Source: Methyloversatilis universalis EHg5
Lineage (GTDB): Bacteria > Pseudomonadota > Gammaproteobacteria > Burkholderiales > Rhodocyclaceae
Length of the DNA: 64,000 nt
Direction of reading: 5' to 3'
NCBI RefSeq assembly: GCF_000378945.1
Contig: NZ_KB900539.1
Location: 78,168 to 142,167, forward strand
Every line of letters begins with the position of its first letter. The stretch's first letter is position 1. Under the pieces are notes generated by a model, which was not told where the DNA came from, did not search any database, and saw nothing but the letters and a program-made list of their open reading frames with translations. Shown here one piece after another: positions 1-64,000 of this stretch. A program made the position numbers and the translations under genes.

Positions 1-18
1 ATATACGACCAGTTAGGC
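1..18 (-). other. attC site, partial (window edge)
   Basis: GTTAGGC at 12-18 matches the GTTRRRY box that begins an attC on the gene-proximal side. It lies about 30 bp past the stop codon of the 48-470 gene. The rest of the site would lie left of position 1. Its existence is inferred from the matching boxes in the next two attC sites of the array. Confidence 0.6.
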
Positions 19-47
19 CAGTGTTTATAGCTTGGCGGAGGCAAGGC

Positions 48-470
48 TTACTTCGCATAGGGCGTGATGGTGATGAGCTGAGCTGTTTGGGCGGTGAATG
101 AAGCCTCAAAGAGATAGCAGTGCTCTAGCTCAACTTTGATGATGGCTTGCTCTTGCTTGTCTCGGTCCTGCGCTAGCTCCAGGTTTAGTGATGAGATGAC
201 GTTCTGGCCATTGAAGCCTTCGACGTGAACTTCGCTGACGCCCTCAAACCGGAAATGAAGCACTGCATCGCCATGCAACTTGTAGTGGCCTTCTGGCGTG
301 ATCTCGGAGGTCATTACCCATCCGCGCAAGTGCAAGTCAAGTGTCGGGGATGGTTTGCCCTGCGTCCTATCGAGAGATAGCTTGAACACCTCTGCATCAT
401 GAAAGCTCGGCCAAAGCCCAAAGTGGGCGATGACGCGTTCATGACCGACGATGAACTCATGTGCTTCCAT
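48..470 (-). CDS. Cassette gene 3: Imm50-like immunity protein
   Basis: This 140-residue protein has the signature GLWPSFHDAEV near residues 20-30, followed by a beta-rich body with HLRGWVMT and HFRFEGV. That pattern is typical of the Immunity protein 50 family, whose members sit beside polymorphic toxins and are thought to neutralise them. No toxin gene is visible, so this would be an orphan immunity gene carried as an integron cassette. The ATG at 470 was chosen because it lies a few bases inside the cassette, just after the TTAGGC core at 479-484. The longer frame up to 506 would start inside the IS. No signal peptide is seen. The family call is from motif recognition only. Confidence 0.75.
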   Translation of the reverse strand: MEAHEFIVGHERVIAHFGLWPSFHDAEVFKLSLDRTQGKPSPTLDLHLRGWVMTSEITPEGHYKLHGDAVLHFRFEGVSEVHVEGFNGQNVISSLNLELAQDRDKQEQAIIKVELEHCYLFEASFTAQTAQLITITPYAK

Positions 471-485
471 AAACAGTGGCCTAAC

Positions 486-2280
486 GACGCTGTAGAAATA
501 CCCCATCTCGGGGCAAGCGGTTGCTACCGGCCTTAGACGGTCCGAAGTCGTTCATCCTCATTTCAGCTCCGCAATCTTCGTTTCATCGTCGTCTCCTGAC
601 CTCAGCCGTGGCCCTTGATCGGCGCAATGCCGGCGTCGTGGCCCGACCGCGAGCTTACCTAATTTGCGTAGCCGTGGTGCCCGAGCTTTTCGATGTTGTG
701 CACCAGGCAGTACAGCTTCCACTGCCCATCCACTTTTGTGCGCCCACGCAGCGTGAAGCGGGCGAGCCGCTTGTTGTGCCGCAGGTTGCCGAACACCGGC
801 TCTACCGTGGCGAAGCGGGCGGCGATCATCCGCTTGCCCTCGCTGGAATCGATGCGCCGCTTCATCCGCTCGGTGTGTGATTCGACGCCGTCGCGCTTGC
901 CGCGGAAGAAGGCGACCTGACGCACCTTGGTCTTCTCCGGCGTGCGCAGGCAGCGGCTGCGCTGCTCGCACGGCACGCAGTCGCGTGCGGCGCCGGTGTA
1001 CTTGGTGGCGGCGTAGCCGTTGATCGTGCACTCGCCGCCGTTGCGATACAGCCGCTTGCCCGCCGGGCAGAGGCAGTGGCTGCGGTCTTCCGCTTCGGTG
1101 AAGTCGGTGTTGGCGTAGCGCATGTTCTTGCGAGCAGTGCGCGCGTCCTTTGCCTTCTCGCTCTTGTCCCACAGCGGATCGGGTTTCGCCTTGTGCCTGG
1201 CCTGGTCGGCGTATCTCGGGTCGCGCTGCCGGTAGCCGTTGTCGCACACCCAGGCGGGAACGTTCCGGCGCTCCAGTCCGGCGAGGTTCTTCTCGGAGTG
1301 ATAGCCCGCATCCGCGCAGATCGCGGTGTCGGGCCTGCGCTGTGCGCTGCTGGCGTCGATCACCGGCAGCAGCAGTTCCTGTTCCGACCCGGTGCCGTGC
1401 GCCTGCGCATCGACCACGATCTGGTGGGCGGCATCGACCGTGGCCACCCCGGTATAGCCCTGGACCACGCCCTTGGCGGTGGCCATCTTGGCCGAGTCGT
1501 TGTCGGTGCGGTTGGAGAGGCGCACCGCGCCCTTGGCGCCGCGTCGGTCAGCCGGATTGCGGGTGAGCCAGTCGCGGATCTTGGCTGCTTCGTGGCTCAA
1601 GCGCTCGCGGGTGCGCTGTGCGCGGGCGGCCTCGTCGTCGCTCACTGCGACATCGCGGGCCTTCTGCTCGGTGATCATGCGCTGCACGGCCGCTTCCATC
1701 TTTGCGGCTTCGCGCTCGAAGTCGGCACGGGTGCCGCTCTTGGCCTTGGATGCATTCGACGGCAGCTTCACGCCGTCGATGGCGAAGAGCTCGCGCCCGA
1801 TCAGCCCCTGGCGGTCGCACACGAGCAGTACCTGGGTGAAGAGCGCGCGGGCCTCATCGCCCAGATGGCTGATGAAGTGGGCGACGGTGGTGAAGTGCGG
1901 CGCGCTGTCGCCGGAGACGGCCATGAACAGCACGTTGTGGCGGCAGGAGGTGGCGATGGCGCGCGAACTGATCAGCCCGCGCGAGTACCCGAGCAGCACG
2001 ATCTTGAGCAGCACCGCCGGATCGAAGGCCGGGGCACCCCCGGCATCGTTGGCATAGCGGGCGCGGAGCGTGGAGAGATCGAGTTCGCTGTCGACCAGGT
2101 GGCAGAGCGCGAACTCGAAGGTGCCGGGCAGCACCTGCTGCGCGAAATCGACCGGGATGAGCTTCAGGCCGTAGTCAGGCGTCTTGAATCGCGGCATCGC
2201 AAGGCTCCGGGGAGGCGATGCGCAATCATAACGACGGCATGTGGACGGCGGTGGGGTGGGAGGGGTTTTTCTACAGCCTC
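486..2280 (-). mobile_element. IS1182-family insertion sequence, complete
   Basis: The element is 1795 bp. Its ends are imperfect inverted repeats: the left end begins GACGCTGTAGAAATACCCC, and the right end, read inward, begins GAGGCTGTAGAAAAACCCC, with 17 of 19 bases identical. It is flanked by direct AAC copies at 483-485 and 2281-2283. One intact transposase gene fills most of it, with about 170 bp non-coding after the gene and about 80 bp before it. Removing the IS and one AAC restores a canonical 60-bp attC beginning GCCTAACGCCTGAGTT, so the insertion is at the cassette recombination point. The intact gene and clean ends suggest a recent insertion. Confidence 0.92.
659..2197 (-). CDS. 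IS1182-family DDE transposase
   Basis: This is a full-length 512-residue transposase. The N-terminal part (about 20-120) carries the DUF772-type segment with FDPAVLLKIVLLGYSRG. Catalytic candidates are D141 in LFAIDGVKLPSNAS, D296 in ICADAGYHSEKN and E466 in FATVEPVFGNLR, the usual DDE spacing for this family. A cysteine-rich stretch at about 375-416 (CLCPAG, CVPC, RC) resembles the zinc-ribbon insert common in IS1182 transposases. There is no frameshift, so it is probably active. The ATG at 2197 lies about 80 bp inside the right terminal repeat. Confidence 0.95.
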   Translation of the reverse strand: MPRFKTPDYGLKLIPVDFAQQVLPGTFEFALCHLVDSELDLSTLRARYANDAGGAPAFDPAVLLKIVLLGYSRGLISSRAIATSCRHNVLFMAVSGDSAPHFTTVAHFISHLGDEARALFTQVLLVCDRQGLIGRELFAIDGVKLPSNASKAKSGTRADFEREAAKMEAAVQRMITEQKARDVAVSDDEAARAQRTRERLSHEAAKIRDWLTRNPADRRGAKGAVRLSNRTDNDSAKMATAKGVVQGYTGVATVDAAHQIVVDAQAHGTGSEQELLLPVIDASSAQRRPDTAICADAGYHSEKNLAGLERRNVPAWVCDNGYRQRDPRYADQARHKAKPDPLWDKSEKAKDARTARKNMRYANTDFTEAEDRSHCLCPAGKRLYRNGGECTINGYAATKYTGAARDCVPCEQRSRCLRTPEKTKVRQVAFFRGKRDGVESHTERMKRRIDSSEGKRMIAARFATVEPVFGNLRHNKRLARFTLRGRTKVDGQWKLYCLVHNIEKLGHHGYAN

Positions 2281-2336
2281 AACGCCTGAGTTAAGCCGCG
2301 CCGCGAAGCGGCGTCGGCTTGGACGAATTGTTAGGC
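2281..2336 (-). other. attC of cassette 2, interrupted at R' by the IS
   Basis: Read on the plus strand, the site runs from the AAC remnant at 2281 to GTTAGGC at 2330-2336. It contains a long imperfect palindrome: GAGTTAAGCCG, CGCCGCGAAGCGGCG, then CGGCTTGGACGAATT. The missing GCCT of the first box is found across the IS at 479-482, where GCCTAAC reads intact to 485. The reconstructed site is about 60 bp, a normal attC length. The stop codon of the 2331-2723 gene overlaps the GTTAGGC box, which is common in cassettes. Confidence 0.88.
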
Positions 2337-2723
2337 CTCATCAACGGGCCACACCTTCTGTAGGTTGCCATCAACGAAACCGGCGCAGACAGCCTGCGCA
2401 CTCCGAAGAGTAGCCGCTTGGGCGCTGGAAGAGTCGCAAAGGAAGCGATGAACGCTAGTAACGATATACAGTTGAGCGGCTTCCCAGTTTTGGCCAGCGA
2501 GTGCGCGGGAAAGAGCCAAGCGGTCTGGCGCGCTTGTCCAAGCCTCAGGTGGGCATGCCCAATCTTCATCGGACGTGTTGTAAGTCGATGCACCGACCAG
2601 GTCAACGAGCCACTGCTCAGACTCCGTGAGATTAAAGGCGAAAGCGACGACACCGGTGGGTAGTGATGCTGGAACAACCCGGAGCAGCCAAGGCTCAAGT
2701 TGGGACGCGTGAGATTCGACCAT
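2331..2723 (-). CDS. Cassette gene 2: uncharacterised 130-aa protein
   Basis: The protein is small, acidic and soluble, with no signal peptide or membrane segment. I do not recognise a named family with confidence. The central motif VDLVGASTYNTSDEDWACPP and the closing GFVDGNLQKVWP resemble a group of short proteins found in cassette arrays and near toxin/immunity loci, so an immunity-like role is possible but unproven. The ATG at 2723 is used because it lies 4 bases inside the cassette after the TTAGGC core. Earlier in-frame starts fall inside the neighbouring attC. The stop TAA overlaps this cassette's own attC. Confidence 0.7.
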   Translation of the reverse strand: MVESHASQLEPWLLRVVPASLPTGVVAFAFNLTESEQWLVDLVGASTYNTSDEDWACPPEAWTSAPDRLALSRALAGQNWEAAQLYIVTSVHRFLCDSSSAQAATLRSAQAVCAGFVDGNLQKVWPVDEA

Positions 2724-2726
2724 GGG

Positions 2727-2783
2727 GCCTAACGCCGAAGTTGTGGGGCGGCGCAGCCGTCCCACACGAACGCCCTGTTAAAG
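2727..2783 (-). other. attC site of cassette 1
   Basis: This 57-bp site has GCCTAAC at 2727-2733 and GTTAAAG at 2777-2783 as outer boxes. Inner arms TTGTGGG and CCCACAC flank a short loop, so the bottom strand can fold into the hairpin that IntI recognises. The stop codon of the cassette 1 gene overlaps the right box. The site differs in sequence from the cassette 2 attC, as expected when attC sites are not homogenised across an array. Confidence 0.88.
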
Positions 2784-2999
2784 CTCATGGGTCGAAGCCG
2801 TTGCGGTGATATTGGCCCCGCACCAAGGACAAAACTGAATTGAAATAGACGAAGAGCCACCGTCGTGAACAATGAGGCCGTATGAACGATCTGCAGCGTC
2901 GTAAGTGACCAAGTTGTCCGGGCAGTCAAACGGGTTCGGATGCTTCTCGCAAACATAGTTGGCCCAATACCTCATCGTGTCGCAGCAATGCTGTGCCAT
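2778..2999 (-). CDS. Cassette gene 1: small CPWCG protein (DUF6980-like)
   Basis: This 73-residue protein begins MAQHCCDTMRYW and carries PFDCPDNLV, YGLIVHDGGSSSISI and FCPWCG. The spaced cysteines (CC, C, C, CPWC) suggest a small zinc- or redox-type fold. The pattern matches my memory of the DUF6980 group, short proteins of unknown function common in genomes and cassette arrays. It is the attI-proximal cassette, hence probably the newest and the best expressed from any cassette promoter. The ATG is 3 bases inside the core site. Function is unknown. Confidence 0.8.
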   Translation of the reverse strand: MAQHCCDTMRYWANYVCEKHPNPFDCPDNLVTYDAADRSYGLIVHDGGSSSISIQFCPWCGANITATASTHEL

Positions 3000-3002
3000 G
3001 AG

Positions 3003-3070
3003 CTTTAACTTTGTTTTCTGGCGCAGTTTTGCGCCATAACTACGGAAGCTGCCGGATAAACAGGCTGGGG
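3003..3070 (-). other. attI recombination site
   Basis: The first cassette joins here: CTTTAAC at 3003-3009 reads GTTAAAG on the minus strand, matching the outer box of the cassette 1 attC. The site lies between that cassette and intI, where attI belongs. Its right boundary is not visible and is set from the usual attI length. A perfect 7-bp inverted repeat, TGGCGCA/TGCGCCA, with a 4-base loop occupies 3019-3036, just beside the core. Confidence 0.75.
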
Positions 3071-3089
3071 TGATGGTCCGGAGACGACC

Positions 3090-3118
3090 TTGCCATCAGG
3101 CTTTCAGCTGCCTATGCT
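3090..3118 (+). promoter_or_regulatory. Predicted intI promoter
   Basis: TTGCCA at 3090-3095 and TATGCT at 3113-3118 are separated by exactly 17 bases, giving a good sigma-70 promoter 27 bp before the intI start codon. The LexA palindrome begins inside the -10 element, so repressor binding would occlude polymerase. Confidence 0.75.
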
Positions 3119-3134
3119 GTATATTCATACAGCA
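3115..3134 (+). promoter_or_regulatory. LexA box (SOS operator) for intI
   Basis: The core CTGT-N8-ACAG at 3117-3132 with AT-rich centre ATATTCAT matches the proteobacterial SOS box. The symmetry extends outward to TG...CA. It overlaps the -10 element of the predicted intI promoter. SOS control of intI is established for class 1 and Vibrio integrons, and the same wiring is expected here. Confidence 0.9.
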
Positions 3135-3144
3135 TTAAACGGCG

Positions 3145-4152
3145 ATGAAAAACCTCACCCCTTCACTTCCACCCTTGAAATCGGTTCGCCTGCTCGATCA
3201 GCTGCGCGAACGGATACGCTATCTGCATTACACCATAAGCACCGAGAAGACCTATGTGCATTGGGTGAAGGCCTTTGTCCGGTTTCATGGGCTGCGTCAC
3301 CCGTCCTCGATGGGGCGGGCGGAGATCGAGGCATTTTTGTCGTGGCTGGCCAGTGAGCGCAGCGTTGCGGTGTCGACTCACAAGCAGGCGCTGTCGGCGC
3401 TGCTCTTTCTTTACAAGCAGGTGCTTGGCATCGATCTTCCGTGGATGAGCGAGATCGGTCGGCCGCGCACGACGCGCCGCCTGCCAGTCGTGCTGTCGCC
3501 CGAAGAGGTGAAACGCATTTTCGAGCGGCTGGACGGAGAGCACCGACTGTTCGCACAACTGCTTTACGGAACCGGAATGCGGCTGACCGAAGGTCTGCGG
3601 CTCCGGGTAAAGGATGTCGATTTCGAGCGCCTCACGCTCATCGTGCGTGAAGGCAAGGGGCGCAAGGACCGCGCACTGATGCTGCCGCAGTCGCTGGTGA
3701 AGCCGCTGCATGACCAGATGGCTCGTGCCCGGCTGCTGTGGGACGACGATAGACGCTCCGGGCGCGCCGGTGTCGATATGCCGGACGCGATTGCCCGCAA
3801 GTATCCGCGCGCCGATGCGTCCTGGGCCTGGTTCTGGGTGTTTCCTCAGGCGAACTACGCGGTGGATCCGCGCAGTGGCGTGGTCCGCCGTCACCACATG
3901 TATGACCAGACCTTCCAGCGGGCCTTTCAGCGCGCGGCGCAACGGTCGGGGCTGCACAAACCGGCGACGCCGCACACCCTGAGGCATTCCTTCGCCACGG
4001 CCCTGCTGCAGTCCGGCTACGACATCCGCACGGTTCAGGATCTGCTCGGCCATGCGGACGTGTCGACCACCATGATCTACACGCATGTGCTCAAGGTCGG
4101 GGGCGGCGGCGTGCGCAGCCCTCTGGACGCGCTGCTGGCTCCTTCCGCCTGA
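3145..4152 (+). CDS. intI: Integron integrase IntI (tyrosine recombinase)
   Basis: This 335-residue tyrosine recombinase catalyses attI x attC cassette insertion and attC x attC excision. The catalytic set is complete and falls at the same residue numbers as in IntI1: R146 ([16 protein letters not shown]), K171, H277 and R280 ([10 protein letters not shown]), H303 ([10 protein letters not shown]) and Y312 (MIYTHV). The IntI-specific extra segment lies at about 213-234 ([20 protein letters not shown]) and distinguishes it from XerC/D. The N-terminal SAM-like DNA-binding domain spans about 17-100. It is divergent from the cassettes, with a LexA box 13 bp before the ATG. No frameshift is seen, so it should be functional. 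Confidence 0.97.
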
Positions 4153-4165
4153 CCGGGCTGGCAGC

Positions 4166-4202
4166 GGCGCGCGCTTTGCGCGCCTTGACACACCCGGTGT
4201 CA
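4166..4202. terminator. Hairpins between convergent intI and gatB
   Basis: Two adjacent inverted repeats fill the short gap: GGCGCGC/GCGCGCC around GCTTT (4166-4184), and TGACAC/GTGTCA around ACCCG (4186-4202). Neither is followed by a clear T-run, so intrinsic termination is uncertain. Their position between convergent genes suits a bidirectional stop. Confidence 0.4.
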
Positions 4203-5657
4203 GCCGCCCAGCTTCTTCTTCAGCAGCTCGTTCACCTGCGCCGGGCTGGCCTTGCCCTTGCTGGCTTTCATCACCTGACCGACCAGGGCGTTGAAGGCCT
4301 TTTCCTTGCCGGCACGGTATTCCTCGACCGATTTCGGGTTGGCGGCCAGGACTTCGTCGATGATGGGTTCGATGGCCGAGGCATCGGTCACCTGCTTCAG
4401 GCCCTGCGCTTCGATGATGGCGTCGGCGTCCGCGCCTTCGCCGTTCCACAGCGCGTCGAACACCTTCTTCGCGATGCTGTTCGAAATGGTGTTGTCGGCG
4501 ATGCGGGCGACCAGTCCGGCGAGCTGGGTCGGGCTGACCGGGCTGTCGGCGAGGTCGCGTTCTTCGCGGTTCAGCCGTGCGGCCAGTTCGCCCATGACCC
4601 AGTTGGCGAGCGGTTTGGCCTGAGCGGTACCGACTACAGCCAGCGCGTCGGTGAAGTAGCGGGCGGTTTCGCGGCTGGCGGTGAGGCCAGCGGCGTCGTA
4701 GGCCGACAGGCCGTAGTCATTCTGCAGCCGTGCGGCCAGCGCGCCCGGCAGTTCGGGCATGGCGCGACGCACTTCGTCCATCCACTCGTTAGCGATCACC
4801 AGCGGCGGCAGGTCGGGGTCGGGGAAGTAGCGGTAGTCGTGCGCGTCTTCCTTGCTGCGCATCATGCGGGTTTCGCCGGTGTCCGGGTCGAACAGCACGG
4901 TGGCCTGCTGGATCTTGTGGCCGTCTTCGATCTGTTCGATCTGCCACTGGATTTCGTAGTCGATGGCCTGCTGCAGGAAGCGGAAGCTGTTCAGGTTCTT
5001 GATTTCGCGGCGGGTGCCCAGCGGCTCGCCCGGGCGGCGCACGCTCACGTTGGCGTCGCAGCGGAAGCTGCCTTCCTGCATGTTGCCGTCGCAGATGTCG
5101 ACCCAGCGCACCAGCGCGTGCAGCGCGCGCGCATAGGCCACCGCTTCGGCGCTGGACGACATGTCCGGCTCGCTGACGATTTCCAGCAGCGGCGTGCCGG
5201 CGCGGTTCAGGTCGATGCCGGACATGCCATGAAAGTCTTCGTGCAGGCTCTTGCCGGCATCTTCTTCCAGGTGGGCGCGGGTGAGGCGCACCACCTTTTC
5301 ATAGGCCTTTTCGCCTTCGCCCACGCGGATGGTGAGGGTGCCGCCCTGCACCACCGGCAGTTCGAACTGGCTGATCTGGTAGCCCTTCGGGAGGTCGGGG
5401 TAGAAGTAGTTCTTGCGCGCGAACACCGAGCGCGGCGCCACGGTGGCGCCAATGGCCAGACCGAAGCGGATGGCGCGCTCGACCGCGGCGCGGTTCATGA
5501 CCGGCAGCACGCCGGGCAGCGCGAGGTCCACCGGGCTGGCCTGCACGTTGGGCGCCGCGCCGAAGGCGGTCGATGCACCGGAAAAGATTTTCGAGGCCGT
5601 GTTCAGCTGGGCATGGGTTTCCAGCCCGATCACGACTTCCCAGTTCGCTCTGCTCAT
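4200..5657 (-). CDS. gatB: Asp-tRNA(Asn)/Glu-tRNA(Gln) amidotransferase subunit B
   Basis: GatB (485 aa, normal length) binds misacylated Asp-tRNA(Asn) or Glu-tRNA(Gln) and performs the ATP-dependent activation that precedes transamidation with ammonia from GatA. The opening [22 protein letters not shown] is the family signature, and [16 protein letters not shown] follows at about 88-105. The YqeY-like tail domain ends with [19 protein letters not shown]. It is last in the gatC-gatA-lipoprotein-gatB order on the minus strand, 19 bp after the lipoprotein gene, so the operon probably continues through it. Confidence 0.98.
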
Positions 5658-5676
5658 GTTGCGTTCTCTCTCGGCT

Positions 5677-6186
5677 TTACCGGCAGTTGCCGGTCTTGCG
5701 GCTCACCAGCGTGGGCCACAGGTAATCGTGTGCGCCGGGCGTGCAGTGCGCGGCGCAGTTGCGGTAGGACACGGTCACTTCGTCCTTCTGTTCCCACAGG
5801 CTGACCGTGCAGGCGCCGGCGACCAGGGTGGGCGTGTGGTCGAAGCGGGTCTGGGTGAAGGCGGCCAGGTCGAAGCTGCAGCGGCCGCGGCGGCCCATGT
5901 CGATGTCCGACGCGAAGCGCTCGACCTTCGAATCCTTCACGTCCAGCACCAGCCGGCCTTCGGTGCCGATGTCGTCGCGATAGCTGCAGTCGGCTTTCGC
6001 CTGCAGCGCGCGCGCCGGAATCGGCAGCGGCTTGCCCGCCTTCTTCGACGGTGCGGGCCGTGCGGCTTCCGGCCGGGTGGCGGGCGGAAAAGCGCCGGCC
6101 GCCGGTTCGCCCGGCGGCTGCGGCTTCATCGGCGCGCAGCCGGCCAGCAGCACCAGCCCGAGCGCGGTCGCGACCCGTGTGCGCAT
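5677..6186 (-). CDS. Putative lipoprotein between gatA and gatB
   Basis: This 169-residue protein has a lipoprotein signal, [17 protein letters not shown] with Cys at residue 17, then a proline-rich linker (about 18-62). The folded C-terminal domain has cysteines at 67, 103, 126, 144, 148 and 168, and contains the motifs [16 protein letters not shown] and [14 protein letters not shown] do not recognise a family and assign no function. Its ATG overlaps the gatA stop (ATGA), indicating translational coupling. A periplasmic lipoprotein inside a tRNA-amidation operon has no obvious functional link and may only share transcription. Confidence 0.85.
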
Positions 6187-7643
6187 CAGGCGGCCGGCGG
6201 TGTGCGCAGGTGCCAGTCGGTCGCCTGCTGGAACTGGTGCGCCGCGCCCAGCATGCGGGCTTCGTCGAACCAGCGGCCGACGATCTGCAGGCCGACCGGC
6301 AGGCCGCCGGCACCGAAGCCGGCCGGAATGCTCATGCCGGGCAGGCCGGCCAGGTTCACCGAGGTGGTGTAGATGTCGCCCAGATACATCGCCATCGGGT
6401 CTTCGTCGTTCTGGCCGATGCGGTAGGCGGTGTTCGGCGTGGTCGGCCCCATGATGAGGTCGCACTGCGTGAAGGCGGCTTCGTAGTCCTGCGCGATCAG
6501 CCGGCGCACCTTCTGAGCCTGCAGGTAGTAGGCGTCGTAATAGCCGTGCGACAGCACATAGGCGCCGATCAGGATGCGCCGCTTCACCTCGGCGCCGAAG
6601 CCCTGGGCGCGCGTCTTGGCGTACATGTCGTCCAGGTTGCCGTACTCGGGGGCGCGATAGCCGTAGCGCACGCCGTCGTAGCGGCTGAGGTTGGAGCTGG
6701 CTTCGGCCGGGGCGATCACGTAGTAGGCGGGCACCGCATAGCCGGCACGCGGCAGGCTCACGTCGACCGTGACCGCGCCCAGCGAGCGGAAGGTGGCCAG
6801 TGCCGCCTCGACCGCGGCGCGCACGTCGTCGGCCATGCCGTCGCCGAAGAACTCCTTCGGCAGGCCGATGCGCAGGCCGGCCAGCGGCTGAGCCAGCGCG
6901 CGGGTGTAGTCCTCGGCCGGGCGCTGCAGGCTGGTGGAGTCGCGTTCGTCGAAGCCGGCGAAGGTGTTCAGCAGCAGCGCACAGTCTTCGGCGGTGCGGG
7001 CCATCGGGCCGCCCTGGTCCAGGCTGGAGGCGTAGGCGATCATGCCCCAGCGCGACACGACGCCGTAGGTGGGCTTGATGCCGCTGATGCCGCAGAAGGC
7101 GGCCGGCTGGCGGATCGAACCGCCGGTGTCGGTGCCGCTGGCGGCCGGCGCCAGGCCGGCGGCGATGGCTGCGGCCGAACCGCCGCTGGAGCCGCCGGGC
7201 ACGTGGCCGGTGTTCCACGGGTTGCGCACCGCGCCGTAGTAGCTCGATTCATTGGTCGAGCCCATTGCGAACTCGTCCATGTTCGTGCGGCCCAGCGTCA
7301 CCAGGCCGGCGGCGCGCGAGCGCTCGATCAGGCTGGCATCGTAGGGCGCAGCGAAGCTTTCCAGCATTTTCGAGCCGCAGCGCGCGTGCCAGCCGGTCTG
7401 GCAGAAGATGTCCTTGTGTGCCAGCGGCACGCCGGTCAGCGGGCCGGCCCGGCCTTCGGCGCGCAGCGCGTCGGCGGCGCGCGCTTCGGCCAGCGTGGTG
7501 TCTTCACTGGTTTCGACGTAGGCGTTGATTGCCGGATTGGCGGCGCGGATCTTCGCCAGATAGTCCTGCGCCAGCTCGACCGCCGACGCTTCGCCCGCCG
7601 CCAGCTTCGCGGCCAGCGACTTTACGGTTTCAGGGGCACTCAT
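6186..7643 (-). CDS. gatA: Asp-tRNA(Asn)/Glu-tRNA(Gln) amidotransferase subunit A
   Basis: GatA is the glutaminase (amidase-signature) subunit, hydrolysing glutamine to supply ammonia to GatB. The catalytic triad is present: K77 ([10 protein letters not shown]), cis-Ser152 ([11 protein letters not shown]) and nucleophile Ser176 ([11 protein letters not shown]). Length 485 aa is typical. Its start overlaps the gatC stop by 4 bases, and its stop overlaps the start of the following lipoprotein gene. The gene set implies that the indirect pathway to Asn-tRNA and/or Gln-tRNA operates here. Confidence 0.98.
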
Positions 7644-7927
7644 TCGATCACTTTCGGGACGAGATAGAGGCCGTTCTCGACCGCCGGGGCGACCGCCTGA
7701 CAGGCGTCGCGGCGGTCCGGCTCGGTCACGCGGTCTTCGCGCAGGCGCAGCACCAGCTCGGTGGCGTGTGCCATCGGCTCGACGCCGGTGGTGTCGATGG
7801 CCTGCAGTTGTTCGATCAGGCCCAGCATGGCATTGAGGTGGCTGCGGGTACGCTCGATTTCGGCGTCCGGCAGCTCGATGCGCGCCAGCTTCGCGACATG
7901 GCGCACTTCTTGGTCGGTCAGGGACAT
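7640..7927 (-). CDS. gatC: Asp-tRNA(Asn)/Glu-tRNA(Gln) amidotransferase subunit C
   Basis: GatC is a 95-residue belt-like subunit that wraps GatA and GatB and stabilises the complex. [21 protein letters not shown] at the N-terminus and the C-terminal [11 protein letters not shown]...[11 protein letters not shown] are characteristic. The ATG at 7927 is preferred over the longer frame to 7972 because it matches the family start. It is the first gene of the gat operon and is divergent from mreB across 265 bp, which must hold both promoters. An AT-rich patch near 8005-8030 is the only likely core in that GC-rich gap. Confidence 0.96.
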
Positions 7928-8183
7928 GGAATGACGATCCGGGGTGTCAGGCGCGGCAGCGCCTGCGTACAAAGATGTTTCGGTTCAAGAGGCTAATGCC
8001 TGCATGGGTTATCATTATGAACCATTCAGGCTGCCCGCCCGGCAGCCGGCCCGCACGTCCGGCCGCCAGCTGCCTCTGGCGGCCCGGGTCCGGCGCAAGC
8101 TGCCGCCGGGCCGCCCGCAGTCCGACCCTGATTACACCCGACCCGTTTCCTGTTCCGGCCGCCCGAGGCGGCCGCTTGCGTAA

Positions 8184-9236
<1,053 letters not shown>

Positions 9237-9339
9237 TCCACCCCGTGCCGCCCCGCCCGCCCGCGAACCGCTCAAGGCCCGCGCGGCGGGGCGCCCGCCG
9301 TGCCCCGTGCGCGGCCGCTGCCTGACGATTTACTGATTC

Positions 9340-10260
9340 ATGGTTTCACCGGTCGCCGGTCATCAACCTCCGCCGTTCTTCCGGCGCGGCCCGGCGCCGC
9401 TCGTGCGCCTGGTGCTGCTGGTGAGCGCTTCGCTCACCCTCATCGTGGTCGACCACCGGCTGCACTATCTCGAACTGGTGCGCCAGGGCCTGTCGGTCAT
9501 GACCACGCCGCTGCAGGTCGCCGCCGGCATGCCGGTGAAGGGCGTGCGCTCGGCCGGCGAGTACTTCGCCGACCTTGCCCGGCTGCAGGCGGAGAACGCG
9601 CAGATGCGGCGCGAACAGACCGAACTGGCAACGATACGGCTGCGCCAGGAACAGCTGGACCAGGAAAACGCCCGCCTGCGCGCGCTGCTCGACATGCGCG
9701 AGCGGGTGCAGATCGACGCCCGCGTGGCCGAAGTGATCTACGCGGTGCGCGACCCCTTCTCGCGCCGGGTGGTGATCGACAAGGGCCTGACCCACGGCGT
9801 GGAGCCGGGCAGCCCGGTCACCGACGACCTCGGCATCATCGGCCAGGTCACCCGGGTCTATCCGCTGAACGCCGAAGTCACCCTCATTTCCGACAAGGAC
9901 CAGGCGCTGCCGGTGCAGGTGGCGCGCACCGGCGTGCGGGCGGTCATGTTCGGCGCCGGCAGCGGCATGCTGGAGCTGCGCTATCTGGCGGCTGACGTCG
10001 ATCTGCGCGAAGGCGACCGCATCGTCACCTCCGGTCTGGACGGCGTGTTCCCGCCCGGCCTGCCGGTGGCCGCGGTGAAGTCGGTGGACCGCGACGGCGT
10101 GGGCGGTTTCGTGCGCATTCTGTGTGTGCCGGTGGCCGGGGTCGAGGCGCATTCGACCGTGCTCATCCTGAAGCCGGGCAAGCCGGTGGATCCGGATACC
10201 GCGGCGGCCAGCGCAGCGCCGGCCGCTGAAAAACCGGCCGACAAGGCGGCGAAGAAATGA
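9340..10260 (+). CDS. mreC: Rod-shape determining protein MreC
   Basis: This 306-residue bitopic protein has one transmembrane segment at about 22-42 (LVRLVLLVSASLTLIVV). A coiled coil follows at about 75-118 (LQAENAQMRREQTEL...ENARLRALLDMRE), then the periplasmic beta-barrel MreC domain up to about 270. An Ala/Lys-rich tail (AAASAAPAAEKPADKAAKK) follows. MreC links MreB to PBP2 and stimulates it. Its stop overlaps the mreD start by 4 bases (ATGA), indicating coupled translation. Confidence 0.98.
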   Translation: MVSPVAGHQPPPFFRRGPAPLVRLVLLVSASLTLIVVDHRLHYLELVRQGLSVMTTPLQVAAGMPVKGVRSAGEYFADLARLQAENAQMRREQTELATIRLRQEQLDQENARLRALLDMRERVQIDARVAEVIYAVRDPFSRRVVIDKGLTHGVEPGSPVTDDLGIIGQVTRVYPLNAEVTLISDKDQALPVQVARTGVRAVMFGAGSGMLELRYLAADVDLREGDRIVTSGLDGVFPPGLPVAAVKSVDRDGVGGFVRILCVPVAGVEAHSTVLILKPGKPVDPDTAAASAAPAAEKPADKAAKK

Positions 10261-10781
10261 ACCAGCCCTCCTTCAGTTCTCGCCGCATCCTGCGCCCGGT
10301 CAGCCCCTGGTTCATCGGCTTTTCGCTGCTGTGCGCGCTGCTGGTGAACCTGATGCCGCTGGGCCGCGCCTTCTGGCTGCCGGACTGGCTGGCGCTGGTG
10401 CTGTGCTTCTGGTGCGTGCGCGAGCCGCTGCGCGTCGGCATGGGCACCGCCTTCGCGCTGGGCATCGTGATGGATACGGGCTACGGCAGCCTGATGGGCC
10501 AGCACGCGCTGGCCTACGTGCTGCTCGCCTACGCCGCCACCACCTTCTCCCGCCGCATCCTGTGGTTCGGCCCGCTGCGCCAGTCGCTGCACGTGCTGCC
10601 CATGCTGGTCGGTGCGCAGACCGTCATGCTGCTGGTGCGCATGGTGGCCGACGCCGAATTTCCCGGCCTCATCTACTTCGCCGGCGCGCTGATCGCCACG
10701 CTGCTGTGGTATCCGGTGGGCATCCTGCTGATGCTGCCGCAGTACCGGCCGGAAGAGAAGGACGAGAACCGCCCCATTTAA
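10257..10781 (+). CDS. mreD: Rod-shape determining protein MreD
   Basis: MreD (174 aa) is a small inner-membrane protein with about five hydrophobic segments, including FIGFSLLCALLVNLMPLG and LADWLALVL-type helices. SFSSRRILRPVSPWFIGFSL at the N-terminus is typical of betaproteobacterial MreD. It works with MreC and RodA in lateral wall synthesis. It is coupled to mreC upstream and lies 24 bp before mrdA. Confidence 0.96.
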   Translation: MNQPSFSSRRILRPVSPWFIGFSLLCALLVNLMPLGRAFWLPDWLALVLCFWCVREPLRVGMGTAFALGIVMDTGYGSLMGQHALAYVLLAYAATTFSRRILWFGPLRQSLHVLPMLVGAQTVMLLVRMVADAEFPGLIYFAGALIATLLWYPVGILLMLPQYRPEEKDENRPI

Positions 10782-10805
10782 GGTCGGTCTCCACAACGCT
10801 ACGCC

Positions 10806-12695
10806 ATGACCGATCTGCACAGCCCGGAAATCCAGCTCATCCGCTTCCGCCGTCGCGTGTATTTCGCGGGGGCGGTGGTGCTGGTGTGCTTTTCGCTGCT
10901 GTTTGCGCGCTTCTTCTGGCTGCAGGTGGTGCGGCACGACTATTACGCCACCCGCGCCGAAGACAACCGCATCGCGCTGCTGCCGGTGACGCCCAACCGC
11001 GGCCTCATCCTGGACCGCAACGGCGAGGTGCTGGCGCGCAATTACTCGGCCTACACGCTGGAAATCCAGCCGTCGCGGGTGAGCAATCTCGAACACACCA
11101 TAGACGAGCTGGCCAGGCTGGTGAATATCGAGGCGCGTGACCGCAAGCGCTTCCGCAAGCTGATGGAGGAGTCGCGCAATTTCGACACCCTGCCCATCCG
11201 CACCCGGCTGACCGACGATGAAGTCGCCCGCTTCATCGGCCAGCGCTACCGCTTCCCCGGGGTCGAGGTGCGCGCGCGGCTGTTCCGGCAGTATCCGAAC
11301 ACCGAACTGGCGTCGCACGTGCTCGGTTACATGGGCCGCATCAACCGCAGGGATGCGGCGCGCATCGACGAAGCCGGCGTGGCCGACAACTACCGCGGCA
11401 CCGACCACATCGGCAAGTCGGGCCTGGAGCAGTTCTACGAGGACGAACTGCACGGCGTGACCGGCTTCGAACAGGTCGAGGTGACCGCGGCCGGTCGCGC
11501 GGTGCGGGTGCTGTCGCACACCGCGCCGCAGAACGGCAACAATCTGCGGCTCACGCTGGACGCCGGCCTGCAGCGCGTGGTGGAGCAGGCCTTCGGCGAA
11601 CGGCGCGGTGCGCTGGTGGCCATCGAGCCGTCGACCGGTGGCGTGCTGGCGCTGGTGAGCAAGCCCACCTTCGATCCCAACCTGTTCGTCGATGGCATCG
11701 ACGCCGCGAGCTGGGAGGCGCTGAACACCTCGGCCGATCACCCGCTGCTGAACCGCGCCATCTATTCAGCCTATCCGCCGGGCTCCACCTTCAAGCCCTT
11801 CATGGCGCTGGGTGCGCTCACCGCCGGCAAGCGCACGCCCTCGTTTGCCATCGCCGATCCGGGCCACTTCGAGTACGGCGGCCACCTGTTCCGCGACGAC
11901 AAGGTGGGCGGCCACGGCTCGGTGGACATGCACAAGTCCATCGTGGTGTCGTGCAACACCTATTACTACCGGCTGGCGGCGGACTGGGGCATAGACGGCA
12001 TCGCCGGTTTCATGTCGCAGATGGGGCTGGGCAGCCGCTCCGGCATCGATATCGAGGGCGAATCGACCGGCGTGCTGCCGTCGCCCGAGTGGAAGAAGAA
12101 GCGCTTCAAGCGGCCGGAACAGCAAAAGTGGTATGCCGGCGAAACGATTTCGGTGGGCATCGGTCAGGGCTACAACGCCTACACCATGATGCAGATGGCG
12201 CAGGCGGTGGCCATCCTCGCCAACGACGGCGTGGTGTTCAAGCCGCATCTGGTGAAACAGATCGAGAACGTGCGCACCGGCGCCTCCAGGCAGGTCGAGG
12301 CCAAGCCCGTCCGCACCGTGGACCTGAAGCCGGAGCACATCGCGGTGATCAAGCAGGCCATGGTGGATGTGAACAAGGCCGGTACCGGCGCCCGCGCCTT
12401 CGCCGGCGCACCCTATGTGGCGGCCGGCAAGACCGGTACCGCGCAGGCCTTCTCGCTGCGCGGCGCGCAGTATCGCGGCGGCAAGCTGGCCGAAAAGCTG
12501 CGCGACCACGCGCTGTTCGTGGCCTTCGCGCCGGCGGACGACCCCAAGATCGCGCTTGCAGTCATCGTCGAGAATGCCGGTTTCGGTGCGCAGTCGGCGG
12601 CGCCGATCGCCCGCCAGGTGTTCGACTACTATCTGCTCGGCAACAAGCCGGCCGGCCCGGCACCGGAGGACAGCGATGCAACTGACAGCGAGTAA
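10806..12695 (+). CDS. mrdA: Peptidoglycan transpeptidase PBP2
   Basis: PBP2 (629 aa) is the class B transpeptidase of the elongasome. It has an N-terminal membrane anchor (about 20-40), a pedestal domain, and a complete penicillin-binding domain: SxxK at S327 (PPGSTFKPF), SxN (VSCNTYYY, about 381-387) and KTG (AAGKTGTAQAF, about 540). All three active-site motifs are intact, in contrast to the PBP1C at the right end of this window. The last 20 bp overlap the rodA start. Confidence 0.98.
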   Translation: MTDLHSPEIQLIRFRRRVYFAGAVVLVCFSLLFARFFWLQVVRHDYYATRAEDNRIALLPVTPNRGLILDRNGEVLARNYSAYTLEIQPSRVSNLEHTIDELARLVNIEARDRKRFRKLMEESRNFDTLPIRTRLTDDEVARFIGQRYRFPGVEVRARLFRQYPNTELASHVLGYMGRINRRDAARIDEAGVADNYRGTDHIGKSGLEQFYEDELHGVTGFEQVEVTAAGRAVRVLSHTAPQNGNNLRLTLDAGLQRVVEQAFGERRGALVAIEPSTGGVLALVSKPTFDPNLFVDGIDAASWEALNTSADHPLLNRAIYSAYPPGSTFKPFMALGALTAGKRTPSFAIADPGHFEYGGHLFRDDKVGGHGSVDMHKSIVVSCNTYYYRLAADWGIDGIAGFMSQMGLGSRSGIDIEGESTGVLPSPEWKKKRFKRPEQQKWYAGETISVGIGQGYNAYTMMQMAQAVAILANDGVVFKPHLVKQIENVRTGASRQVEAKPVRTVDLKPEHIAVIKQAMVDVNKAGTGARAFAGAPYVAAGKTGTAQAFSLRGAQYRGGKLAEKLRDHALFVAFAPADDPKIALAVIVENAGFGAQSAAPIARQVFDYYLLGNKPAGPAPEDSDATDSE

Positions 12696-13836
12696 GTGGT
12701 CGGCGGTGCGCGAGCGCATCGGCGGCGTGCTGTCGGCGCTCGACCCGCCGCTGCTGGCCATCGCCGTGCTGCTGCTGTCGCTGGCCACGCTGGTCATGGG
12801 CAGTGCCACCGCCGACTTCATGCACCGCTTCGAAGCCCATCTGGTGAACCTCGCGGTGGCGCTCAGCGTCATGCTGGTGGTGGCGCAGATTCCGCCGCTG
12901 CGGCTGATGCAGCTGGCGCTGCCCTTCTACGCGGTGGGCGTGGTGCTGCTGATCGGCGTCGAGCTGTTCGGCGAAACGTCCAAGGGCGCCCAGCGCTGGC
13001 TCAATATCGGCTTCACCCGCATCCAGCCGTCGGAAATGCTGAAGATTTCGGTGCCGCTGATGCTGGCCTGGTATTTCCACCGGCACGAGGCCCAGCTCCG
13101 GGTGCGCGACTTTCTGGTGGCGGCGGTCATCCTGCTCATTCCGGTGCTGCTCATCTTCCACCAGCCGGATCTCGGCACCGCCATCCTGGTGCTGGCGGCC
13201 GGCGTGTTCGTCATCTTCTTCGCCGGGCTGTCGTGGAAGCTCATCATTCCGGTGCTGGCGGTCGGCGTCATCGCCATCGGCACGCTGGCGGCGGAAGGCG
13301 ACGCCATGTGCGCCGAAGGCGTGGAGTGGCCGGGCTTCAAGGCCTACCAGCGGCAGCGGGTGTGCACCCTGCTCGACCCGACCACCGACCCGCGCGGCAG
13401 CGGCTTTCACATCATCCAGTCCAGCATCGCCATCGGCTCCGGCGGCGTGTTCGGCAAGGGCTGGCGCGAAGGCACCCAGACCCATCTGGAATTCGTGCCC
13501 GAGCGGCACACCGACTTCATCTTCGCGGTGATGGCCGAGGAATTCGGGCTGGCCGGTGCGATCGTGCTGCTCTGCATATATATAGCGATGATAGGCCGCG
13601 GGCTGATGATCGCCGCCCGCTCGCCCATGCTGTTCGGCCGCCTGCTGGCGGGCGCGATTTCGCTGTCCTTCTTCACCTACGCCTTCGTGAACATGGGCAT
13701 GGTGACCGGCGTGCTGCCGGTGGTGGGCGTGCCGCTGCCTTTCGTGAGCTATGGCGGCACCGCGCTGGTGACGCTGTGCATCGGCCTCGGCCTGCTCATG
13801 TCGATCGAGGCGCAGCGCCGGCGCCGGCAGAGGTAG
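12676..13836 (+). CDS. rodA: SEDS peptidoglycan glycosyltransferase RodA
   Basis: RodA (386 aa, about ten transmembrane helices) polymerises glycan from lipid II together with PBP2. SEDS signatures include GAQRWLNIGFTRIQPSE (about 105-121), PERHTDFIFAVMAEEFG with the conserved Asp near residue 280, and the late PFVSYGGTAL. The ATG at 12676, with GGAGG just upstream, was chosen. The longer frame reads through mrdA in another frame. The start lies inside the mrdA gene, so expression is coupled. Confidence 0.98.
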   Translation: MQLTASKWSAVRERIGGVLSALDPPLLAIAVLLLSLATLVMGSATADFMHRFEAHLVNLAVALSVMLVVAQIPPLRLMQLALPFYAVGVVLLIGVELFGETSKGAQRWLNIGFTRIQPSEMLKISVPLMLAWYFHRHEAQLRVRDFLVAAVILLIPVLLIFHQPDLGTAILVLAAGVFVIFFAGLSWKLIIPVLAVGVIAIGTLAAEGDAMCAEGVEWPGFKAYQRQRVCTLLDPTTDPRGSGFHIIQSSIAIGSGGVFGKGWREGTQTHLEFVPERHTDFIFAVMAEEFGLAGAIVLLCIYIAMIGRGLMIAARSPMLFGRLLAGAISLSFFTYAFVNMGMVTGVLPVVGVPLPFVSYGGTALVTLCIGLGLLMSIEAQRRRRQR

Positions 13837-13837
13837 C

Positions 13838-14842
13838 GTGCACAGCGCCGGCCTGCCCCGTTTCACGCCCGCGCTGTGGCTGGTCGTGGCCCTGCTCGCC
13901 GGCTGCGCCGGCGCACCGACGGTGACCGAAGTGGAGCCCGATCCACCGCCGGTCACGCGCACCGCGCCGCCGGTGGCACCTGAGCCTGCCCGCCCGCCGG
14001 TCACGAAGCGCGGCGGGGGCTTCTATCTGGACGACGGCCCGGGTGACAGCGCGCCAGACGCGGCTGCGCTTGCCGCCATCCCGGACGCGGTGCCGCGCGA
14101 CGAGCCGCTGCACCGCTTCGCCAACCGCCCCTACAGCGCGCTCGGCATGCAGTTCGTGCCGATGACCGAAGCGAAGCCTTTCCGCCAGCGTGGTCGGGGC
14201 AGCTGGTATGGCCGCAAGTTTCACGGCCAGAAAACCTCCAGCGGCGAGGTATACGACATGTACGGCATGACCGCCGCCCACGCCACGCTGCCCATTCCGA
14301 GCTACGCCCGGGTGACCCATCTGGCCAGCGGCCGGTCGGTGGTGGTGCGGGTGAATGACCGCGGTCCGTTCAAACCGGGCCGGGTGATCGACCTGTCGTG
14401 GACCGCCGCCGCCAAGCTGGGCTATGTGAACGACGGCAGCGCCGAGGTCGAGGTCGAGGCGGTGTTCGCCGAAGGCAGTGCCGGCGATCTGCTGGCCCGC
14501 CGCGCCGCCGGCCGGCCGGAACTGCAGCGCCCGGCTCCCCGCCCCGCGGCTGATGATCCGATTGCGGCGCTGGCCACCGACCCTGCGCCCGCGCCTGCAG
14601 CCACCGCCGAGCCGGGCCACTGGCTGCAGCTGGGTGCCTTCAGCGCGCTCGACAACGCGCAGGCGCTGAGCCGGCGTGTGGCCGACACGCTGGCCGAACT
14701 CGCCGACCGTGTCCGGGTGAACAGCGAAGGCAGCCGCCACCGCGTACAGGCCGGCCCCTTCGCCAGCCGCGACGCCGCCGAAAGCGCGGCCCGCCAGTTG
14801 CGCGACCGGCTGGGGCTGGACGCGCTGCTGATCGCGCGCTGA
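13838..14842 (+). CDS. rlpA: RlpA-like septal ring lytic transglycosylase lipoprotein
   Basis: This 334-residue lipoprotein has LVVALLAGC with Cys23 lipidated, then a low-complexity Pro linker. A double-psi beta-barrel domain lies at about 123-200 (GRGSWYGRKFHGQKTSSGE...RVNDRGPFKPGRVIDLSW), and a SPOR domain at about 262-334 (GHWLQLGAFSALDNA...). RlpA cleaves denuded glycan strands, and SPOR recruits it to the septum. The GTG start sits one base after the rodA stop, so it belongs to the shape operon. A GC hairpin spans its stop codon (14834-14848), without a T-run. Confidence 0.95.
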   Translation: MHSAGLPRFTPALWLVVALLAGCAGAPTVTEVEPDPPPVTRTAPPVAPEPARPPVTKRGGGFYLDDGPGDSAPDAAALAAIPDAVPRDEPLHRFANRPYSALGMQFVPMTEAKPFRQRGRGSWYGRKFHGQKTSSGEVYDMYGMTAAHATLPIPSYARVTHLASGRSVVVRVNDRGPFKPGRVIDLSWTAAAKLGYVNDGSAEVEVEAVFAEGSAGDLLARRAAGRPELQRPAPRPAADDPIAALATDPAPAPAATAEPGHWLQLGAFSALDNAQALSRRVADTLAELADRVRVNSEGSRHRVQAGPFASRDAAESAARQLRDRLGLDALLIAR

Positions 14843-14925
14843 GCGCGCATCCGACCAAGGGCCGATACCTCCGGGCCACCGGCTGCGGCTAAGATGCGGG
14901 CACGTCCACTTGTCCGCAGCACACC

Positions 14926-17895
14926 GTGTCCGCTTCCCCGCACACCCGGCTGCAACCGTTCTCCCTGCTTCTGACCGCTGCCGGCTGCGCGGCAGCGTCG
15001 GGGCTCGACCCGCTGCTGAGCCTGTCCGACGGTCAGCCGCCGGTGCTGCAGCTGGCGCCCGGCGTGCTGTTCGCCTGCGTGCTGATGTTCGGCTACCTGC
15101 ATGCGGTGCCGGCACTGCTGGTGGCGGTAGTGGCGGCCGTGCTGCAGGGCGTGGCGCCGCTGCCGGCGCTGCTTCAGGCCGGGCTTGATGCGCTGCTGGT
15201 CTGTCTGGCGGTGCAGGTGTTGCGCACCTTTCCGCTGCAGCCCTTTCCGCGCATGCGGGCCGATCATTACGGCTGGTTCATCGCCGCCGCGCTGGCTGTG
15301 GCGGTCGGTAGCGGCGCGGCCGAGGCCTGGACGCCGCAGGCGCCCTTCTACGTGTCGGACTGGACGCTGCATGCCGCCGGCCGCTTCGCCGGCACGCTGC
15401 TCATGGTGCAGCTGATTGCCGGCTGGACTGGCCATCTGAACTGGCGCAGCCTGCCGGGCGATCTCGGCCAGGCGCTGCCCTGGCTGCTGCTCACGCTGCT
15501 GATGACCGCTGAGCCCTTCCTGCGGGTGCTCGACGGGCCGGAACCGTGGATGCTGCTGCTGCCGGCGGTGCTGGTGTGGTCGGCGATCCGGCTCAAGGTG
15601 CGCTGGATGAGCCTGCTGCTGCTGCTGATACACGCGATCGCGCTGTACGGCACGCACGCCCGGCTGGGGCCTTTCGGCAACGAGCCGCCGCTGGCCGCGC
15701 TGATGCTGCTGCAGGCCTTCATCGTCACTTTCTCGATCGCGCCCTACGCGCTGGCCATCACGCTGAACGAGCGCGCTGCCGCATCGCGCAAGGCGCGGAT
15801 ACGCGAGGCGCAGCTGCTGGATCTGTTCGATGGCTCCATCCAGGGCATCCTGATTCATCGCGAGTTCAAACCGCTGTACGCCAACCGGCGCGCGGCCGAA
15901 CTGCTCGGCTTCCCGTCGGTGGCCGACCTGATGGCGCAGCGCTCGCTCGCCTCCATGGTGGTGGCGGACGACATGCCGGTGATCGCCAGCGACAGCAACC
16001 GCCGCCTGCTGGCGGCCGGTCGGGTGCTGCCGATGCAGGCCGACGTGCTGCGCGCCGACGGCGAGCGCCGTACGCTGGATTCGGTCATCCGCCAGGTGCA
16101 GTGGGACGGCGCCAACGCGATCCAGGCCACCTTCATCGACGTGACCGACGATCTGCGCGCCCGGCACGAGCAGCGCGGCCGGCTGGAGCGGCAGGAAAAG
16201 CAGCTGTCGGCCATCATGCGGCTGGGCGTGGATCAGGCGCTGTCGGCCGGCGAGGACGCTGCGCTGGCGACGGTGACCGAGGTGGTGGCCGGTGCGCTGT
16301 CGCTGCCGCGGGTCAGCGTGTGGCGGCTGGAGTCCGAACAGGGCCGGCTGCGCTGCCTCGATCTGTATGACGCGCGCCGGCTCGAATCCGGACGCGGCCA
16401 CGCCGCCGGCGACGAAATCGACCCGCAGGACTTCCCGCACTACCTCGCGCTGATGCGCAGCGGGCGCGCGCTGGCGGTGGCCGACGCGCGCAGCGACGCC
16501 CAGGCGCACGAATTCCGGCGCGGCTATCTGGACAGCCAGGGCGTGACCGCCATGCTGGATGCGCCGGTTTTCCTCGATGGCCGGCTGGCCGGCGTCATCT
16601 GTCTCGAACACACCGAAGGCCGGCGCGACTGGCTGCACGACGAACAGCGTTTTGCCGGCGAACTGGCGACGCTGATCGGCCGCTATCTGGTGGCGCTCGA
16701 ACGCCGCCGGGCGCAGGCGGCGCAGGCCCGGCTGTCGGCCATTCTCGACGCGACGCCGGACTACGTGTCCACGGTAGACACCGATCTGCGCATCACCTAC
16801 CTGAATCTGGCCGCCCGGCGCACGGTCGGCCTGTCCGGCCCGGCGCTGCCGCCGGACCTGCTGGTCGGCGATCTGTATCCGCCCGAGGCCTACAGTCACT
16901 ACATGAAAGTGGAACTGCCGGCGGTGCTGCGCGACGGCATCTGGATCGGCGAAACCGCGCTGCGCACGCCCGACGGCGGCAGCACCCCGATGTCGGCAGT
17001 GCGCGTGGCGCACCGCGACGCCGATGGCGAGGTGCAGTACATATCCAGCGTGCTGCGCGACATCAGCGGCATCAAGCGCACCGAACTGGCGCTGCGCGAA
17101 GCCAATGAAACGCTGGAACTGCGGGTCGAGGAGCGCACCGCGGAACTGGCCCGGGTCAATGAGCGCCTGAAGGATCTCGACCGGCTGAAATCGATGTTCA
17201 TCGCCTCGATGTCGCACGAACTGCGCACCCCGCTCAATTCCATCATCGGCTTTACCGGCGTGGTGCTGGCCGGCATGGCCGGCGAGCTGAACACCCGCCA
17301 GCACGATCAGCTCACCCGGGTCTATGGCTCGGCCCGCCACCTGCTGGCGCTGATCACCGACGTGATCGACATTTCCAAGATCGAAGCCGGTTTCATCGAC
17401 GTGTTCGAGGAGCGCTTCGAGGTGGCGTCGGTGATCGACGAAGCGGTGCAGTCGGTGTCGCAGGCCGCGCGCGAGAAGGATCTGTTCATCCAGGTGCATC
17501 AGCCGCCGGGTCTGCTGGTGCATGCGGACCGCCGCCGCCTGCTCCAATGCATACTGAATTTCATGAGCAACGCGGTAAAGTACACGGTCGAAGGGACCAT
17601 TACCGTGGAGGCGAGCGTGCGTGGCAGCTGGCTCGACATTACCGTCGAGGACACCGGGATCGGCATGGATGAAGCCGGTCTGGCCCGCCTATTCCAGCCC
17701 TTCGAGCGCATCGATTCCAAGTTGCGGGTCAAGACGCCGGGCACCGGCCTCGGCCTCTACCTCACCCGCAAGATCGCGACCGAACTGCTGGCCGGCACCG
17801 TGGACGTGCAGAGCACCGAGGGCGCAGGCAGCCGCTTCACGCTGAGCGTGCCGCGCGAGGGCTCGGGCCGGGCGACGGAGGGCCCCCGGCCGTGA
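14926..17895 (+). CDS. Membrane sensor histidine kinase (MASE1-like, PAS, GAF, PAS)
   Basis: This 989-residue kinase has an N-terminal block of about eight hydrophobic segments (residues 10-280) resembling MASE1. It is followed by PAS (about 295-415), GAF (about 430-585) and PAS (about 595-715) domains and a short coiled coil. The HisKA domain has phospho-acceptor H764 (SMSHELRTPLNSIIGF), and the HATPase domain has NAVKYT, DTGIGM and GTGLGLYL. The signal is unknown. The GTG start follows an 83-bp gap after rlpA. Its stop overlaps the start of the next receiver gene (GTGA), so the pair is translationally coupled. Confidence 0.92.
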   Translation: MSASPHTRLQPFSLLLTAAGCAAASGLDPLLSLSDGQPPVLQLAPGVLFACVLMFGYLHAVPALLVAVVAAVLQGVAPLPALLQAGLDALLVCLAVQVLRTFPLQPFPRMRADHYGWFIAAALAVAVGSGAAEAWTPQAPFYVSDWTLHAAGRFAGTLLMVQLIAGWTGHLNWRSLPGDLGQALPWLLLTLLMTAEPFLRVLDGPEPWMLLLPAVLVWSAIRLKVRWMSLLLLLIHAIALYGTHARLGPFGNEPPLAALMLLQAFIVTFSIAPYALAITLNERAAASRKARIREAQLLDLFDGSIQGILIHREFKPLYANRRAAELLGFPSVADLMAQRSLASMVVADDMPVIASDSNRRLLAAGRVLPMQADVLRADGERRTLDSVIRQVQWDGANAIQATFIDVTDDLRARHEQRGRLERQEKQLSAIMRLGVDQALSAGEDAALATVTEVVAGALSLPRVSVWRLESEQGRLRCLDLYDARRLESGRGHAAGDEIDPQDFPHYLALMRSGRALAVADARSDAQAHEFRRGYLDSQGVTAMLDAPVFLDGRLAGVICLEHTEGRRDWLHDEQRFAGELATLIGRYLVALERRRAQAAQARLSAILDATPDYVSTVDTDLRITYLNLAARRTVGLSGPALPPDLLVGDLYPPEAYSHYMKVELPAVLRDGIWIGETALRTPDGGSTPMSAVRVAHRDADGEVQYISSVLRDISGIKRTELALREANETLELRVEERTAELARVNERLKDLDRLKSMFIASMSHELRTPLNSIIGFTGVVLAGMAGELNTRQHDQLTRVYGSARHLLALITDVIDISKIEAGFIDVFEERFEVASVIDEAVQSVSQAAREKDLFIQVHQPPGLLVHADRRRLLQCILNFMSNAVKYTVEGTITVEASVRGSWLDITVEDTGIGMDEAGLARLFQPFERIDSKLRVKTPGTGLGLYLTRKIATELLAGTVDVQSTEGAGSRFTLSVPREGSGRATEGPRP

Positions 17896-18260
17896 AGACC
17901 GCACTGGTGATCGAGGACAACGACAACAACCTCGAACTGATCAGCTTCATCCTGCACGCGCGCGGCTACGCCACCCGCAGTGCGGTGACCGGGCTGGACG
18001 GCGTGGCCGAGGCGCTGCGCGACCGGCCTGATTTCATCCTGCTCGACATCCAGCTGCCGGACATCGACGGCATCGAGGTGGCCCGGCGCATCCGCGCCGC
18101 CGAAGGCTGGCCGCCGGTGCCCATCATCGCCATCACCTCGTTCGCCATGGCCGGCGACCGCGAGCGGGTGCTGGTGGCAGGCTGCAACGGTTACATCGAA
18201 AAGCCCATCGACCCGCTGCGGGTGATGACCCAGATCGAAGACGTACTGGCCCAAGCCTGA
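17892..18260 (+). CDS. Single-domain response regulator (CheY-like)
   Basis: This 122-residue protein is a lone receiver domain. IEDNDNN supplies the acidic pocket, D52 (FILLDIQLPDIDG) is the phospho-acceptor, and K104 lies in GYIEKPID. There is no output domain, so it should act as a phosphorelay intermediate or an interaction switch. The GTG start overlaps the 989-aa kinase gene, and the stop overlaps the next gene (TGATG). Shared translation suggests it receives phosphate from that kinase and/or feeds the following receiver-kinase. Confidence 0.93.
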   Translation: MKTALVIEDNDNNLELISFILHARGYATRSAVTGLDGVAEALRDRPDFILLDIQLPDIDGIEVARRIRAAEGWPPVPIIAITSFAMAGDRERVLVAGCNGYIEKPIDPLRVMTQIEDVLAQA

Positions 18261-19846
18261 TGGATATCCTGATCGCGGAAGACGACGAGAACTCGCGCCT
18301 GATGCTCAGCGCCGCGCTGGAGGCACGCGGCCATGCGGTACGCGCCGCGCCCGACGGCCGGGCGGCGCTGGACCTGGCCAAGGCACAGCCGCCCGACCTC
18401 ATCGTGTCCGACATCCTGATGCCCGAGCTCGATGGCTATGGCCTGTGCCGCGCGGTGCGCGCCCACCCTCAGCTGGCCACCACGCCCTTCGCCTTCTACA
18501 CCGCCACCTTCACCGACCGGCGCGACGAAGAACTGGCCTACCAGCTCGGCGCCGACCGCTTTCTGGTCAAGCCCTGCGAAATCACCACCCTGATCAGCGA
18601 ACTTGAAGCGCTGGCCGGCCGCCGCGCCACGACCCCGGCGCCGCTGGGCGGCAATGACGCGCTGTACGCCGAGCGGCTGCGCGACAAGCTGGACAAGAAA
18701 ATTTCCGAACTCGAGGGCGAGCGTGCCCGGCTGCGCGACTTCGCCGAGGCGGCCGCGGACTGGTTCTGGGAAAGCGATGGCGACGGCGTCATCGTCTACA
18801 CCTCGGACGGAGCCTGGCCGCTGCGCGGCCTCACGCTGACCGCGCTGTTCGCGATGCGCCGGCCCGGCCCGCAGCGGCATGACGATCTGGCCCTGCTCAC
18901 CCGCGAATTCCGCAGTTTCCGCGACGTGGTGATCGACTGGCGGCAGCAGGACGGCGGCGTGCGCATCATGGCGCTGTCCGGCCGGCCCTGGCGCGACGCC
19001 TCAGGTCGCATCTGCGGCTACCGCGGCAGCGCGCGCGACGTGAGCCGGCAGGTGCGGGCGGAAGAGGATCTGCGCGCGCTCAATCACGAACTGGACGAAC
19101 GGGTGCGCAGCCGCACCTCCAGCCTGAAAGCCGCGTTCGAGGAACTGGAAAGTTTCAGCTATTCGGTGTCGCACGATCTGCGCGGCCCGCTGCGTGCCAT
19201 CCACGGCTTCGCCAGCGTGCTCGAATCGGAACTGATCCGGCCGGACGTGCATGGTCTGGGCGCGCCGGCTTTCGATGCGCTGTCGCGCATCCTGCGCGCC
19301 GCGCTGCGCATGGAACACCTGGTCGATGACCTGCTGGAGCTGTCGCGCGTGACCCGGCTGCCGCTGCAGCGCCAGCCGGTGGACCTCAGCGTGCTGGCGC
19401 AGGACATCGTCGATACGCTGCGCGCAGGCGACCCCGGCCGCGACTGTCTGGTGGTGATACAGCCGGGCATGCTGGTGGCCGGCGACGTCGGCCTGCTGCG
19501 CATCGCGCTCGACAACCTGCTGCGCAATGCATGGAAGTTCTCGGCGCCGGTGCCGCACGCTAGTATCGAGGTGGGTGCCGAAGGTCGCGGCCAGCAGGCG
19601 GTGATCTATGTGCGCGACAACGGCGTCGGCTTCGACATGGCGCACGCCGACAAGCTGTTCAATCCCTTCATCCGGCTGCACCGCGAAGGCGAATTCGACG
19701 GCACCGGCATCGGCCTGGCGCTGGTGCAGCGGGTGATACGCCGCCACAACGGCCGGGTGTGGGCGCGTGCCGAACCGGGCAAGGGCGCCACCTTCTGCTT
19801 CACGCTGGGTGACAGCGAAGCCGAACAGCCGTCGATCGCCGCCTGA
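18260..19846 (+). CDS. Receiver-histidine kinase (REC-PAS-HisKA-HATPase)
   Basis: This 528-residue cytoplasmic protein has an N-terminal receiver with D51 (LIVSDILMPELDGYG). A short PAS-like region (about 165-260) follows, then a phytochrome-type HisKA with H305 (ESFSYSVSHDLRGPLRAIHGF), and an HATPase with DNGVGFD and GTGIGLALVQ. It has no membrane segments. As third gene of a coupled trio, it could relay the signal of the membrane kinase through its own receiver. No dedicated DNA-binding output gene lies nearby, so the target is unknown. Confidence 0.92.
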   Translation: MDILIAEDDENSRLMLSAALEARGHAVRAAPDGRAALDLAKAQPPDLIVSDILMPELDGYGLCRAVRAHPQLATTPFAFYTATFTDRRDEELAYQLGADRFLVKPCEITTLISELEALAGRRATTPAPLGGNDALYAERLRDKLDKKISELEGERARLRDFAEAAADWFWESDGDGVIVYTSDGAWPLRGLTLTALFAMRRPGPQRHDDLALLTREFRSFRDVVIDWRQQDGGVRIMALSGRPWRDASGRICGYRGSARDVSRQVRAEEDLRALNHELDERVRSRTSSLKAAFEELESFSYSVSHDLRGPLRAIHGFASVLESELIRPDVHGLGAPAFDALSRILRAALRMEHLVDDLLELSRVTRLPLQRQPVDLSVLAQDIVDTLRAGDPGRDCLVVIQPGMLVAGDVGLLRIALDNLLRNAWKFSAPVPHASIEVGAEGRGQQAVIYVRDNGVGFDMAHADKLFNPFIRLHREGEFDGTGIGLALVQRVIRRHNGRVWARAEPGKGATFCFTLGDSEAEQPSIAA

Positions 19847-19852
19847 GCTTCT

Positions 19853-21754
19853 TCAGCGCTCGCCCGGCGGCAGCGGCACAACGCCGAGTGCACGTATGCG
19901 CTTGCGCCAGGGTCGGAAGGCTTTGGCGCCCAGCGGTACCACGTGCAGACCGACCGGATAGTCTTCCGCGGCGAGGGTGCGGGCCAGTTTGACCTGTGCG
20001 TCCGCACTGCGCAGCCAGCGGCGGGTCATTTCGAATGCCAGTACGTAGGCGCGGGCCCGCGGGTCGGCAGCAATCGGCCGCCGCAGCAGATAGACCGCGG
20101 CGATCCGGCCGGCATGGGGCTGGATCGTCGCCGCGATGGCGGCCTCCTGTTCGGCTGACAGATCGTGCAGCCCCAGTTCGCACTTCGGCTCCAGCGTATC
20201 CAGCTCCTGCCGTACCGTCGCCAGATGCGCCTGCCGCTTTTCCCAGCGTGCGCGGTACAGCTCGGCGCGTACCGGATCGCGCGGGTTCAGCCAGCGCCAG
20301 ATCGTTTCGCAGCCGGCGATGATGGCGTCCGGGTCGGCCTGCATCACGGCCTCGATATCGGCGATGCCGCTTTCGTCGTCCGCAGTGAGCTTCAGATCGC
20401 CGAGCGCGAAGCGCGCCGCCAGATGATCCGGTGCGCGGGCGAGCAGCGCCTCGATCGCCGGCCGCCGGTCGGCTTCCGGCTCCAGTTCCGCTACCAACTG
20501 CAGCAGGGCCCATTCGTCGTCGGTGCTGCGCGGTTCAGGCTGTTCGCGCAGCGCCTGCAGTGTCTGGCGGCGCTGAGTCAGATAGCTGTTGCGTTCCTGC
20601 CAGCGTTCGCGCACGCCGTCAGACCATTGCCCGTCCAGCTGGCCGGCGAGCCGTGGCAGCGCGTCGCCCAGCCAGCTTTCGGCTGCGGTGACCGCCGGTG
20701 CCGGCAGCGCCTCGGCCGGCGCTTCGCCCAGCGCGCGCAGCCGGTCGTTCAGGCTGGGGTGGGTGTCGCCGTAGCCGGTCGTCTCCTGCAGCGCGTCGTC
20801 ACGATGGCGCAGCGCCTGTGCCGCATCGAGCGCGGACACCGCACGTCGCCACTCGCTGCTCAGCGCAGCCGGCGGCTCGGCCTGGGTGCCGGCCAGCCGG
20901 TCGATGCCGGGCCAGAACGCCTGCGCCTGGAAGCGTGCGGCGACGCCGACCCGCTGCAGTGCGCGGGCGGCCGCATCGGCGCCGACCAGTTCGGCCGACG
21001 ACCGGTCGGCCTGGTATTCGTCGGCACGCGCCATCACGAAGGAATAGGCGTTGAAGTACGGTGCGTACCAGCCGAACAGCCGGGCCACCAGGCGGCTGCC
21101 CCAGTCGTCCCAGCCCTGCGCCAGCGACTGCATCTGCCCCCAGGCGCTGCGCAGCCGGTAGATGAAGGCGCCGAAGCGGCCGTGATTGCCGGCCAGGTGG
21201 CCGTATTCGTGGGCGACCACCGCCAGCGCCTCGTCCTCATCCAGCGTCTGCAGCAGCGGCAGGCCGAGTATCAGGTAGTGCCGGTTCCAGCCGAACAGGC
21301 CGAGCCGCGGATGCTGCACCACCGCCGCATTGAGCTGGTCGACCAGCAGCACATGGTGGAAGGCGGGGCCCTGCATGCGCCGCTGCATGTCGTCCAGGCG
21401 CCCGAACAGCCGCGGTGCGTCGGCGCGCGTGATCTCCAGACCCTGTGGCGCCGGAAAGCGGGCCAGCAGCATGCGGAAGGAGGTTTTCAGCAGCATCCAC
21501 AGCGGCAGCGCGAGCAGGACGACCATCTTGCCGAGCTTGAAGGCGATCAGTGCCATCGCACCGCCGCCCTTGAACAGCATCAGCACGATGCCGGCGAGCG
21601 CGCCCATCGTCAGTACCGCCATGCCGAGCACGGCGGCGAGAATGACGAAACCGAGCAGCGCGACCGCTGCCACGCGTCTGCGGTAGCCCGATGGATTGCG
21701 CGCGGCCACCGCTTCGAGACGGTGGATCAGCTGTTCGAAACGCGATACATCCAT
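19853..21754 (-). CDS. M48-family membrane metalloprotease
   Basis: This 633-residue protein has two or three transmembrane segments (about 28-62 and 70-92). Peptidase M48 follows with zinc motif H182-E183-x-x-H186 (VVAHEYGHLAGNHG) and a downstream MARADEYQADRSSAEL supplying the third ligand. The C-terminal half (about 300-633) is a long helical repeat-like region without a family I can name. It is larger than HtpX-type members (about 290 aa) and has no neighbour suggesting a substrate. It is convergent with the upstream kinase gene across only 6 bp. Confidence 0.9.
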   Translation of the reverse strand: MDVSRFEQLIHRLEAVAARNPSGYRRRVAAVALLGFVILAAVLGMAVLTMGALAGIVLMLFKGGGAMALIAFKLGKMVVLLALPLWMLLKTSFRMLLARFPAPQGLEITRADAPRLFGRLDDMQRRMQGPAFHHVLLVDQLNAAVVQHPRLGLFGWNRHYLILGLPLLQTLDEDEALAVVAHEYGHLAGNHGRFGAFIYRLRSAWGQMQSLAQGWDDWGSRLVARLFGWYAPYFNAYSFVMARADEYQADRSSAELVGADAAARALQRVGVAARFQAQAFWPGIDRLAGTQAEPPAALSSEWRRAVSALDAAQALRHRDDALQETTGYGDTHPSLNDRLRALGEAPAEALPAPAVTAAESWLGDALPRLAGQLDGQWSDGVRERWQERNSYLTQRRQTLQALREQPEPRSTDDEWALLQLVAELEPEADRRPAIEALLARAPDHLAARFALGDLKLTADDESGIADIEAVMQADPDAIIAGCETIWRWLNPRDPVRAELYRARWEKRQAHLATVRQELDTLEPKCELGLHDLSAEQEAAIAATIQPHAGRIAAVYLLRRPIAADPRARAYVLAFEMTRRWLRSADAQVKLARTLAAEDYPVGLHVVPLGAKAFRPWRKRIRALGVVPLPPGER

Positions 21755-21824
21755 GCCCTGTCTCCGGAGGCCGGGAAAGGCGGTGAAAATATCACGTATG
21801 CATTCCGGTGCCGTGACGGCCCGG

Positions 21825-22724
21825 TCAGCGCTTGCCCACCCACATCACGCCGCCGATCACCAGCACGGTGCCGGCGATCTGCAGCGCGGACACCGGCTCG
21901 GCCAGCATCCACCAGGCGAGGAACACGGTGATGACCGGCCCGGTGCTGCCGACCAGCGCCGCGGTCTGCGCCCCCATGCGGCGGATCGCCGCCGACTGCA
22001 GGAAGACCGGCAGCACGGTCGAGAACACGGCCATTGCCACCGCCAGCCACAGCACCGGTGCAGGCTGGGCCAGCGCGTCAAACGGGCGTACCGCGACGAA
22101 ATGCAGCATGACCGCGACGGTGGATACCAGCGTGGCGAGCGCCGAGAAGCGGGTGGCGCCCAGCTTGCGTATCGGCGCCGCGGCGCCGGTCAGGTAGAGG
22201 GCGAAGCTGAGCGACGAGCCGAACACCAGCGCGCAGCCGAGCGCGATCAGCGCGCCGTCGCCGCTCACTTCGATGTCGTGCACCACCGCCAGCGCGATGC
22301 CGCTGTAGCACAGCAGGCTGGCCACGGTTTCACGCCGGCTGATGCGCCGGCCGTGGGCGATCCAGCCGATCAGCAGCGTGAGGGTCGGGTAGGTGAACAG
22401 CACCAGCCGCTCCAGCCCGGCCGAAATGTACTGCAGGCCGTAGAAATCCAGCATGCTGGCGCCGTAGTAGCCGAACAGGCCGAGCACGGTGACGGTGGCC
22501 CAGTCGCGCGCGGTGAGCGGCTGGCCGCGCCGTGCCTCGTGCCAGGCCACCACCGCGAAGACCGGCGCGGCCAGCAGCATGCGCAGCGCGACCAGGGTGA
22601 CCGGGTCGACGCCGTGCGGGTAGGCCAGCTTGGCCAGAATCGCCTTCAGCGAAAAGCCGGCCGACGCGATGACCGCCAGCCAGACGCCGAAGCGGGCGTC
22701 GCTGCTGCCGTTCGGTGCAGCCAC
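21825..22724 (-). CDS. DMT-superfamily (EamA) transporter
   Basis: This 299-residue integral membrane protein has about ten helices arranged as two EamA repeats. The second repeat ends PVSALQIAGTVLVIGGVMWVGKR, typical of drug/metabolite transporters. The substrate cannot be read from sequence. The GTG start shares one base with the TAG stop of the HerA-like gene upstream, so they are co-transcribed. Confidence 0.92.
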   Translation of the reverse strand: MAAPNGSSDARFGVWLAVIASAGFSLKAILAKLAYPHGVDPVTLVALRMLLAAPVFAVVAWHEARRGQPLTARDWATVTVLGLFGYYGASMLDFYGLQYISAGLERLVLFTYPTLTLLIGWIAHGRRISRRETVASLLCYSGIALAVVHDIEVSGDGALIALGCALVFGSSLSFALYLTGAAAPIRKLGATRFSALATLVSTVAVMLHFVAVRPFDALAQPAPVLWLAVAMAVFSTVLPVFLQSAAIRRMGAQTAALVGSTGPVITVFLAWWMLAEPVSALQIAGTVLVIGGVMWVGKR

Positions 22725-24265
22725 TACCGTCGTCGTCCGCCGAGGATGGAGCCGAGCACGCCGCGCACGATTTCGCGGCCGACCGAACTGGCAATGGTGC
22801 GTGCCACCGTCTTCGCGGCGGTCTGGGCCAGGCCGTCGCGCTGGCCGCCACGCGGGCCGGTGGAGCCGAACACCAGATCCTGCAGTCCGCCCAGCAGGCC
22901 GCCATCGCCGGCCGGCGCACCGCCGGGGCTCGCACTGCCCGGCACCGATGCCCCGGGCACCGGGCGACCCGTGGCCTGCGGGCTGGCGGCGGTCGAGGCG
23001 GTCAGCACCTCGTAGGCCGATTCGCGGTCCAGCACCTGTTCGTAACGGCCCTGCAGCGGCGAGTGCTGGATCATGGCCCTGCGCTCGTCGGCGGTCAGCG
23101 GGCCGAGGCGGGAGGCGGGCGGCAGCACGAAGGCGCGTTCGACCATGGACGGGCGGCCTTTCTCGTCGAGGAAGGAAATGAGCGCCTCGCCGGTGCCCAG
23201 CTCCAGAATGGCCTGTTCGGCGTCGAATTTCGGGTTCTGCCGCATGGTTTGCGCCGCGGTCTTGACCGCCTTCTGGTCGCGCGGCGTGAATGCGCGCAGC
23301 GCGTGCTGCACCCGGTTGCCGAGCTGGGCCAGCACGGAATCCGGCACGTCCAGCGGGTTCTGGGTCACGAAATACACGCCCACGCCCTTGGAGCGGATCA
23401 GCCGCACCACCTGTTCGATCTTTTCCAGCAGCGCCGGCGGCGCCTCGTTGAACAGCAGGTGGGCCTCGTCGAAGAAGAACACCAGCTTGGGCTTTTCAAC
23501 GTCACCCACTTCCGGCAGCTGTTCGAACAGCTCCGCCAGCAGCCACAGCAGGAAGGTGGAGTAAAGCTTGGGCGAGTTGTACAGGCGGTCGGCGGCCAGG
23601 ATGTTGATGGTGCCGCGGCCGTGCTCGTCGAAGGTCATCAGGTCGGCGATGTCCAGCATGGGCTCGCCGAAGAAGCGGTCCGCACCCTGTTCCTCCAGCT
23701 GCAGCAGGCCGCGCTGTATGGCGCCGATCGAGGCGGTGGAAATGTTGCCGTACTGGGTCTTGAACTGCGCCGCGTTGTCGCCGACGTGCTGCACCAGGGC
23801 GCGCAGATCCTTCATGTCGAGCAGCAGCAGGCCGTGGTCGTCGGCCACCTTGAACACGATGGTGAGCACGCCGGCCTGCGTTTCGTTCAGGCCGAGCAGG
23901 CGGGCCAGCAGCAGCGGGCCCATGTCGCTGACGGTGGCGCGGATCGGGTGACCGGATTCGCCGAACACGTCCCAGAAGCAGACCGGGCTCGGGTAGGGCA
24001 CGAAATCGGTGATGCCCAGCTGGTCCAGCCGCTGCTGCAGCTTGGGGCTGACCGTGCCGGCCGCGCCCATGCCGGACAGATCGCCCTTCACGTCGGCCAT
24101 GAAGACGGGTGTACCGATATAGGAGAAGCGCTCGGCCAGCGACTGCAGCGTCACCGTCTTGCCGGTGCCGGTGGCGCCGGTGATGAGGCCGTGGCGGTTG
24201 GCCATATTGGGCAGCAGGGCGAGCGAGAGGTCGCCGGCGCGGGCGACGTAGAGCGGTTCGGCCAT
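22724..24265 (-). CDS. HerA-like ATPase, DUF853 (YjgR family)
   Basis: This 513-residue P-loop ATPase has Walker A in GATGTGKT (about 30-37), Walker B in [13 protein letters not shown] (about 265-277) and the YjgR-type ending [17 protein letters not shown]. Members resemble HerA/FtsK motors but their cellular role is unsettled. A glycine/proline-rich linker at about 432-460 separates the motor from the short conserved tail. No NurA-like nuclease accompanies it, so a HerA-NurA end-resection role is not supported here. Confidence 0.93.
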
Positions 24266-24349
24266 GGCGTCTGTCCTGTGAGCGGAGATGCGCCGATGCT
24301 ACCAGCGTCGCCGCAGGCAGGCAGTGTGGACAACCGTGGGGTGTACGGC

Positions 24350-25900
24350 TCAGGGGGCGAAGCGGTACTGCGACTTGCCGGCGCGCTTGGCGGCGTACAT
24401 GGCTTCGTCGGCGCGGCGCATCAGCGCATCCGGCCTTGTGCCGGGGGCCTCGGTATAGGCGATGCCGATGCTGGCACCGATCTGCACGGACTGGCCGTCG
24501 CCGACATCGATCGATCGCGCAAGCGTGCCTACGATTTTTGTGGCGATGAAACGGGCGGTGTCCGGGCTTTCAAGCGCGCACAGCACGATGACGAATTCGT
24601 CGCCGCCCAGGCGGGTCACCAGGTCGGTACGCCGCACCACCGATTCGAGTTGGCGCGCAACGCTGCTCAGCACGCGATCGCCTGCTTCGTGGCCGAAAGT
24701 GTCATTGACCTGCTTGAATCCATCCAGATCGAGCAGCATCAACGCCAGTCCGTGGCCATTCAGCGCGTCGATGGCGTTGTTCAGCCGGTGTTCCATGCCT
24801 CGGCGGTTCAGCAGGCCGGTCAACGCGTCACGTTCGGCCATGGCGAGTGCGCGTGCCTCGGCGCGCTTGCGTTCGGTGACGTCGTTGGCAATGCCCTGCA
24901 GCAGCCCGTCCGGGAGTGGATTGAGCACGACGTGCAACCAGAGCACGTTCGATTCGTCGTGTTGCTGCACGCCGAAGTCGGCCGATGTCGGTCTCTGGTC
25001 ACTCAATGCGCGCACCATCAGCGTATCCAGCCGCGACGAGGTGTCGCCCAGCAGATCCCCGAGCAGATAGTTCCGCTCATGGCCTTCACGCTCGGGCAGC
25101 CTCAGTTTTGCGGCCAGCCAGGGATTCCAGTCGTGCAGGCGGCCACCACTATCAACCGTGAAGATGCCGGTTTCGGCGCCTTCGAAAATCAGCCGGAACT
25201 TGCGTTCGGATGACTCGAACTGCGCACGTGCATCGCGCTCGGCATCCAGCACGCGGTCCATTCGCGTGATCAGTGCGTTGATATCTCCTGCCAGCCGGCC
25301 GATTTCGTCGTCGGCGTGGCCGTTCGGCACGGCGACATGTGCGCCTTCGCCGATCTCCAGATGGTGAAGGTCGTCAGACAGCTTCTTGACCGGCCGGGTG
25401 AATACATTGAATACCACCCAGGCTACCGACAGTACAACGAACATCAGCTCGACCAGCAGGATGACGGCGATGAAGCGCGAGTAGGCGCCCGCGTCCTGCG
25501 CGATCTTCGAACCGGCCGGCCATACCCTGAGTTCGCCAACCTGCTGTTCCGGCGCGAAGGGCGAATTCAGTGGGCGGGTGAGTACCGGCAGTCGCATGAC
25601 GCCTGACGTGTCGGTATCTTCGTCGCCGAGAATGGCGAGCACATGATTGCCCTCCGTGATGACGACGCGGCTGACGGCATCGTTGAGCAGCAGGCCGCGT
25701 GCGACTTCGGTGGCCAGCTGTTCGTCGCGTGCGAAAGCCGCAATGCTGGCCGTACGCTCGACGGTGGCCATCAGCTCCGCGAGGTGCTGCTGCATGCGGT
25801 TCCGTTCTTCACGCCCGACCATGACGGTGCTGGCCAGCGCGACCAGCGCGCCAACCAGTGCGCCGAAGAAGAGCATCAGCAGCGTGGTTCGCCACACCAT
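24350..25900 (-). CDS. Membrane diguanylate cyclase (CHASE8-like, HAMP, PAS, GGDEF)
   Basis: The protein starts directly before a transmembrane helix (MVWRTTLLMLFFGALVGALVA). A periplasmic sensor of CHASE8 type (RTASIAAFARDEQLATEVARGLL) follows, then a second helix, HAMP (RPVKKLSDDLHHLEIG), PAS, and GGDEF. The active site RLGGDEFVIV is intact. The inhibitory I-site RxxD (RRTD) lies five residues upstream, so the enzyme should make c-di-GMP with product feedback. There is no EAL domain. The ATG at 25900 gives 516 aa. A frame extends to 26038 over the upstream gene, and a TTG at 25975 is an alternative. It is third in an operon with a barrel protein and a periplasmic protein. Confidence 0.9.
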   Translation of the reverse strand: MVWRTTLLMLFFGALVGALVALASTVMVGREERNRMQQHLAELMATVERTASIAAFARDEQLATEVARGLLLNDAVSRVVITEGNHVLAILGDEDTDTSGVMRLPVLTRPLNSPFAPEQQVGELRVWPAGSKIAQDAGAYSRFIAVILLVELMFVVLSVAWVVFNVFTRPVKKLSDDLHHLEIGEGAHVAVPNGHADDEIGRLAGDINALITRMDRVLDAERDARAQFESSERKFRLIFEGAETGIFTVDSGGRLHDWNPWLAAKLRLPEREGHERNYLLGDLLGDTSSRLDTLMVRALSDQRPTSADFGVQQHDESNVLWLHVVLNPLPDGLLQGIANDVTERKRAEARALAMAERDALTGLLNRRGMEHRLNNAIDALNGHGLALMLLDLDGFKQVNDTFGHEAGDRVLSSVARQLESVVRRTDLVTRLGGDEFVIVLCALESPDTARFIATKIVGTLARSIDVGDGQSVQIGASIGIAYTEAPGTRPDALMRRADEAMYAAKRAGKSQYRFAP

Positions 25901-25964
25901 GCTGGTCCGGATCCGGCGGGGCGATGGTGTTCTGAGATCAGGGGCGACCGGATTGGATGTGCGT

Positions 25965-26399
25965 TCAGTATTCAAGTAGCAGTACCACTCGGACGCGCTT
26001 GTCGACCCGTGTGGCGTCGATATAGCCAATCGTGCCACGTTCGCTGGCTACCCGTCGCAGTACGGATTCCGCATCTTCAATCTGTTCGGGCGGCTGGGTT
26101 CGCCCTGAGAATTTCAACCGCGCCCAGTACGCATTGATCTCGTTCATTTCGCGATTGACCAGTGCCCGGTAGAAATCGGCTCGCAATGATGTGGTGTCCA
26201 GCACGACGGCAGGTGTGCCGGACGGCAGGTGTTTGATGCGGCCGAGAAAAAGATGACTCGTTTCTTCACGGCTCAGGCTGTCCACGCCACTCGATGGGTG
26301 CACGATAACCGCCAGAGTTGCGGCACGGGCGCAGCCGCTTGCCAGCGTCAGCCAGACGGCGACGAGGGCAAGGCAGTGGAAGAAACGCATCCGCGTCAT
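25965..26399 (-). CDS. Small periplasmic phosphate-binding-like protein
   Basis: This 144-residue protein has a signal peptide (cleavage near ASGCARA-A). It continues with ATLAVIVHPSSGVDSLSREETSHLFLGRIKHLPSG, the pattern of one-domain PstS-like proteins. These keep the lobe that opens PstS but are too short for a full binding cleft. The start overlaps the stop of the upstream barrel gene (TGATG), and 65 bp separate it from the cyclase ATG. By context I infer that it modulates the periplasmic sensor of the cyclase. No ABC permease is present. Confidence 0.82.
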   Translation of the reverse strand: MTRMRFFHCLALVAVWLTLASGCARAATLAVIVHPSSGVDSLSREETSHLFLGRIKHLPSGTPAVVLDTTSLRADFYRALVNREMNEINAYWARLKFSGRTQPPEQIEDAESVLRRVASERGTIGYIDATRVDKRVRVVLLLEY

Positions 26400-27616
26400 C
26401 AGAACACGAAGTCCAGCACGACCGAGAAAAGTGTCAGGCTGGTGTCGCGGACCGGCATGCCAGCGGGGGTGATCAGGATGGAAGAGGAGGAGGCGCGCAC
26501 CTTCTCCACCTGCATCTTCAACGCGTAGTTGGTGGCAAAGTCATAGCGCACGCCGGCGCCCAAGGAGCGCTGATTCATGGTGAGCCGGTCCACCACCTGA
26601 TCGTATACCGTTTGCAATGCAGCGGCGGGAGGCGGCAGTGCGAGCGCGCTCTCATCCGGTTCAAAAGAGATGCGTCCCCAGGTCAGATAGGGCTTCCATG
26701 CACCGATGCGATAGCCCGCGACCACGCTCGAACCCCAGCCGGTATAGCGAGGAAACTGCGAGAAGGACTCCCGGGCGAGAATGCCCTGCAGCGACCATGG
26801 ACCACTTTCGTAGCGCGCGCTGACGCCAGCGAAGGTGATGTGGTGCGAGGTCTCTATCTGGGACGCGCGGTACTGCGCCTGAGCCAGAGGTATCGAGGTG
26901 AGCGCGTCGCGCAGTCGCAACAGAGACACGTCGTTGCGCGCGTGGATGTCTGCCCAGGCCGCTTTGAGCGTCAGGGTGTCGTTCGCCCATTCCAGGGTCG
27001 CGCCGAGCGTGGTCGCATCGTCCTGCGTAACCCGCTGACCATACAGGTAGAAGTCTCCGCGAGATTGTCCGCCATACATTTTCAGGCTACCCAGGCCGCC
27101 GGCGACCGGTGTGCGTACCGTCAGGTCGGCGCCGTCAAAGCGGTCCTGAGTCACCACACCGTACACTTCCGCAGGCGGCCGCACTGCCGTGTAGGCGTAG
27201 CCGACATGGCGCGAATCACCCTCAAGATAGATATCCGCGCCCAGCCGGCCCGCGCGCAGTTCCAGCCAGTCCGTCGGTGCATAGCGCAGGAAACCCCAGC
27301 TCAGCATGGGTTTCCAGTCGCCATCGGCGCTCAGGCGACTGACCGCCTGTATCGTGGTCGACCATCGCGGCGTGAAGCTTGCGCTCGCCTGAAGCCCGAT
27401 GCGCGAATCCATCCGAACCCCGAGCTTGTGACCTTCGATGCCGCCGGCCTGTTCCAGGTCGCGCCTGTAAATGACATTTTCCCGGTTGTGGTAGCCGGCT
27501 CCCAGCGTGCCGAACCCGCCGAAGTTCCACAGAGGTTCGGCTGCGTCGTCGCTCGCCGCTGTCGTGGTACCCGCGTAAAGCGTAAGAAGAAGGCTCAAGA
27601 AAATTCTGTTTGTCAT
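26399..27616 (-). CDS. Outer-membrane beta-barrel (porin-like)
   Basis: This 405-residue protein has a signal peptide, MTNRIFLSLLLTLYAGTTTA. Repeated amphipathic strands follow (WNFGGFGTLGAGYHNREN, LELRAGRLGADIYLEGD, VVAGYRIGAWKPYLTWGRISF), ending in the aromatic SVVLDFVF recognised by the Bam complex. Such barrels are annotated as porins but could also be sensors or anchors. The ATG at 27616 is chosen over an upstream frame start because it opens the signal peptide. It is first in a coupled operon with the PstS-like protein and the diguanylate cyclase. Confidence 0.85.
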   Translation of the reverse strand: MTNRIFLSLLLTLYAGTTTAASDDAAEPLWNFGGFGTLGAGYHNRENVIYRRDLEQAGGIEGHKLGVRMDSRIGLQASASFTPRWSTTIQAVSRLSADGDWKPMLSWGFLRYAPTDWLELRAGRLGADIYLEGDSRHVGYAYTAVRPPAEVYGVVTQDRFDGADLTVRTPVAGGLGSLKMYGGQSRGDFYLYGQRVTQDDATTLGATLEWANDTLTLKAAWADIHARNDVSLLRLRDALTSIPLAQAQYRASQIETSHHITFAGVSARYESGPWSLQGILARESFSQFPRYTGWGSSVVAGYRIGAWKPYLTWGRISFEPDESALALPPPAAALQTVYDQVVDRLTMNQRSLGAGVRYDFATNYALKMQVEKVRASSSSILITPAGMPVRDTSLTLFSVVLDFVF

Positions 27617-27752
27617 GAATGCATCCACCTGCCCTAAAAACTGCCGGAAAAATCCCATTCGGAATTAACGGAGCGGTGCGCAACGCACTTGAGCCCGTCA
27701 TCAGCGCTCTCGATTAAAATCGGGTTTCACACATTTCTAACGGAAGTACTCC

Positions 27753-28484
27753 ATGGCCGGTCACTCCAAATGGGCCAACATCCAGCACCGCAAGGGCCGT
27801 CAGGACGAGAAGCGCGGTGCCGCCTTTTCCAAGCTGGCGAAGGAAGTCACCGTCGCTGCCAAGATGGGCGGGGGCGACCCCGGTTTCAATCCGCGTCTGC
27901 GCATGGCCATCGACAAGGCCAAGGCGGTCAACATGCCCAAGGACAAGATCGACAACGCGATCAAGAAGGGCACCGGTGAACTCGAAGGCGTGAGCTACGA
28001 GGAAGTGCGCTACGAGGGCTATGGCATCGGCGGCGCGGCGGTCATGGTGGACTGCCTGACCGACAACCGCACCCGTACTGTGGCTGATGTGCGCCACGCC
28101 TTTTCCAAGTACGGTGGCAACCTCGGCACTGACGGCTCGGTCGCCTTCATGTTCAAGCACTGCGGCCAGTTCATCTTTGCGCCCGGCACCTCCGAGGACG
28201 CGCTGATGGATGCGGCGCTGGAAGCCGGCGCCGAGGACGTGCAGACCAACGAAGACGGCTCGATCGAAGTGCTCAGTTCGCAGGCCGATTTCGTCACGGT
28301 GAAGGATGCGCTGGAAAAGGCGGGTTTCACCGCCGAATTCGCCGAAGTGACGATGAAGCCGCTGAACGAAAGCCCGCTGGCCGGCGACGATGCGGTCCGT
28401 ATGCAGAAACTTCTCGACGTGCTGGACAGTCTGGATGACGTGCAGGAGGTCTATACCACCGCCGTCATGGACGACGCCGAGTAA
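27753..28484 (+). CDS. yebC: YebC/PmpR-family protein
   Basis: This 243-residue protein opens [18 protein letters not shown], the unmistakable YebC start, and ends [17 protein letters not shown]. Family members were described as DNA-binding regulators, and more recent work ties them to translation of difficult (proline-rich) sequences. It is cytoplasmic. GGAAG sits 8 bp before the ATG. It is divergent from the barrel operon, with 136 bp between. Confidence 0.97.
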
Positions 28485-28502
28485 TCCACCCGGAGAACGC
28501 CG

Positions 28503-28820
28503 ATGCTGCTTGCCACCACGCCCACGCTCGAAGGACGCCCGATCCGCCAGTATCACGGCGTGGTGACCGGCGAAGCCATCATCGGCGCCAACATCTTCAA
28601 GGATCTGTTCGCCAGCATACGCAACGTGGTGGGCGGCCGTGCCGGTGCCTACGAAAGCACGCTGGCCGACGCCCGCAGCGCGGCGATGGAGGACATGAGC
28701 GAGGCGGCGGCGAAGCTGGGCGCCAACGCCATCGTCGGCATCGACATCGACTACGAGGTGCTGGGCGCCGACAACGGCATGCTCATGGTCTGTGTCAGCG
28801 GCACCGCGGTCACGGTCTGA
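28503..28820 (+). CDS. YbjQ-family (heavy-metal-binding fold) protein
   Basis: This 105-residue protein carries [29 protein letters not shown] and [23 protein letters not shown], the YbjQ/UPF0145 pattern. The family forms pentameric rings, and the metal-binding label comes from fold similarity. Function is unknown. GGAG precedes the ATG, 18 bp after yebC, so the two may be co-transcribed. Confidence 0.93.
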
Positions 28821-28831
28821 CGCGGCGCAGA

Positions 28832-28859
28832 TTGACTTTCCCGCCCGATTCGCGAGAAT
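28832..28859 (+). promoter_or_regulatory. Candidate promoter for metXW
   Basis: TTGACT at 28832-28837 and GAGAAT at 28854-28859 with a 16-base spacer form a plausible sigma-70 promoter. It would start transcription about 15-20 bases before the riboswitch aptamer. Confidence 0.5.
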
Positions 28860-28880
28860 GGGGCGCAGTTTCAGGGTTTC

Positions 28881-28972
28881 ACGGCGCCGATTTGTCTCAG
28901 CTTGCGGGCGCCCGGGTTTCTACGGCAGCAGTGTTGCCGGACTCCCTTACAAATGCGGCTAAAGCGAGGGCG
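28881..28972 (+). promoter_or_regulatory. SAM-II (SAM-alpha) riboswitch upstream of metX
   Basis: The leader folds as the SAM-II pseudoknot. P1 pairs GGCGCC 28883-28888 with 28907-28912. P2 pairs CTTGC 28901-28905 with GCGAG 28964-28968. Loop 1 ATTTGT (28890-28895) faces ACAAAT (28949-28954) for the triple-helix region, and the hallmark AAATGCGGCTAAAG spans 28951-28964. An extra hairpin (CGGCA/TGCCG, 28923-28939) sits in the long loop. Family members bind S-adenosylmethionine and turn off methionine synthesis genes. An intrinsic terminator follows directly. Confidence 0.85.
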
Positions 28973-29006
28973 AACCCGGTCCTGGCTTTGGTCAACCGGG
29001 TTTTTT
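28973..29006 (+). terminator. Riboswitch-controlled intrinsic terminator before metX
   Basis: AACCCGGT (28973-28980) pairs with ACCGGGTT (28995-29002), followed by six T residues ending 2 bases before the metX ATG. CCGGGTT at 28912-28918 in the aptamer could pair with AACCCGG and act as antiterminator. This fits an OFF switch: SAM stabilises the aptamer, frees the terminator and stops metX transcription. No Shine-Dalgarno is visible between hairpin and ATG. Confidence 0.85.
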
Positions 29007-29007
29007 C

Positions 29008-30150
29008 ATGGCCAACGACATTGCAATTCCTGAAGACAGCGTAGGCATCGTCAGCCCGCTGTGTGCGCGCTTCGATACGCCGCTGACGCTGAAGAGCGGC
29101 GCGGTGCTGCCGGGTTTCGAACTGATGTACGAAACCTATGGCGCACTGAACGCGACCCGCTCCAACGCGGTGCTGGTGTGTCCGGCCCTGTCCGGCCATC
29201 ACCACGCGGCCGGCATCCACGCCGACGCGCCGAAGAACACCGGCTGGTGGGACAACCTGATCGGCCCGGGCAAGCCGCTGGATACCCGCAGGTTCTTCGT
29301 CATCGCGGTGAACAACCTCGGCGGCTGTCATGGCTCGACCGGCCCGATGAGCATCAACCCGGACACCGGCAAGCCCTGGGGCGCCGACTTCCCGGTGGTG
29401 ACGGTGGAAGATTGGGTCGCCGCGCAGGCGCTGCTGGCCGACCGCCTGGGCATCGATTGCTGGGCCGCCATCATCGGTGGCAGCCTGGGTGGCATGCAGG
29501 CGATGAGCTGGTCCATCCATCACCCGTCGCGGGTGCGCAACGCGCTGGTGATCGCCTCCGCGCCCAAGCTCACCGCGCAGAACATCGCGTTCAACGAAGT
29601 GGCCCGTCAGGCCATCATCACCGACCCCGATTTCCACGGCGGCCACTTCTACGAGCACAACACGCTGCCGCGCCGCGGGCTGCGGCTGGCGCGCATGCTG
29701 GGCCACATCACCTATCAGTCGGACGATCTGATGGCCGAGAAATTCGGTCGCCGGCTGCGCGAGGGCGGCCGCAAGTTCAGTTTCGAGGTGGAATTCGAGG
29801 TCGAGTCCTATCTGCGCTACCAGGGCGACAAGTTCGCCGGCAGCTTCGACGCCAATACCTATCTGCTGGCCACTCGCGCGCTGGACTACTTCGACCCGGC
29901 TCACGACGCCGGCGGCGATCTGGCGGCGGCGTTCGCGCCGGCCACCGCCGATTTCCTGCTGGTGTCCTTCTCGACCGACTGGCGCTTCGCGCCGTCGCGC
30001 TCGCGGGAAATCGTCGATGCGCTGATGCGCAACGGCCGCAAGGTGAGCTATGCCGAGATCGAATCGTCGGCCGGCCACGACTCCTTCCTGCTCGACGAGC
30101 CGCACTACCATTCGGTCCTGCGCGCGTATTTCGACAACATCACGGTGTGA
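29008..30150 (+). CDS. metX: Homoserine O-acyltransferase MetX
   Basis: MetX (380 aa) is an alpha/beta-hydrolase that O-acylates homoserine at the start of methionine synthesis. The nucleophile elbow is GGSLGGMQ with S159, the Asp is in [11 protein letters not shown] (about 320) and the His in [11 protein letters not shown] (about 354). Acetyl versus succinyl donor cannot be settled by eye, since many proteobacterial MetX enzymes use succinyl-CoA. It is preceded by the SAM-II riboswitch and terminator and followed 7 bp later by metW. Confidence 0.97.
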
Positions 30151-30157
30151 GGCCGAC

Positions 30158-30760
30158 ATGACTGCACTGGACGGACGCATCGACTACGACGTGATCGCCG
30201 GCTGGGTGAGCCCGGGCGCGCGCGTGCTTGATCTCGGCTGCGGCGACGGCGCACTGCTGCGCCATCTGCAGGAAAGCCGCGGCGCCACCGGCTACGGGGT
30301 CGAGATCGACATCGAGCGGGTGATCGCCGGCATGAAGAACGGCATCAACGTGCTGCAGATCGACCTGGAAAAGGGGCTGTACGACTTCGTCGATCAGAGC
30401 TTCGACCTGGTCATCATTTCCAATGCGCTGCAGACCCTGCACCGCACCGAAAAACTGCTGACCGAAATGCTGCGGGTCGGCCGCGAGGCGGTGGTGAGCT
30501 TCCCCAACTTTGCCTACTGGAAGCACCGCGTCGCCATCATGGACGGCCGCATGCCGGTGTCCGACCGCCTGCCCTACCAGTGGTACGACACGCCCAACGT
30601 GCGCTTCTTCACCATCGCGGACTTCGAGGCGCTGTGCGACAAGCTGGGCATCGCCATCCGCGAGCGCCTGGTGCTGGACGACGCCGGCCAGCCGGTGCGC
30701 GACGAGCCGAACTTTCTCGGCAGTTTTGCGCTGTACAGATTGGGAGGGGCTAGGGGCTAG
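30158..30760 (+). CDS. metW: Methionine biosynthesis protein MetW
   Basis: MetW (200 aa) has a class I methyltransferase fold with VLDLGCGDGALLRHLQE as the SAM-binding loop. It also carries the family-specific VSFPNFAYWKHR and LPYQWYDTPNVRFFT. It partners MetX in many proteobacteria, though its exact reaction is unclear. The ATG at 30158 was chosen over an upstream frame start inside metX. The last residues (LGGARG) are encoded by the arm of an inverted repeat shared with the ampG end. Confidence 0.96.
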   Translation: MTALDGRIDYDVIAGWVSPGARVLDLGCGDGALLRHLQESRGATGYGVEIDIERVIAGMKNGINVLQIDLEKGLYDFVDQSFDLVIISNALQTLHRTEKLLTEMLRVGREAVVSFPNFAYWKHRVAIMDGRMPVSDRLPYQWYDTPNVRFFTIADFEALCDKLGIAIRERLVLDDAGQPVRDEPNFLGSFALYRLGGARG

Positions 30761-30825
30761 GGGTCGGGGAAAGCATGCGGGCGGCTTTGCCGCCCGGAAT
30801 TCGCTAGCCCCTGGCCCCTCCTCCC
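30742..30825. repeat. Long inverted repeat joining metW and ampG ends
   Basis: G-rich arm 30742-30763 (GGGAGGGGCTAGGGGCTAGG) is mirrored by 30804-30825 (CTAGCCCCTGGCCCCTCC). A perfect inner hairpin, GGGCGGC/GCCGCCC with loop TTT, lies at 30779-30795. The metW stop is inside one arm and the ampG stop lies in the other, so both proteins end GGARG. It may act as a bidirectional terminator or be a small dispersed repeat element. Confidence 0.75.
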
Positions 30826-32186
30826 TGGTCCCTGCCCCTCGCCCGTGCGGCAAGCAGCACCAGCACCAGCACCGGCAGGCCGATCAGCGCCGTGCCGGTG
30901 AAGAAGGCTTCGTAGCCGTGGGCATCGACATAGACGCCGGAAAAGCCGGCCACGAATTTCGGCAGCAGCAGCATGAGCGAGCTGAACAGCGCGTACTGGG
31001 TGGCCGAGTAGGCCACATTGGTCAGGCCGGACAGATAGGCCACGAAGGCCGATGAGGCGATGCCGGCCGACAGGTTGTCGGCCGACACCGCGAAGATGAG
31101 GCCGTTCACGTCATGGCCGCGGCCGGCCAGCCAGACGAACAGCAGATTGGTGGCCGACGACAGCAGGGCGCCGAGGAACAGCGTCTTCATGACGCCCATG
31201 CGCGCGGTGAGCACGCCGCCGATCGCCGCACCTGCGATGGTCATGCCCACGCCGTATACCTTGGCCACGCTGGCCACCTCGTCCTTGGTGTAGCCCATGT
31301 CGACATAGAAGGTGTTGGCCATGATGCCCATCACCACATCGGAAATGCGGTAGCTGCCGATCAGCGCCAGCAGCAGCACTGCCTGCCAGCGATAGCGGCG
31401 TACGAAATCGACGAAGGGCGACACCACTGCGCCATGCACCCAGGCGGCCAGCGCCAGCAGCGGGCCGTGCAGACCTTCGCGCGCCAGCCATTCGCGGGTG
31501 CGGGCTTCGCGCCGCACCGTGTCCTCCGACACCGGCGCGTCCGGTTCGCGTATCAGCAGCGTGGTCAGCACGCCGACGCCCATGAAGGCGGCCATCACCA
31601 GATAGGCAAAGCGCCACGGCCCGTGCTCGTAGGCGGTGTCGGTCAGGTCCACCGACGCTGCCAGCCACAGCACGCCGGCGGAAGCGACGATCATGGCGAT
31701 GCGGTAGCCGCCCTGATAGGTGGCGGCCATCGCACCCTGCAGCCTCTGTTCCACCGCCTCGATGCGGTAGGCGTCGAGCGCGATGTCCTGTGTGGCAGAG
31801 GCGAAGGCCACTGCCAGCGCGCACCAGGCCATGCGTTCCAGCGCCTGGGCCGGGTCGGTGCCGGCCATGCCGACCAGCGCGGCCGCGATTGCCAGCTGCG
31901 ACAGCAGCAGCCAGGCGCGGCGGCGGCCGAACAGGCGGGTGAGCAGCGGCAGCGGCAGCCGGTCCACCAGCGGCGACCACACCCACTTGAAGCCATAGGC
32001 CAGACCTATCCAGCTGAAATAGCCGATGGTCGAGCGATCGACGCCCGCTTCGCGCAGCCAGTACGACAGTGTTCCCAGTACCAGGATGAGCGGCAGGCCG
32101 GCCGAGAAGCCGAGAAAGAACATGCCGGCGACGCGCGGGTGCGCGTACACCTTGAGGCTGGCGAACCAGCCGGAAGAAGCGGACAT
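30804..32186 (-). CDS. ampG: AmpG-family muropeptide permease (MFS)
   Basis: This 460-residue MFS transporter has about 12-14 helices. Its N-terminus, HPRVAGMFFLGFSAGLPLILVLGTLSYWLREAGV, and GFKWVWSPLVDRLPLPLLTRLFGRRRAWLL are AmpG signatures. AmpG imports anhydro-muropeptides for wall recycling and, where AmpC exists, its induction. The C-terminal tail (RARGRDQGGGARG) is encoded by a G-rich inverted repeat and is probably not conserved. Confidence 0.94.
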   Translation of the reverse strand: MSASSGWFASLKVYAHPRVAGMFFLGFSAGLPLILVLGTLSYWLREAGVDRSTIGYFSWIGLAYGFKWVWSPLVDRLPLPLLTRLFGRRRAWLLLSQLAIAAALVGMAGTDPAQALERMAWCALAVAFASATQDIALDAYRIEAVEQRLQGAMAATYQGGYRIAMIVASAGVLWLAASVDLTDTAYEHGPWRFAYLVMAAFMGVGVLTTLLIREPDAPVSEDTVRREARTREWLAREGLHGPLLALAAWVHGAVVSPFVDFVRRYRWQAVLLLALIGSYRISDVVMGIMANTFYVDMGYTKDEVASVAKVYGVGMTIAGAAIGGVLTARMGVMKTLFLGALLSSATNLLFVWLAGRGHDVNGLIFAVSADNLSAGIASSAFVAYLSGLTNVAYSATQYALFSSLMLLLPKFVAGFSGVYVDAHGYEAFFTGTALIGLPVLVLVLLAARARGRDQGGGARG

Positions 32187-32262
32187 CGGAGGCGGGCAAA
32201 GATCGATCGTGCCCGCGAAGATACCAGCCGGGGCGCCGCTGCGGCGGCCCGGCCCGACCGGA

Positions 32263-33117
32263 TCAGGCGTATTCCGGGAAGAACAGGCCCATCACCGCCG
32301 CCAGCGAGCTGGAGGCTTCGGCGCAGGCGCCTTCGAAGGCCTGCGGCTCGAGCCGGGTGATCTGCCAGGCGGCGGGCGAGGCGTTGGCGACAATGCGTGC
32401 CGATTCATCGAGCTGGGCGTCGTAGTTGACCGCATGGCGGGCGAGGTGCAGCAGAGACGCTTCGAATTCGTGCGGTGCGCCGCGGGCCGGATCGATCTGG
32501 GCGCCGATGGCCACCGCAAAACTGCGCGGCAGCCGCCATTCGGTCAGCAGCGCTTCACCCACCGCGGCGTAGTCGCAGCCGATCATGTCGCGCTCCAGCT
32601 CGTCGATCGCAGCCCCCGAAGTACGGTGCTCGACCAGTGCCTGTTCCGCTTCCTGCGGCACGTGCATGTACATGACCATGTGGCCGATGTCGGCCAGCAT
32701 GCCGCCGACGAACAGCCGTTCTGCGTCCAGCAGGCCGCAGCTCTTCGCTGCGGCGCGCGCCAGCAGGCCGCGCATGGCCGAGGCGCGCCAGAAACGGTGC
32801 ACGTCCATGCGTTCCGGCCGCATGCCGGCAAATACCGCGGTCACCGTGGTGGCCAGCACGATGTCGTGCACCTGCTGCATGCCGAGCACGCTGACCGCGC
32901 GCGACATGGTTTCGATCTTGCCGGGGAAGCCGTAGAAAACGCTGTTGACCACCCGCAGCACCCGCATCGTGATGCCCGGGTCGGCAGCTACCACCTTGGC
33001 CAGCTCGATGACCGAGCCGTCCGGGTCGTCAATCACCTGCTTCACGCGGTGATAGATGGCGGGAAGCGTGACCAGTTCGGTCGTGCGCTGCGCCAGGTCC
33101 TGCGCGGAATGGGTCAT
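32263..33117 (-). CDS. HDOD-domain signalling protein
   Basis: This 284-residue protein is a single HDOD domain: LPAIYHRVKQVIDDPDGSVIELAKVVAADPGITMRVLRVVNSVFYG is the classic start, and MSRAVSVLGMQQVHDIVLATTV follows. HDOD proteins are degenerate HD hydrolases that act as scaffolds in signalling, motility or stress. The HD catalytic pair is not conserved in this family. The ATG at 33117 is used, since the frame to 33207 adds a basic low-complexity leader. The 195 bp to the next gene hold no recognisable site. Confidence 0.92.
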   Translation of the reverse strand: MTHSAQDLAQRTTELVTLPAIYHRVKQVIDDPDGSVIELAKVVAADPGITMRVLRVVNSVFYGFPGKIETMSRAVSVLGMQQVHDIVLATTVTAVFAGMRPERMDVHRFWRASAMRGLLARAAAKSCGLLDAERLFVGGMLADIGHMVMYMHVPQEAEQALVEHRTSGAAIDELERDMIGCDYAAVGEALLTEWRLPRSFAVAIGAQIDPARGAPHEFEASLLHLARHAVNYDAQLDESARIVANASPAAWQITRLEPQAFEGACAEASSSLAAVMGLFFPEYA

Positions 33118-33312
33118 GGTCGTGTCGGGTGCGGGTGCGTGTCCTGCTGAATTCGGCCGCCTGCCTGAAAACTTGAGGGGTCTTTTAGAAGTGGGATTTT
33201 CTCCCATTCCTTGTGCGACGCCTGCGCTGGCCTTTTGCCATGACGTAAGGGTAGGTTCGGCAGGTCTGAACCGCCAGTGTACGGAGACGGTCTGTCCGGT
33301 CAGGGCCGGGTG

Positions 33313-33600
33313 TCAGCGCTGCAGTCGCTGCTGCACGGCGCCCAGCACCCGCCATGCGCCCCACAGCCGCATGCCCCAGCGCCATACCCGGCGTGGGCGG
33401 ACCAGCGCAAAGCCGACCACGGCTGCGGCCAGTACCTGCGGGTGAGCGCGTACCCAGGCGGCGCCGTCGCGCACCGCGTCCACCGTGTTGAACAGCGGAT
33501 CGAGTACCGCCGACTGGTCGGCTGTCTCCCGCCGCAGCCGGCGCGAGCGCTCGACCAGGCGCTCGCGCGCCAGCGCCAGACGCAGGCGGCGTTCGTTCAT
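33313..33600 (-). CDS. YqjK-like protein
   Basis: This 95-residue basic protein begins MNERRLRLALARERLVERSRRLR and has one hydrophobic segment (HPQVLAAAVVGFALV, about 53-68), the YqjK layout. Its ATG overlaps the yqjE-like stop by 4 bases. The yqjD-yqjE-yqjK trio occurs across proteobacteria. The function of this member is unknown. Confidence 0.82.
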   Translation of the reverse strand: MNERRLRLALARERLVERSRRLRRETADQSAVLDPLFNTVDAVRDGAAWVRAHPQVLAAAVVGFALVRPRRVWRWGMRLWGAWRVLGAVQQRLQR

Positions 33601-33977
33601 CGGTTCAGCGCGTCGCGATCGCGCTTCAGTTCATCCAGCGTCGAGGCGAACAGCCGGGTGCCTTCCGCCATCCGCGCGCGCGCGATCACCGCTGCCACCG
33701 CGCCCAGCGTGATGAACAGCGTGGAAAACAGCGTGAGCACGAGCAGCCGGTGGCTGTCCCACAGCAATACGGTGAGCAGCACCGCCAGAAAGGCGATGCC
33801 GAAGGTCAGAAAGGCGATGGCCAGTGCGCCATAGACCAGCAGTTCGGTCAGGCGCAGCGCCTCGTCGCGTGCTTCGACGGTGATCAGTTCCAGCCTGACG
33901 TGAACGATCTCGATCAGGCTGGAAACGAAGCCCTTCAGCGATGCGCCGAGCCGCTCGGGCCGGGGCGTAGCGGCCAT
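33597..33977 (-). CDS. YqjE/holin-like membrane protein
   Basis: This 126-residue protein has two strong transmembrane helices (about 47-70 and 78-103: LLVYGALAIAFLTFGIAFLAVLL and LLVLTLFSTLFITLGAVAAVI), flanked by charged helices. It matches the Phage_holin_3_6/YqjE family. It lies 7 bp after the DUF883 gene and overlaps the yqjK-like gene. Members are thought to act at the inner membrane with YqjD. Confidence 0.88.
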   Translation of the reverse strand: MAATPRPERLGASLKGFVSSLIEIVHVRLELITVEARDEALRLTELLVYGALAIAFLTFGIAFLAVLLTVLLWDSHRLLVLTLFSTLFITLGAVAAVIARARMAEGTRLFASTLDELKRDRDALNR

Positions 33978-33984
33978 CGGGTGC

Positions 33985-34305
33985 TCAGCGGCGGCCGATC
34001 AGCAGACCGACCAGCAGGCCGACGCCGGCGGCCACACCGATCGACTTCCACGGATGCTCGTGCACGTAGTCGTCGGTGGCACGCGCCACTTCGCGCGATT
34101 TTTCCTTCAGTGCGGCTTCCGCGTCGGCCAGCTTGTGGCGGGCGGAAGTCAGGTTCTCCTGCATGCGCACACGCAGTTCGCCCACCTTTTCGCCGGCCTG
34201 GTTGGCGGTCACGCGCAGCAGTTCCTCGGCGTCGGCGATCACCACCTTGAGGTCGGTGACCAGCTTTTCCTTGGTGACGGTGTTCTGATCGATCAGGTCG
34301 GACAT
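33985..34305 (-). CDS. DUF883 (YqjD/ElaB) membrane-anchored protein
   Basis: This 106-residue protein has a long amphipathic helix (about 10-75), then HEHPWKSIGVAAGVGLLVGLLIGRR, the C-terminal membrane anchor of the ElaB/YqjD family. E. coli YqjD is a stationary-phase ribosome-binding inner-membrane protein, and the same role is possible here. AAGGAG lies 8 bp before the ATG at 34305, which decides the start over the frame to 34395. It is first gene of the yqjDEK-like operon. Confidence 0.94.
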   Translation of the reverse strand: MSDLIDQNTVTKEKLVTDLKVVIADAEELLRVTANQAGEKVGELRVRMQENLTSARHKLADAEAALKEKSREVARATDDYVHEHPWKSIGVAAGVGLLVGLLIGRR

Positions 34306-34367
34306 GTCATTTCTCCTTGTTGAGTGGCCAGGCCGGCGGTGAAGCCGCCGGTCGGCAAGATGAATCG

Positions 34368-35396
34368 TCAAGTGCCTTCTTGCGCTGCATGACACCCGGC
34401 AAGCCTATCGCGCCGTGCGCCGGCTGCCTGTAGGCGGCGGGCTACGCCCAGCACGCCCAGACCTGCGACCAGCATGGCCCAGCCGTCGGCTTCCGGCACC
34501 AGCGCCGCGGCGAAGGCGGCCCCGACTACCTGATGGCCCGCTGTCGTGATGTGCACGCCGTCCCAGAACAGATAGCCGGCAGGATCCCCGGCGCAGCCCG
34601 GTGTCGTCTGACACGGTGTATCCGTATTGGTCAGTCCGTATTGATCCGGATTAAGTGCTGCGCTGTTGAGCAGGCCGAACACATCGACGGTGCGGAAATC
34701 GGCCAGAGTCAGCGTCTGGTCCAGCGAGCCCAGCAGCTGGGCCAGCGCAGTGTTGTGTTCGGCCGAGCGCAGAGTGGCCAGCCCGGCGGCCAGCGGACCT
34801 TCGGCCTGCATCGCCGGAGTCAGGCCGAGATTGGCCATATTGGGCACCAGGAAATTGCGCGCGCCCGCGTTGTACAGCTGGGTGAGGCCGCTGCCCAGAT
34901 GGCCGATCGCGTTCGGCACCGTGTCAGGCGACAGCAGCGATTCGGGCAGAAAGTAATCGTTCGGCCCCGCCCACACCAGATACAGCGCGTTCGGGTCGAG
35001 CGGTCCGGCCGCTACGCGCTGGCTGATCTGCGCCAGCACGCCGGTGCCGTTGAAGTAATCCGACGGCAGGCCGAGCTCCGTGCCCTGACCGCTTGCATCG
35101 ACGTAGTTGTCCGAACCGCCGCCGAACGGCGTACCGGTGCGGGCGCCGCCGACGGCGAAGTTGTGCAGCGTCAGCCCGAGGCTGGTCGCCAGATACTCGA
35201 CGGCGACCGGTCCGTTCGAGAAGCGTCCGGTCGCGTAGCCGAAAGCCGGCGACGGAAACTGTCCGCCGGTCAGCGCCAGGAAGTTGCCGTTGTCCGACAG
35301 ACTGTCGCCGAACACGACCAGTTCGCTGTAGGCCGCCGAAACCGGCAGCGAGGTGACGACGGCGGCAGCGAAGGCAAGGCGGCGCAGTGCTTTCAT
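34368..35396 (-). CDS. GDSL-type hydrolase with PEP-CTERM-like anchor
   Basis: This 342-residue secreted hydrolase has signal peptide MKALRRLAFAAAVVTSLPVSA. GDSL block I follows (VVFGDSLSDNGN), then VWAGPNDYF and the catalytic DxxH in DGVHITTAGH. The C-terminus has VPEADGWAMLVAGLGVLGVARR, close to a VPEP-type PEP-CTERM motif with its transmembrane helix and Arg cluster. Exosortase sorting would place it at the outer surface. The tail runs about 20 residues past the Arg cluster, longer than usual. The substrate is unknown. Confidence 0.88.
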   Translation of the reverse strand: MKALRRLAFAAAVVTSLPVSAAYSELVVFGDSLSDNGNFLALTGGQFPSPAFGYATGRFSNGPVAVEYLATSLGLTLHNFAVGGARTGTPFGGGSDNYVDASGQGTELGLPSDYFNGTGVLAQISQRVAAGPLDPNALYLVWAGPNDYFLPESLLSPDTVPNAIGHLGSGLTQLYNAGARNFLVPNMANLGLTPAMQAEGPLAAGLATLRSAEHNTALAQLLGSLDQTLTLADFRTVDVFGLLNSAALNPDQYGLTNTDTPCQTTPGCAGDPAGYLFWDGVHITTAGHQVVGAAFAAALVPEADGWAMLVAGLGVLGVARRLQAAGARRDRLAGCHAAQEGT

Positions 35397-35428
35397 GGCA
35401 GTCCTTTCGGGGGTACGGTCAGCGGACT

Positions 35429-36223
35429 TCAGGCAATGTCGACATCGTAGTCGACAATGAGCGGAGCATGGTCGCTGAAGCGCACCTCCTTGTAGACCCG
35501 CGCCACGCGGGCCTTTGCTGCGATGCCGGGGGTGGCGATCTGGTAGTCGATGCGCCAGCCCACGTTCTTCGCGCGTGCCTGGCCGCGGTTGCTCCACCAG
35601 GTGTAGCAGTCCTCGGTCGCGTCCGGATGCAGGGTGCGATACACGTCCACCCAGCCGCCCTCGCCCAGCAGCGCGGTCATCCACGCGCGTTCTTCCGGCA
35701 GGAAACCTGAGTTCTTCAGATTGCCCTTCCAGTTCTTCAGGTCGATTTCCTGGTGTGCGATGTTCCAGTCGCCGCACACCACGATTTCCCGCCCGCTTGC
35801 ACGCAGTGCGGCGAGGTGGGGCCGGAAGCGGTCGAGGAAGCGGAACTTGGCTTCCTGCCGTTCGGGTGCGCTGGAGCCGGACGGCAGGTAGAGCGAAATT
35901 ACGGTCAGGTCGCCGAAGTCCGCCTCCACGTAGCGGCCTTCGTCGTCGAATTCCTGCACGCCGAAACCGGTGATGACCCGTGCCGGCGTGCGGCGGGCGT
36001 ACAGGCCCACGCCGCTGTAGCCCTTCTTCAGCGCGTAATGGAAGTGGCCGTCGGCCCCGCCCATCGCGGCCGGTGCGCGCATCGTGGCGTCGAGGTCGGC
36101 CGCCTGCGCCTTCAGTTCCTGCACGCACAGCATGTCGGGCGATTCGCTCGCCACCCAGTCCCACACACCCTTGGTGGTGGCCGAGCGGATACCGTTGAGG
36201 TTGAGCGACACGATACGTAACAT
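35429..36223 (-). CDS. xth: Exodeoxyribonuclease III
   Basis: This 264-residue endonuclease/exonuclease/phosphatase-fold enzyme opens MLRIVSLNLNGIRSATTKG and contains VQELKAQ (metal Glu), GDWNIAHQEIDLKN, and closes with SDHAPLIVDYD. It repairs abasic sites and trims 3' ends. It is divergent from pyrE across only 20 bp, so its promoter must overlap pyrE DNA or be shared. It lies 32 bp upstream of the GDSL hydrolase on the same strand. Confidence 0.96.
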   Translation of the reverse strand: MLRIVSLNLNGIRSATTKGVWDWVASESPDMLCVQELKAQAADLDATMRAPAAMGGADGHFHYALKKGYSGVGLYARRTPARVITGFGVQEFDDEGRYVEADFGDLTVISLYLPSGSSAPERQEAKFRFLDRFRPHLAALRASGREIVVCGDWNIAHQEIDLKNWKGNLKNSGFLPEERAWMTALLGEGGWVDVYRTLHPDATEDCYTWWSNRGQARAKNVGWRIDYQIATPGIAAKARVARVYKEVRFSDHAPLIVDYDVDIA

Positions 36224-36243
36224 GGCCGGTTTGTCCGTTCTGA

Positions 36244-36912
36244 TTGGAAAAGCCCGTGGATTCTAGACGTGAATTCGTGAAGTTCGCCGTCGAAACCGGT
36301 GTGCTGCGTTTCGGCAGCTTCACCACCAAGGCGGGGCGCGAGTCGCCGTACTTCTTCAACGCCGGTCTGTTCAACAGCGGCGCCTCGGTGCTCAAGCTGT
36401 GCAGCTTCTATGCCGATACGATCATGGATCGGGCGCCGCAGTTCGACATGCTGTTCGGTCCGGCCTACAAGGGCATCGTGCTGGCGGCCGGTACCGCCAT
36501 GCAGATCGCACAGCGCGGTCGTGACCTGCCGTTTGCGTTCAACCGCAAGGAAGCCAAGGACCACGGCGAGGGCGGCACGCTGATCGGCGCACCGCTGAAG
36601 GGCCGGGTGCTCATCATCGACGACGTGATCAGTGCCGGCACCTCGGTGCGCGAGTCGGTCGAGCTGATCCGGGCGGCCGGTGCTGAACCGGCAGGTGTGG
36701 CGATTGCCCTCGACCGCATGGAGCGCGGTACCGGACAATTGTCGGCGGTTCAGGAAGTGGAGCGTTCGTACGGCATGCCGGTGGTGGCCTGCGCGACGCT
36801 GGAAGACCTGCTGGGCTATCTGCAGGACAGCCCGTCACTGCAGGACAGCCCGTCACTGCAGGACAATCTCGAGGCGGTGCGCGCCTATCGCAGCCGGTAC
36901 GGTGTGAGCTGA
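36244..36912 (+). CDS. pyrE: Orotate phosphoribosyltransferase with 6-aa tandem insert
   Basis: PyrE (222 aa) converts orotate and PRPP to [33 protein letters not shown] (flexible catalytic loop) and the PRPP motif [13 protein letters not shown] are intact. The C-terminal region reads LQDSPS twice and then LQDN, encoded by an 18-bp unit repeated 2.5 times. This adds about 12 residues to the usual 210-213. The TTG start at 36244 is the frame start, and a GTG at 36255 is an alternative. Confidence 0.95.
36820..36865 (+). repeat. 18-bp in-frame tandem repeat within pyrE
   Basis: CTGCAGGACAGCCCGTCA occurs at 36820-36837 and 36838-36855, and its first ten bases recur at 36856-36865. The two full copies are identical, so the expansion is recent or kept homogeneous by slippage. 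The reading frame is preserved. Confidence 0.95.
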
Positions 36913-36956
36913 GCGTGGCAGGCCGAGCAGTATCGATTCAGGAACGGTTGCCGAAC

Positions 36957-37583
36957 ATGAAATCCGGAACGTCGCGTCACCTTGCTCTTGTCCTCTGCGC
37001 GGTCGGCCTGCTGCCGGCCGGTGCTGCCGAGGCGCGCGTCTATTGCTGCAAGGATGCGCGCGGCCAGCAGGTGTGCGGCGACGTGCTGCCGGCCTCTTGC
37101 GCCGACCGCAGCTACCGCGAGCTGAACAGCCAGGGTGCCACGGTCAAGCAGATCGATGCGCCGATGAGCGACGCCCAGCGTGCCAAGCGCGACGCCGACT
37201 CGAAGAAGGCAGCCGAGGAAGAGCGCGTGCGGCAGGAACAGCGCCGGCGGGACACCACGCTGCTCAACACCTATACCAGCGAGCGCGAGATCGACGTGGC
37301 ACGCGATCGCCGGGTGGCCGACATCGAAGAACTGCTGACCCGTCTGCGCGAGCAGAAGCAGACGCTGACCGACCGCCAGAAGAAGCTGGAAACCGATGCC
37401 GCCGCCTTCGCCGGCAAGAACAAGCGCGTGCCCTCGCATATCAAGGACAGGCTGGACACCACGACCGAAGATCTGCGCCTGATCGCCGAGAACATCGCCG
37501 CCAAGGAGCGCGACATGGTGGACACGCGCAAGCGCTTCGAGGAAGACCGCATGCGTTTCCGCGAACTGGCCGGCAGCCGCTGA
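36957..37583 (+). CDS. Secreted DUF4124-type protein with coiled coil
   Basis: This 208-residue protein has a signal peptide (HLALVLCAVGLLPAGAAEA-R). A short cysteine-bearing DUF4124-like domain follows (VYCCKDARGQQVCGDVLPASC), then a long charged coiled coil (about 85-205, rich in EERVRQEQRRR and RVADIEELLTRLREQK). DUF4124 proteins are abundant and periplasmic, with no assigned function. The ATG at 36957 opens the signal peptide. It lies 44 bp after pyrE. Confidence 0.85.
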   Translation: MKSGTSRHLALVLCAVGLLPAGAAEARVYCCKDARGQQVCGDVLPASCADRSYRELNSQGATVKQIDAPMSDAQRAKRDADSKKAAEEERVRQEQRRRDTTLLNTYTSEREIDVARDRRVADIEELLTRLREQKQTLTDRQKKLETDAAAFAGKNKRVPSHIKDRLDTTTEDLRLIAENIAAKERDMVDTRKRFEEDRMRFRELAGSR

Positions 37584-37597
37584 ACTTTCGATGAGCG

Positions 37598-39097
<1,500 letters not shown>

Positions 39098-39322
39098 TCT
39101 TCCGTCATGGAATGTGACGGCGGAAGTCTAGCTGTAAATGCCGAAGGCATGGCGCTGCGGATTGTCCGGGGATGGCAGGCTGGCAGACAATGCGCCTGCC
39201 GCGATGGCGCCTGCGAGTACGCGCGGTTTCCGTTTCAGGGTCGTATCGCGGCGGGGGCGCCGCTCCCACGACGTCGGCCTGCCGCTGGCCGGTCTGATCA
39301 GACCGGGCGCCGCACGAAAGAC

Positions 39323-40570
39323 CTAGTCGTGGTGCTCGCCGCGGCGGCCGACCGGCAGGCCCAGCTGCTTGAGCTTGCGGTACAGGTGGGTGCGTTCCAG
39401 ACCGGAGCGCTCCGCCAGCCGGGTCATGTTGCCGCCTTCCCGTTCCATGTGGTGCTCGAAGTACATGCGCTCGAACGCCTCGCGCGCTTCGCGCAGCGGT
39501 TGATCCAGACCGGGCAGTGCCGGTGCGCTGCCCGGGCGCAGCAGCGTGCGCAGCGAGGCGGCGTCCAGTTCGTCGTCGAGCGCGGCAAGCGCGGCCGAGC
39601 GCAGCGCCGCCACCAGTTCGACATAGCCGCCGGGCCAGGCGTGCTGGCGCAGCAGCGGCCTGACCGACTCCGGCAGCCGACGGGGCGGTACCTCGCCCGC
39701 GTCGACCAGATGTTTCAGCACGTCTTCGGCCAGGTCGCCGATCTCGTCGCGCAGCTCGGCCAGTGGCGGCAGCGGCAGCACGATTTCGAACAGTCGGGCC
39801 AGCAGTGCGTCTTCCCAGCCGGCCGCCTGCAGCTCGGCCGGGCCGAGCGCAGAACTGGCGATCAGTCGGGCGTCCAGCCGGTCCAGCCGGTCCAGCGCGA
39901 AGGCGAGGTTCTTTTGCTGCATGCGCGACAGGTGGCCGAGATCGCCGGTGTGGATGACGCCGCCGCGCGCGGCATCGAGCTGTTCCTGGGTGATCGGACC
40001 GCTCAGGCTGGCCAGTTCCAGCCAGCGCCGGCCGGGCGCGGCCAGCGTGCGCGCCGCCAGTTCGCCGAAGCTGGACGGCCCGCAGCGCAGCAGCAGCACG
40101 CGCGAGCGCGCCGCCATCTGTTCCACCTTGCGGCGCAGGTCACGCAGCTGGCCGCTGCGTCCGACCGCCGCCAGCGAAGGCGCGGCCGGGCGCTGTTCCG
40201 GCGAACTGCCGCGCGCCAGCGCGCGCTTGACCGCAGCCAGCAGCTTCGCGAGCGCGATCGGCTTCTCCAGGAAGTCCATGGCGCCGATGCGGGTGGCTTC
40301 GACCGCCGAATCGATGGTGCCGTGGCCGGACATCATGATGACCGGCATCGTGAGCTGGCCGCCCGAGGCCCATTCCTTCAGCAGCGAAATGCCGTCGGTG
40401 TCGGGCATCCAGATGTCCAGCAGCACCAGATCCGGCTTCTGCGCGGCGCGTGCGCTGCGTGCCGCGGCGGCGTTCTCCGCCAGCGTCACGTCGTGTCCTT
40501 CGTCGCTGAGGATTTCCGACAGCAGCTCCCGGATCCCCATCTCATCATCTACGACCAGTATGCGAGCCAT
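39323..40570 (-). CDS. ntrX: NtrX-like response regulator with degenerate AAA+ domain
   Basis: This 415-residue protein has a receiver with D52 (DLVLLDIWMPDTDG) and K103. A remnant AAA+ region (about 135-340) and a Fis-type helix-turn-helix (RLAERSGLERTHLYRKLKQLGL) follow. The Walker A lysine is missing (LLRCGPSSFGELAARTL, about 161-176), no GAFTGA loop exists and Walker B is lost (GGVIHTGDLGH). FEIVLPLPPLAELRDEI and WPGGYVELVAAL still mark NtrC ancestry. It should bind DNA but not drive sigma-54 open complexes. It lies 15 bp after the kinase gene. Confidence 0.93.
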   Translation of the reverse strand: MARILVVDDEMGIRELLSEILSDEGHDVTLAENAAAARSARAAQKPDLVLLDIWMPDTDGISLLKEWASGGQLTMPVIMMSGHGTIDSAVEATRIGAMDFLEKPIALAKLLAAVKRALARGSSPEQRPAAPSLAAVGRSGQLRDLRRKVEQMAARSRVLLLRCGPSSFGELAARTLAAPGRRWLELASLSGPITQEQLDAARGGVIHTGDLGHLSRMQQKNLAFALDRLDRLDARLIASSALGPAELQAAGWEDALLARLFEIVLPLPPLAELRDEIGDLAEDVLKHLVDAGEVPPRRLPESVRPLLRQHAWPGGYVELVAALRSAALAALDDELDAASLRTLLRPGSAPALPGLDQPLREAREAFERMYFEHHMEREGGNMTRLAERSGLERTHLYRKLKQLGLPVGRRGEHHD

Positions 40571-40585
40571 TGTTGCCTGCTTCCT

Positions 40586-42688
40586 TCATGCCGCCAGCGG
40601 CAGTGATATGCGGATTTCCGCGCCATGCGGCGCGACGTTCTCTATTTCTATGCGGCCTTCGTGTTCATCGACGATCTTCTTCACGATGGCCAGGCCCAGC
40701 CCGGTGCCACGCGCCTTGGACGTGACATAGGGCTCGAAGGCGCGCGCCAGCACCTGCGGCGGGAAGCCGCTGCCGTTGTCGCGCACCGACAGTTCCGCAC
40801 GCCCCCCCCGGCGCCGGGTCTGTATCTGTATGCAGGGCGTGTCGGCTTCCGCCAGCGCGTCCTGCGCGTTCTGCAGCAGGTTGTGGATGACCTGGCGCAG
40901 CTGGCCGGCATCGCCCGCCACATCGGGCAGGTCGCTGGCGAGCTGGCGCTCGATGCGTGCGGCCGACGTTTCGTACAGGCCGAGCACTTCATCCACCAGA
41001 TGATTGAGGTCCAGCGGCGCCAGCGCTGGCGATGGCAGTCGCGCGTAGTCGCGGAAGGCGTTCACCATGTTCTTCATCGCCTCGACCTGGTCGACGATGG
41101 TGGTGGTGGCACGCGCGAGCAGCTTCTGCCCATCGGCGTCTAGCCTGTCCGACAGCTTGAACTGCAGCCGCTCGGCCGACAGCTGTATCGGCGTCAGCGG
41201 ATTCTTGATCTCGTGCGCCAGCCGGCGCGCCACTTCGCCCCAGGCGGCGCTGCGCTGGGCGGAAATGAGCTGGGTGATGTCGTCGAACACCACCACGAAG
41301 CCGCCGCCGCCGGCTGCCGGCAGCTGCGATCCACGGATGAGCAGGGTTTTGGCCGGGCCGAAGGGGTCGGGAATGTCGATCTGCCGGCTCCACGATTCCT
41401 GCCCCTCGTCGATCGCCGCCACGATGGTGTCGCGCAGTTCCGGGTGGCGCGGCCACTGGGACAGCGTCAGCGTTTCCCAGCCGTCCAGCGTGTCGGCAAG
41501 GATGGCCATCGCGCCCTGGTTGGCTGCGCGCAGCTTGGTGGACGGGCTGAACGCCAGCACGCCGGCCGACAGGTTGCCGAGCACGCCTTCCAGATAGGTG
41601 CGTGCGGCCTCTGTTTCCGCCCGGCTGCGTTCGGCCTGCGCGCGGGCGTCTTCCAGCTGCTGCGTCATGCGGCGGAAGGACTGGGTGAGCGTGCCCAGCT
41701 CGTCGCGCGACGCAACGGCAGGGATGGGGCTGAAGTCGCCCTGCATCACCGCGTCGGTACCGCGTGCCAGGATGGACAGCGGCGCCGACATGCGGCGGCT
41801 GATCACGAAGGCCACCGCCAGCGCCGACAGCAGCGCCAGCAGCAGGGCCAGGGTCAGGGTCAGCGCGAAGATGCGCTTCAGGCCGGCACGCGCCAGCGAC
41901 AGTTCTTCGTAGTCGCGGTAGGCGCTCTGCACCGCCTCGGCGTTCTGCGCCAGCGAAGCCGGCAGCGGCTGGGTGAGCTGCAGCACCGGTGCGTCCGAGG
42001 CGAGCGAGGCACTGCCGACGAATACCAGCGCGCGCACCGTGAGGCCATCACCGCTGTCGGGGTCTACCGTGGCGAAGCCGGCGCCCTGGCGCGCCTGGCG
42101 CAGCTGTGACGGCGACGGCAGCGGCGGCACCAGGCGGGTGGCGGCGGAACTGGTCGACAGCACGCGGCCGGCGGACGAAAACAGCGTGGCGCTGGCGGCA
42201 CCGGCCTGTTCACGCAGCAGGTCCATCCGGGCGTCGCGCCGGATCAGCGGGGTGTCGGCCAGTTCGCGTGCCATCGCGCGGGCCTTTTCCAGCAGATCGG
42301 CGGACACGTAGTCCAGCGTATTGCGGCCGAGGTTGAGACCGCCTTCGAGCGCTGCCTCGATGCGCACGTTGAACCAGGAATCGACCGAGCGCGATACGAA
42401 GTTCACCGACAGCACATAGATCAGCGCGCCCGGCGCCACCGCCAGTGCGGCGAAGGCGGCGAACAGCCGCAGCTTGAGCCGGGAGCCGAACACCGCGGCC
42501 CGATGTTCGCGCAGCAGCTGGGTCACCAGCCACGCGACCAGGCCGATCAGGCCGACCGCCACCGTGATGTTCAGTCCCAGCAGCAGCGGATAGTTGCGCG
42601 CGAACAGCTGGGTGTTCTCGCTGGCCAGCGACAGCAGCAGCAGCAGCACGCCGCTGATCGCGGTGGTGGCGATGATGAAAGCTCTCAT
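40586..42688 (-). CDS. ntrY: NtrY-like membrane sensor histidine kinase
   Basis: This 700-residue kinase has two or three N-terminal helices, a periplasmic domain (about 90-280), a helix, HAMP (RRMSAPLSILARGTDAVMQGDFS) and PAS. HisKA follows with His in RRLAHEIKNPLTPIQLSAERL, then HATPase with NLLQNAQDAL, DNGSGF and GTGLGLAIVKK. It pairs with the adjacent NtrX-like regulator. Its start overlaps the DUF4390 stop by 4 bases. The NtrYX signal is usually nitrogen, redox or envelope related and is not readable here. Confidence 0.95.
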   Translation of the reverse strand: MRAFIIATTAISGVLLLLLSLASENTQLFARNYPLLLGLNITVAVGLIGLVAWLVTQLLREHRAAVFGSRLKLRLFAAFAALAVAPGALIYVLSVNFVSRSVDSWFNVRIEAALEGGLNLGRNTLDYVSADLLEKARAMARELADTPLIRRDARMDLLREQAGAASATLFSSAGRVLSTSSAATRLVPPLPSPSQLRQARQGAGFATVDPDSGDGLTVRALVFVGSASLASDAPVLQLTQPLPASLAQNAEAVQSAYRDYEELSLARAGLKRIFALTLTLALLLALLSALAVAFVISRRMSAPLSILARGTDAVMQGDFSPIPAVASRDELGTLTQSFRRMTQQLEDARAQAERSRAETEAARTYLEGVLGNLSAGVLAFSPSTKLRAANQGAMAILADTLDGWETLTLSQWPRHPELRDTIVAAIDEGQESWSRQIDIPDPFGPAKTLLIRGSQLPAAGGGGFVVVFDDITQLISAQRSAAWGEVARRLAHEIKNPLTPIQLSAERLQFKLSDRLDADGQKLLARATTTIVDQVEAMKNMVNAFRDYARLPSPALAPLDLNHLVDEVLGLYETSAARIERQLASDLPDVAGDAGQLRQVIHNLLQNAQDALAEADTPCIQIQTRRRGGRAELSVRDNGSGFPPQVLARAFEPYVTSKARGTGLGLAIVKKIVDEHEGRIEIENVAPHGAEIRISLPLAA

Positions 42689-43296
42689 CGCGGCTCCTGC
42701 GGCTGGGCGGTGAAGCCCCAGCGCTGCCAGTCGGATTCCAGCGTCCAGTCACGGTTGCCGATGGCGCTGAGCTGGAAGGGCTTCGGCAGCTGGGTCACGT
42801 CCAGCCGCAGCCGCAGCGCGGCGACATAGCTTTCACCCGCCTTGAGCCGGCCATAGTCGACCACGGTCCAGCTGCGCAGCCGGCCGATCAGCTTGAGTGC
42901 TTCGTCCAGCGTTTCGAAGCTCTGGTGCAGTGCGCCGGTGGACACCCGGTACTGCCGGGTCAGTGCGTGGTAGCTGAGGCGATAGGTCTGGCTGCGCTCG
43001 ATCACGTCCTCGTCCAGCCAGTACCAGCGCGGCCGGCTGATTTCGAACTCCAGCACGAAATACAGCGGCACGCCGCGCATGACCGCGTCGGCCAGCCGCG
43101 GCGTCAGCGTGACGCCGATGTCGGTCGACAGCTGGTAGCCGTCATCGCCGTGGTCCAGCCGCACGTCGCGCATCAGCACGCCGGCCGCCAGCGCGTGCGC
43201 GGTCAGCGCGGCCAGCAGCAGGGCGCCGAACAGCGCGCGCGCCGCTTCACGCAGCGTCCGCGGCTTTCTGCAGCAGGGCGTAGTAGAAGCCGTCAT
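42685..43296 (-). CDS. DUF4390 periplasmic protein
   Basis: This protein of about 203 residues has a signal peptide (REAARALFGALLLAALTAHALA). The DUF4390 body reads DIGVTLTPRLADAVMRGVPLYFVLEFEI and RYWLDE-like, LSYHALTRQYRVSTGALHQSF. It is nearly always found between rsmB and ntrYX in betaproteobacteria, which suggests but does not show a link with the NtrY signal. The start is uncertain: the ATG at 43296 lies inside rsmB and keeps the signal peptide. Confidence 0.88.
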   Translation of the reverse strand: MTASTTPCCRKPRTLREAARALFGALLLAALTAHALAAGVLMRDVRLDHGDDGYQLSTDIGVTLTPRLADAVMRGVPLYFVLEFEISRPRWYWLDEDVIERSQTYRLSYHALTRQYRVSTGALHQSFETLDEALKLIGRLRSWTVVDYGRLKAGESYVAALRLRLDVTQLPKPFQLSAIGNRDWTLESDWQRWGFTAQPQEPR

Positions 43297-44605
43297 GCTC
43301 GGCGGTCGGCAACAGGGACAGGTCGGGCGCACCGGAAAGGGTCAGGCGTCGGCAGTCGGGATGGCGGGCAGCGAAGGCGGCCACCTGATCCTGATTTTCG
43401 GTGCGGAACACCGAACAGGTGGCATAGAGCAATTTACCACCCGGTGCCAGCACGCGCCAAAGCGCGTCCAGGATGGCACGCTGCTGTGACGCGAATTGAG
43501 CGATGTCCTTCGGGCGGCGCAGCCATTTCGCATCCGGATGGCGGCGCACCACGCCTGAGGCGCTGCACGGCACGTCGGCCAGGATGCGGTCGAAGGGACG
43601 GCCGTCCCACCAGTCTTCCGGCCGTTCTGCGTCACCGGTGGCGATGCGGCCGGCGAGGCCCAGGCGGGCGAAATTGTCGGCGATGCGCTGTGCCCGCGTC
43701 GCGCTGTGGTCCAGTGCCAGCAGATCGAGGTCGGCACTTTCCAGCAGATGGCAGGCCTTGCCGCCGGGGGCGGCGCAGGCGTCCAGCACCCGCTGGCCGG
43801 TGGCTGTGTCGAGCAGCGCGGCCGCCTGCTGCGCGCCCAGGTCCTGCACCGAAAGCACGCCTTCGGCGAAGCCGGGCAGGCGCGACACCGGACAGGGCCT
43901 GTCCAGCAGCAGGCCATCATCGCCGTGCGCGCGGGCGCCGATGCCGGCGTCGGCCAGTGCGGCCTGTGCGGCGGCTACCGTGCTGCGCCGGCGGTTCACC
44001 CGCAGCGCCATCGGCGGATGGCTGTTGCCCTGGGCGGCGATGCCGGCCCAGTCGTCCGGGTGGTCGGCGCGCAGCCGCTCCAGCCACCAGGCCGGGTGCT
44101 GCAGGCGCGCCGGCTCGTCGGCCGCGACTGCAGCATCCAGTTCGGCGTGACGGCGCTGCGCGTTGCGCAGCACCGCATTCATCAGTCCGCCGAAGCGGTC
44201 GCCGCCGAGTGCGCGGGCGGCGTCCACCGCCTGGCTCACCGTGGTGTGCGCGCCGTCCGGCCGCGCTTCCAGCCGGCACAGTGCAACCCGCAGCAGCGCC
44301 TGCCGGTCGGTTTCGCGCAGCGGTTTGGGTACCAGCACCGCCAGTCGCCGGTCGATGCCGGCGTGCGCGCGCAGGCACTGGTAGGCGAGGTCGCGCACCG
44401 CCGCACCGTTGTCGGACAGGCCGTCCTGCATGCGTGCCAGAGCGTCGTCCAGCGTTTCGCCGGTGCTGACCGCGGCCACTGCGTGGGCGGCGTCAACCAG
44501 GGCGGCGGCCAGCGAGTCTGCAGGCAGACGGGCAGGCAGGCGTGAGGGCTGGTGGGCGGACGGGCCCGGTGACGGACGTCCGGAGGGGCGGTGATCGGAA
44601 TTCAA
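43247..44605 (-). CDS. rsmB: 16S rRNA m5C967 methyltransferase RsmB
   Basis: RsmB (about 452 aa) has an N-terminal NusB-like RNA-binding domain (about 30-165). A Rossmann methyltransferase follows: SAM loop LDACAAPGGKACHLLE, Pro-Cys motif DVPCSASGVVRRHPD and catalytic Cys in LLYATCSVFRTEN. It methylates C967 of 16S rRNA. The TTG at 44605 is the best start I see, because the frame to 44893 adds a basic, low-complexity stretch not found in the family. No strong Shine-Dalgarno precedes it. Confidence 0.94.
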   Translation of the reverse strand: MNSDHRPSGRPSPGPSAHQPSRLPARLPADSLAAALVDAAHAVAAVSTGETLDDALARMQDGLSDNGAAVRDLAYQCLRAHAGIDRRLAVLVPKPLRETDRQALLRVALCRLEARPDGAHTTVSQAVDAARALGGDRFGGLMNAVLRNAQRRHAELDAAVAADEPARLQHPAWWLERLRADHPDDWAGIAAQGNSHPPMALRVNRRRSTVAAAQAALADAGIGARAHGDDGLLLDRPCPVSRLPGFAEGVLSVQDLGAQQAAALLDTATGQRVLDACAAPGGKACHLLESADLDLLALDHSATRAQRIADNFARLGLAGRIATGDAERPEDWWDGRPFDRILADVPCSASGVVRRHPDAKWLRRPKDIAQFASQQRAILDALWRVLAPGGKLLYATCSVFRTENQDQVAAFAARHPDCRRLTLSGAPDLSLLPTAEHDGFYYALLQKAADAA

Positions 44606-44646
44606 GACGCGGAAGGTGTGAGTGCGGGAGGCGGATTGTAGGTGGC

Positions 44647-45042
44647 TCAGCCGGTCCAGGCGTGGGCCTTGAGTGCGTCGAGCGGTGCGTAGCGCAAGGC
44701 CGATTCGTGCGTGGCGACCAGAATGACCTGTGGGGCGTGGCCGGCTTCGTAGGCTTCGCGCCAGCGTGCGGCGCACAGGCACCAGCGGTCGCCTGCGCGC
44801 AGGCCGGGAAAATCGTATTCCGGCCGCGGCGTGGACAGGTCGTTGCCGCGGCCGCGAGAGAACGCGAGGAATTCGTCGGTCATGACCGCGCACACCGTGT
44901 GCGAGCCGAAATCGTTCTCGTCGGTATTGCAGCAGCCGTCGCGGAAAAAGCCGGTGATCGGCTTGAACGAGCAGGGTTCGAGCGGTCCGCCCAGTACGTT
45001 GCGGGCACCGCCGCCGCCGTTCCAGCCTCTGTCCATGGCCAT
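44647..45042 (-). CDS. DUF2237 family protein
   Basis: This 131-residue protein has NVLGGPLEPCSFKPITGFFRDGCCNT, HTVCAVMTDEFLAFSRGRGNDLSTPRPEYDFPGLRAGDRWCLCAARW and VILVATHESAL. These are the invariant blocks of DUF2237, a small cytoplasmic family with conserved cysteines and no assigned function. It stands alone between htpX and rsmB on the same strand. Confidence 0.94.
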   Translation of the reverse strand: MAMDRGWNGGGGARNVLGGPLEPCSFKPITGFFRDGCCNTDENDFGSHTVCAVMTDEFLAFSRGRGNDLSTPRPEYDFPGLRAGDRWCLCAARWREAYEAGHAPQVILVATHESALRYAPLDALKAHAWTG

Positions 45043-45061
45043 GCCGTCCTGTGTGGGTACA

Positions 45062-45109
45062 AAGAAAAACCGCAGTGCGTGCCGCCGGTCAGGGCAGCGC
45101 GCACTGCGG
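45062..45109 (-). terminator. Intrinsic terminator of htpX
   Basis: CCGCAGTGCG (45070-45079) and CGCACTGCGG (45100-45109) form a perfect 10-bp stem. On the minus strand it is followed by TTTTTCTTT. It lies 36 bp past the htpX stop and is one of the few clear stem-plus-T-run terminators in the window. Confidence 0.85.
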
Positions 45110-45144
45110 AATGATGCCGCAATGAGGCGGAGGTGTCGCGCGGC

Positions 45145-45996
45145 TCAGCGACCGCGCACCAGTTCGCGCAGCCGCGCGATGCGTTCCTCGGTCGCCGGGT
45201 GGGTGCTGAACAGGCCGCGCAGGCCGCCGCCGGACAGCGGGTTCATGATCATCATCTGGCCGGTTTCCGGATGCGCTTCGGCGGTCGGCATCGGAATGCC
45301 GCGGGCGTAGGCATCGATTTTGGCCAGTGCGCTGGCCAGCGCTTCCGGGTCGCCGGAAATTTCCGCGCCGCCGCGGTCGGCACCGAATTCGCGGGTACGC
45401 GAGATCGCCATCTGGATCAGCATGGCGGCGATCGGCGCCAGGATGGCGACGATGATGCCCATGACTGGATTGGTCGGGCGCCCTTCCGAATCGCGACCGC
45501 CGAAGAACATGCCGAACTGCGCCAGCGCCGAAATGGCACCGGACACCGTGGCCGAAATGGTCGAGATCAGGATGTCGCGGTTCTTCACGTGTGCCAGTTC
45601 GTGCGCCATCACGCCGCGCAGCTCGCGCGCCGACAGCATCTGGATGATGCCGGTGGTGGCCGCGACCGCCGCGTTTTCCGGGTTGCGGCCGGTGGCGAAG
45701 GCGTTGGGCTGGGCTTCGTCGATCAGATAGACGCGCGGCATCGGCAGCTGGGCGCGCTGCGCCAGCTCGGCCACCATGTTGTACAGATAGGGCGAGCTGG
45801 CAGCGTCGACTTCGCGCGCGTTGTACATGCGCAGCACCATCTTGTCCGAAAACCAGTAGGCCCAGAGATTGGTGGCGCCACCGAACAGCAGGGCGAGCAG
45901 CATGCCCTGCTTGCCGCCGAGGGCCGCACCGACGACGCCGAACAGCGCGACGATGCCCGCCATCAGGATCGAGGTTTTGAGCCAGTTGCCGAACAT
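45145..45996 (-). CDS. htpX: Membrane zinc metalloprotease HtpX
   Basis: HtpX (283 aa) is an inner-membrane M48B protease for quality control of membrane proteins. Two N-terminal helices (about 8-48) precede the zinc motif H132-E133-x-x-H136 ([13 protein letters not shown]). Two further helices follow at about 145-200, and the third ligand lies in [15 protein letters not shown]. It is followed by a strong intrinsic terminator. Confidence 0.97.
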
Positions 45997-46081
45997 GCGG
46001 AATGCCTTTCAGTGAAGGTGAGAACGCAATATAGATTGCGCGCGAAGCAGAAAATTCAAGCGATCGGCTTCGATCAGGTCC

Positions 46082-47038
46082 TCAGTCGGCCAGCTGTGCC
46101 CGCTGGCCGGCCTGCAGCGGGTGGCCGCGCAGGAATTCGGCCGCTGGCAGGCGCTTGCCCCCGGCCTTCTGCAGTTCGGTCACGCGCAGGCTGCCCCGGC
46201 CGCAGGCGATCAGTACGCCGCGGTCGCTGGCGTCCAGTATCCGGCCGGGCTCGCCGTCCTGCGCCTCAAGCGCGGCGCGCCACAGTTTGACCGGTGTGCC
46301 GTCCACCGTCATCAGCGCGCCGGGAAAGGGGTCGAAGGCGCGGATGGCACAGGCCAGTTCGCTTGCCGGCCGGCGGAAATCCAGCGCCGCTTCGGCCTTG
46401 CCGATCTTGGCGGCGTAGCAGGCGCCCTCCGCCGGCTGCGGCACTGCCGTGATGCGGCCGGCCAGCAGCGCGGGCAGCGTATCGAGCAACAGTTGCGCGC
46501 CGGTGGCGGCCAGCCTGTCGTGCAGCGAGCCGGTGCTGTCGTCCGGCGCGATGTCGATCGTGCGCTCGGCCAGCATCGGGCCGGTGTCCAGGCCTTCGTC
46601 CATCTGCATCAGCGTGATGCCGGTGCGGGCGTCGCCCGCCTCGATCGCGCGGTGTATGGGCGCGGCGCCGCGCCAGCGTGGCAGCAGCGAGGCGTGGATG
46701 TTGATGCAGCCCAGGCGCGGGATGTTGAGTACCGCACGCGGCAGCAGCAGGCCGTAGGCCACCACCACCAGCAGATCGGGCGCGGCGTCGATCAGCGGCG
46801 CGCGCAGTTCCGGCGTTTTCAGCGTGTCCGGCTGGGCGACCGCGAAGCCGTGGGCCAGTGCGCGCTGCTTCACCGGGCTGGGCATGAGCTTCATGCCGCG
46901 GCCGGCCGGCCGGTCCGGCTGGGTCAGCACCAGCGGGATGTCGCAATCGAAGGTGGCCAGCGCGTCGAGCGCGCGGGCGGCGAATTCGGGCGTGCCGGCG
47001 AACGCGATGCGCGGCCGGGCGGTGGCACTCGCTGGCAT
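46082..47038 (-). CDS. fmt: Methionyl-tRNA formyltransferase
   Basis: Fmt (318 aa) formylates initiator Met-tRNA with 10-formyl-THF. [18 protein letters not shown] opens the protein, and the catalytic [18 protein letters not shown] and DTGPML motifs are present. The C-terminal OB-like domain begins near 205. Its ATG overlaps the def stop (TGATG), fixing the start at 47038, although a frame runs on into def. Confidence 0.97.
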
Positions 47039-47541
47039 CAGGCGCTCTCGCGCGCCTGCTTCGCGAGCTTGGTCTTGATCCGGGTCTGCTTCAGCTGCGA
47101 CAGGTGGTCGACGAACACCTTGCCCTGCAGGTGATCCATTTCGTGCTGGATGCACACTGCCAGCAGGCCGTGCGCGTCGATGTCGGTTTCGCTGCCGTCC
47201 AGCGTCAGCGTGCGTACCTTCACGTGTTCGGAACGGGTCACCTTGTCGTAGATGCCGGGCACCGACAGGCAGCCCTCTTCGTATACCTGTTCGCCGTCGC
47301 GCTCGACGATGCGCGGGTTGATCAGCGTGATCAGCCCGGACTTGTCTTCGGTGATGTCGATCACGATCAACTGTCTGTGTACATCCACCTGGGTGGCCGC
47401 CAGCCCGATGCCCGGCGCGGCGTACATGGTTTCGGCCATGTCGGCGGCGAGCCTGCGGAGGGCGTCATCCACCGCAGTGACCGGCGCAGCCTTCTTGCGC
47501 AGGCGGGGGTCGGGAAACTTCAGAATCGGAAGCAGGGCCAT
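47038..47541 (-). CDS. def: Peptide deformylase
   Basis: Def (167 aa) removes the formyl group from nascent proteins, complementing Fmt. The three metalloenzyme motifs are present: [17 protein letters not shown] and QHEMDHLQG. It is first in the def-fmt operon, divergent from the LysM gene across 256 bp. That gap must hold both promoters, but I cannot place either with confidence. Confidence 0.98.
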
Positions 47542-47797
47542 AAAAGTCGTGCTGATTTAATGGATTAGCGGGGTATTTTCATGCAGACTGTCATTAGATG
47601 ACGCTGCTTGCTACACTTCGGCATGCGCTTGGCGTGACGGTGGCCGGTGTGCATAACGCATGCACGCGGCCCTTCAGGTCAGGCTGGGCCAGTACGTAAC
47701 ATCAGGTTCGTAACGACCATATTGAAAGGCAAACCCGAGGCAGGTTCCGGAGGCGCGCATGTGCGCGGTTTCCGGCCCGTCCGTGCGAGGCCACACC

Positions 47798-48814
47798 ATG
47801 CGCAAGATTATATGCTCCCTGCTGGTCGCCCTTTCAAGCGCGACCGCTTTCGCCCAGTCGGCAGCGCCGGCCCTGGCCAATAACGCGCCCGATCGCCACG
47901 TCGTCAAGCCGGGCGACACGCTGTGGGGCATCGCCGGTCTGTTCCTGAAGGAGCCGTGGCGCTGGCCCGAGGTGTGGCGGCTGAACAAGGACCAGATCCG
48001 CAACCCCCACCTGATCTATCCGGGCCAGATCGTCTATCTCGAGGATTTCGGCGGGTCGCCGCGGCTGCGCGTGGCCCAGCCGGTAAAGCTGAGCCCGAAG
48101 ACCTATGAAGAGGCGGTCAAGGAGCCGATCGCGTCGATTCCGCACAAGGCGATCGAGCCTTTCCTGGCCAAGCCGATCGCGGTCGAAGCGAGCTTCAACG
48201 ACACCGCGCCGCGTATCGTCGGTACCGAAGAGGGCCGGGTCTATCTGAGCACCGGCGATACCGCCTACGTGAGCGGCGTGACCGACAAGGCGCTGAACTG
48301 GCACGTATACCGCCCGGCGGCGCCGATACGCGATCCGGAATCCACGCAGGTGATCGGTTACGAGGCGGAATACCTTGGCGAACTGAAGCTGGTGCGCGAG
48401 GGCGAACCGGCCACTTTCCAGGTCGTGTCCTCGCAGTACGAGATCGGAAAGGGCGACCGGCTGGTGCCGGCGCGTCCGCCGGAACTGGTGGCTTACGCGC
48501 CGCGTGCGCCGGAGAAGGACATCCAGGGCAGCGTGGCGCGCATCGTCGGCGGCGTCGCATCGTCCGGCCGCCACAACGTGGTGCTGCTGAACCGCGGCGC
48601 GGCCGATGGCGTCGAGGTGGGCCACGTGTTCGCCGCCTTCCTGGCCGGTGCCAAGGTCGATATCCGCGAAGAACAGAAGGTCGACACCTACCAGCTGCCG
48701 GACGAACGTTCCGGCCTGGTGTTCGTGTTCCGGGTGTACGACACCATTTCCTACGCGCTGGTGATGGACGCCAAGCGTCCGATCACGGTCGGCGACCGCT
48801 TCCGCAAGCCCTGA
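47798..48814 (+). CDS. Secreted LysM-domain protein
   Basis: This 338-residue protein has signal peptide MRKIICSLLVALSSATAFA. A single LysM domain lies at about 34-82 (HVVKPGDTLWGIAGLFLKEPWRWPEVWRLN...YPGQIVYL), followed by a long conserved C-terminal region without other domains that I recognise. LysM binds peptidoglycan, so it acts in the periplasm. The LysM-dprA order is common in betaproteobacteria. The ATG at 47798 opens the signal peptide. Confidence 0.94.
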   Translation: MRKIICSLLVALSSATAFAQSAAPALANNAPDRHVVKPGDTLWGIAGLFLKEPWRWPEVWRLNKDQIRNPHLIYPGQIVYLEDFGGSPRLRVAQPVKLSPKTYEEAVKEPIASIPHKAIEPFLAKPIAVEASFNDTAPRIVGTEEGRVYLSTGDTAYVSGVTDKALNWHVYRPAAPIRDPESTQVIGYEAEYLGELKLVREGEPATFQVVSSQYEIGKGDRLVPARPPELVAYAPRAPEKDIQGSVARIVGGVASSGRHNVVLLNRGAADGVEVGHVFAAFLAGAKVDIREEQKVDTYQLPDERSGLVFVFRVYDTISYALVMDAKRPITVGDRFRKP

Positions 48815-48836
48815 TCCGGTTCCGACGCGCGACCGC

Positions 48837-49928
48837 GTGCCGATAGAGCAACCGGCCTCCGCCGCAGCCTGGCTGCGGCTCACGCTGACCCGCGGTGTCG
48901 GGCTGGAATCGCAGCGTCGCCTGCTGTCCGCCTTCGGCCCGCCGGAACGCCTCTTCGCCGCCACGGGCACCGCGGTGCGCGCGGTGGTCGGAGACCGCAT
49001 CGCGCGCGCGCTGGCCAGCTTCGACGGCGACGATCAGATCGCCCGCACGCTGGACTGGGCTGCCCAGCCGGGTAACCACCTCGTCACGCTGGCCGATCCT
49101 ACCTACCCGCAGGCCCTGCTGGAAATTGCCGATCCGCCCACGCTGCTCTACGTGAAGGGCCGGGTCGAACTGCTGAATGCCCGTGCGCTGGCCATCGTCG
49201 GCGCGCGCAACGCCACAGCGCAGGGGGCATCGAACGCCGAACAGTTCGCCCGAGAGCTGTCGCGCGGTGGGCTCACCATCGTCAGCGGGCTCGCGCTGGG
49301 CTGCGACGCGGCGGCCCACGCCGGAGCATTGGAGGGGGCCGGCAGCACGATTGCGGTGATTGGCACCGGCGCCGACCGTATCTATCCATCACGCAATCAG
49401 GAACTCGCCCGCCGGATCGCCGAACAGGGCGCGGTCGTGACCGAATTTCCGCTCGGCACGCCGGCGCTGCGCGACAACTTTCCGCGCCGCAACCGCATCA
49501 TTTCCGGCCTGGCGCGCGGCGTGCTGGTGGTCGAGGCGGCCGCACGCAGCGGCACGCTGATTACCGCGCGGCTGGCCGGTGAACAGGGGCGCGAGGTGTT
49601 CGCCATTCCCGGCTCCATCCACTCGCCGCTGTCCAAGGGCTGCCATCAGCTGATCCGCCAGGGCGCCAAGCTGGTCGATGACGCGCGCGACATCCTGTCG
49701 GAACTGCAGCCGGCATCGCCCGCGCCAGCGGAGCCGCCGGCCGCGGCACCGGCCGGCGACGCACAGCGTGCCGTGCTCGACGCGATGGGTTTCGACCCGG
49801 TCGGAATCGATTTGCTGTCGCAACATACCGGCTTGACGGCGGACACCCTCTCCGCCATGCTGCTCTCACTGGAACTCGAAGATCGGGTGGCTACGCTGCC
49901 TGACGGGCGGTTCCAGCGATTGAAGTAG
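48837..49928 (+). CDS. dprA: DNA-processing protein DprA
   Basis: DprA (363 aa) loads RecA on incoming single-stranded DNA during transformation. It has an N-terminal helical domain (about 5-70) and the Rossmann core (LAIVGARNATAQG, IVSGLALGCDAAAHAGAL, FPRRNRIISGLARGVLVVEAA, REVFAIPGSIHSPLSKGCHQLI). A C-terminal winged helix follows after a Pro/Ala linker (about 285-305). The GTG start at 48837 lies 22 bp after the LysM gene. Confidence 0.97.
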   Translation: MPIEQPASAAAWLRLTLTRGVGLESQRRLLSAFGPPERLFAATGTAVRAVVGDRIARALASFDGDDQIARTLDWAAQPGNHLVTLADPTYPQALLEIADPPTLLYVKGRVELLNARALAIVGARNATAQGASNAEQFARELSRGGLTIVSGLALGCDAAAHAGALEGAGSTIAVIGTGADRIYPSRNQELARRIAEQGAVVTEFPLGTPALRDNFPRRNRIISGLARGVLVVEAAARSGTLITARLAGEQGREVFAIPGSIHSPLSKGCHQLIRQGAKLVDDARDILSELQPASPAPAEPPAAAPAGDAQRAVLDAMGFDPVGIDLLSQHTGLTADTLSAMLLSLELEDRVATLPDGRFQRLK

Positions 49929-50010
49929 CACGGCGACGCGCACTGCGCATCGCCGGGTGACAAACCCGCCGGTGGGCTTCCCCGCCGACCGGCTCGCGCG
50001 GAGCCGAATC

Positions 50011-50472
50011 ATGATCGACGTTCTGGTCTATCTTTTCGAAACTTACGCGCATCTGGACAGTTATCCCGAGCCCAACCAGCTTGCCCGCAAGCTGTCGGCC
50101 GCCGGTTTCGAGCAGGACGAAATCGAAGAAGCCATGGGCTGGCTGTCCGGCCTGGAAAGTGCCGGCGGCGCGGACAAGCCGCTGATCGAGGCCGAAAGCC
50201 GCTCCATCCGTCTGTATTCGCCGGAAGAGATGTCGCGTCTCGACACCGAGTGCCGCGGCTTCCTCGCCTTCCTCGAAGAGGCGGGCGCGATCAATGCGCT
50301 CACCCGTGAAATCGTGGTCGAACGCGCGCTGGCGCTCGAGGACGAGGATGTGTCCCTGTCCCAGCTGAAGGTGATCGTGCTGATGGTGCTGTGGAACCAG
50401 CAGGTCACCACCGACACGCTGGTACTGGAAGAACTGCTGTCCGACGACGACGAACCACGCGCGCCGCACTGA
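50011..50472 (+). CDS. smg: Smg/DUF494 family protein
   Basis: This 153-residue cytoplasmic protein begins MIDVLVYLFETYAHLDSYPEP and has EEAMGWLSGLE and LSQLKVIVLMVLWNQQ, the DUF494 signatures. The function is unknown. It follows dprA in most beta- and gammaproteobacteria. The ATG at 50011 is chosen over an earlier frame start at 49957. Confidence 0.95.
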   Translation: MIDVLVYLFETYAHLDSYPEPNQLARKLSAAGFEQDEIEEAMGWLSGLESAGGADKPLIEAESRSIRLYSPEEMSRLDTECRGFLAFLEEAGAINALTREIVVERALALEDEDVSLSQLKVIVLMVLWNQQVTTDTLVLEELLSDDDEPRAPH

Positions 50473-50659
50473 GTCCGGACGCCGTTGCGCCGGCGGCACA
50501 GGCCGTGTCGCCGGGTGAATCACGTCATGCAATAAATATGGCGTCGTTGCGACGTGTCTTGCCTGTTCCGATTTTTTGTCCCTATCATGCGCCGCTTTCA
50601 CGTCGCTTGAACCGGCGCGCATCCTGCGCGCACAAGCCGGCGGCAGGTATCGGGCAGGC

Positions 50660-53281
50660 ATGGGCAAGAAACTGATCATCGCGGAAAAGCCGTCGGTCGC
50701 GCAGGACATTGCGCGCGCCATGGGCGGTTTCACGCGCGAGGGCGACTATTTCGAGAGCGAGGACTATGTGCTGTCCTCGGCGGTCGGCCACCTGCTCGAA
50801 CTGGCAGTGCCGGAGGAATACGAGGTCAAGCGCGGCAAGTGGTCGTTCGCGCACCTGCCGGTCATTCCGCCCCGCTTCACGCTGAACCCGATCGACAAGA
50901 CCGCTGAGCGGCTGCGTCTGCTCACCCGGCTGATCAAGCGCAAGGACGTCGATGGCCTGGTGAACGCCTGTGACGCGGGGCGCGAGGGCGAGCTCATCTT
51001 CAATTACATCGTCGAGCACAGCAAGACGAACAAGCCGATCGAGCGGCTGTGGCTGCAGTCGATGACGGCGACCGCCATCCGCGACGGCTTTGCCGGCCTG
51101 CGCTCGGCGCAGGAGGTCGAAGGCCTGCGCCAGGCGGCGATGTCGCGCGCCGAGAGCGACTGGCTGATCGGCATCAACGGCACGCGGGCGATGACCGCGT
51201 TCAACTCGAAGACCGGCGGTTTCCACCTGACCACGGTCGGTCGCGTGCAGACGCCGACGCTGGCCATCGTGGTGCGGCGCGAGGAAGAGATCCGCCGCTT
51301 CAAGTCGCGTGACTACTGGGAAATCGAAGGCCGCTTCGGCGTTGCCGCCGGCGAATACGCCGGCCGCTGGTTCGACGAGAAGTTCAAGAAGCCGGAAGGC
51401 GACGAGCACGCCCGCGCCGAACGGCTGTGGGACGAGGCGAAGGCGAAAGCCATCCAGGCCAAGTGCGCTGGCAAGACCGGCACGGTCGAGGAAGAAGCCA
51501 AGCCCTCGACCCAGCTGTCGCCGCTGCTGTACGACCTCACCTCGCTGCAGCGTGAAGCCAACGGCCGCTTCGGCTTCTCCGCCCGCGTGACGCTGCAGAT
51601 CGCGCAGGCGCTGTACGAAAAGCACAAGGTATTGACCTACCCGCGTACCGACGCGCGCGCGCTGCCGGAGGACTATCTGCCGACGGTGAACGACGTGCTG
51701 GCCCGGCTGCCGCACACCTACGCGCCGCACGCGAACGAGATCGTCAAGCAGGGCTGGGTGCGCCCGAACAAGCGCATCTTCAACAACGCCAAGATTTCCG
51801 ACCACTTCGCCATCATTCCGACCGGCACCGAGCCGAAGTCGCTGTCCGAGGCGGAAGCGAAGATCTACGACATGGTCACCCGCCGCTTCCTGGCGGTGTT
51901 CTTCCCGGCCGCCGAGTACCGCGTGACCACCCGCATCACGCGGGTGGAAGGCGAAGCGTTCAAGACCGAAGGCAAGGTGCTGGTCAATGCCGGCTGGCTG
52001 GCGGTGTATGGCAAGGAAGCGCAGCTGGAAGAAGACGGCAAGGGCGGCGAAACCGCCGCCGCCAGTCTGGTGCCGGTCAAGCCGGGCGAAAGCGCGCGGG
52101 TCGAGGACATGCTGCTGAAGGCGCTGCAGACCAAGCCGCCGGCGCGCTATTCCGAAGCCACGCTGCTGACCGCGATGGAAGGTGCCGGCAAGACCATAGA
52201 CGACGAGGAACTGCGCGCCGCCATGGCCGGGCGCGGTCTCGGCACGCCGGCCACGCGCGCGCAGATCATCGAGAACCTCATCCTCGAGAACTACATGCTG
52301 CGCGAAGGCCGCGAACTGATTCCGACGGCCAAGGGCTTCCAGCTCATGATTGCGCTGCGCGGCCTGAAGATCGACGAACTGAGCTCGCCGGAACTGACCG
52401 GCGAGTGGGAATACAAGCTGTCGCGGATCGAGCGCGGCGAACTGTCGCGTGACGCCTTCATGCGCGAAATCGCCGACATGACGCAGCACATCGTGCATCA
52501 GGCGAAGAGCTACGAAAGCGACACCATCCCGGGCGACTTCGCGACGCTGCACGAGAAGTGCCCGCGCTGCGGCGGCGTGGTGAAGGAGAACTACAAGAAA
52601 TTCCAGTGCCAGAGCTGCGACTTTTCGCTGTGGAAGATTGTCGCCAGCCGCCAGTTCGAAACGCACGAGATCGACACGCTGCTGCGCGACCGTCAGATCG
52701 GCCCGCTGACCGGCTTCCGCAACAAGATGGGTCGTCCGTTCAACGCGGTGATCAAGCTGAACGATTCGCTGGAGCCGGAATTCGATTTCGGCCAGCCGCG
52801 CGAGGACGAGAACGCCGAGCCGGTCGATTTCTCGCAGCAGACGCCGCTCGGCCCCTGCCCGAAGTGTGCGGCCAGCGTGTTCGAACAGCCGATGTCCTAC
52901 CTCTGCGAAAAGTCGGTCGGCCCGGAAAAGAGCTGCGACTTCCGCTCGGGCAAGATCATCCTGCAGCAGCCGATCGAGCCGGAACAGATGCAGAAGCTGC
53001 TGACCGCCGGCCGCACCGATCTGCTGAAGGGCTTCGTGTCCTCGCGCACCAAGCGCAAGTTCTCGGCCTTCCTGGTGCGTCAGGCGGATGGCAAGGTCGG
53101 TTTCGAATTCGAGCCGCGCGCGGCCAAGCCGAAGGCCGGTGCCAAGACCAAGGCTGCGGCCGCCGACGCGGCGCCCGAGGCTGAAGCCGAAGCGCCGGTG
53201 AAGAAGACTGCGGCGAAGAAAACCACCGCGGCGGCCAAGAAGCCGGCCACCAAGGCCACGGCGCGCAAGAAGTCGGCCTGA
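50660..53281 (+). CDS. topB: DNA topoisomerase III with Lys/Ala-rich tail
   Basis: This 873-residue type IA topoisomerase has TOPRIM (IIAEKPSVAQDIARAMGG and ACDAGREGELIF). The catalytic Tyr lies at about residue 327 (VLTYPRTDARALP). Two C-terminal zinc modules follow (CPRCGGVVKENYKKFQCQSC and CPKCAASVFEQ...C...C). The last 45 residues are a Lys/Ala-rich tail resembling histone-like DNA-binding tails (KKTAAKKTTAAAKK). It decatenates or relaxes single-stranded regions. The ATG at 50660 matches the family start. Confidence 0.95.
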   Translation: MGKKLIIAEKPSVAQDIARAMGGFTREGDYFESEDYVLSSAVGHLLELAVPEEYEVKRGKWSFAHLPVIPPRFTLNPIDKTAERLRLLTRLIKRKDVDGLVNACDAGREGELIFNYIVEHSKTNKPIERLWLQSMTATAIRDGFAGLRSAQEVEGLRQAAMSRAESDWLIGINGTRAMTAFNSKTGGFHLTTVGRVQTPTLAIVVRREEEIRRFKSRDYWEIEGRFGVAAGEYAGRWFDEKFKKPEGDEHARAERLWDEAKAKAIQAKCAGKTGTVEEEAKPSTQLSPLLYDLTSLQREANGRFGFSARVTLQIAQALYEKHKVLTYPRTDARALPEDYLPTVNDVLARLPHTYAPHANEIVKQGWVRPNKRIFNNAKISDHFAIIPTGTEPKSLSEAEAKIYDMVTRRFLAVFFPAAEYRVTTRITRVEGEAFKTEGKVLVNAGWLAVYGKEAQLEEDGKGGETAAASLVPVKPGESARVEDMLLKALQTKPPARYSEATLLTAMEGAGKTIDDEELRAAMAGRGLGTPATRAQIIENLILENYMLREGRELIPTAKGFQLMIALRGLKIDELSSPELTGEWEYKLSRIERGELSRDAFMREIADMTQHIVHQAKSYESDTIPGDFATLHEKCPRCGGVVKENYKKFQCQSCDFSLWKIVASRQFETHEIDTLLRDRQIGPLTGFRNKMGRPFNAVIKLNDSLEPEFDFGQPREDENAEPVDFSQQTPLGPCPKCAASVFEQPMSYLCEKSVGPEKSCDFRSGKIILQQPIEPEQMQKLLTAGRTDLLKGFVSSRTKRKFSAFLVRQADGKVGFEFEPRAAKPKAGAKTKAAAADAAPEAEAEAPVKKTAAKKTTAAAKKPATKATARKKSA

Positions 53282-53282
53282 A

Positions 53283-53336
53283 CCGGCCGGTCACGGGCGC
53301 CCGCCGCGAAAGGCGGCTGCGCCCGACGTCGGCCGG
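53283..53336 (+). terminator. Large GC stem-loop after topB
   Basis: Outer arms CCGGCC (53283-53288) and GGCCGG (53331-53336) enclose GGGCGC/GCGCCC and GCCGC/GCGGC around a GAAA tetraloop. It lies just past the topB stop, in the gap to a convergent gene. There is no T-run, so it may terminate weakly, protect the 3' end, or be a repeat unit. Confidence 0.45.
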
Positions 53337-53393
53337 CCCTTCAGGCGCCGGCGGTGGGGCCATCCATGACCGGCCCTGCGGCCTGTGTCGGGC

Positions 53394-54332
53394 CTACGCC
53401 GCCGCGCTGTCCAGCCACACCTCCAGCCCCTGGGCATTCAATTCGATGTCCAGTCCCCACACCGCCATCGCCTGATCGCGGCTGAGCGTGCTGCCGTGCG
53501 CGCGCAGTTCGTCGAGCAGCAGCTTTTCCAGACCGTCCAGCAGCGCCTGCTTGCGGCCTTCGCCTGCGCCGGCACAGGCCTTCGCGATCGCCACGTGGGC
53601 CGCGATGCGCGCCAGCAGCGCGCGACCCAGCGCGGGCACACCGGTCACCTTGCCGTAGTGGGTCAGGTACATCGCCTGCGGATCGCGCGCCAGCATGCGT
53701 TCGACCGAGGCCTGCATGGCTGCCGGTTCGAACTGCACCGGCGAACTGGTCGGGAAGATGAAGGCGCGGCCATCGACCGTGCATTCGGGGTAGGCCAGGC
53801 CGAAGGTGTCGCCGGTGAACCAGCCTTGCGAGCGGGCGTCCCAGATGCAGTGGTGGTGGCGGGCGTGGCCCGGGGTGTCGATGAATTCCAGCGGCCGGCC
53901 GTTGAAGTCGAGCACGAAACCGTCATGCGTTTCGATCACCCGCGCGGCGTCCACCGGCAGGATGTCGCCGTACATGTCGGCCATCGCCTGTTCGCCATAG
54001 ACCGCGGTGGCGCCGGCGATCAGTTTCGACGGGTCGATCATGTGGCGCGCGCCGCGCGGATGCACCACCAGCTGCGCGTTCGGGAAGGCGCGCATCATGG
54101 CGCCAGCGCCGCTGGCGTGGTCCAGATGCACGTGGGTCAGGATGATGTAGCGCAGCGCCGCGGGCGCGATGCCTTTCTGCGCCAGCGCGGCCTGCACCCT
54201 GGGCAGCGAGTGGCCGGTGCCGCAATCGACCAGCGCCGCCTGCTCACCGGCGCGGACGAGATGGATGGACGCCATGCCGTGGCGGATCAGGTCGGCGTCG
54301 ATGGCCGAAATGTCGTGGTCGTAATCGATCAT
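53394..54332 (-). CDS. Metallo-beta-lactamase-fold hydrolase
   Basis: This 312-residue protein has the metal motif THVHLDHASG (HxHxDH, about 66-71), preceded by HLVRAGEQAALVDCGTGHSLP. It also carries HARHHHCIWD (about 155-165) and later TSSPVQFEP and YLTHYGKVTG. These match the MBL-fold group related to glyoxalase II and lactonases. The substrate cannot be named. The C-terminal about 100 residues are helical. It is a single gene with no informative neighbour. Confidence 0.92.
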   Translation of the reverse strand: MIDYDHDISAIDADLIRHGMASIHLVRAGEQAALVDCGTGHSLPRVQAALAQKGIAPAALRYIILTHVHLDHASGAGAMMRAFPNAQLVVHPRGARHMIDPSKLIAGATAVYGEQAMADMYGDILPVDAARVIETHDGFVLDFNGRPLEFIDTPGHARHHHCIWDARSQGWFTGDTFGLAYPECTVDGRAFIFPTSSPVQFEPAAMQASVERMLARDPQAMYLTHYGKVTGVPALGRALLARIAAHVAIAKACAGAGEGRKQALLDGLEKLLLDELRAHGSTLSRDQAMAVWGLDIELNAQGLEVWLDSAAA

Positions 54333-54410
54333 GCAGCGGACTCCGGTGAAAACCGGTGGACAGTATGAATCACTGTCCGGCCGGCTTCGTCGGTCCGCTG
54401 TGCCGTCGTC

Positions 54411-54920
54411 TCAGGAGCCGCGGCCGGCCTTGGCCTGTTCCTCTTCCATCAGTTCCTGGAAGCGGGCGTCGAATTCCTTGCGCAGCTGGCGCCGGACCTG
54501 GGCCGCGGTATGACGGCGCTGTTCGTCGGGCGAATGCGGGATGAGCGGCGGCACCGGGTGCGGCCGGCGGTCCTCGTCCATCGCCACCATGGTGAGGTAG
54601 CAGGTGTTGGTGTGGCGGGTGGTGTGTTCGCGGATGTTCTCGGTCACCACCTTGACGCCCACTTCCATCGAACTGGTGCCGGTGAAGTTGACCGAGGCGA
54701 AGAAGGTGACCAGTTCGCCGACATGGATGGGGCAGCGGAAGATGACCTGGTCCACCGACAGCGTGACCACATAGGACTGCGCATAGCGCGCGGCACAGGC
54801 ATAGGCGACCTGGTCGAGCAGCTTGAGCAGGGCGCCGCCATGCACGTTGCCGGAAAAGTTGGCCATGTCGGGCGTCATCAGCACCGTCATGGTGAGCTGG
54901 TGTTTGGGCAGTTCGTTCAT
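54411..54920 (-). CDS. Acyl-CoA thioesterase (hotdog fold)
   Basis: This 169-residue thioesterase carries MANFSGNVHGGALLKLLDQVAYACA and VGELVTFFASVNFTGTSSMEVGVKV, the YciA/acyl-CoA thioesterase II hotdog signature. The C-terminal tail is charged and helical. It should hydrolyse acyl-CoA in the cytoplasm. The ATG at 54920 is chosen, since the longer frame covers the neighbouring secreted gene. Confidence 0.94.
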   Translation of the reverse strand: MNELPKHQLTMTVLMTPDMANFSGNVHGGALLKLLDQVAYACAARYAQSYVVTLSVDQVIFRCPIHVGELVTFFASVNFTGTSSMEVGVKVVTENIREHTTRHTNTCYLTMVAMDEDRRPHPVPPLIPHSPDEQRRHTAAQVRRQLRKEFDARFQELMEEEQAKAGRGS

Positions 54921-54966
54921 CGCGTTCAGAGCGTGGATGTCGATCGGTGCCCGCAACCCGGTGCCG

Positions 54967-55329
54967 TCACTCGCGCCGTTCGATGCGCAAGCCCGGCTGG
55001 TCGTAGTCGCGGACGTTGCTGTACGGCCGCATCTGATAGACGCGGGTGCCGTTTGCATCCTCTTCGATGCGTACGCCCGGTTTCGAGTAGTCCCGGATCT
55101 GGGTGCCGCGCACGGTCGGGTAGATGTCCGTGGTGCGGCTGCGCGCGTTCGGCCGGATCAGCTCGCGCGGGTGCTGCCCTATCATGCCGCCCGGGCTGGC
55201 GCCGGTCATGCCCTGTCCGTAGCCCTCCGGCCCGAGCGGGGTGACCGGCACATGGCCGCTGCCGCCGGCGGCGGAAATCAGCGGTGAAACGGTCAGCAGT
55301 GTGGCTGCGAGCAGGCTGTGGATGTTCAT
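54967..55329 (-). CDS. Small secreted protein with RDY-PG-RIE repeats
   Basis: This 120-residue protein has signal peptide MNIHSLLAATLLTVSPLISA, a Gly/Pro-rich middle, and two copies of a short repeat: RDYSKPGVRIE (about 79-89) and RDYDQPGLRIE (about 107-117). I do not recognise a family. It is probably periplasmic or outer-membrane associated. It lies 46 bp upstream of the thioesterase gene on the same strand. The ATG sits at 55329. Confidence 0.8.
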   Translation of the reverse strand: MNIHSLLAATLLTVSPLISAAGGSGHVPVTPLGPEGYGQGMTGASPGGMIGQHPRELIRPNARSRTTDIYPTVRGTQIRDYSKPGVRIEEDANGTRVYQMRPYSNVRDYDQPGLRIERRE

Positions 55330-55500
55330 GGCGACCTCCCGGTCCGGTGGCACGACTGGATGATTCAAGTGTAGTGCCAAAGGCGGTGCCGGCCCTGCGC
55401 AGCCCGACACGGCCGCGATCGCTGGCACGGAGTGTGGATTGCGCGCCACAGCCTGCGCCGCCCCCGTGATGGATGCGCCGGCTTGTGGAATGATGCGCCC

Positions 55501-56295
55501 ATGAATCCTGATGACCGCAATCCTTTCGAATCCGCCCCGGACACCGCGCGCCCGGCGCCTGCCGACGAGTCCGGCGTCCGGCCGGTCGCCGGCGAACCCG
55601 ACTCCCGCACGGTAGATGCCGGCCAGGGCCTGGAATGGCTGCGCCAGGGCTGGCAGGCCTTCACCGCCGCGCCCGGCGTGTGGGTGGTGATCACGCTGCT
55701 GTGGGTGACCGCAGTGGTGGTGCTGAATCTGGTGCCGCTGTTCGGCATGATCGCCGCCACGCTGCTCGCGATGGTGACGGTGGGTGGTCTCATGACCGGC
55801 TGCCGGGCGCTGTCGCGTGGCGAACCGTTCGGCGTGCATCATCTGTGGGCCGGTTTCGGCGAGCAGATCAATCCGCTGCTGCTGCTGGGCGGTCTCTACC
55901 TGCTTGCTTCGCTGGCCATCGGCATGCTGGTGGTGCTGCTGTCGGCCATCGGCGCAGGTCTGGCCGGGCTGGCAGCGGTGGCTGGGCTGGCCATGCTGAT
56001 GGCGGCGATTCCGGCCATGTTCATCGTCGCCATCATGCTGATGGCGCCGGTGCTGATGGCGGTATGGTTCGCGCCGGCGCTGGTGGTGTTCCACGACATG
56101 AAGGCGCTGGACGCGATGAAGCTGAGCTTCTTCGCCAGCCTGCGCAATGCGCCCGCCTTCGTCGTGTTTTCGCTGCTCTACGTGGTGCTGGTGGTGCTGG
56201 CTTCGGTGCCGGCCATGCTGGGCTGGCTGGTGCTGCTGCCGGTCACTTTCGGCGCGATGTACGCCAGCTACCGCGACGTGTTCAGCCCGTCCTGA
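55501..56295 (+). CDS. BPSS1780-family membrane protein
   Basis: This 264-residue protein starts with a hydrophilic Pro-rich segment (about 1-40). QGLEWLRQGWQAFTAAPGVWVVITLLW opens a membrane domain of about five or six helices, ending TFGAMYASYRDVFSP. This is the BPSS1780 pattern common in betaproteobacteria, with no known function. The stop abuts the stop of the convergent photolyase gene with no base between them. Confidence 0.88.
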   Translation: MNPDDRNPFESAPDTARPAPADESGVRPVAGEPDSRTVDAGQGLEWLRQGWQAFTAAPGVWVVITLLWVTAVVVLNLVPLFGMIAATLLAMVTVGGLMTGCRALSRGEPFGVHHLWAGFGEQINPLLLLGGLYLLASLAIGMLVVLLSAIGAGLAGLAAVAGLAMLMAAIPAMFIVAIMLMAPVLMAVWFAPALVVFHDMKALDAMKLSFFASLRNAPAFVVFSLLYVVLVVLASVPAMLGWLVLLPVTFGAMYASYRDVFSPS

Positions 56296-57747
56296 TCAGC
56301 CTTCTTCCGCGGCGCCCTTCACCACCTTGAAGCGCGCCAGCGTCGCTTCGCGCGCCGCTGCGTGGTCCACGATGGGCGCCGGGTAGTCGCTGCCGATCAC
56401 GCAGCCGGCCATCTTCTGTTCCAGCGGCGTGGCCAGCCAGGGCGCGTGGATGCGTTTCTTGTCGAATTTCGCCAGTTCCGGGCAGTAGCGGCGGATGAAC
56501 TGACCGTCGGCGTCGAACTTTTCCGACTGCGTGACCGGATTGAAGATGCGGAACCACGGTTGGGCGTCGCAGCCGGTCGACGCGGCCCACTGCCAGCCAC
56601 CGTTGTTGGCCGCCAGGTCGAAATCGTTCAGCTGGCGGGCGAACCAGTGTTCGCCGCGCCGCCAGTGGATGCCCAGATCCTTGGTCAGGAAAGAGGCGCT
56701 CACCATGCGCAGCCGGTTGTGCATGTAGCCGGTCTGCGCGAGCTGGCGCTGGGCGGCATCCACCAGCGGGTAGCCGGTGCGGCCTTCGCACCAGGCGCGG
56801 AACTTCGCCTCGTCGTCTACCCAGCGCACCGCGTCGTACTCCGGCCGGAAGCTGCCGCTCAGCACATGCGGGTTGTGCCACAGGATCTGGAAGTAGAAAT
56901 CGCGCCAGATCAGTTCCGACAGCCAGGTTTCCGCGCCGGCGCCGCCGCGCGCGTGCGCTTCGCGCGCCAGCCGGCGTATCGATACCGTGCCGAAACGCAG
57001 ATGCACCGACAGATAGCTCGGTCCCTTGGCGGCCGGAAAGTCGCGCAGCACCTTGTAGCGGTCGATGCGGTCGCAGAAGCCGTCGAACAGCGCGTCGGCG
57101 CCGCTCATGCCGGCGGGCAGCTTCAGCGTCGCCAGATTGGTGGCCGTGAAGCCCATGTCAGCCAGCGACGGCATTGCGCCGGCCGGCGGCGCGGCCAGCG
57201 CGGCGGCGTAGGTGCGTACCGGATAGGCCTTCAGATGGAAGGGGGTGAGCTTTTTCAGCCAGGCGTTCTTGTACGGCGTGAACACCGAAAACGGCTTGCC
57301 GCCCTGGGTGAGCACCTCGTCGCACTCGAAAATGACCTGATCCTTGAAGGTTTCGAAGCCGATGCCGTGCTCCGCCAGTGCGTCATGCACCGCGCGGTCG
57401 CGGGCGAAGGCCGCCGGCTCGTAGTCCCGGTTGGCCAGCACCGCCGCCACGCCCAGTTCGCGTGCCAGCTGCGGAATGAGGTCGCGGGTGCGGCCATGGC
57501 GCACGATGAGACCGCCGCCCAGCGCGCGCAGTGCAGCGTCCAGCTCGGTCACCGATGCGTGGATGAATTCGACCCGGCGGTCGGCCTGCAGCCCTTCGGC
57601 CAGCAGTTCGTCCAGGATGTCGGTGTCGAACACGAATACGCACCACACCGGCCCGCCGGCGCGCAGCGCGTGATACAGGGCGGCGTGGTCGTCGATGCGC
57701 AGGTCGCGGCGGAACCAGACCAGTCGGGGGGCGGCGTTGTCAGCCAT
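56296..57747 (-). CDS. phrB: Deoxyribodipyrimidine photolyase
   Basis: This 483-residue class I CPD photolyase has an N-terminal antenna domain (LVWFRRDLRIDDHAAL) and FAD-binding C-terminal blocks (YLSVHLRFGTVSIRRLAREA, ELIWRDFYFQILW, NNGGWQWAASTGCDAQPWFRIFNP). It repairs UV dimers with blue light. A VIGSDYPAPIVDHAAAR tail closes the enzyme. It is divergent from algH and convergent with the BPSS1780 gene. Confidence 0.97.
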   Translation of the reverse strand: MADNAAPRLVWFRRDLRIDDHAALYHALRAGGPVWCVFVFDTDILDELLAEGLQADRRVEFIHASVTELDAALRALGGGLIVRHGRTRDLIPQLARELGVAAVLANRDYEPAAFARDRAVHDALAEHGIGFETFKDQVIFECDEVLTQGGKPFSVFTPYKNAWLKKLTPFHLKAYPVRTYAAALAAPPAGAMPSLADMGFTATNLATLKLPAGMSGADALFDGFCDRIDRYKVLRDFPAAKGPSYLSVHLRFGTVSIRRLAREAHARGGAGAETWLSELIWRDFYFQILWHNPHVLSGSFRPEYDAVRWVDDEAKFRAWCEGRTGYPLVDAAQRQLAQTGYMHNRLRMVSASFLTKDLGIHWRRGEHWFARQLNDFDLAANNGGWQWAASTGCDAQPWFRIFNPVTQSEKFDADGQFIRRYCPELAKFDKKRIHAPWLATPLEQKMAGCVIGSDYPAPIVDHAAAREATLARFKVVKGAAEEG

Positions 57748-57867
57748 GCGGGCAGTCCGTCAAAAAAGGGGTCGGAGGGCGTTCATCGGGTGGCGCATCG
57801 AGTGCGCGCAGCCGCTTCAGTTTCGTGCCGGTTCGCGGCCGGCGCCCAACACGGATAAAATCATCCC

Positions 57868-58446
57868 ATGTCCGCACACGCCATGACGCCCACGGTCAAT
57901 CTGACCGGCCATTTCCTGATCGCCATGCCCGCCATGGCCGACAAGAATTTCGCACGCACGCTCACGCTGGTGTGCGAGCACAACGATCAGGGCGCGCTCG
58001 GCGTCATCGTGAACCGGCCGATCGACATGTCGCTCGACGACCTGTTCGAGCGCATCGACATGACTCTCGAGTCCTCGCGCTTCCAGGGCCAGCCGGTGTA
58101 TTTCGGCGGTCCGGTGCAGACCGACCGCGGCTTCGTGCTGCATCGCCCGGTCGGCAGCTTCCAGTCCAGCATCGACATCGGCAACGGTCTTGCGCTCACC
58201 TCGTCGCGCGACGTACTGCAGTCGCTGGGTGGCGAGAACGAGCCGGAAGAAGTGCTGGTCACGCTCGGTTACGCCGGCTGGCAGGCCGGCCAGATCGAGT
58301 GGGAACTGGCGCAGAACGCCTGGCTCACCGTGCGTGCCGACCCGCAGATCATTTTCAGCCTGCCGCCGGAAGAGCGCCTGATTGCCGCCATGCAGCTGCT
58401 CGGCGTCGATTACGCGTCGCTGTCCGATGTGGCCGGACATGCCTGA
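57868..58446 (+). CDS. algH: AlgH/YqgE (UPF0301) family protein
   Basis: This 192-residue protein has [53 protein letters not shown] and ALGYAGW-like [15 protein letters not shown], all diagnostic of UPF0301. The family is linked to alginate regulation in Pseudomonas, but its biochemical role is unknown. It is the first gene of algH-ruvX-pyrR-pyrB-pyrC' and overlaps ruvX by 8 bp. Confidence 0.96.
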
Positions 58447-58882
58447 TCCGGCCGCGCTGCCCGCGCGCGGTACCGTGCTCGCATTCGATTTCGGCGAAAA
58501 GCGCATCGGCGTCGCGGTCGGCGAGTGCGAGATGCGCAGCGCCTCCGCGCTCACCACGCTGGATGCCGAAACCAACGACGCGCGCTGGTCCGGCATCGGC
58601 CGCCTGCTCGACGAATGGAAGCCGGTCGCGCTGGTGGTCGGTCTGCCGCTGTCGCCGGACGGCGAGCCGCATGACATGACCGTGCGCGCGCAGCGCTTCG
58701 CGCGCCAGCTCGAAGGCCGTTACCGGCTGCCGGTGGCGCTGCAGGACGAGCGCTTCACTTCGGCCGAAGCCGACGCGCAGCTGCGCGACGGCGGCCAGAA
58801 GGACTGGCGCGAACGCAAGAAACAGCTGGACGCACACGCGGCCCAGCTCATCCTGAAGGACTATTTTGATGTCACTGCCTGA
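58439..58882 (+). CDS. ruvX: YqgF/RuvX Holliday-junction resolvase-like RNase
   Basis: This 147-residue RNase H-fold protein has [33 protein letters not shown] and [12 protein letters not shown]. It is implicated in 16S rRNA 5' maturation and proposed as a Holliday-junction resolvase. The ATG at 58439 lies in algH, and its end overlaps pyrR, so the three are co-translated. Confidence 0.96.
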
Positions 58883-59366
58883 CGCAGAACTTCTGCTGGC
58901 GGATCTGGCGGCGCAGATGCGGCCTCAGATGACGCCGGACACCGCGCTGGTCGGCCTGCACACCGGCGGTGTGTGGGTCGCGCAGCGCCTGCACGCGCTG
59001 CTGGGCCTGGCCCAGCCGCCGGGCGCGCTCGACGTGAGCTTCTACCGCGACGACTATGCCCAGCGCGGGCTGTCGCGCGACGCGCGCCGTTCCAGCCTGC
59101 CCTTCGATATCGAAGGCCGGCCGCTGGTGCTGGTCGACGACGTGCTGCATACCGGCCGCACGGTGCGCGCCGCGCTGAACGAACTGTTCGACTACGGTCG
59201 TCCGGCGCGGGTCGAACTGGCGGTGCTGGTGGACCGCGGCGGCCGTCAGCTGCCGGTGGCGCCGACCTGGTGCGCAGCCCGCTACGAGCCGCCGGCAGGC
59301 AGCCGGGTCAAGCTGGTGCAGGACGATGGCCGTCTCGCGCTGCGCCTGGTACAGGATCAGGAGTGA
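58869..59366 (+). CDS. pyrR: PyrR pyrimidine regulator/uracil phosphoribosyltransferase
   Basis: PyrR (165 aa) has [14 protein letters not shown] and the PRPP motif [22 protein letters not shown]. In Gram-positives it binds pyr mRNA and also acts as UPRTase. In proteobacteria its regulatory target is less clear, and I see no pyr attenuator before pyrB here, where only 2 bp separate the genes. The ATG at 58869 overlaps ruvX by 14 bp. Confidence 0.95.
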
Positions 59367-59368
59367 AC

Positions 59369-60337
59369 ATGGCCCGCAACCCGCAACTGAACAAGCACGG
59401 CGAGCTGCAGCACCTGCTCACCACCGAAGGCCTGCCGCGTGACGTGATCACCCGCATCCTCGACACGGCCGAGCCCTTTGCCGACGTGGCCGAGCGCGAG
59501 GTGAAGAAGGTGCCGCTGCTGCGTGGCAAAAGCGTGTTCAACCTGTTCTTCGAGAACAGCACGCGCACCCGCACCACCTTCGAGATCGCCGCCAAGCGGC
59601 TGTCGGCGGACGTGATCAACCTGAACATCGCGACCAGCTCGACCAACAAGGGCGAAACCCTGCTCGACACGGTGGATAACCTGGCGGCCATGCAGGCCGA
59701 CATGTTCGTCGTGCGCCACGCCTCCAGCGGCGCGCCCTACCTGATCGCCCAGCACCTGGAAGCGACCGGGCGCGACCACATCCACGTGGTCAATGCCGGC
59801 GACGGGCGCCACGCGCACCCGACCCAGGGCCTGCTCGACATGTACACCATCCGCCACTACAAGCGCGACTTCACGCAGCTGTCGGTGGCGGTGGTCGGCG
59901 ACATCCTGCATTCGCGGGTGGCGCGCAGCCAGATCCACGCGCTGTCCACGCTGGGCGTGCCCGACCTGCGCGCGGTCGCACCGAAAACCCTGCTGCCGCA
60001 GGACATCGAACGCCTCGGCTGCCGCGTGTTCCACGACATGCGCGAAGGTCTGCGCGGCGTCGACGTGGTGATGATGCTGCGATTGCAGAACGAGCGCATG
60101 CAGGGCTCGCTGCTGCCCAGCGCACAGGAATATTTCAAGTTCTTCGGCCTGACCGAAGAGAAGCTCGCACTGGCCAAGCCCGATGCCATCGTGCTGCACC
60201 CGGGACCGATGAACCGCGGCGTCGAGATCGATTCCGCGGTGGCTGATGGCCGGCAGGCGGTCATCCTGCCGCAGGTCACCTTCGGCATCGCGGTGCGCAT
60301 GGCAGTGATGGCCATGCTGGGCGGAGGAAACGCATGA
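59369..60337 (+). CDS. pyrB: Aspartate carbamoyltransferase catalytic subunit
   Basis: PyrB (322 aa) condenses carbamoyl phosphate and aspartate. [19 protein letters not shown] is the carbamoyl-phosphate site, [12 protein letters not shown] the second domain hinge, and [15 protein letters not shown] the aspartate loop. It has the length of class A (PyrB-PyrC') enzymes and is followed, with a 4-bp overlap, by the non-catalytic PyrC' expected for that dodecamer. No pyrI is present. Confidence 0.98.
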
Positions 60338-61620
60338 AGATCCACATCAAGGGCGGCCGGCTGATTGATCCGGCGCAGGACATCGACGCACAGACCGACG
60401 TGTTCATCGCCGCCGGCAAGGTGGTGGCGCTGGGCGCGGCGCCGGACGGCTTCCATGCCAATCGGGTGGTCGATGCCGCGGGCCACATCGTGGTGCCGGG
60501 TCTGATCGACCTGTGCGCGCGGCTGCGCGAGCCCGGTCTTGAATACCGCGCAACGCTGGAATCGGAAATGGCGGCTGCGGTTGCCGGCGGCGTCACCAGT
60601 CTGGCCTGCCCGCCGGACACCGACCCGGTGCTGGACGAACCGGGCCTGGTCGAAATGCTGAAGCACCGTGCCCGCATGCTCAATCTTGCGCACGTGTATC
60701 CGCACGGTGCGCTCACCGTCGGCCTGAAGGGCGAGCGGCTGACCGAAATGGGCGAACTGACCGATGCCGGCTGCATCGCCTTCTCGCAGGCCAACGAACC
60801 GGTGCCCGACACCCAGGTGTTGTTCCGCGCCATGCAGTACGCGGCCACCTTCGGCTATACCGTGTGGCTGCAGCCGACCGACCTGCATCTGGCCGCCGGC
60901 GGCGTGGCGCACGAGGGCGAAATCGCCGCGCGGCTGGGTCTGACCGGCATTCCGGTGCTGGCCGAAACGCTGGCCATAGGCCGCATGCTGCAGCTTGCGC
61001 GCGCCACCGGCTGCCGCCTGCACCTGGCTCGCATTTCCAGCCGCGCCGGCCTGATGCTGATAGACCAGGCACGACTCGACGGCATGCAGGTGAGCTGTGA
61101 CGTGGCCATTCACGCGCTGCACCTGTGCGATGTCGACATCGGCTACTTCGACCCGCAGTGCCGCACCGTGCCGCCGCTGCGCGCGCAGTTCGACCGCGAG
61201 GCGCTGCGCGCCGCGCTGGCCGACGGCCGCATCGACGCGCTGTGTTCCGACCATACGCCGGTCGATGACGATGCCAAGCAGGTGCCGTTCGCCGAAGCCG
61301 AACCGGGCACCACCGGGCTTGAACTGCTGCTGCCGCTGACGCTGGCCTGGGCGCGCGAAATGCATCTGCCGCTCAAGCTCGCGCTGGCGCGCATCACGTC
61401 GGACGCGGCGCGCGTGCTCGGCCTGAATGCCGGCCATCTGCGGGTCGGCGGCGCGGCTGACGTGTGCATCTTCGATGCCGACGCACCGGTGCGCATCAGC
61501 CGCGAAACGCTGCGCAGCCAGGGCAAGAACACACCCTATCTCGGCCGCGAACTGCTGGGCCGGGTCAGCGCGACGCTGGTGTCGGGCCAGGTGGTGTACG
61601 AGGCGCCGGCGCGCCACTGA
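60334..61620 (+). CDS. pyrC: Non-catalytic dihydroorotase-like subunit PyrC'
   Basis: This 428-residue amidohydrolase-fold protein lacks the zinc-binding HxH of active dihydroorotase: GLIDLHVHLREPG is replaced by [13 protein letters not shown] (C61-A62-R63). The remaining architecture, including [30 protein letters not shown], is retained. In Pseudomonas such a PyrC' is a structural partner required for aspartate carbamoyltransferase assembly, and the same role is inferred here. Active dihydroorotase must be encoded elsewhere. Its end overlaps pbpC on the other strand by 56 bp. Confidence 0.94.
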
Positions 61621-63619
61621 GGTTTTCCGGGGCGGCATCCAGCCGCACCTCGAATTCCATCGCTTCCAGCTGCAGGCCCTGACTGTCGGTCAGGGCGAGG
61701 CGGTAATGGCCAGGGCGCGGGCTCCACAGCGCGCGCCCTTCGACCGCCGGCAGCTTTTCATCGCCGATCTGCCACACCAGTCCGGGCACCGGCGGGCGGG
61801 CCTCGAACACCAGGGCCTGCCGTCCGCCAGGCAGGCCGGCGCTTGCCAGCTTCACGCCTGAAGTCGGCTGCACGATGCGCGGCCGGCCGAACAGGTCGCG
61901 TACCGTGGCGTCGGCGAAAGCCTGCTGGGTGCCCGGCAGGAAATATTCTTCGCGGTCGGTTTCGATCTCCGGTTCGAAACGCAGGTGCTGCGGCTCCAGC
62001 CCGGCGGGTGGCGGAGGCGCGTCGCCCGGCATCGGGTCGAGCGCATGCGTGACCTGATTCCACAGACCGGCGACCGGTCGTGCCGCGCGCAGCGCGACCG
62101 TGTGACGGCGGGTCCAGCCCACCGACCAGAAGGTGCTGCGGTCGGCACTGCGACCGTGCATGACCGCCTGCCACGAACGACCGTCCGGCGCGGTGCGCGA
62201 GGACAGCAGATCGCCGGTCAGCCAGGCCACTGGTGGCGCCCACAGCCGCTTGCCGCTGCGGTCGGCGCCGCGCCATTGCGCGGCTTCGACCGCCCAGGGC
62301 GTCCATACGCCGTCATTGGCCAGCGTGCGGAAGGCATTGGCCATGTCCGGCAGGCTGGCACGGGTGCCGTTGCTGGCGGACGCGTCCAGCCCGTGTGCGC
62401 GCAGCAGTGCGATCAGCGGGTCGTCGCCGACCAGCGCGCGCACCCGCAGCGCCGGAATGTCCGCCGCCTGCGCCAGCGCGGCGCGGGTGCTCAGCGGATG
62501 GTTGCCGTAGGGCACGCCGGGCGGAAGCGGCAGTGCGACATGGGTCGGGCTGTCGTCGAACACCGAGGCGGCACTGATCCAGCGCTGGTCCAGCGCCAGC
62601 CCGTACAGGAAAGGCTGGGTCACGCTGCCCGCCGGCAGCCGGCGCCATGCGGCGTCGACCTCGTCCGGCCCGCCGGCCCACACCAGCACTTCGCCGCTCG
62701 CGTTGTCCATCACCAGTACCGACACGTCGCCGCGCTCGCGGCCCAGCGTGTCCAGCGCGCGCCGCTGCAGCCGCGCGTCCAGCGTGGTGGCGCGCTGTTC
62801 GCCGGCTTCGCGCAGCAGCCTGCGGGCCAGCGCCGGCGCTTCGTTCCAGCGCGGGTCCAGCCGGTAGCGACGCGTCAGCACCTGTTCGGCCAGCGCCTTC
62901 AGTTCGCTGCAGGCCGGCGCCGGCTTGAGCTTGAGCGCCACTGCGCAGGCGCGCTGGCCGACCCGGTCGGCGCCGGCATTCGGGCCGCGCAGCAGCGCGG
63001 CCAGCAGCAGCGCTTCGCGCAGTTCCACCGCGTCCGGGTCCTTGCCGAACAGGCCGCGGCTGGCGGCGGAAATGCCGCGCAGTTCGCCGCGGAAAGGCGC
63101 GAGGTTGAAATAGGCTTCGAGGATTTCCGCCTTGTTCCAGCGACGTTCGATCTCACGCGCGGCGGCCGCCTGGTCCCATTTCTGGCCGACGCTGCGACGG
63201 CTGCCCTGCAAGCGCAGCGCCGGATCGATCAGGCCGGCCAGCTGCATGGTGAGCGTGGAGGCGCCACGCGGGCGACGGCCTTCCAGTGTGCGCCAGATGT
63301 TGTCCCAGGTGGCGCCGGCCAGCGCGGTCCAGTCCACGCCCGAATGTTCGAGAAAGCGCTTGTCCTCGGCCACCAGCAGCGCGCGGATCAGCGGCGGCGA
63401 CAGCGTGCGGGCGGATACCCAGTCCAGCCGCCGCTCGCTGAAATCCACGCGGATTTCGGCCAGAGGCTGGCCGTAGCGGTCGAGCAGCCGGGCTTCGGAA
63501 GAGCGCCAGCCGTCGCGCACGGCGGCGAAATCGGGGGCGAGCGCGAAGGCGGCCGGGGCGGCCAGCGCCAGCAGCGCACAGGTGGCGGCAGCACAGGTCC
63601 GCCGCAGAGGGGCGCTCAT
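61565..63619 (-). CDS. pbpC: PBP1C-like protein: intact GT51, degenerate transpeptidase
   Basis: This 684-residue protein has a signal or anchor (about 6-27) and a GT51 glycosyltransferase domain with catalytic Glu E85 (VAEDKRFLEHSGVDW) and RGASTLTMQLA. A penicillin-binding domain and the C-terminal BiPBP_C domain (about 590-665) follow. The transpeptidase motifs are lost: SxxK is SVTQ (S332-Q335), SxN is AAD (385-387) and KTG is HGR (488-490). It should polymerise glycan but not crosslink or bind penicillin normally. Its 3' end overlaps pyrC' antisense. Confidence 0.93.
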   Translation of the reverse strand: MSAPLRRTCAAATCALLALAAPAAFALAPDFAAVRDGWRSSEARLLDRYGQPLAEIRVDFSERRLDWVSARTLSPPLIRALLVAEDKRFLEHSGVDWTALAGATWDNIWRTLEGRRPRGASTLTMQLAGLIDPALRLQGSRRSVGQKWDQAAAAREIERRWNKAEILEAYFNLAPFRGELRGISAASRGLFGKDPDAVELREALLLAALLRGPNAGADRVGQRACAVALKLKPAPACSELKALAEQVLTRRYRLDPRWNEAPALARRLLREAGEQRATTLDARLQRRALDTLGRERGDVSVLVMDNASGEVLVWAGGPDEVDAAWRRLPAGSVTQPFLYGLALDQRWISAASVFDDSPTHVALPLPPGVPYGNHPLSTRAALAQAADIPALRVRALVGDDPLIALLRAHGLDASASNGTRASLPDMANAFRTLANDGVWTPWAVEAAQWRGADRSGKRLWAPPVAWLTGDLLSSRTAPDGRSWQAVMHGRSADRSTFWSVGWTRRHTVALRAARPVAGLWNQVTHALDPMPGDAPPPPAGLEPQHLRFEPEIETDREEYFLPGTQQAFADATVRDLFGRPRIVQPTSGVKLASAGLPGGRQALVFEARPPVPGLVWQIGDEKLPAVEGRALWSPRPGHYRLALTDSQGLQLEAMEFEVRLDAAPENLSGAPAPRTPPGPTPASR

Positions 63620-63646
63620 CGTGCGGTGGGCGGCCGCGGTGTCAGT

Positions 63647-64000
63647 TCAGCATGCACTGAGCGTGCATTTGTCGCCCGAAGCCTGGCGCTCGACGGTCAC
63701 CCGCGCGAGCTGCGGCAGCTGCGGTGCCAGCTGGCGCCACAGGTAGTGGCACAGGTTTTCCAGCGTGGCCGGGCCGATGCCTTCGACCTCGTCCAGGAAG
63801 CGGTGGTCCAGCCTGGCCCTGACCTCGGCCAGCGCGGCGCGAAACACCGCCAGATCCATCAGCATGCCGCTGTCCGGGTCCGGTTCGCCGCGCAGGCTCA
63901 CTTCGGCGTGATAGGTGTGCCCGTGGATGCGCAGGCTGGATTCGGTCTCCACCTTGCGGTGCAGGGTGTGGGCGGCTTCGAAGAAGAAGCGCTGGCTCAG
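63647..64000 (-). CDS. QueD-like 6-pyruvoyl-tetrahydropterin synthase family, partial
   Basis: The gene runs off the window: the reading frame continues from 63952 to 64000 as LSQRFFFEAAHTLHRKV. FEAAHTL and HGHTYHAEVSLRG give zinc-ligand histidines, and ATLENLCHYLWRQL holds the late Glu. The usual catalytic Cys before HGH (in C-x-x-x-HGH) is replaced (ESSLRIHGH). The typical product is 6-carboxytetrahydropterin for queuosine, but the missing Cys makes the exact reaction doubtful. Confidence 0.88.
   Translation of the reverse strand: MSQRFFFEAAHTLHRKVETESSLRIHGHTYHAEVSLRGEPDPDSGMLMDLAVFRAALAEVRARLDHRFLDEVEGIGPATLENLCHYLWRQLAPQLPQLARVTVERQASGDKCTLSAC

What the first reader, a model, noticed from the sequence alone, without database searches (positions are those of the whole stretch)
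24350..27616. Barrel / PstS-like / CHASE8-type diguanylate cyclase operon
An outer-membrane barrel, a short periplasmic binding-like protein and a membrane GGDEF enzyme with intact active and inhibitory sites are joined in one operon, with translational coupling of the first two. The layout parallels YfiBNR (outer-membrane protein, periplasmic regulator, CHASE8 cyclase) but with different outer two proteins, suggesting a distinct envelope- or ligand-sensing c-di-GMP system.
Basis: partly seen in the sequence, partly recalled or inferred. Interest (0 to 1): 0.62.

Follow-up and report, generated by a model that had tools for sequence, protein, structure and literature searches.

The report
VpvABC-type porin, half-PstS, cyclase operon
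Three neighbouring genes make an outer-membrane pore, a small periplasmic binding protein and a membrane enzyme that makes the messenger c-di-GMP; this is a relative of a sensing system already described in the cholera bacterium, and in related bacteria the same pore-and-binder pair sits beside different signalling enzymes.

Summary
The operon is real and the coordinates are exact: porin-like barrel (A), 144-aa PstS-like protein (B), membrane diguanylate cyclase (C). A and B overlap as TGATG; C has intact GGDEF and RxxD sites. The closest known system is not YfiBNR but VpvABC of Vibrio cholerae (porin, periplasmic binding protein, membrane cyclase, same order), described in print with relatives in Beta- and Gammaproteobacteria. 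B is predicted to be a single lobe of PstS (Z 14.4) and shows no kinship to E. coli YfiR. C has a CHASE8-like sensor only below Pfam's cut-off, and a PAS domain that published VpvC lacks. The set recurs: 132 of 177 B genes examined have A directly upstream (a non-random sample), and 92 of 98 downstream signalling proteins share C's sensor region. What follows the sensor varies: cyclase, GGDEF-EAL protein (22 of 32 without an intact GGDEF motif) or histidine kinase. So the window holds a member of a known kind; the extension is that porin, half-PstS and sensor behave as one input unit with exchangeable outputs. No V. cholerae sequence could be compared directly. Ligand and direction of control are unknown.

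The parts
26399..27616 (-). Gene A: porin-like outer-membrane barrel with signal peptide, 405 aa, ending in Phe
   Evidence: ORF with ATG at 27616; Porin_4 in 32 of 42 relatives; weak Chlam_OMP hit in the window's own copy; C-terminal Phe in 131 of 132 A proteins
26397..26401 (-). TGATG overlap of A stop and B start
   Evidence: sequence
25965..26399 (-). Gene B: 144-aa secreted protein, one lobe of a PstS-type binding protein
   Evidence: profile hit to PstS chains; AlphaFold2 pLDDT 90.3; residues 25-144 match PstS chain 1twy_B 101-237, Z 14.4, rmsd 1.9 over 108 residues
24350..25975 (-). Gene C: membrane diguanylate cyclase, 541 aa from TTG 25975 (or 516 aa from ATG 25900)
   Evidence: Pfam GGDEF 5e-45, PAS_8 3.6e-5 over cut-off, HAMP under cut-off
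25253..25912 (-). C input part: TM1, periplasmic CHASE8-like/PAS-like domain, TM2, HAMP
   Evidence: alignment A2, AlphaFold2 pLDDT 89.5, hydropathy peaks at residues 35-53 and 171-189
24851..25213 (-). C: PAS domain between HAMP and GGDEF
   Evidence: NCBIfam sensory_box residues 255-375, 2.4e-8; Pfam PAS_8 259-309
24371..24835 (-). C: GGDEF domain; RxxD about 24634-24623, GGDEF about 24607-24593
   Evidence: Pfam residues 381-535; motifs

Best explanation
A VpvABC-type c-di-GMP sensing operon. A (porin) lets a small ligand through the outer membrane; B, a one-lobed PstS relative, meets the ligand in the periplasm and docks on the periplasmic CHASE8-like sensor of C; the movement passes through TM2, HAMP and PAS to the GGDEF dimer and sets c-di-GMP synthesis, with the RxxD site giving feedback inhibition. 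Shown here by computation: the anatomy, the one-lobe fold prediction of B, the conserved gene set, and that the same sensor region occurs next to A-B in front of cyclase, GGDEF-EAL and histidine-kinase outputs. Inferred: ligand passage through A, B-sensor docking, sign of control. Unknown: the ligand.
For: Gene order and protein kinds equal to VpvABC as printed. Two TM helices at 14-34 and 151-172 in VpvC (PMC12051071) compare with 13-31 and 149-167 in the relative L032 and the same spacing in C. A directly upstream of B in 132 of 177 B genes, and 11 of 11 Undibacterium loci have A-B-cyclase with the shared sensor, Undibacterium being a genus for which the paper reports full vpvABC. 92 of 98 downstream outputs match the window's sensor region at E up to 4.1e-12, among them 10 of the 12 histidine-kinase outputs. 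One copy each of A, B and whole sensor in the host genome, all here. [quoted passage not shown]
Against: No ligand, no interaction and no c-di-GMP measurement in this organism. No V. cholerae VpvA, B or C sequence could be compared. C has a PAS domain that published VpvC lacks (HAMP 174-228 directly followed by GGDEF 230-411). Of 177 B genes 32 have no A beside them and 50 have no signalling gene in the positions examined; in the wider class set A adjoins only 22 of 45. A single lobe may not bind a ligand by itself.
Confidence: 0.62

Rival explanations
1. YfiBNR-like control: B is a periplasmic repressor of C, and an envelope signal through A removes it.
For: Same compartments; remote sensor resemblance to E. 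coli DgcN.
Against: B is a PstS lobe, not YfiR-like; A is a barrel, not an OmpA-like lipoprotein; [quoted passage not shown]
Confidence: 0.17
2. B is a phosphate sensor, so the operon ties inorganic phosphate to c-di-GMP.
For: Nearest solved folds are phosphate-binding proteins; a basic residue at position 73, near the PstS Ser-Gly-Ser/Thr-Arg motif, is Lys or Arg in 61 of 61 rows of A3.
Against: The Ser-Gly of that motif is not kept, and the other lobe, half of the PstS cleft, is absent. That the motif binds phosphate is recalled.
Confidence: 0.12
3. A and B are a small uptake or envelope unit that is only co-transcribed with C.
For: Some loci have A-B without a signalling gene in the positions examined, for example Thauera aminoaromatica.
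Against: No ABC permease was looked for or seen in the classes; sensor sharing between unlike outputs is hard to explain without contact to A or B.
Confidence: 0.09

Closest known systems
VpvABC of Vibrio cholerae (VC2456-VC2454)
   Same: Operon order porin, periplasmic binding protein, membrane diguanylate cyclase; two TM helices, periplasmic part of like size, HAMP, GGDEF.
   Different: The window's C has a PAS domain between HAMP and GGDEF; no direct sequence comparison was possible. V. cholerae control by VpsT, VpsR and RpoS was not looked for here.
YfiBNR / DgcN of Pseudomonas aeruginosa and E. coli
   Same: Outer-membrane protein, periplasmic protein and inner-membrane cyclase with a possibly related sensor.
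   Different: B unrelated to E. coli YfiR, A a porin-like barrel, gene order differs.
LuxP-LuxQ and NspS-MbaA (binding protein plus membrane sensor enzyme; recalled)
   Same: A periplasmic binding protein next to a membrane sensor; the predicted sensor shows weak matches to LuxQ periplasmic domains (E 0.1; Z 7.5).
   Different: Those binding proteins are full two-lobed ones (recalled); B is one lobe, and no porin gene is part of those systems (recalled).

Membership tests
VpvABC | Gene order porin, binding protein, membrane diguanylate cyclase on one strand | tested here: met
VpvABC | A is a porin | tested here: met
   Porin_4 in 32 of 42 members of A4 at E up to 0.1; the window's own copy has only a sub-cut-off Chlam_OMP hit
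VpvABC | B is a periplasmic binding-protein relative | tested here: met
   one lobe only. Whether VpvB is one-lobed is not stated in the passages seen
VpvABC | C is TM, periplasmic part, TM, HAMP, GGDEF, without a further domain | tested here: inconclusive
   All these parts are present but a PAS domain is inserted; published VpvC has HAMP 174-228 and GGDEF 230-411
VpvABC | Sequence homology to V. cholerae VpvA, VpvB and VpvC | not testable with these tools
   No V. cholerae or other chromosome-I Vibrio locus came up; only an indirect bridge through Undibacterium
VpvABC | A and B raise c-di-GMP through C | not testable with these tools
   needs an experiment
YfiBNR | Periplasmic protein is YfiR (DUF4154) | tested here: not met
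   no Pfam hit in B; hhalign probability 1.4% with E. coli YfiR
YfiBNR | Cyclase is DgcN/YfiN with CHASE8 | tested here: not met
   NCBIfam DgcN/YfiN 190.5 bits against cut-off 325; no CHASE8 hit at E up to 1 in the window's C, though relatives hit it under cut-off
PstS | Two-lobed phosphate-binding protein | tested here: not met
   whole mature B matches one lobe; TIGR02136 17.4 bits against cut-off 206.6

The most novel reading that the evidence does not exclude
Porin, half-PstS and CHASE8-like sensor are one portable input device. B supplies half of a binding cleft and the sensor of the enzyme supplies the other half or the docking face, so that ligand is read only in the complex; evolution has plugged this device into cyclases, probable phosphodiesterases and histidine kinases many times. 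The published class 'vpvAB without vpvC' would then partly be the same device with another or a PAS-bearing output.
Probability: 0.3. Interest if true: 0.62.

Novelty: new member of a known kind. Interest (0 to 1): 0.4.

Why it matters
The ligand and mechanism of VpvABC are unknown in the passages seen. This window adds a non-Vibrio member whose nearest named relatives are Methyloversatilis and shows what stays constant: B is one PstS lobe, and the sensor region is kept while the output changes. That gives testable contact surfaces and a way to find the ligand from natural swaps between cyclase, probable phosphodiesterase and kinase outputs. It also qualifies the printed statement that vpvAB often stands without vpvC: Thauera, which the paper names in that class, has A-B-cyclase with the shared sensor in 4 of the 6 loci fetched here.

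Tried and rejected
CHASE8 by Pfam: rejected as a firm label. YfiR kinship of B: none. A riboswitch or other Rfam RNA in 22000-30000: none at gathering score. Sigma-70 promoter-like sites in 24200-27900: 0 found, 0.6 expected; one terminator-like match at the A/B junction against 2.6 expected, taken as chance. A plasmid record with near-identical DNA: none. A profile search of A against solved structures gave only one weak hit (0.015). Papers on a PstS-like protein with a cyclase: zero papers; wider searches gave nothing closer than VpvABC in the listings shown.

Getting a V. cholerae or Vibrio vpvABC locus: the genome-contig scan kept only the best 80 loci, none from Vibrio; plasmid records gave Vibrio chromids with B-A genes in another layout; a marker protein from one such record showed no genome above 67% identity in the class sample or in one order. 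Given up.

Caveats on counts. The 82 named B genes are best hits to the window's family, so they favour its layout; in the family set A is directly upstream in 37 of 45 and downstream in 2, in the class set 14 and 8 of 45; some class loci were picked because B lay in a long frame. One B of 178 was dropped as an identical copy. Invariance of YWxRLxFSG in A3 is partly by construction, since the scan used that pattern; A1, not so chosen, has F76, W92, G99, P104 and Y126 invariant. The tree is a quick one with long branches. Sensor fold matches are in the range where long helices mislead.

Full report
Observation. The window holds, on the minus strand, a 405-aa porin-like gene (A, 27616-26399), a 144-aa secreted protein gene (B, 26399-25965) and a membrane GGDEF gene (C, to 24350). 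A and B overlap as TGATG; the start of C is either TTG 25975, overlapping B, or ATG 25900. Pfam finds GGDEF (5e-45) and PAS_8 (3.6e-5) in C, HAMP below cut-off and no CHASE8; nothing in B; only a weak Chlam_OMP hit in A. The GGDEF motif and an RxxD inhibitory motif are intact.

What the proteins are. A: 32 of 42 relatives match Porin_4 at E up to 0.1 and 131 of 132 A proteins end in Phe, the usual end of outer-membrane barrels (recalled). B: a profile of 31 relatives matches PstS chains (4.3e-7); the predicted structure (pLDDT 90.3) matches one lobe of PstS, residues 101-237 of 1twy_B, Z 14.4, rmsd 1.9 over 108 residues (Foldseek 3.4e-7 to 4exl). The other lobe is absent. The Ser-Gly of the PstS motif Ser-Gly-Ser/Thr-Arg is not kept, while a Lys or Arg stands at position 73 in 61 of 61 rows. 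C: the input part is predicted as TM helix, a helix-plus-four-strand periplasmic domain, TM helix and HAMP (pLDDT 89.5), with matches to WalK and LapD-type periplasmic domains and a remote match to E. coli DgcN (probability 53%, E 1.4e-4).

Conservation. B relatives occur in 33 of 61 genomes of the family and 118 of 369 of the class sample. Of 177 distinct B genes in fetched loci, 132 have A directly upstream, 13 have A directly downstream and 32 have none; 127 have a signalling gene in the positions examined and 50 have none. These loci are not a random sample; per set, A is directly upstream in 80 of 82 named loci, 37 of 45 family loci and 14 of 45 class loci. The nearest named relatives are two Methyloversatilis loci, both with A-B-cyclase.

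Outputs. Of 98 signalling proteins just downstream of B, 92 match residues 1-245 of the window's C at E up to 4.1e-12 (database of 98 sequences), among them 10 of the 12 histidine-kinase outputs. Pfam scans of 10 examples show cyclase, GGDEF-EAL, hybrid histidine kinase and chemoreceptor outputs; some of these have other sensors (CHASE5, dCache, 4HB). Among 94 complete A-B-sensor sets 52 are cyclases, 29 GGDEF-EAL, 10 histidine kinases and 3 other; on a quick tree of B plus sensor the four labels need at least 12 changes (shuffled mean 36.5), histidine kinase alone 8. So outputs are clustered but have been exchanged repeatedly. Cyclase outputs keep GGDEF with RxxD in 51 of 52; GGDEF-EAL outputs keep the EAL motif in 32 of 32 but an intact GGDEF or GGEEF in 10 of 32, which suggests many are phosphodiesterases. 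The space between sensor region and GGDEF is 136-152 residues in 83 of 84, room for a PAS domain, and 19 in one, L032.

Known system. VpvABC of V. cholerae is described as porin, periplasmic binding protein and membrane cyclase, with full operons in genera such as Undibacterium and vpvAB alone in others such as Thauera (PMC12456836, passages and section 14). vpvC is VC2454 and the operon starts at VC2456 (passages). VpvC has TM helices at about 14-34 and 151-172, HAMP 174-228 and GGDEF 230-411 (PMC12051071, section 29 and passages): the window's layout without the PAS. PMC8967002 was seen in passages only. All 11 Undibacterium loci here have A-B-cyclase with the shared sensor; of six Thauera loci, four have it, one lacks C altogether (T. 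aminoaromatica) and one ends too soon. The paper calls vpvAB a conserved sensing unit later linked to vpvC; the words 'histidine kinase' and 'chemoreceptor' do not occur in its main text. I did not see its S5 figure.

Mechanism. Most likely A admits a ligand, B meets it and docks on the sensor of C, and the signal runs through HAMP and PAS to the GGDEF dimer. The gene set, the folds predicted and the shared sensor are computed results; docking, ligand and sign are inferred. [quoted passage not shown] B is not YfiR.

Verdict. A member of a known kind, with a PAS-bearing cyclase. Its value lies in the one-lobe nature of B and in the exchange of outputs behind a constant input unit.

Noticed in passing
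L204, L205, L206, L207, L208: B-type domain at the C-terminus of 443-751 aa proteins with a TM-like segment and long linker (several with a DnaJ-like N-part, by eye), without an A gene beside them.
   Followed up: partly
L128 (Gallionellaceae): Two A-B-(GGDEF-EAL) operons in tandem; one unnamed family genome, G007, holds nine B genes.
   Followed up: no
L068 (Thauera aminoaromatica): A-B kept but no trace of C by tblastn in the locus.
   Followed up: yes
L147, L149, L150 (Vibrio and Photobacterium chromids): B followed by A (reverse order); in L147 a histidine-kinase gene lies upstream.
   Followed up: no
window 22715-25213 (+): An 832-aa open frame antisense to C and the next gene: a high-G+C frame, most likely not a gene.
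   Followed up: no
window 27753-28484 (+) and 22724-24265 (-): Neighbours look like a YebC-type gene (divergent) and a HerA/DUF853-type ATPase gene 84 bases after C; names recalled, not searched.
   Followed up: no
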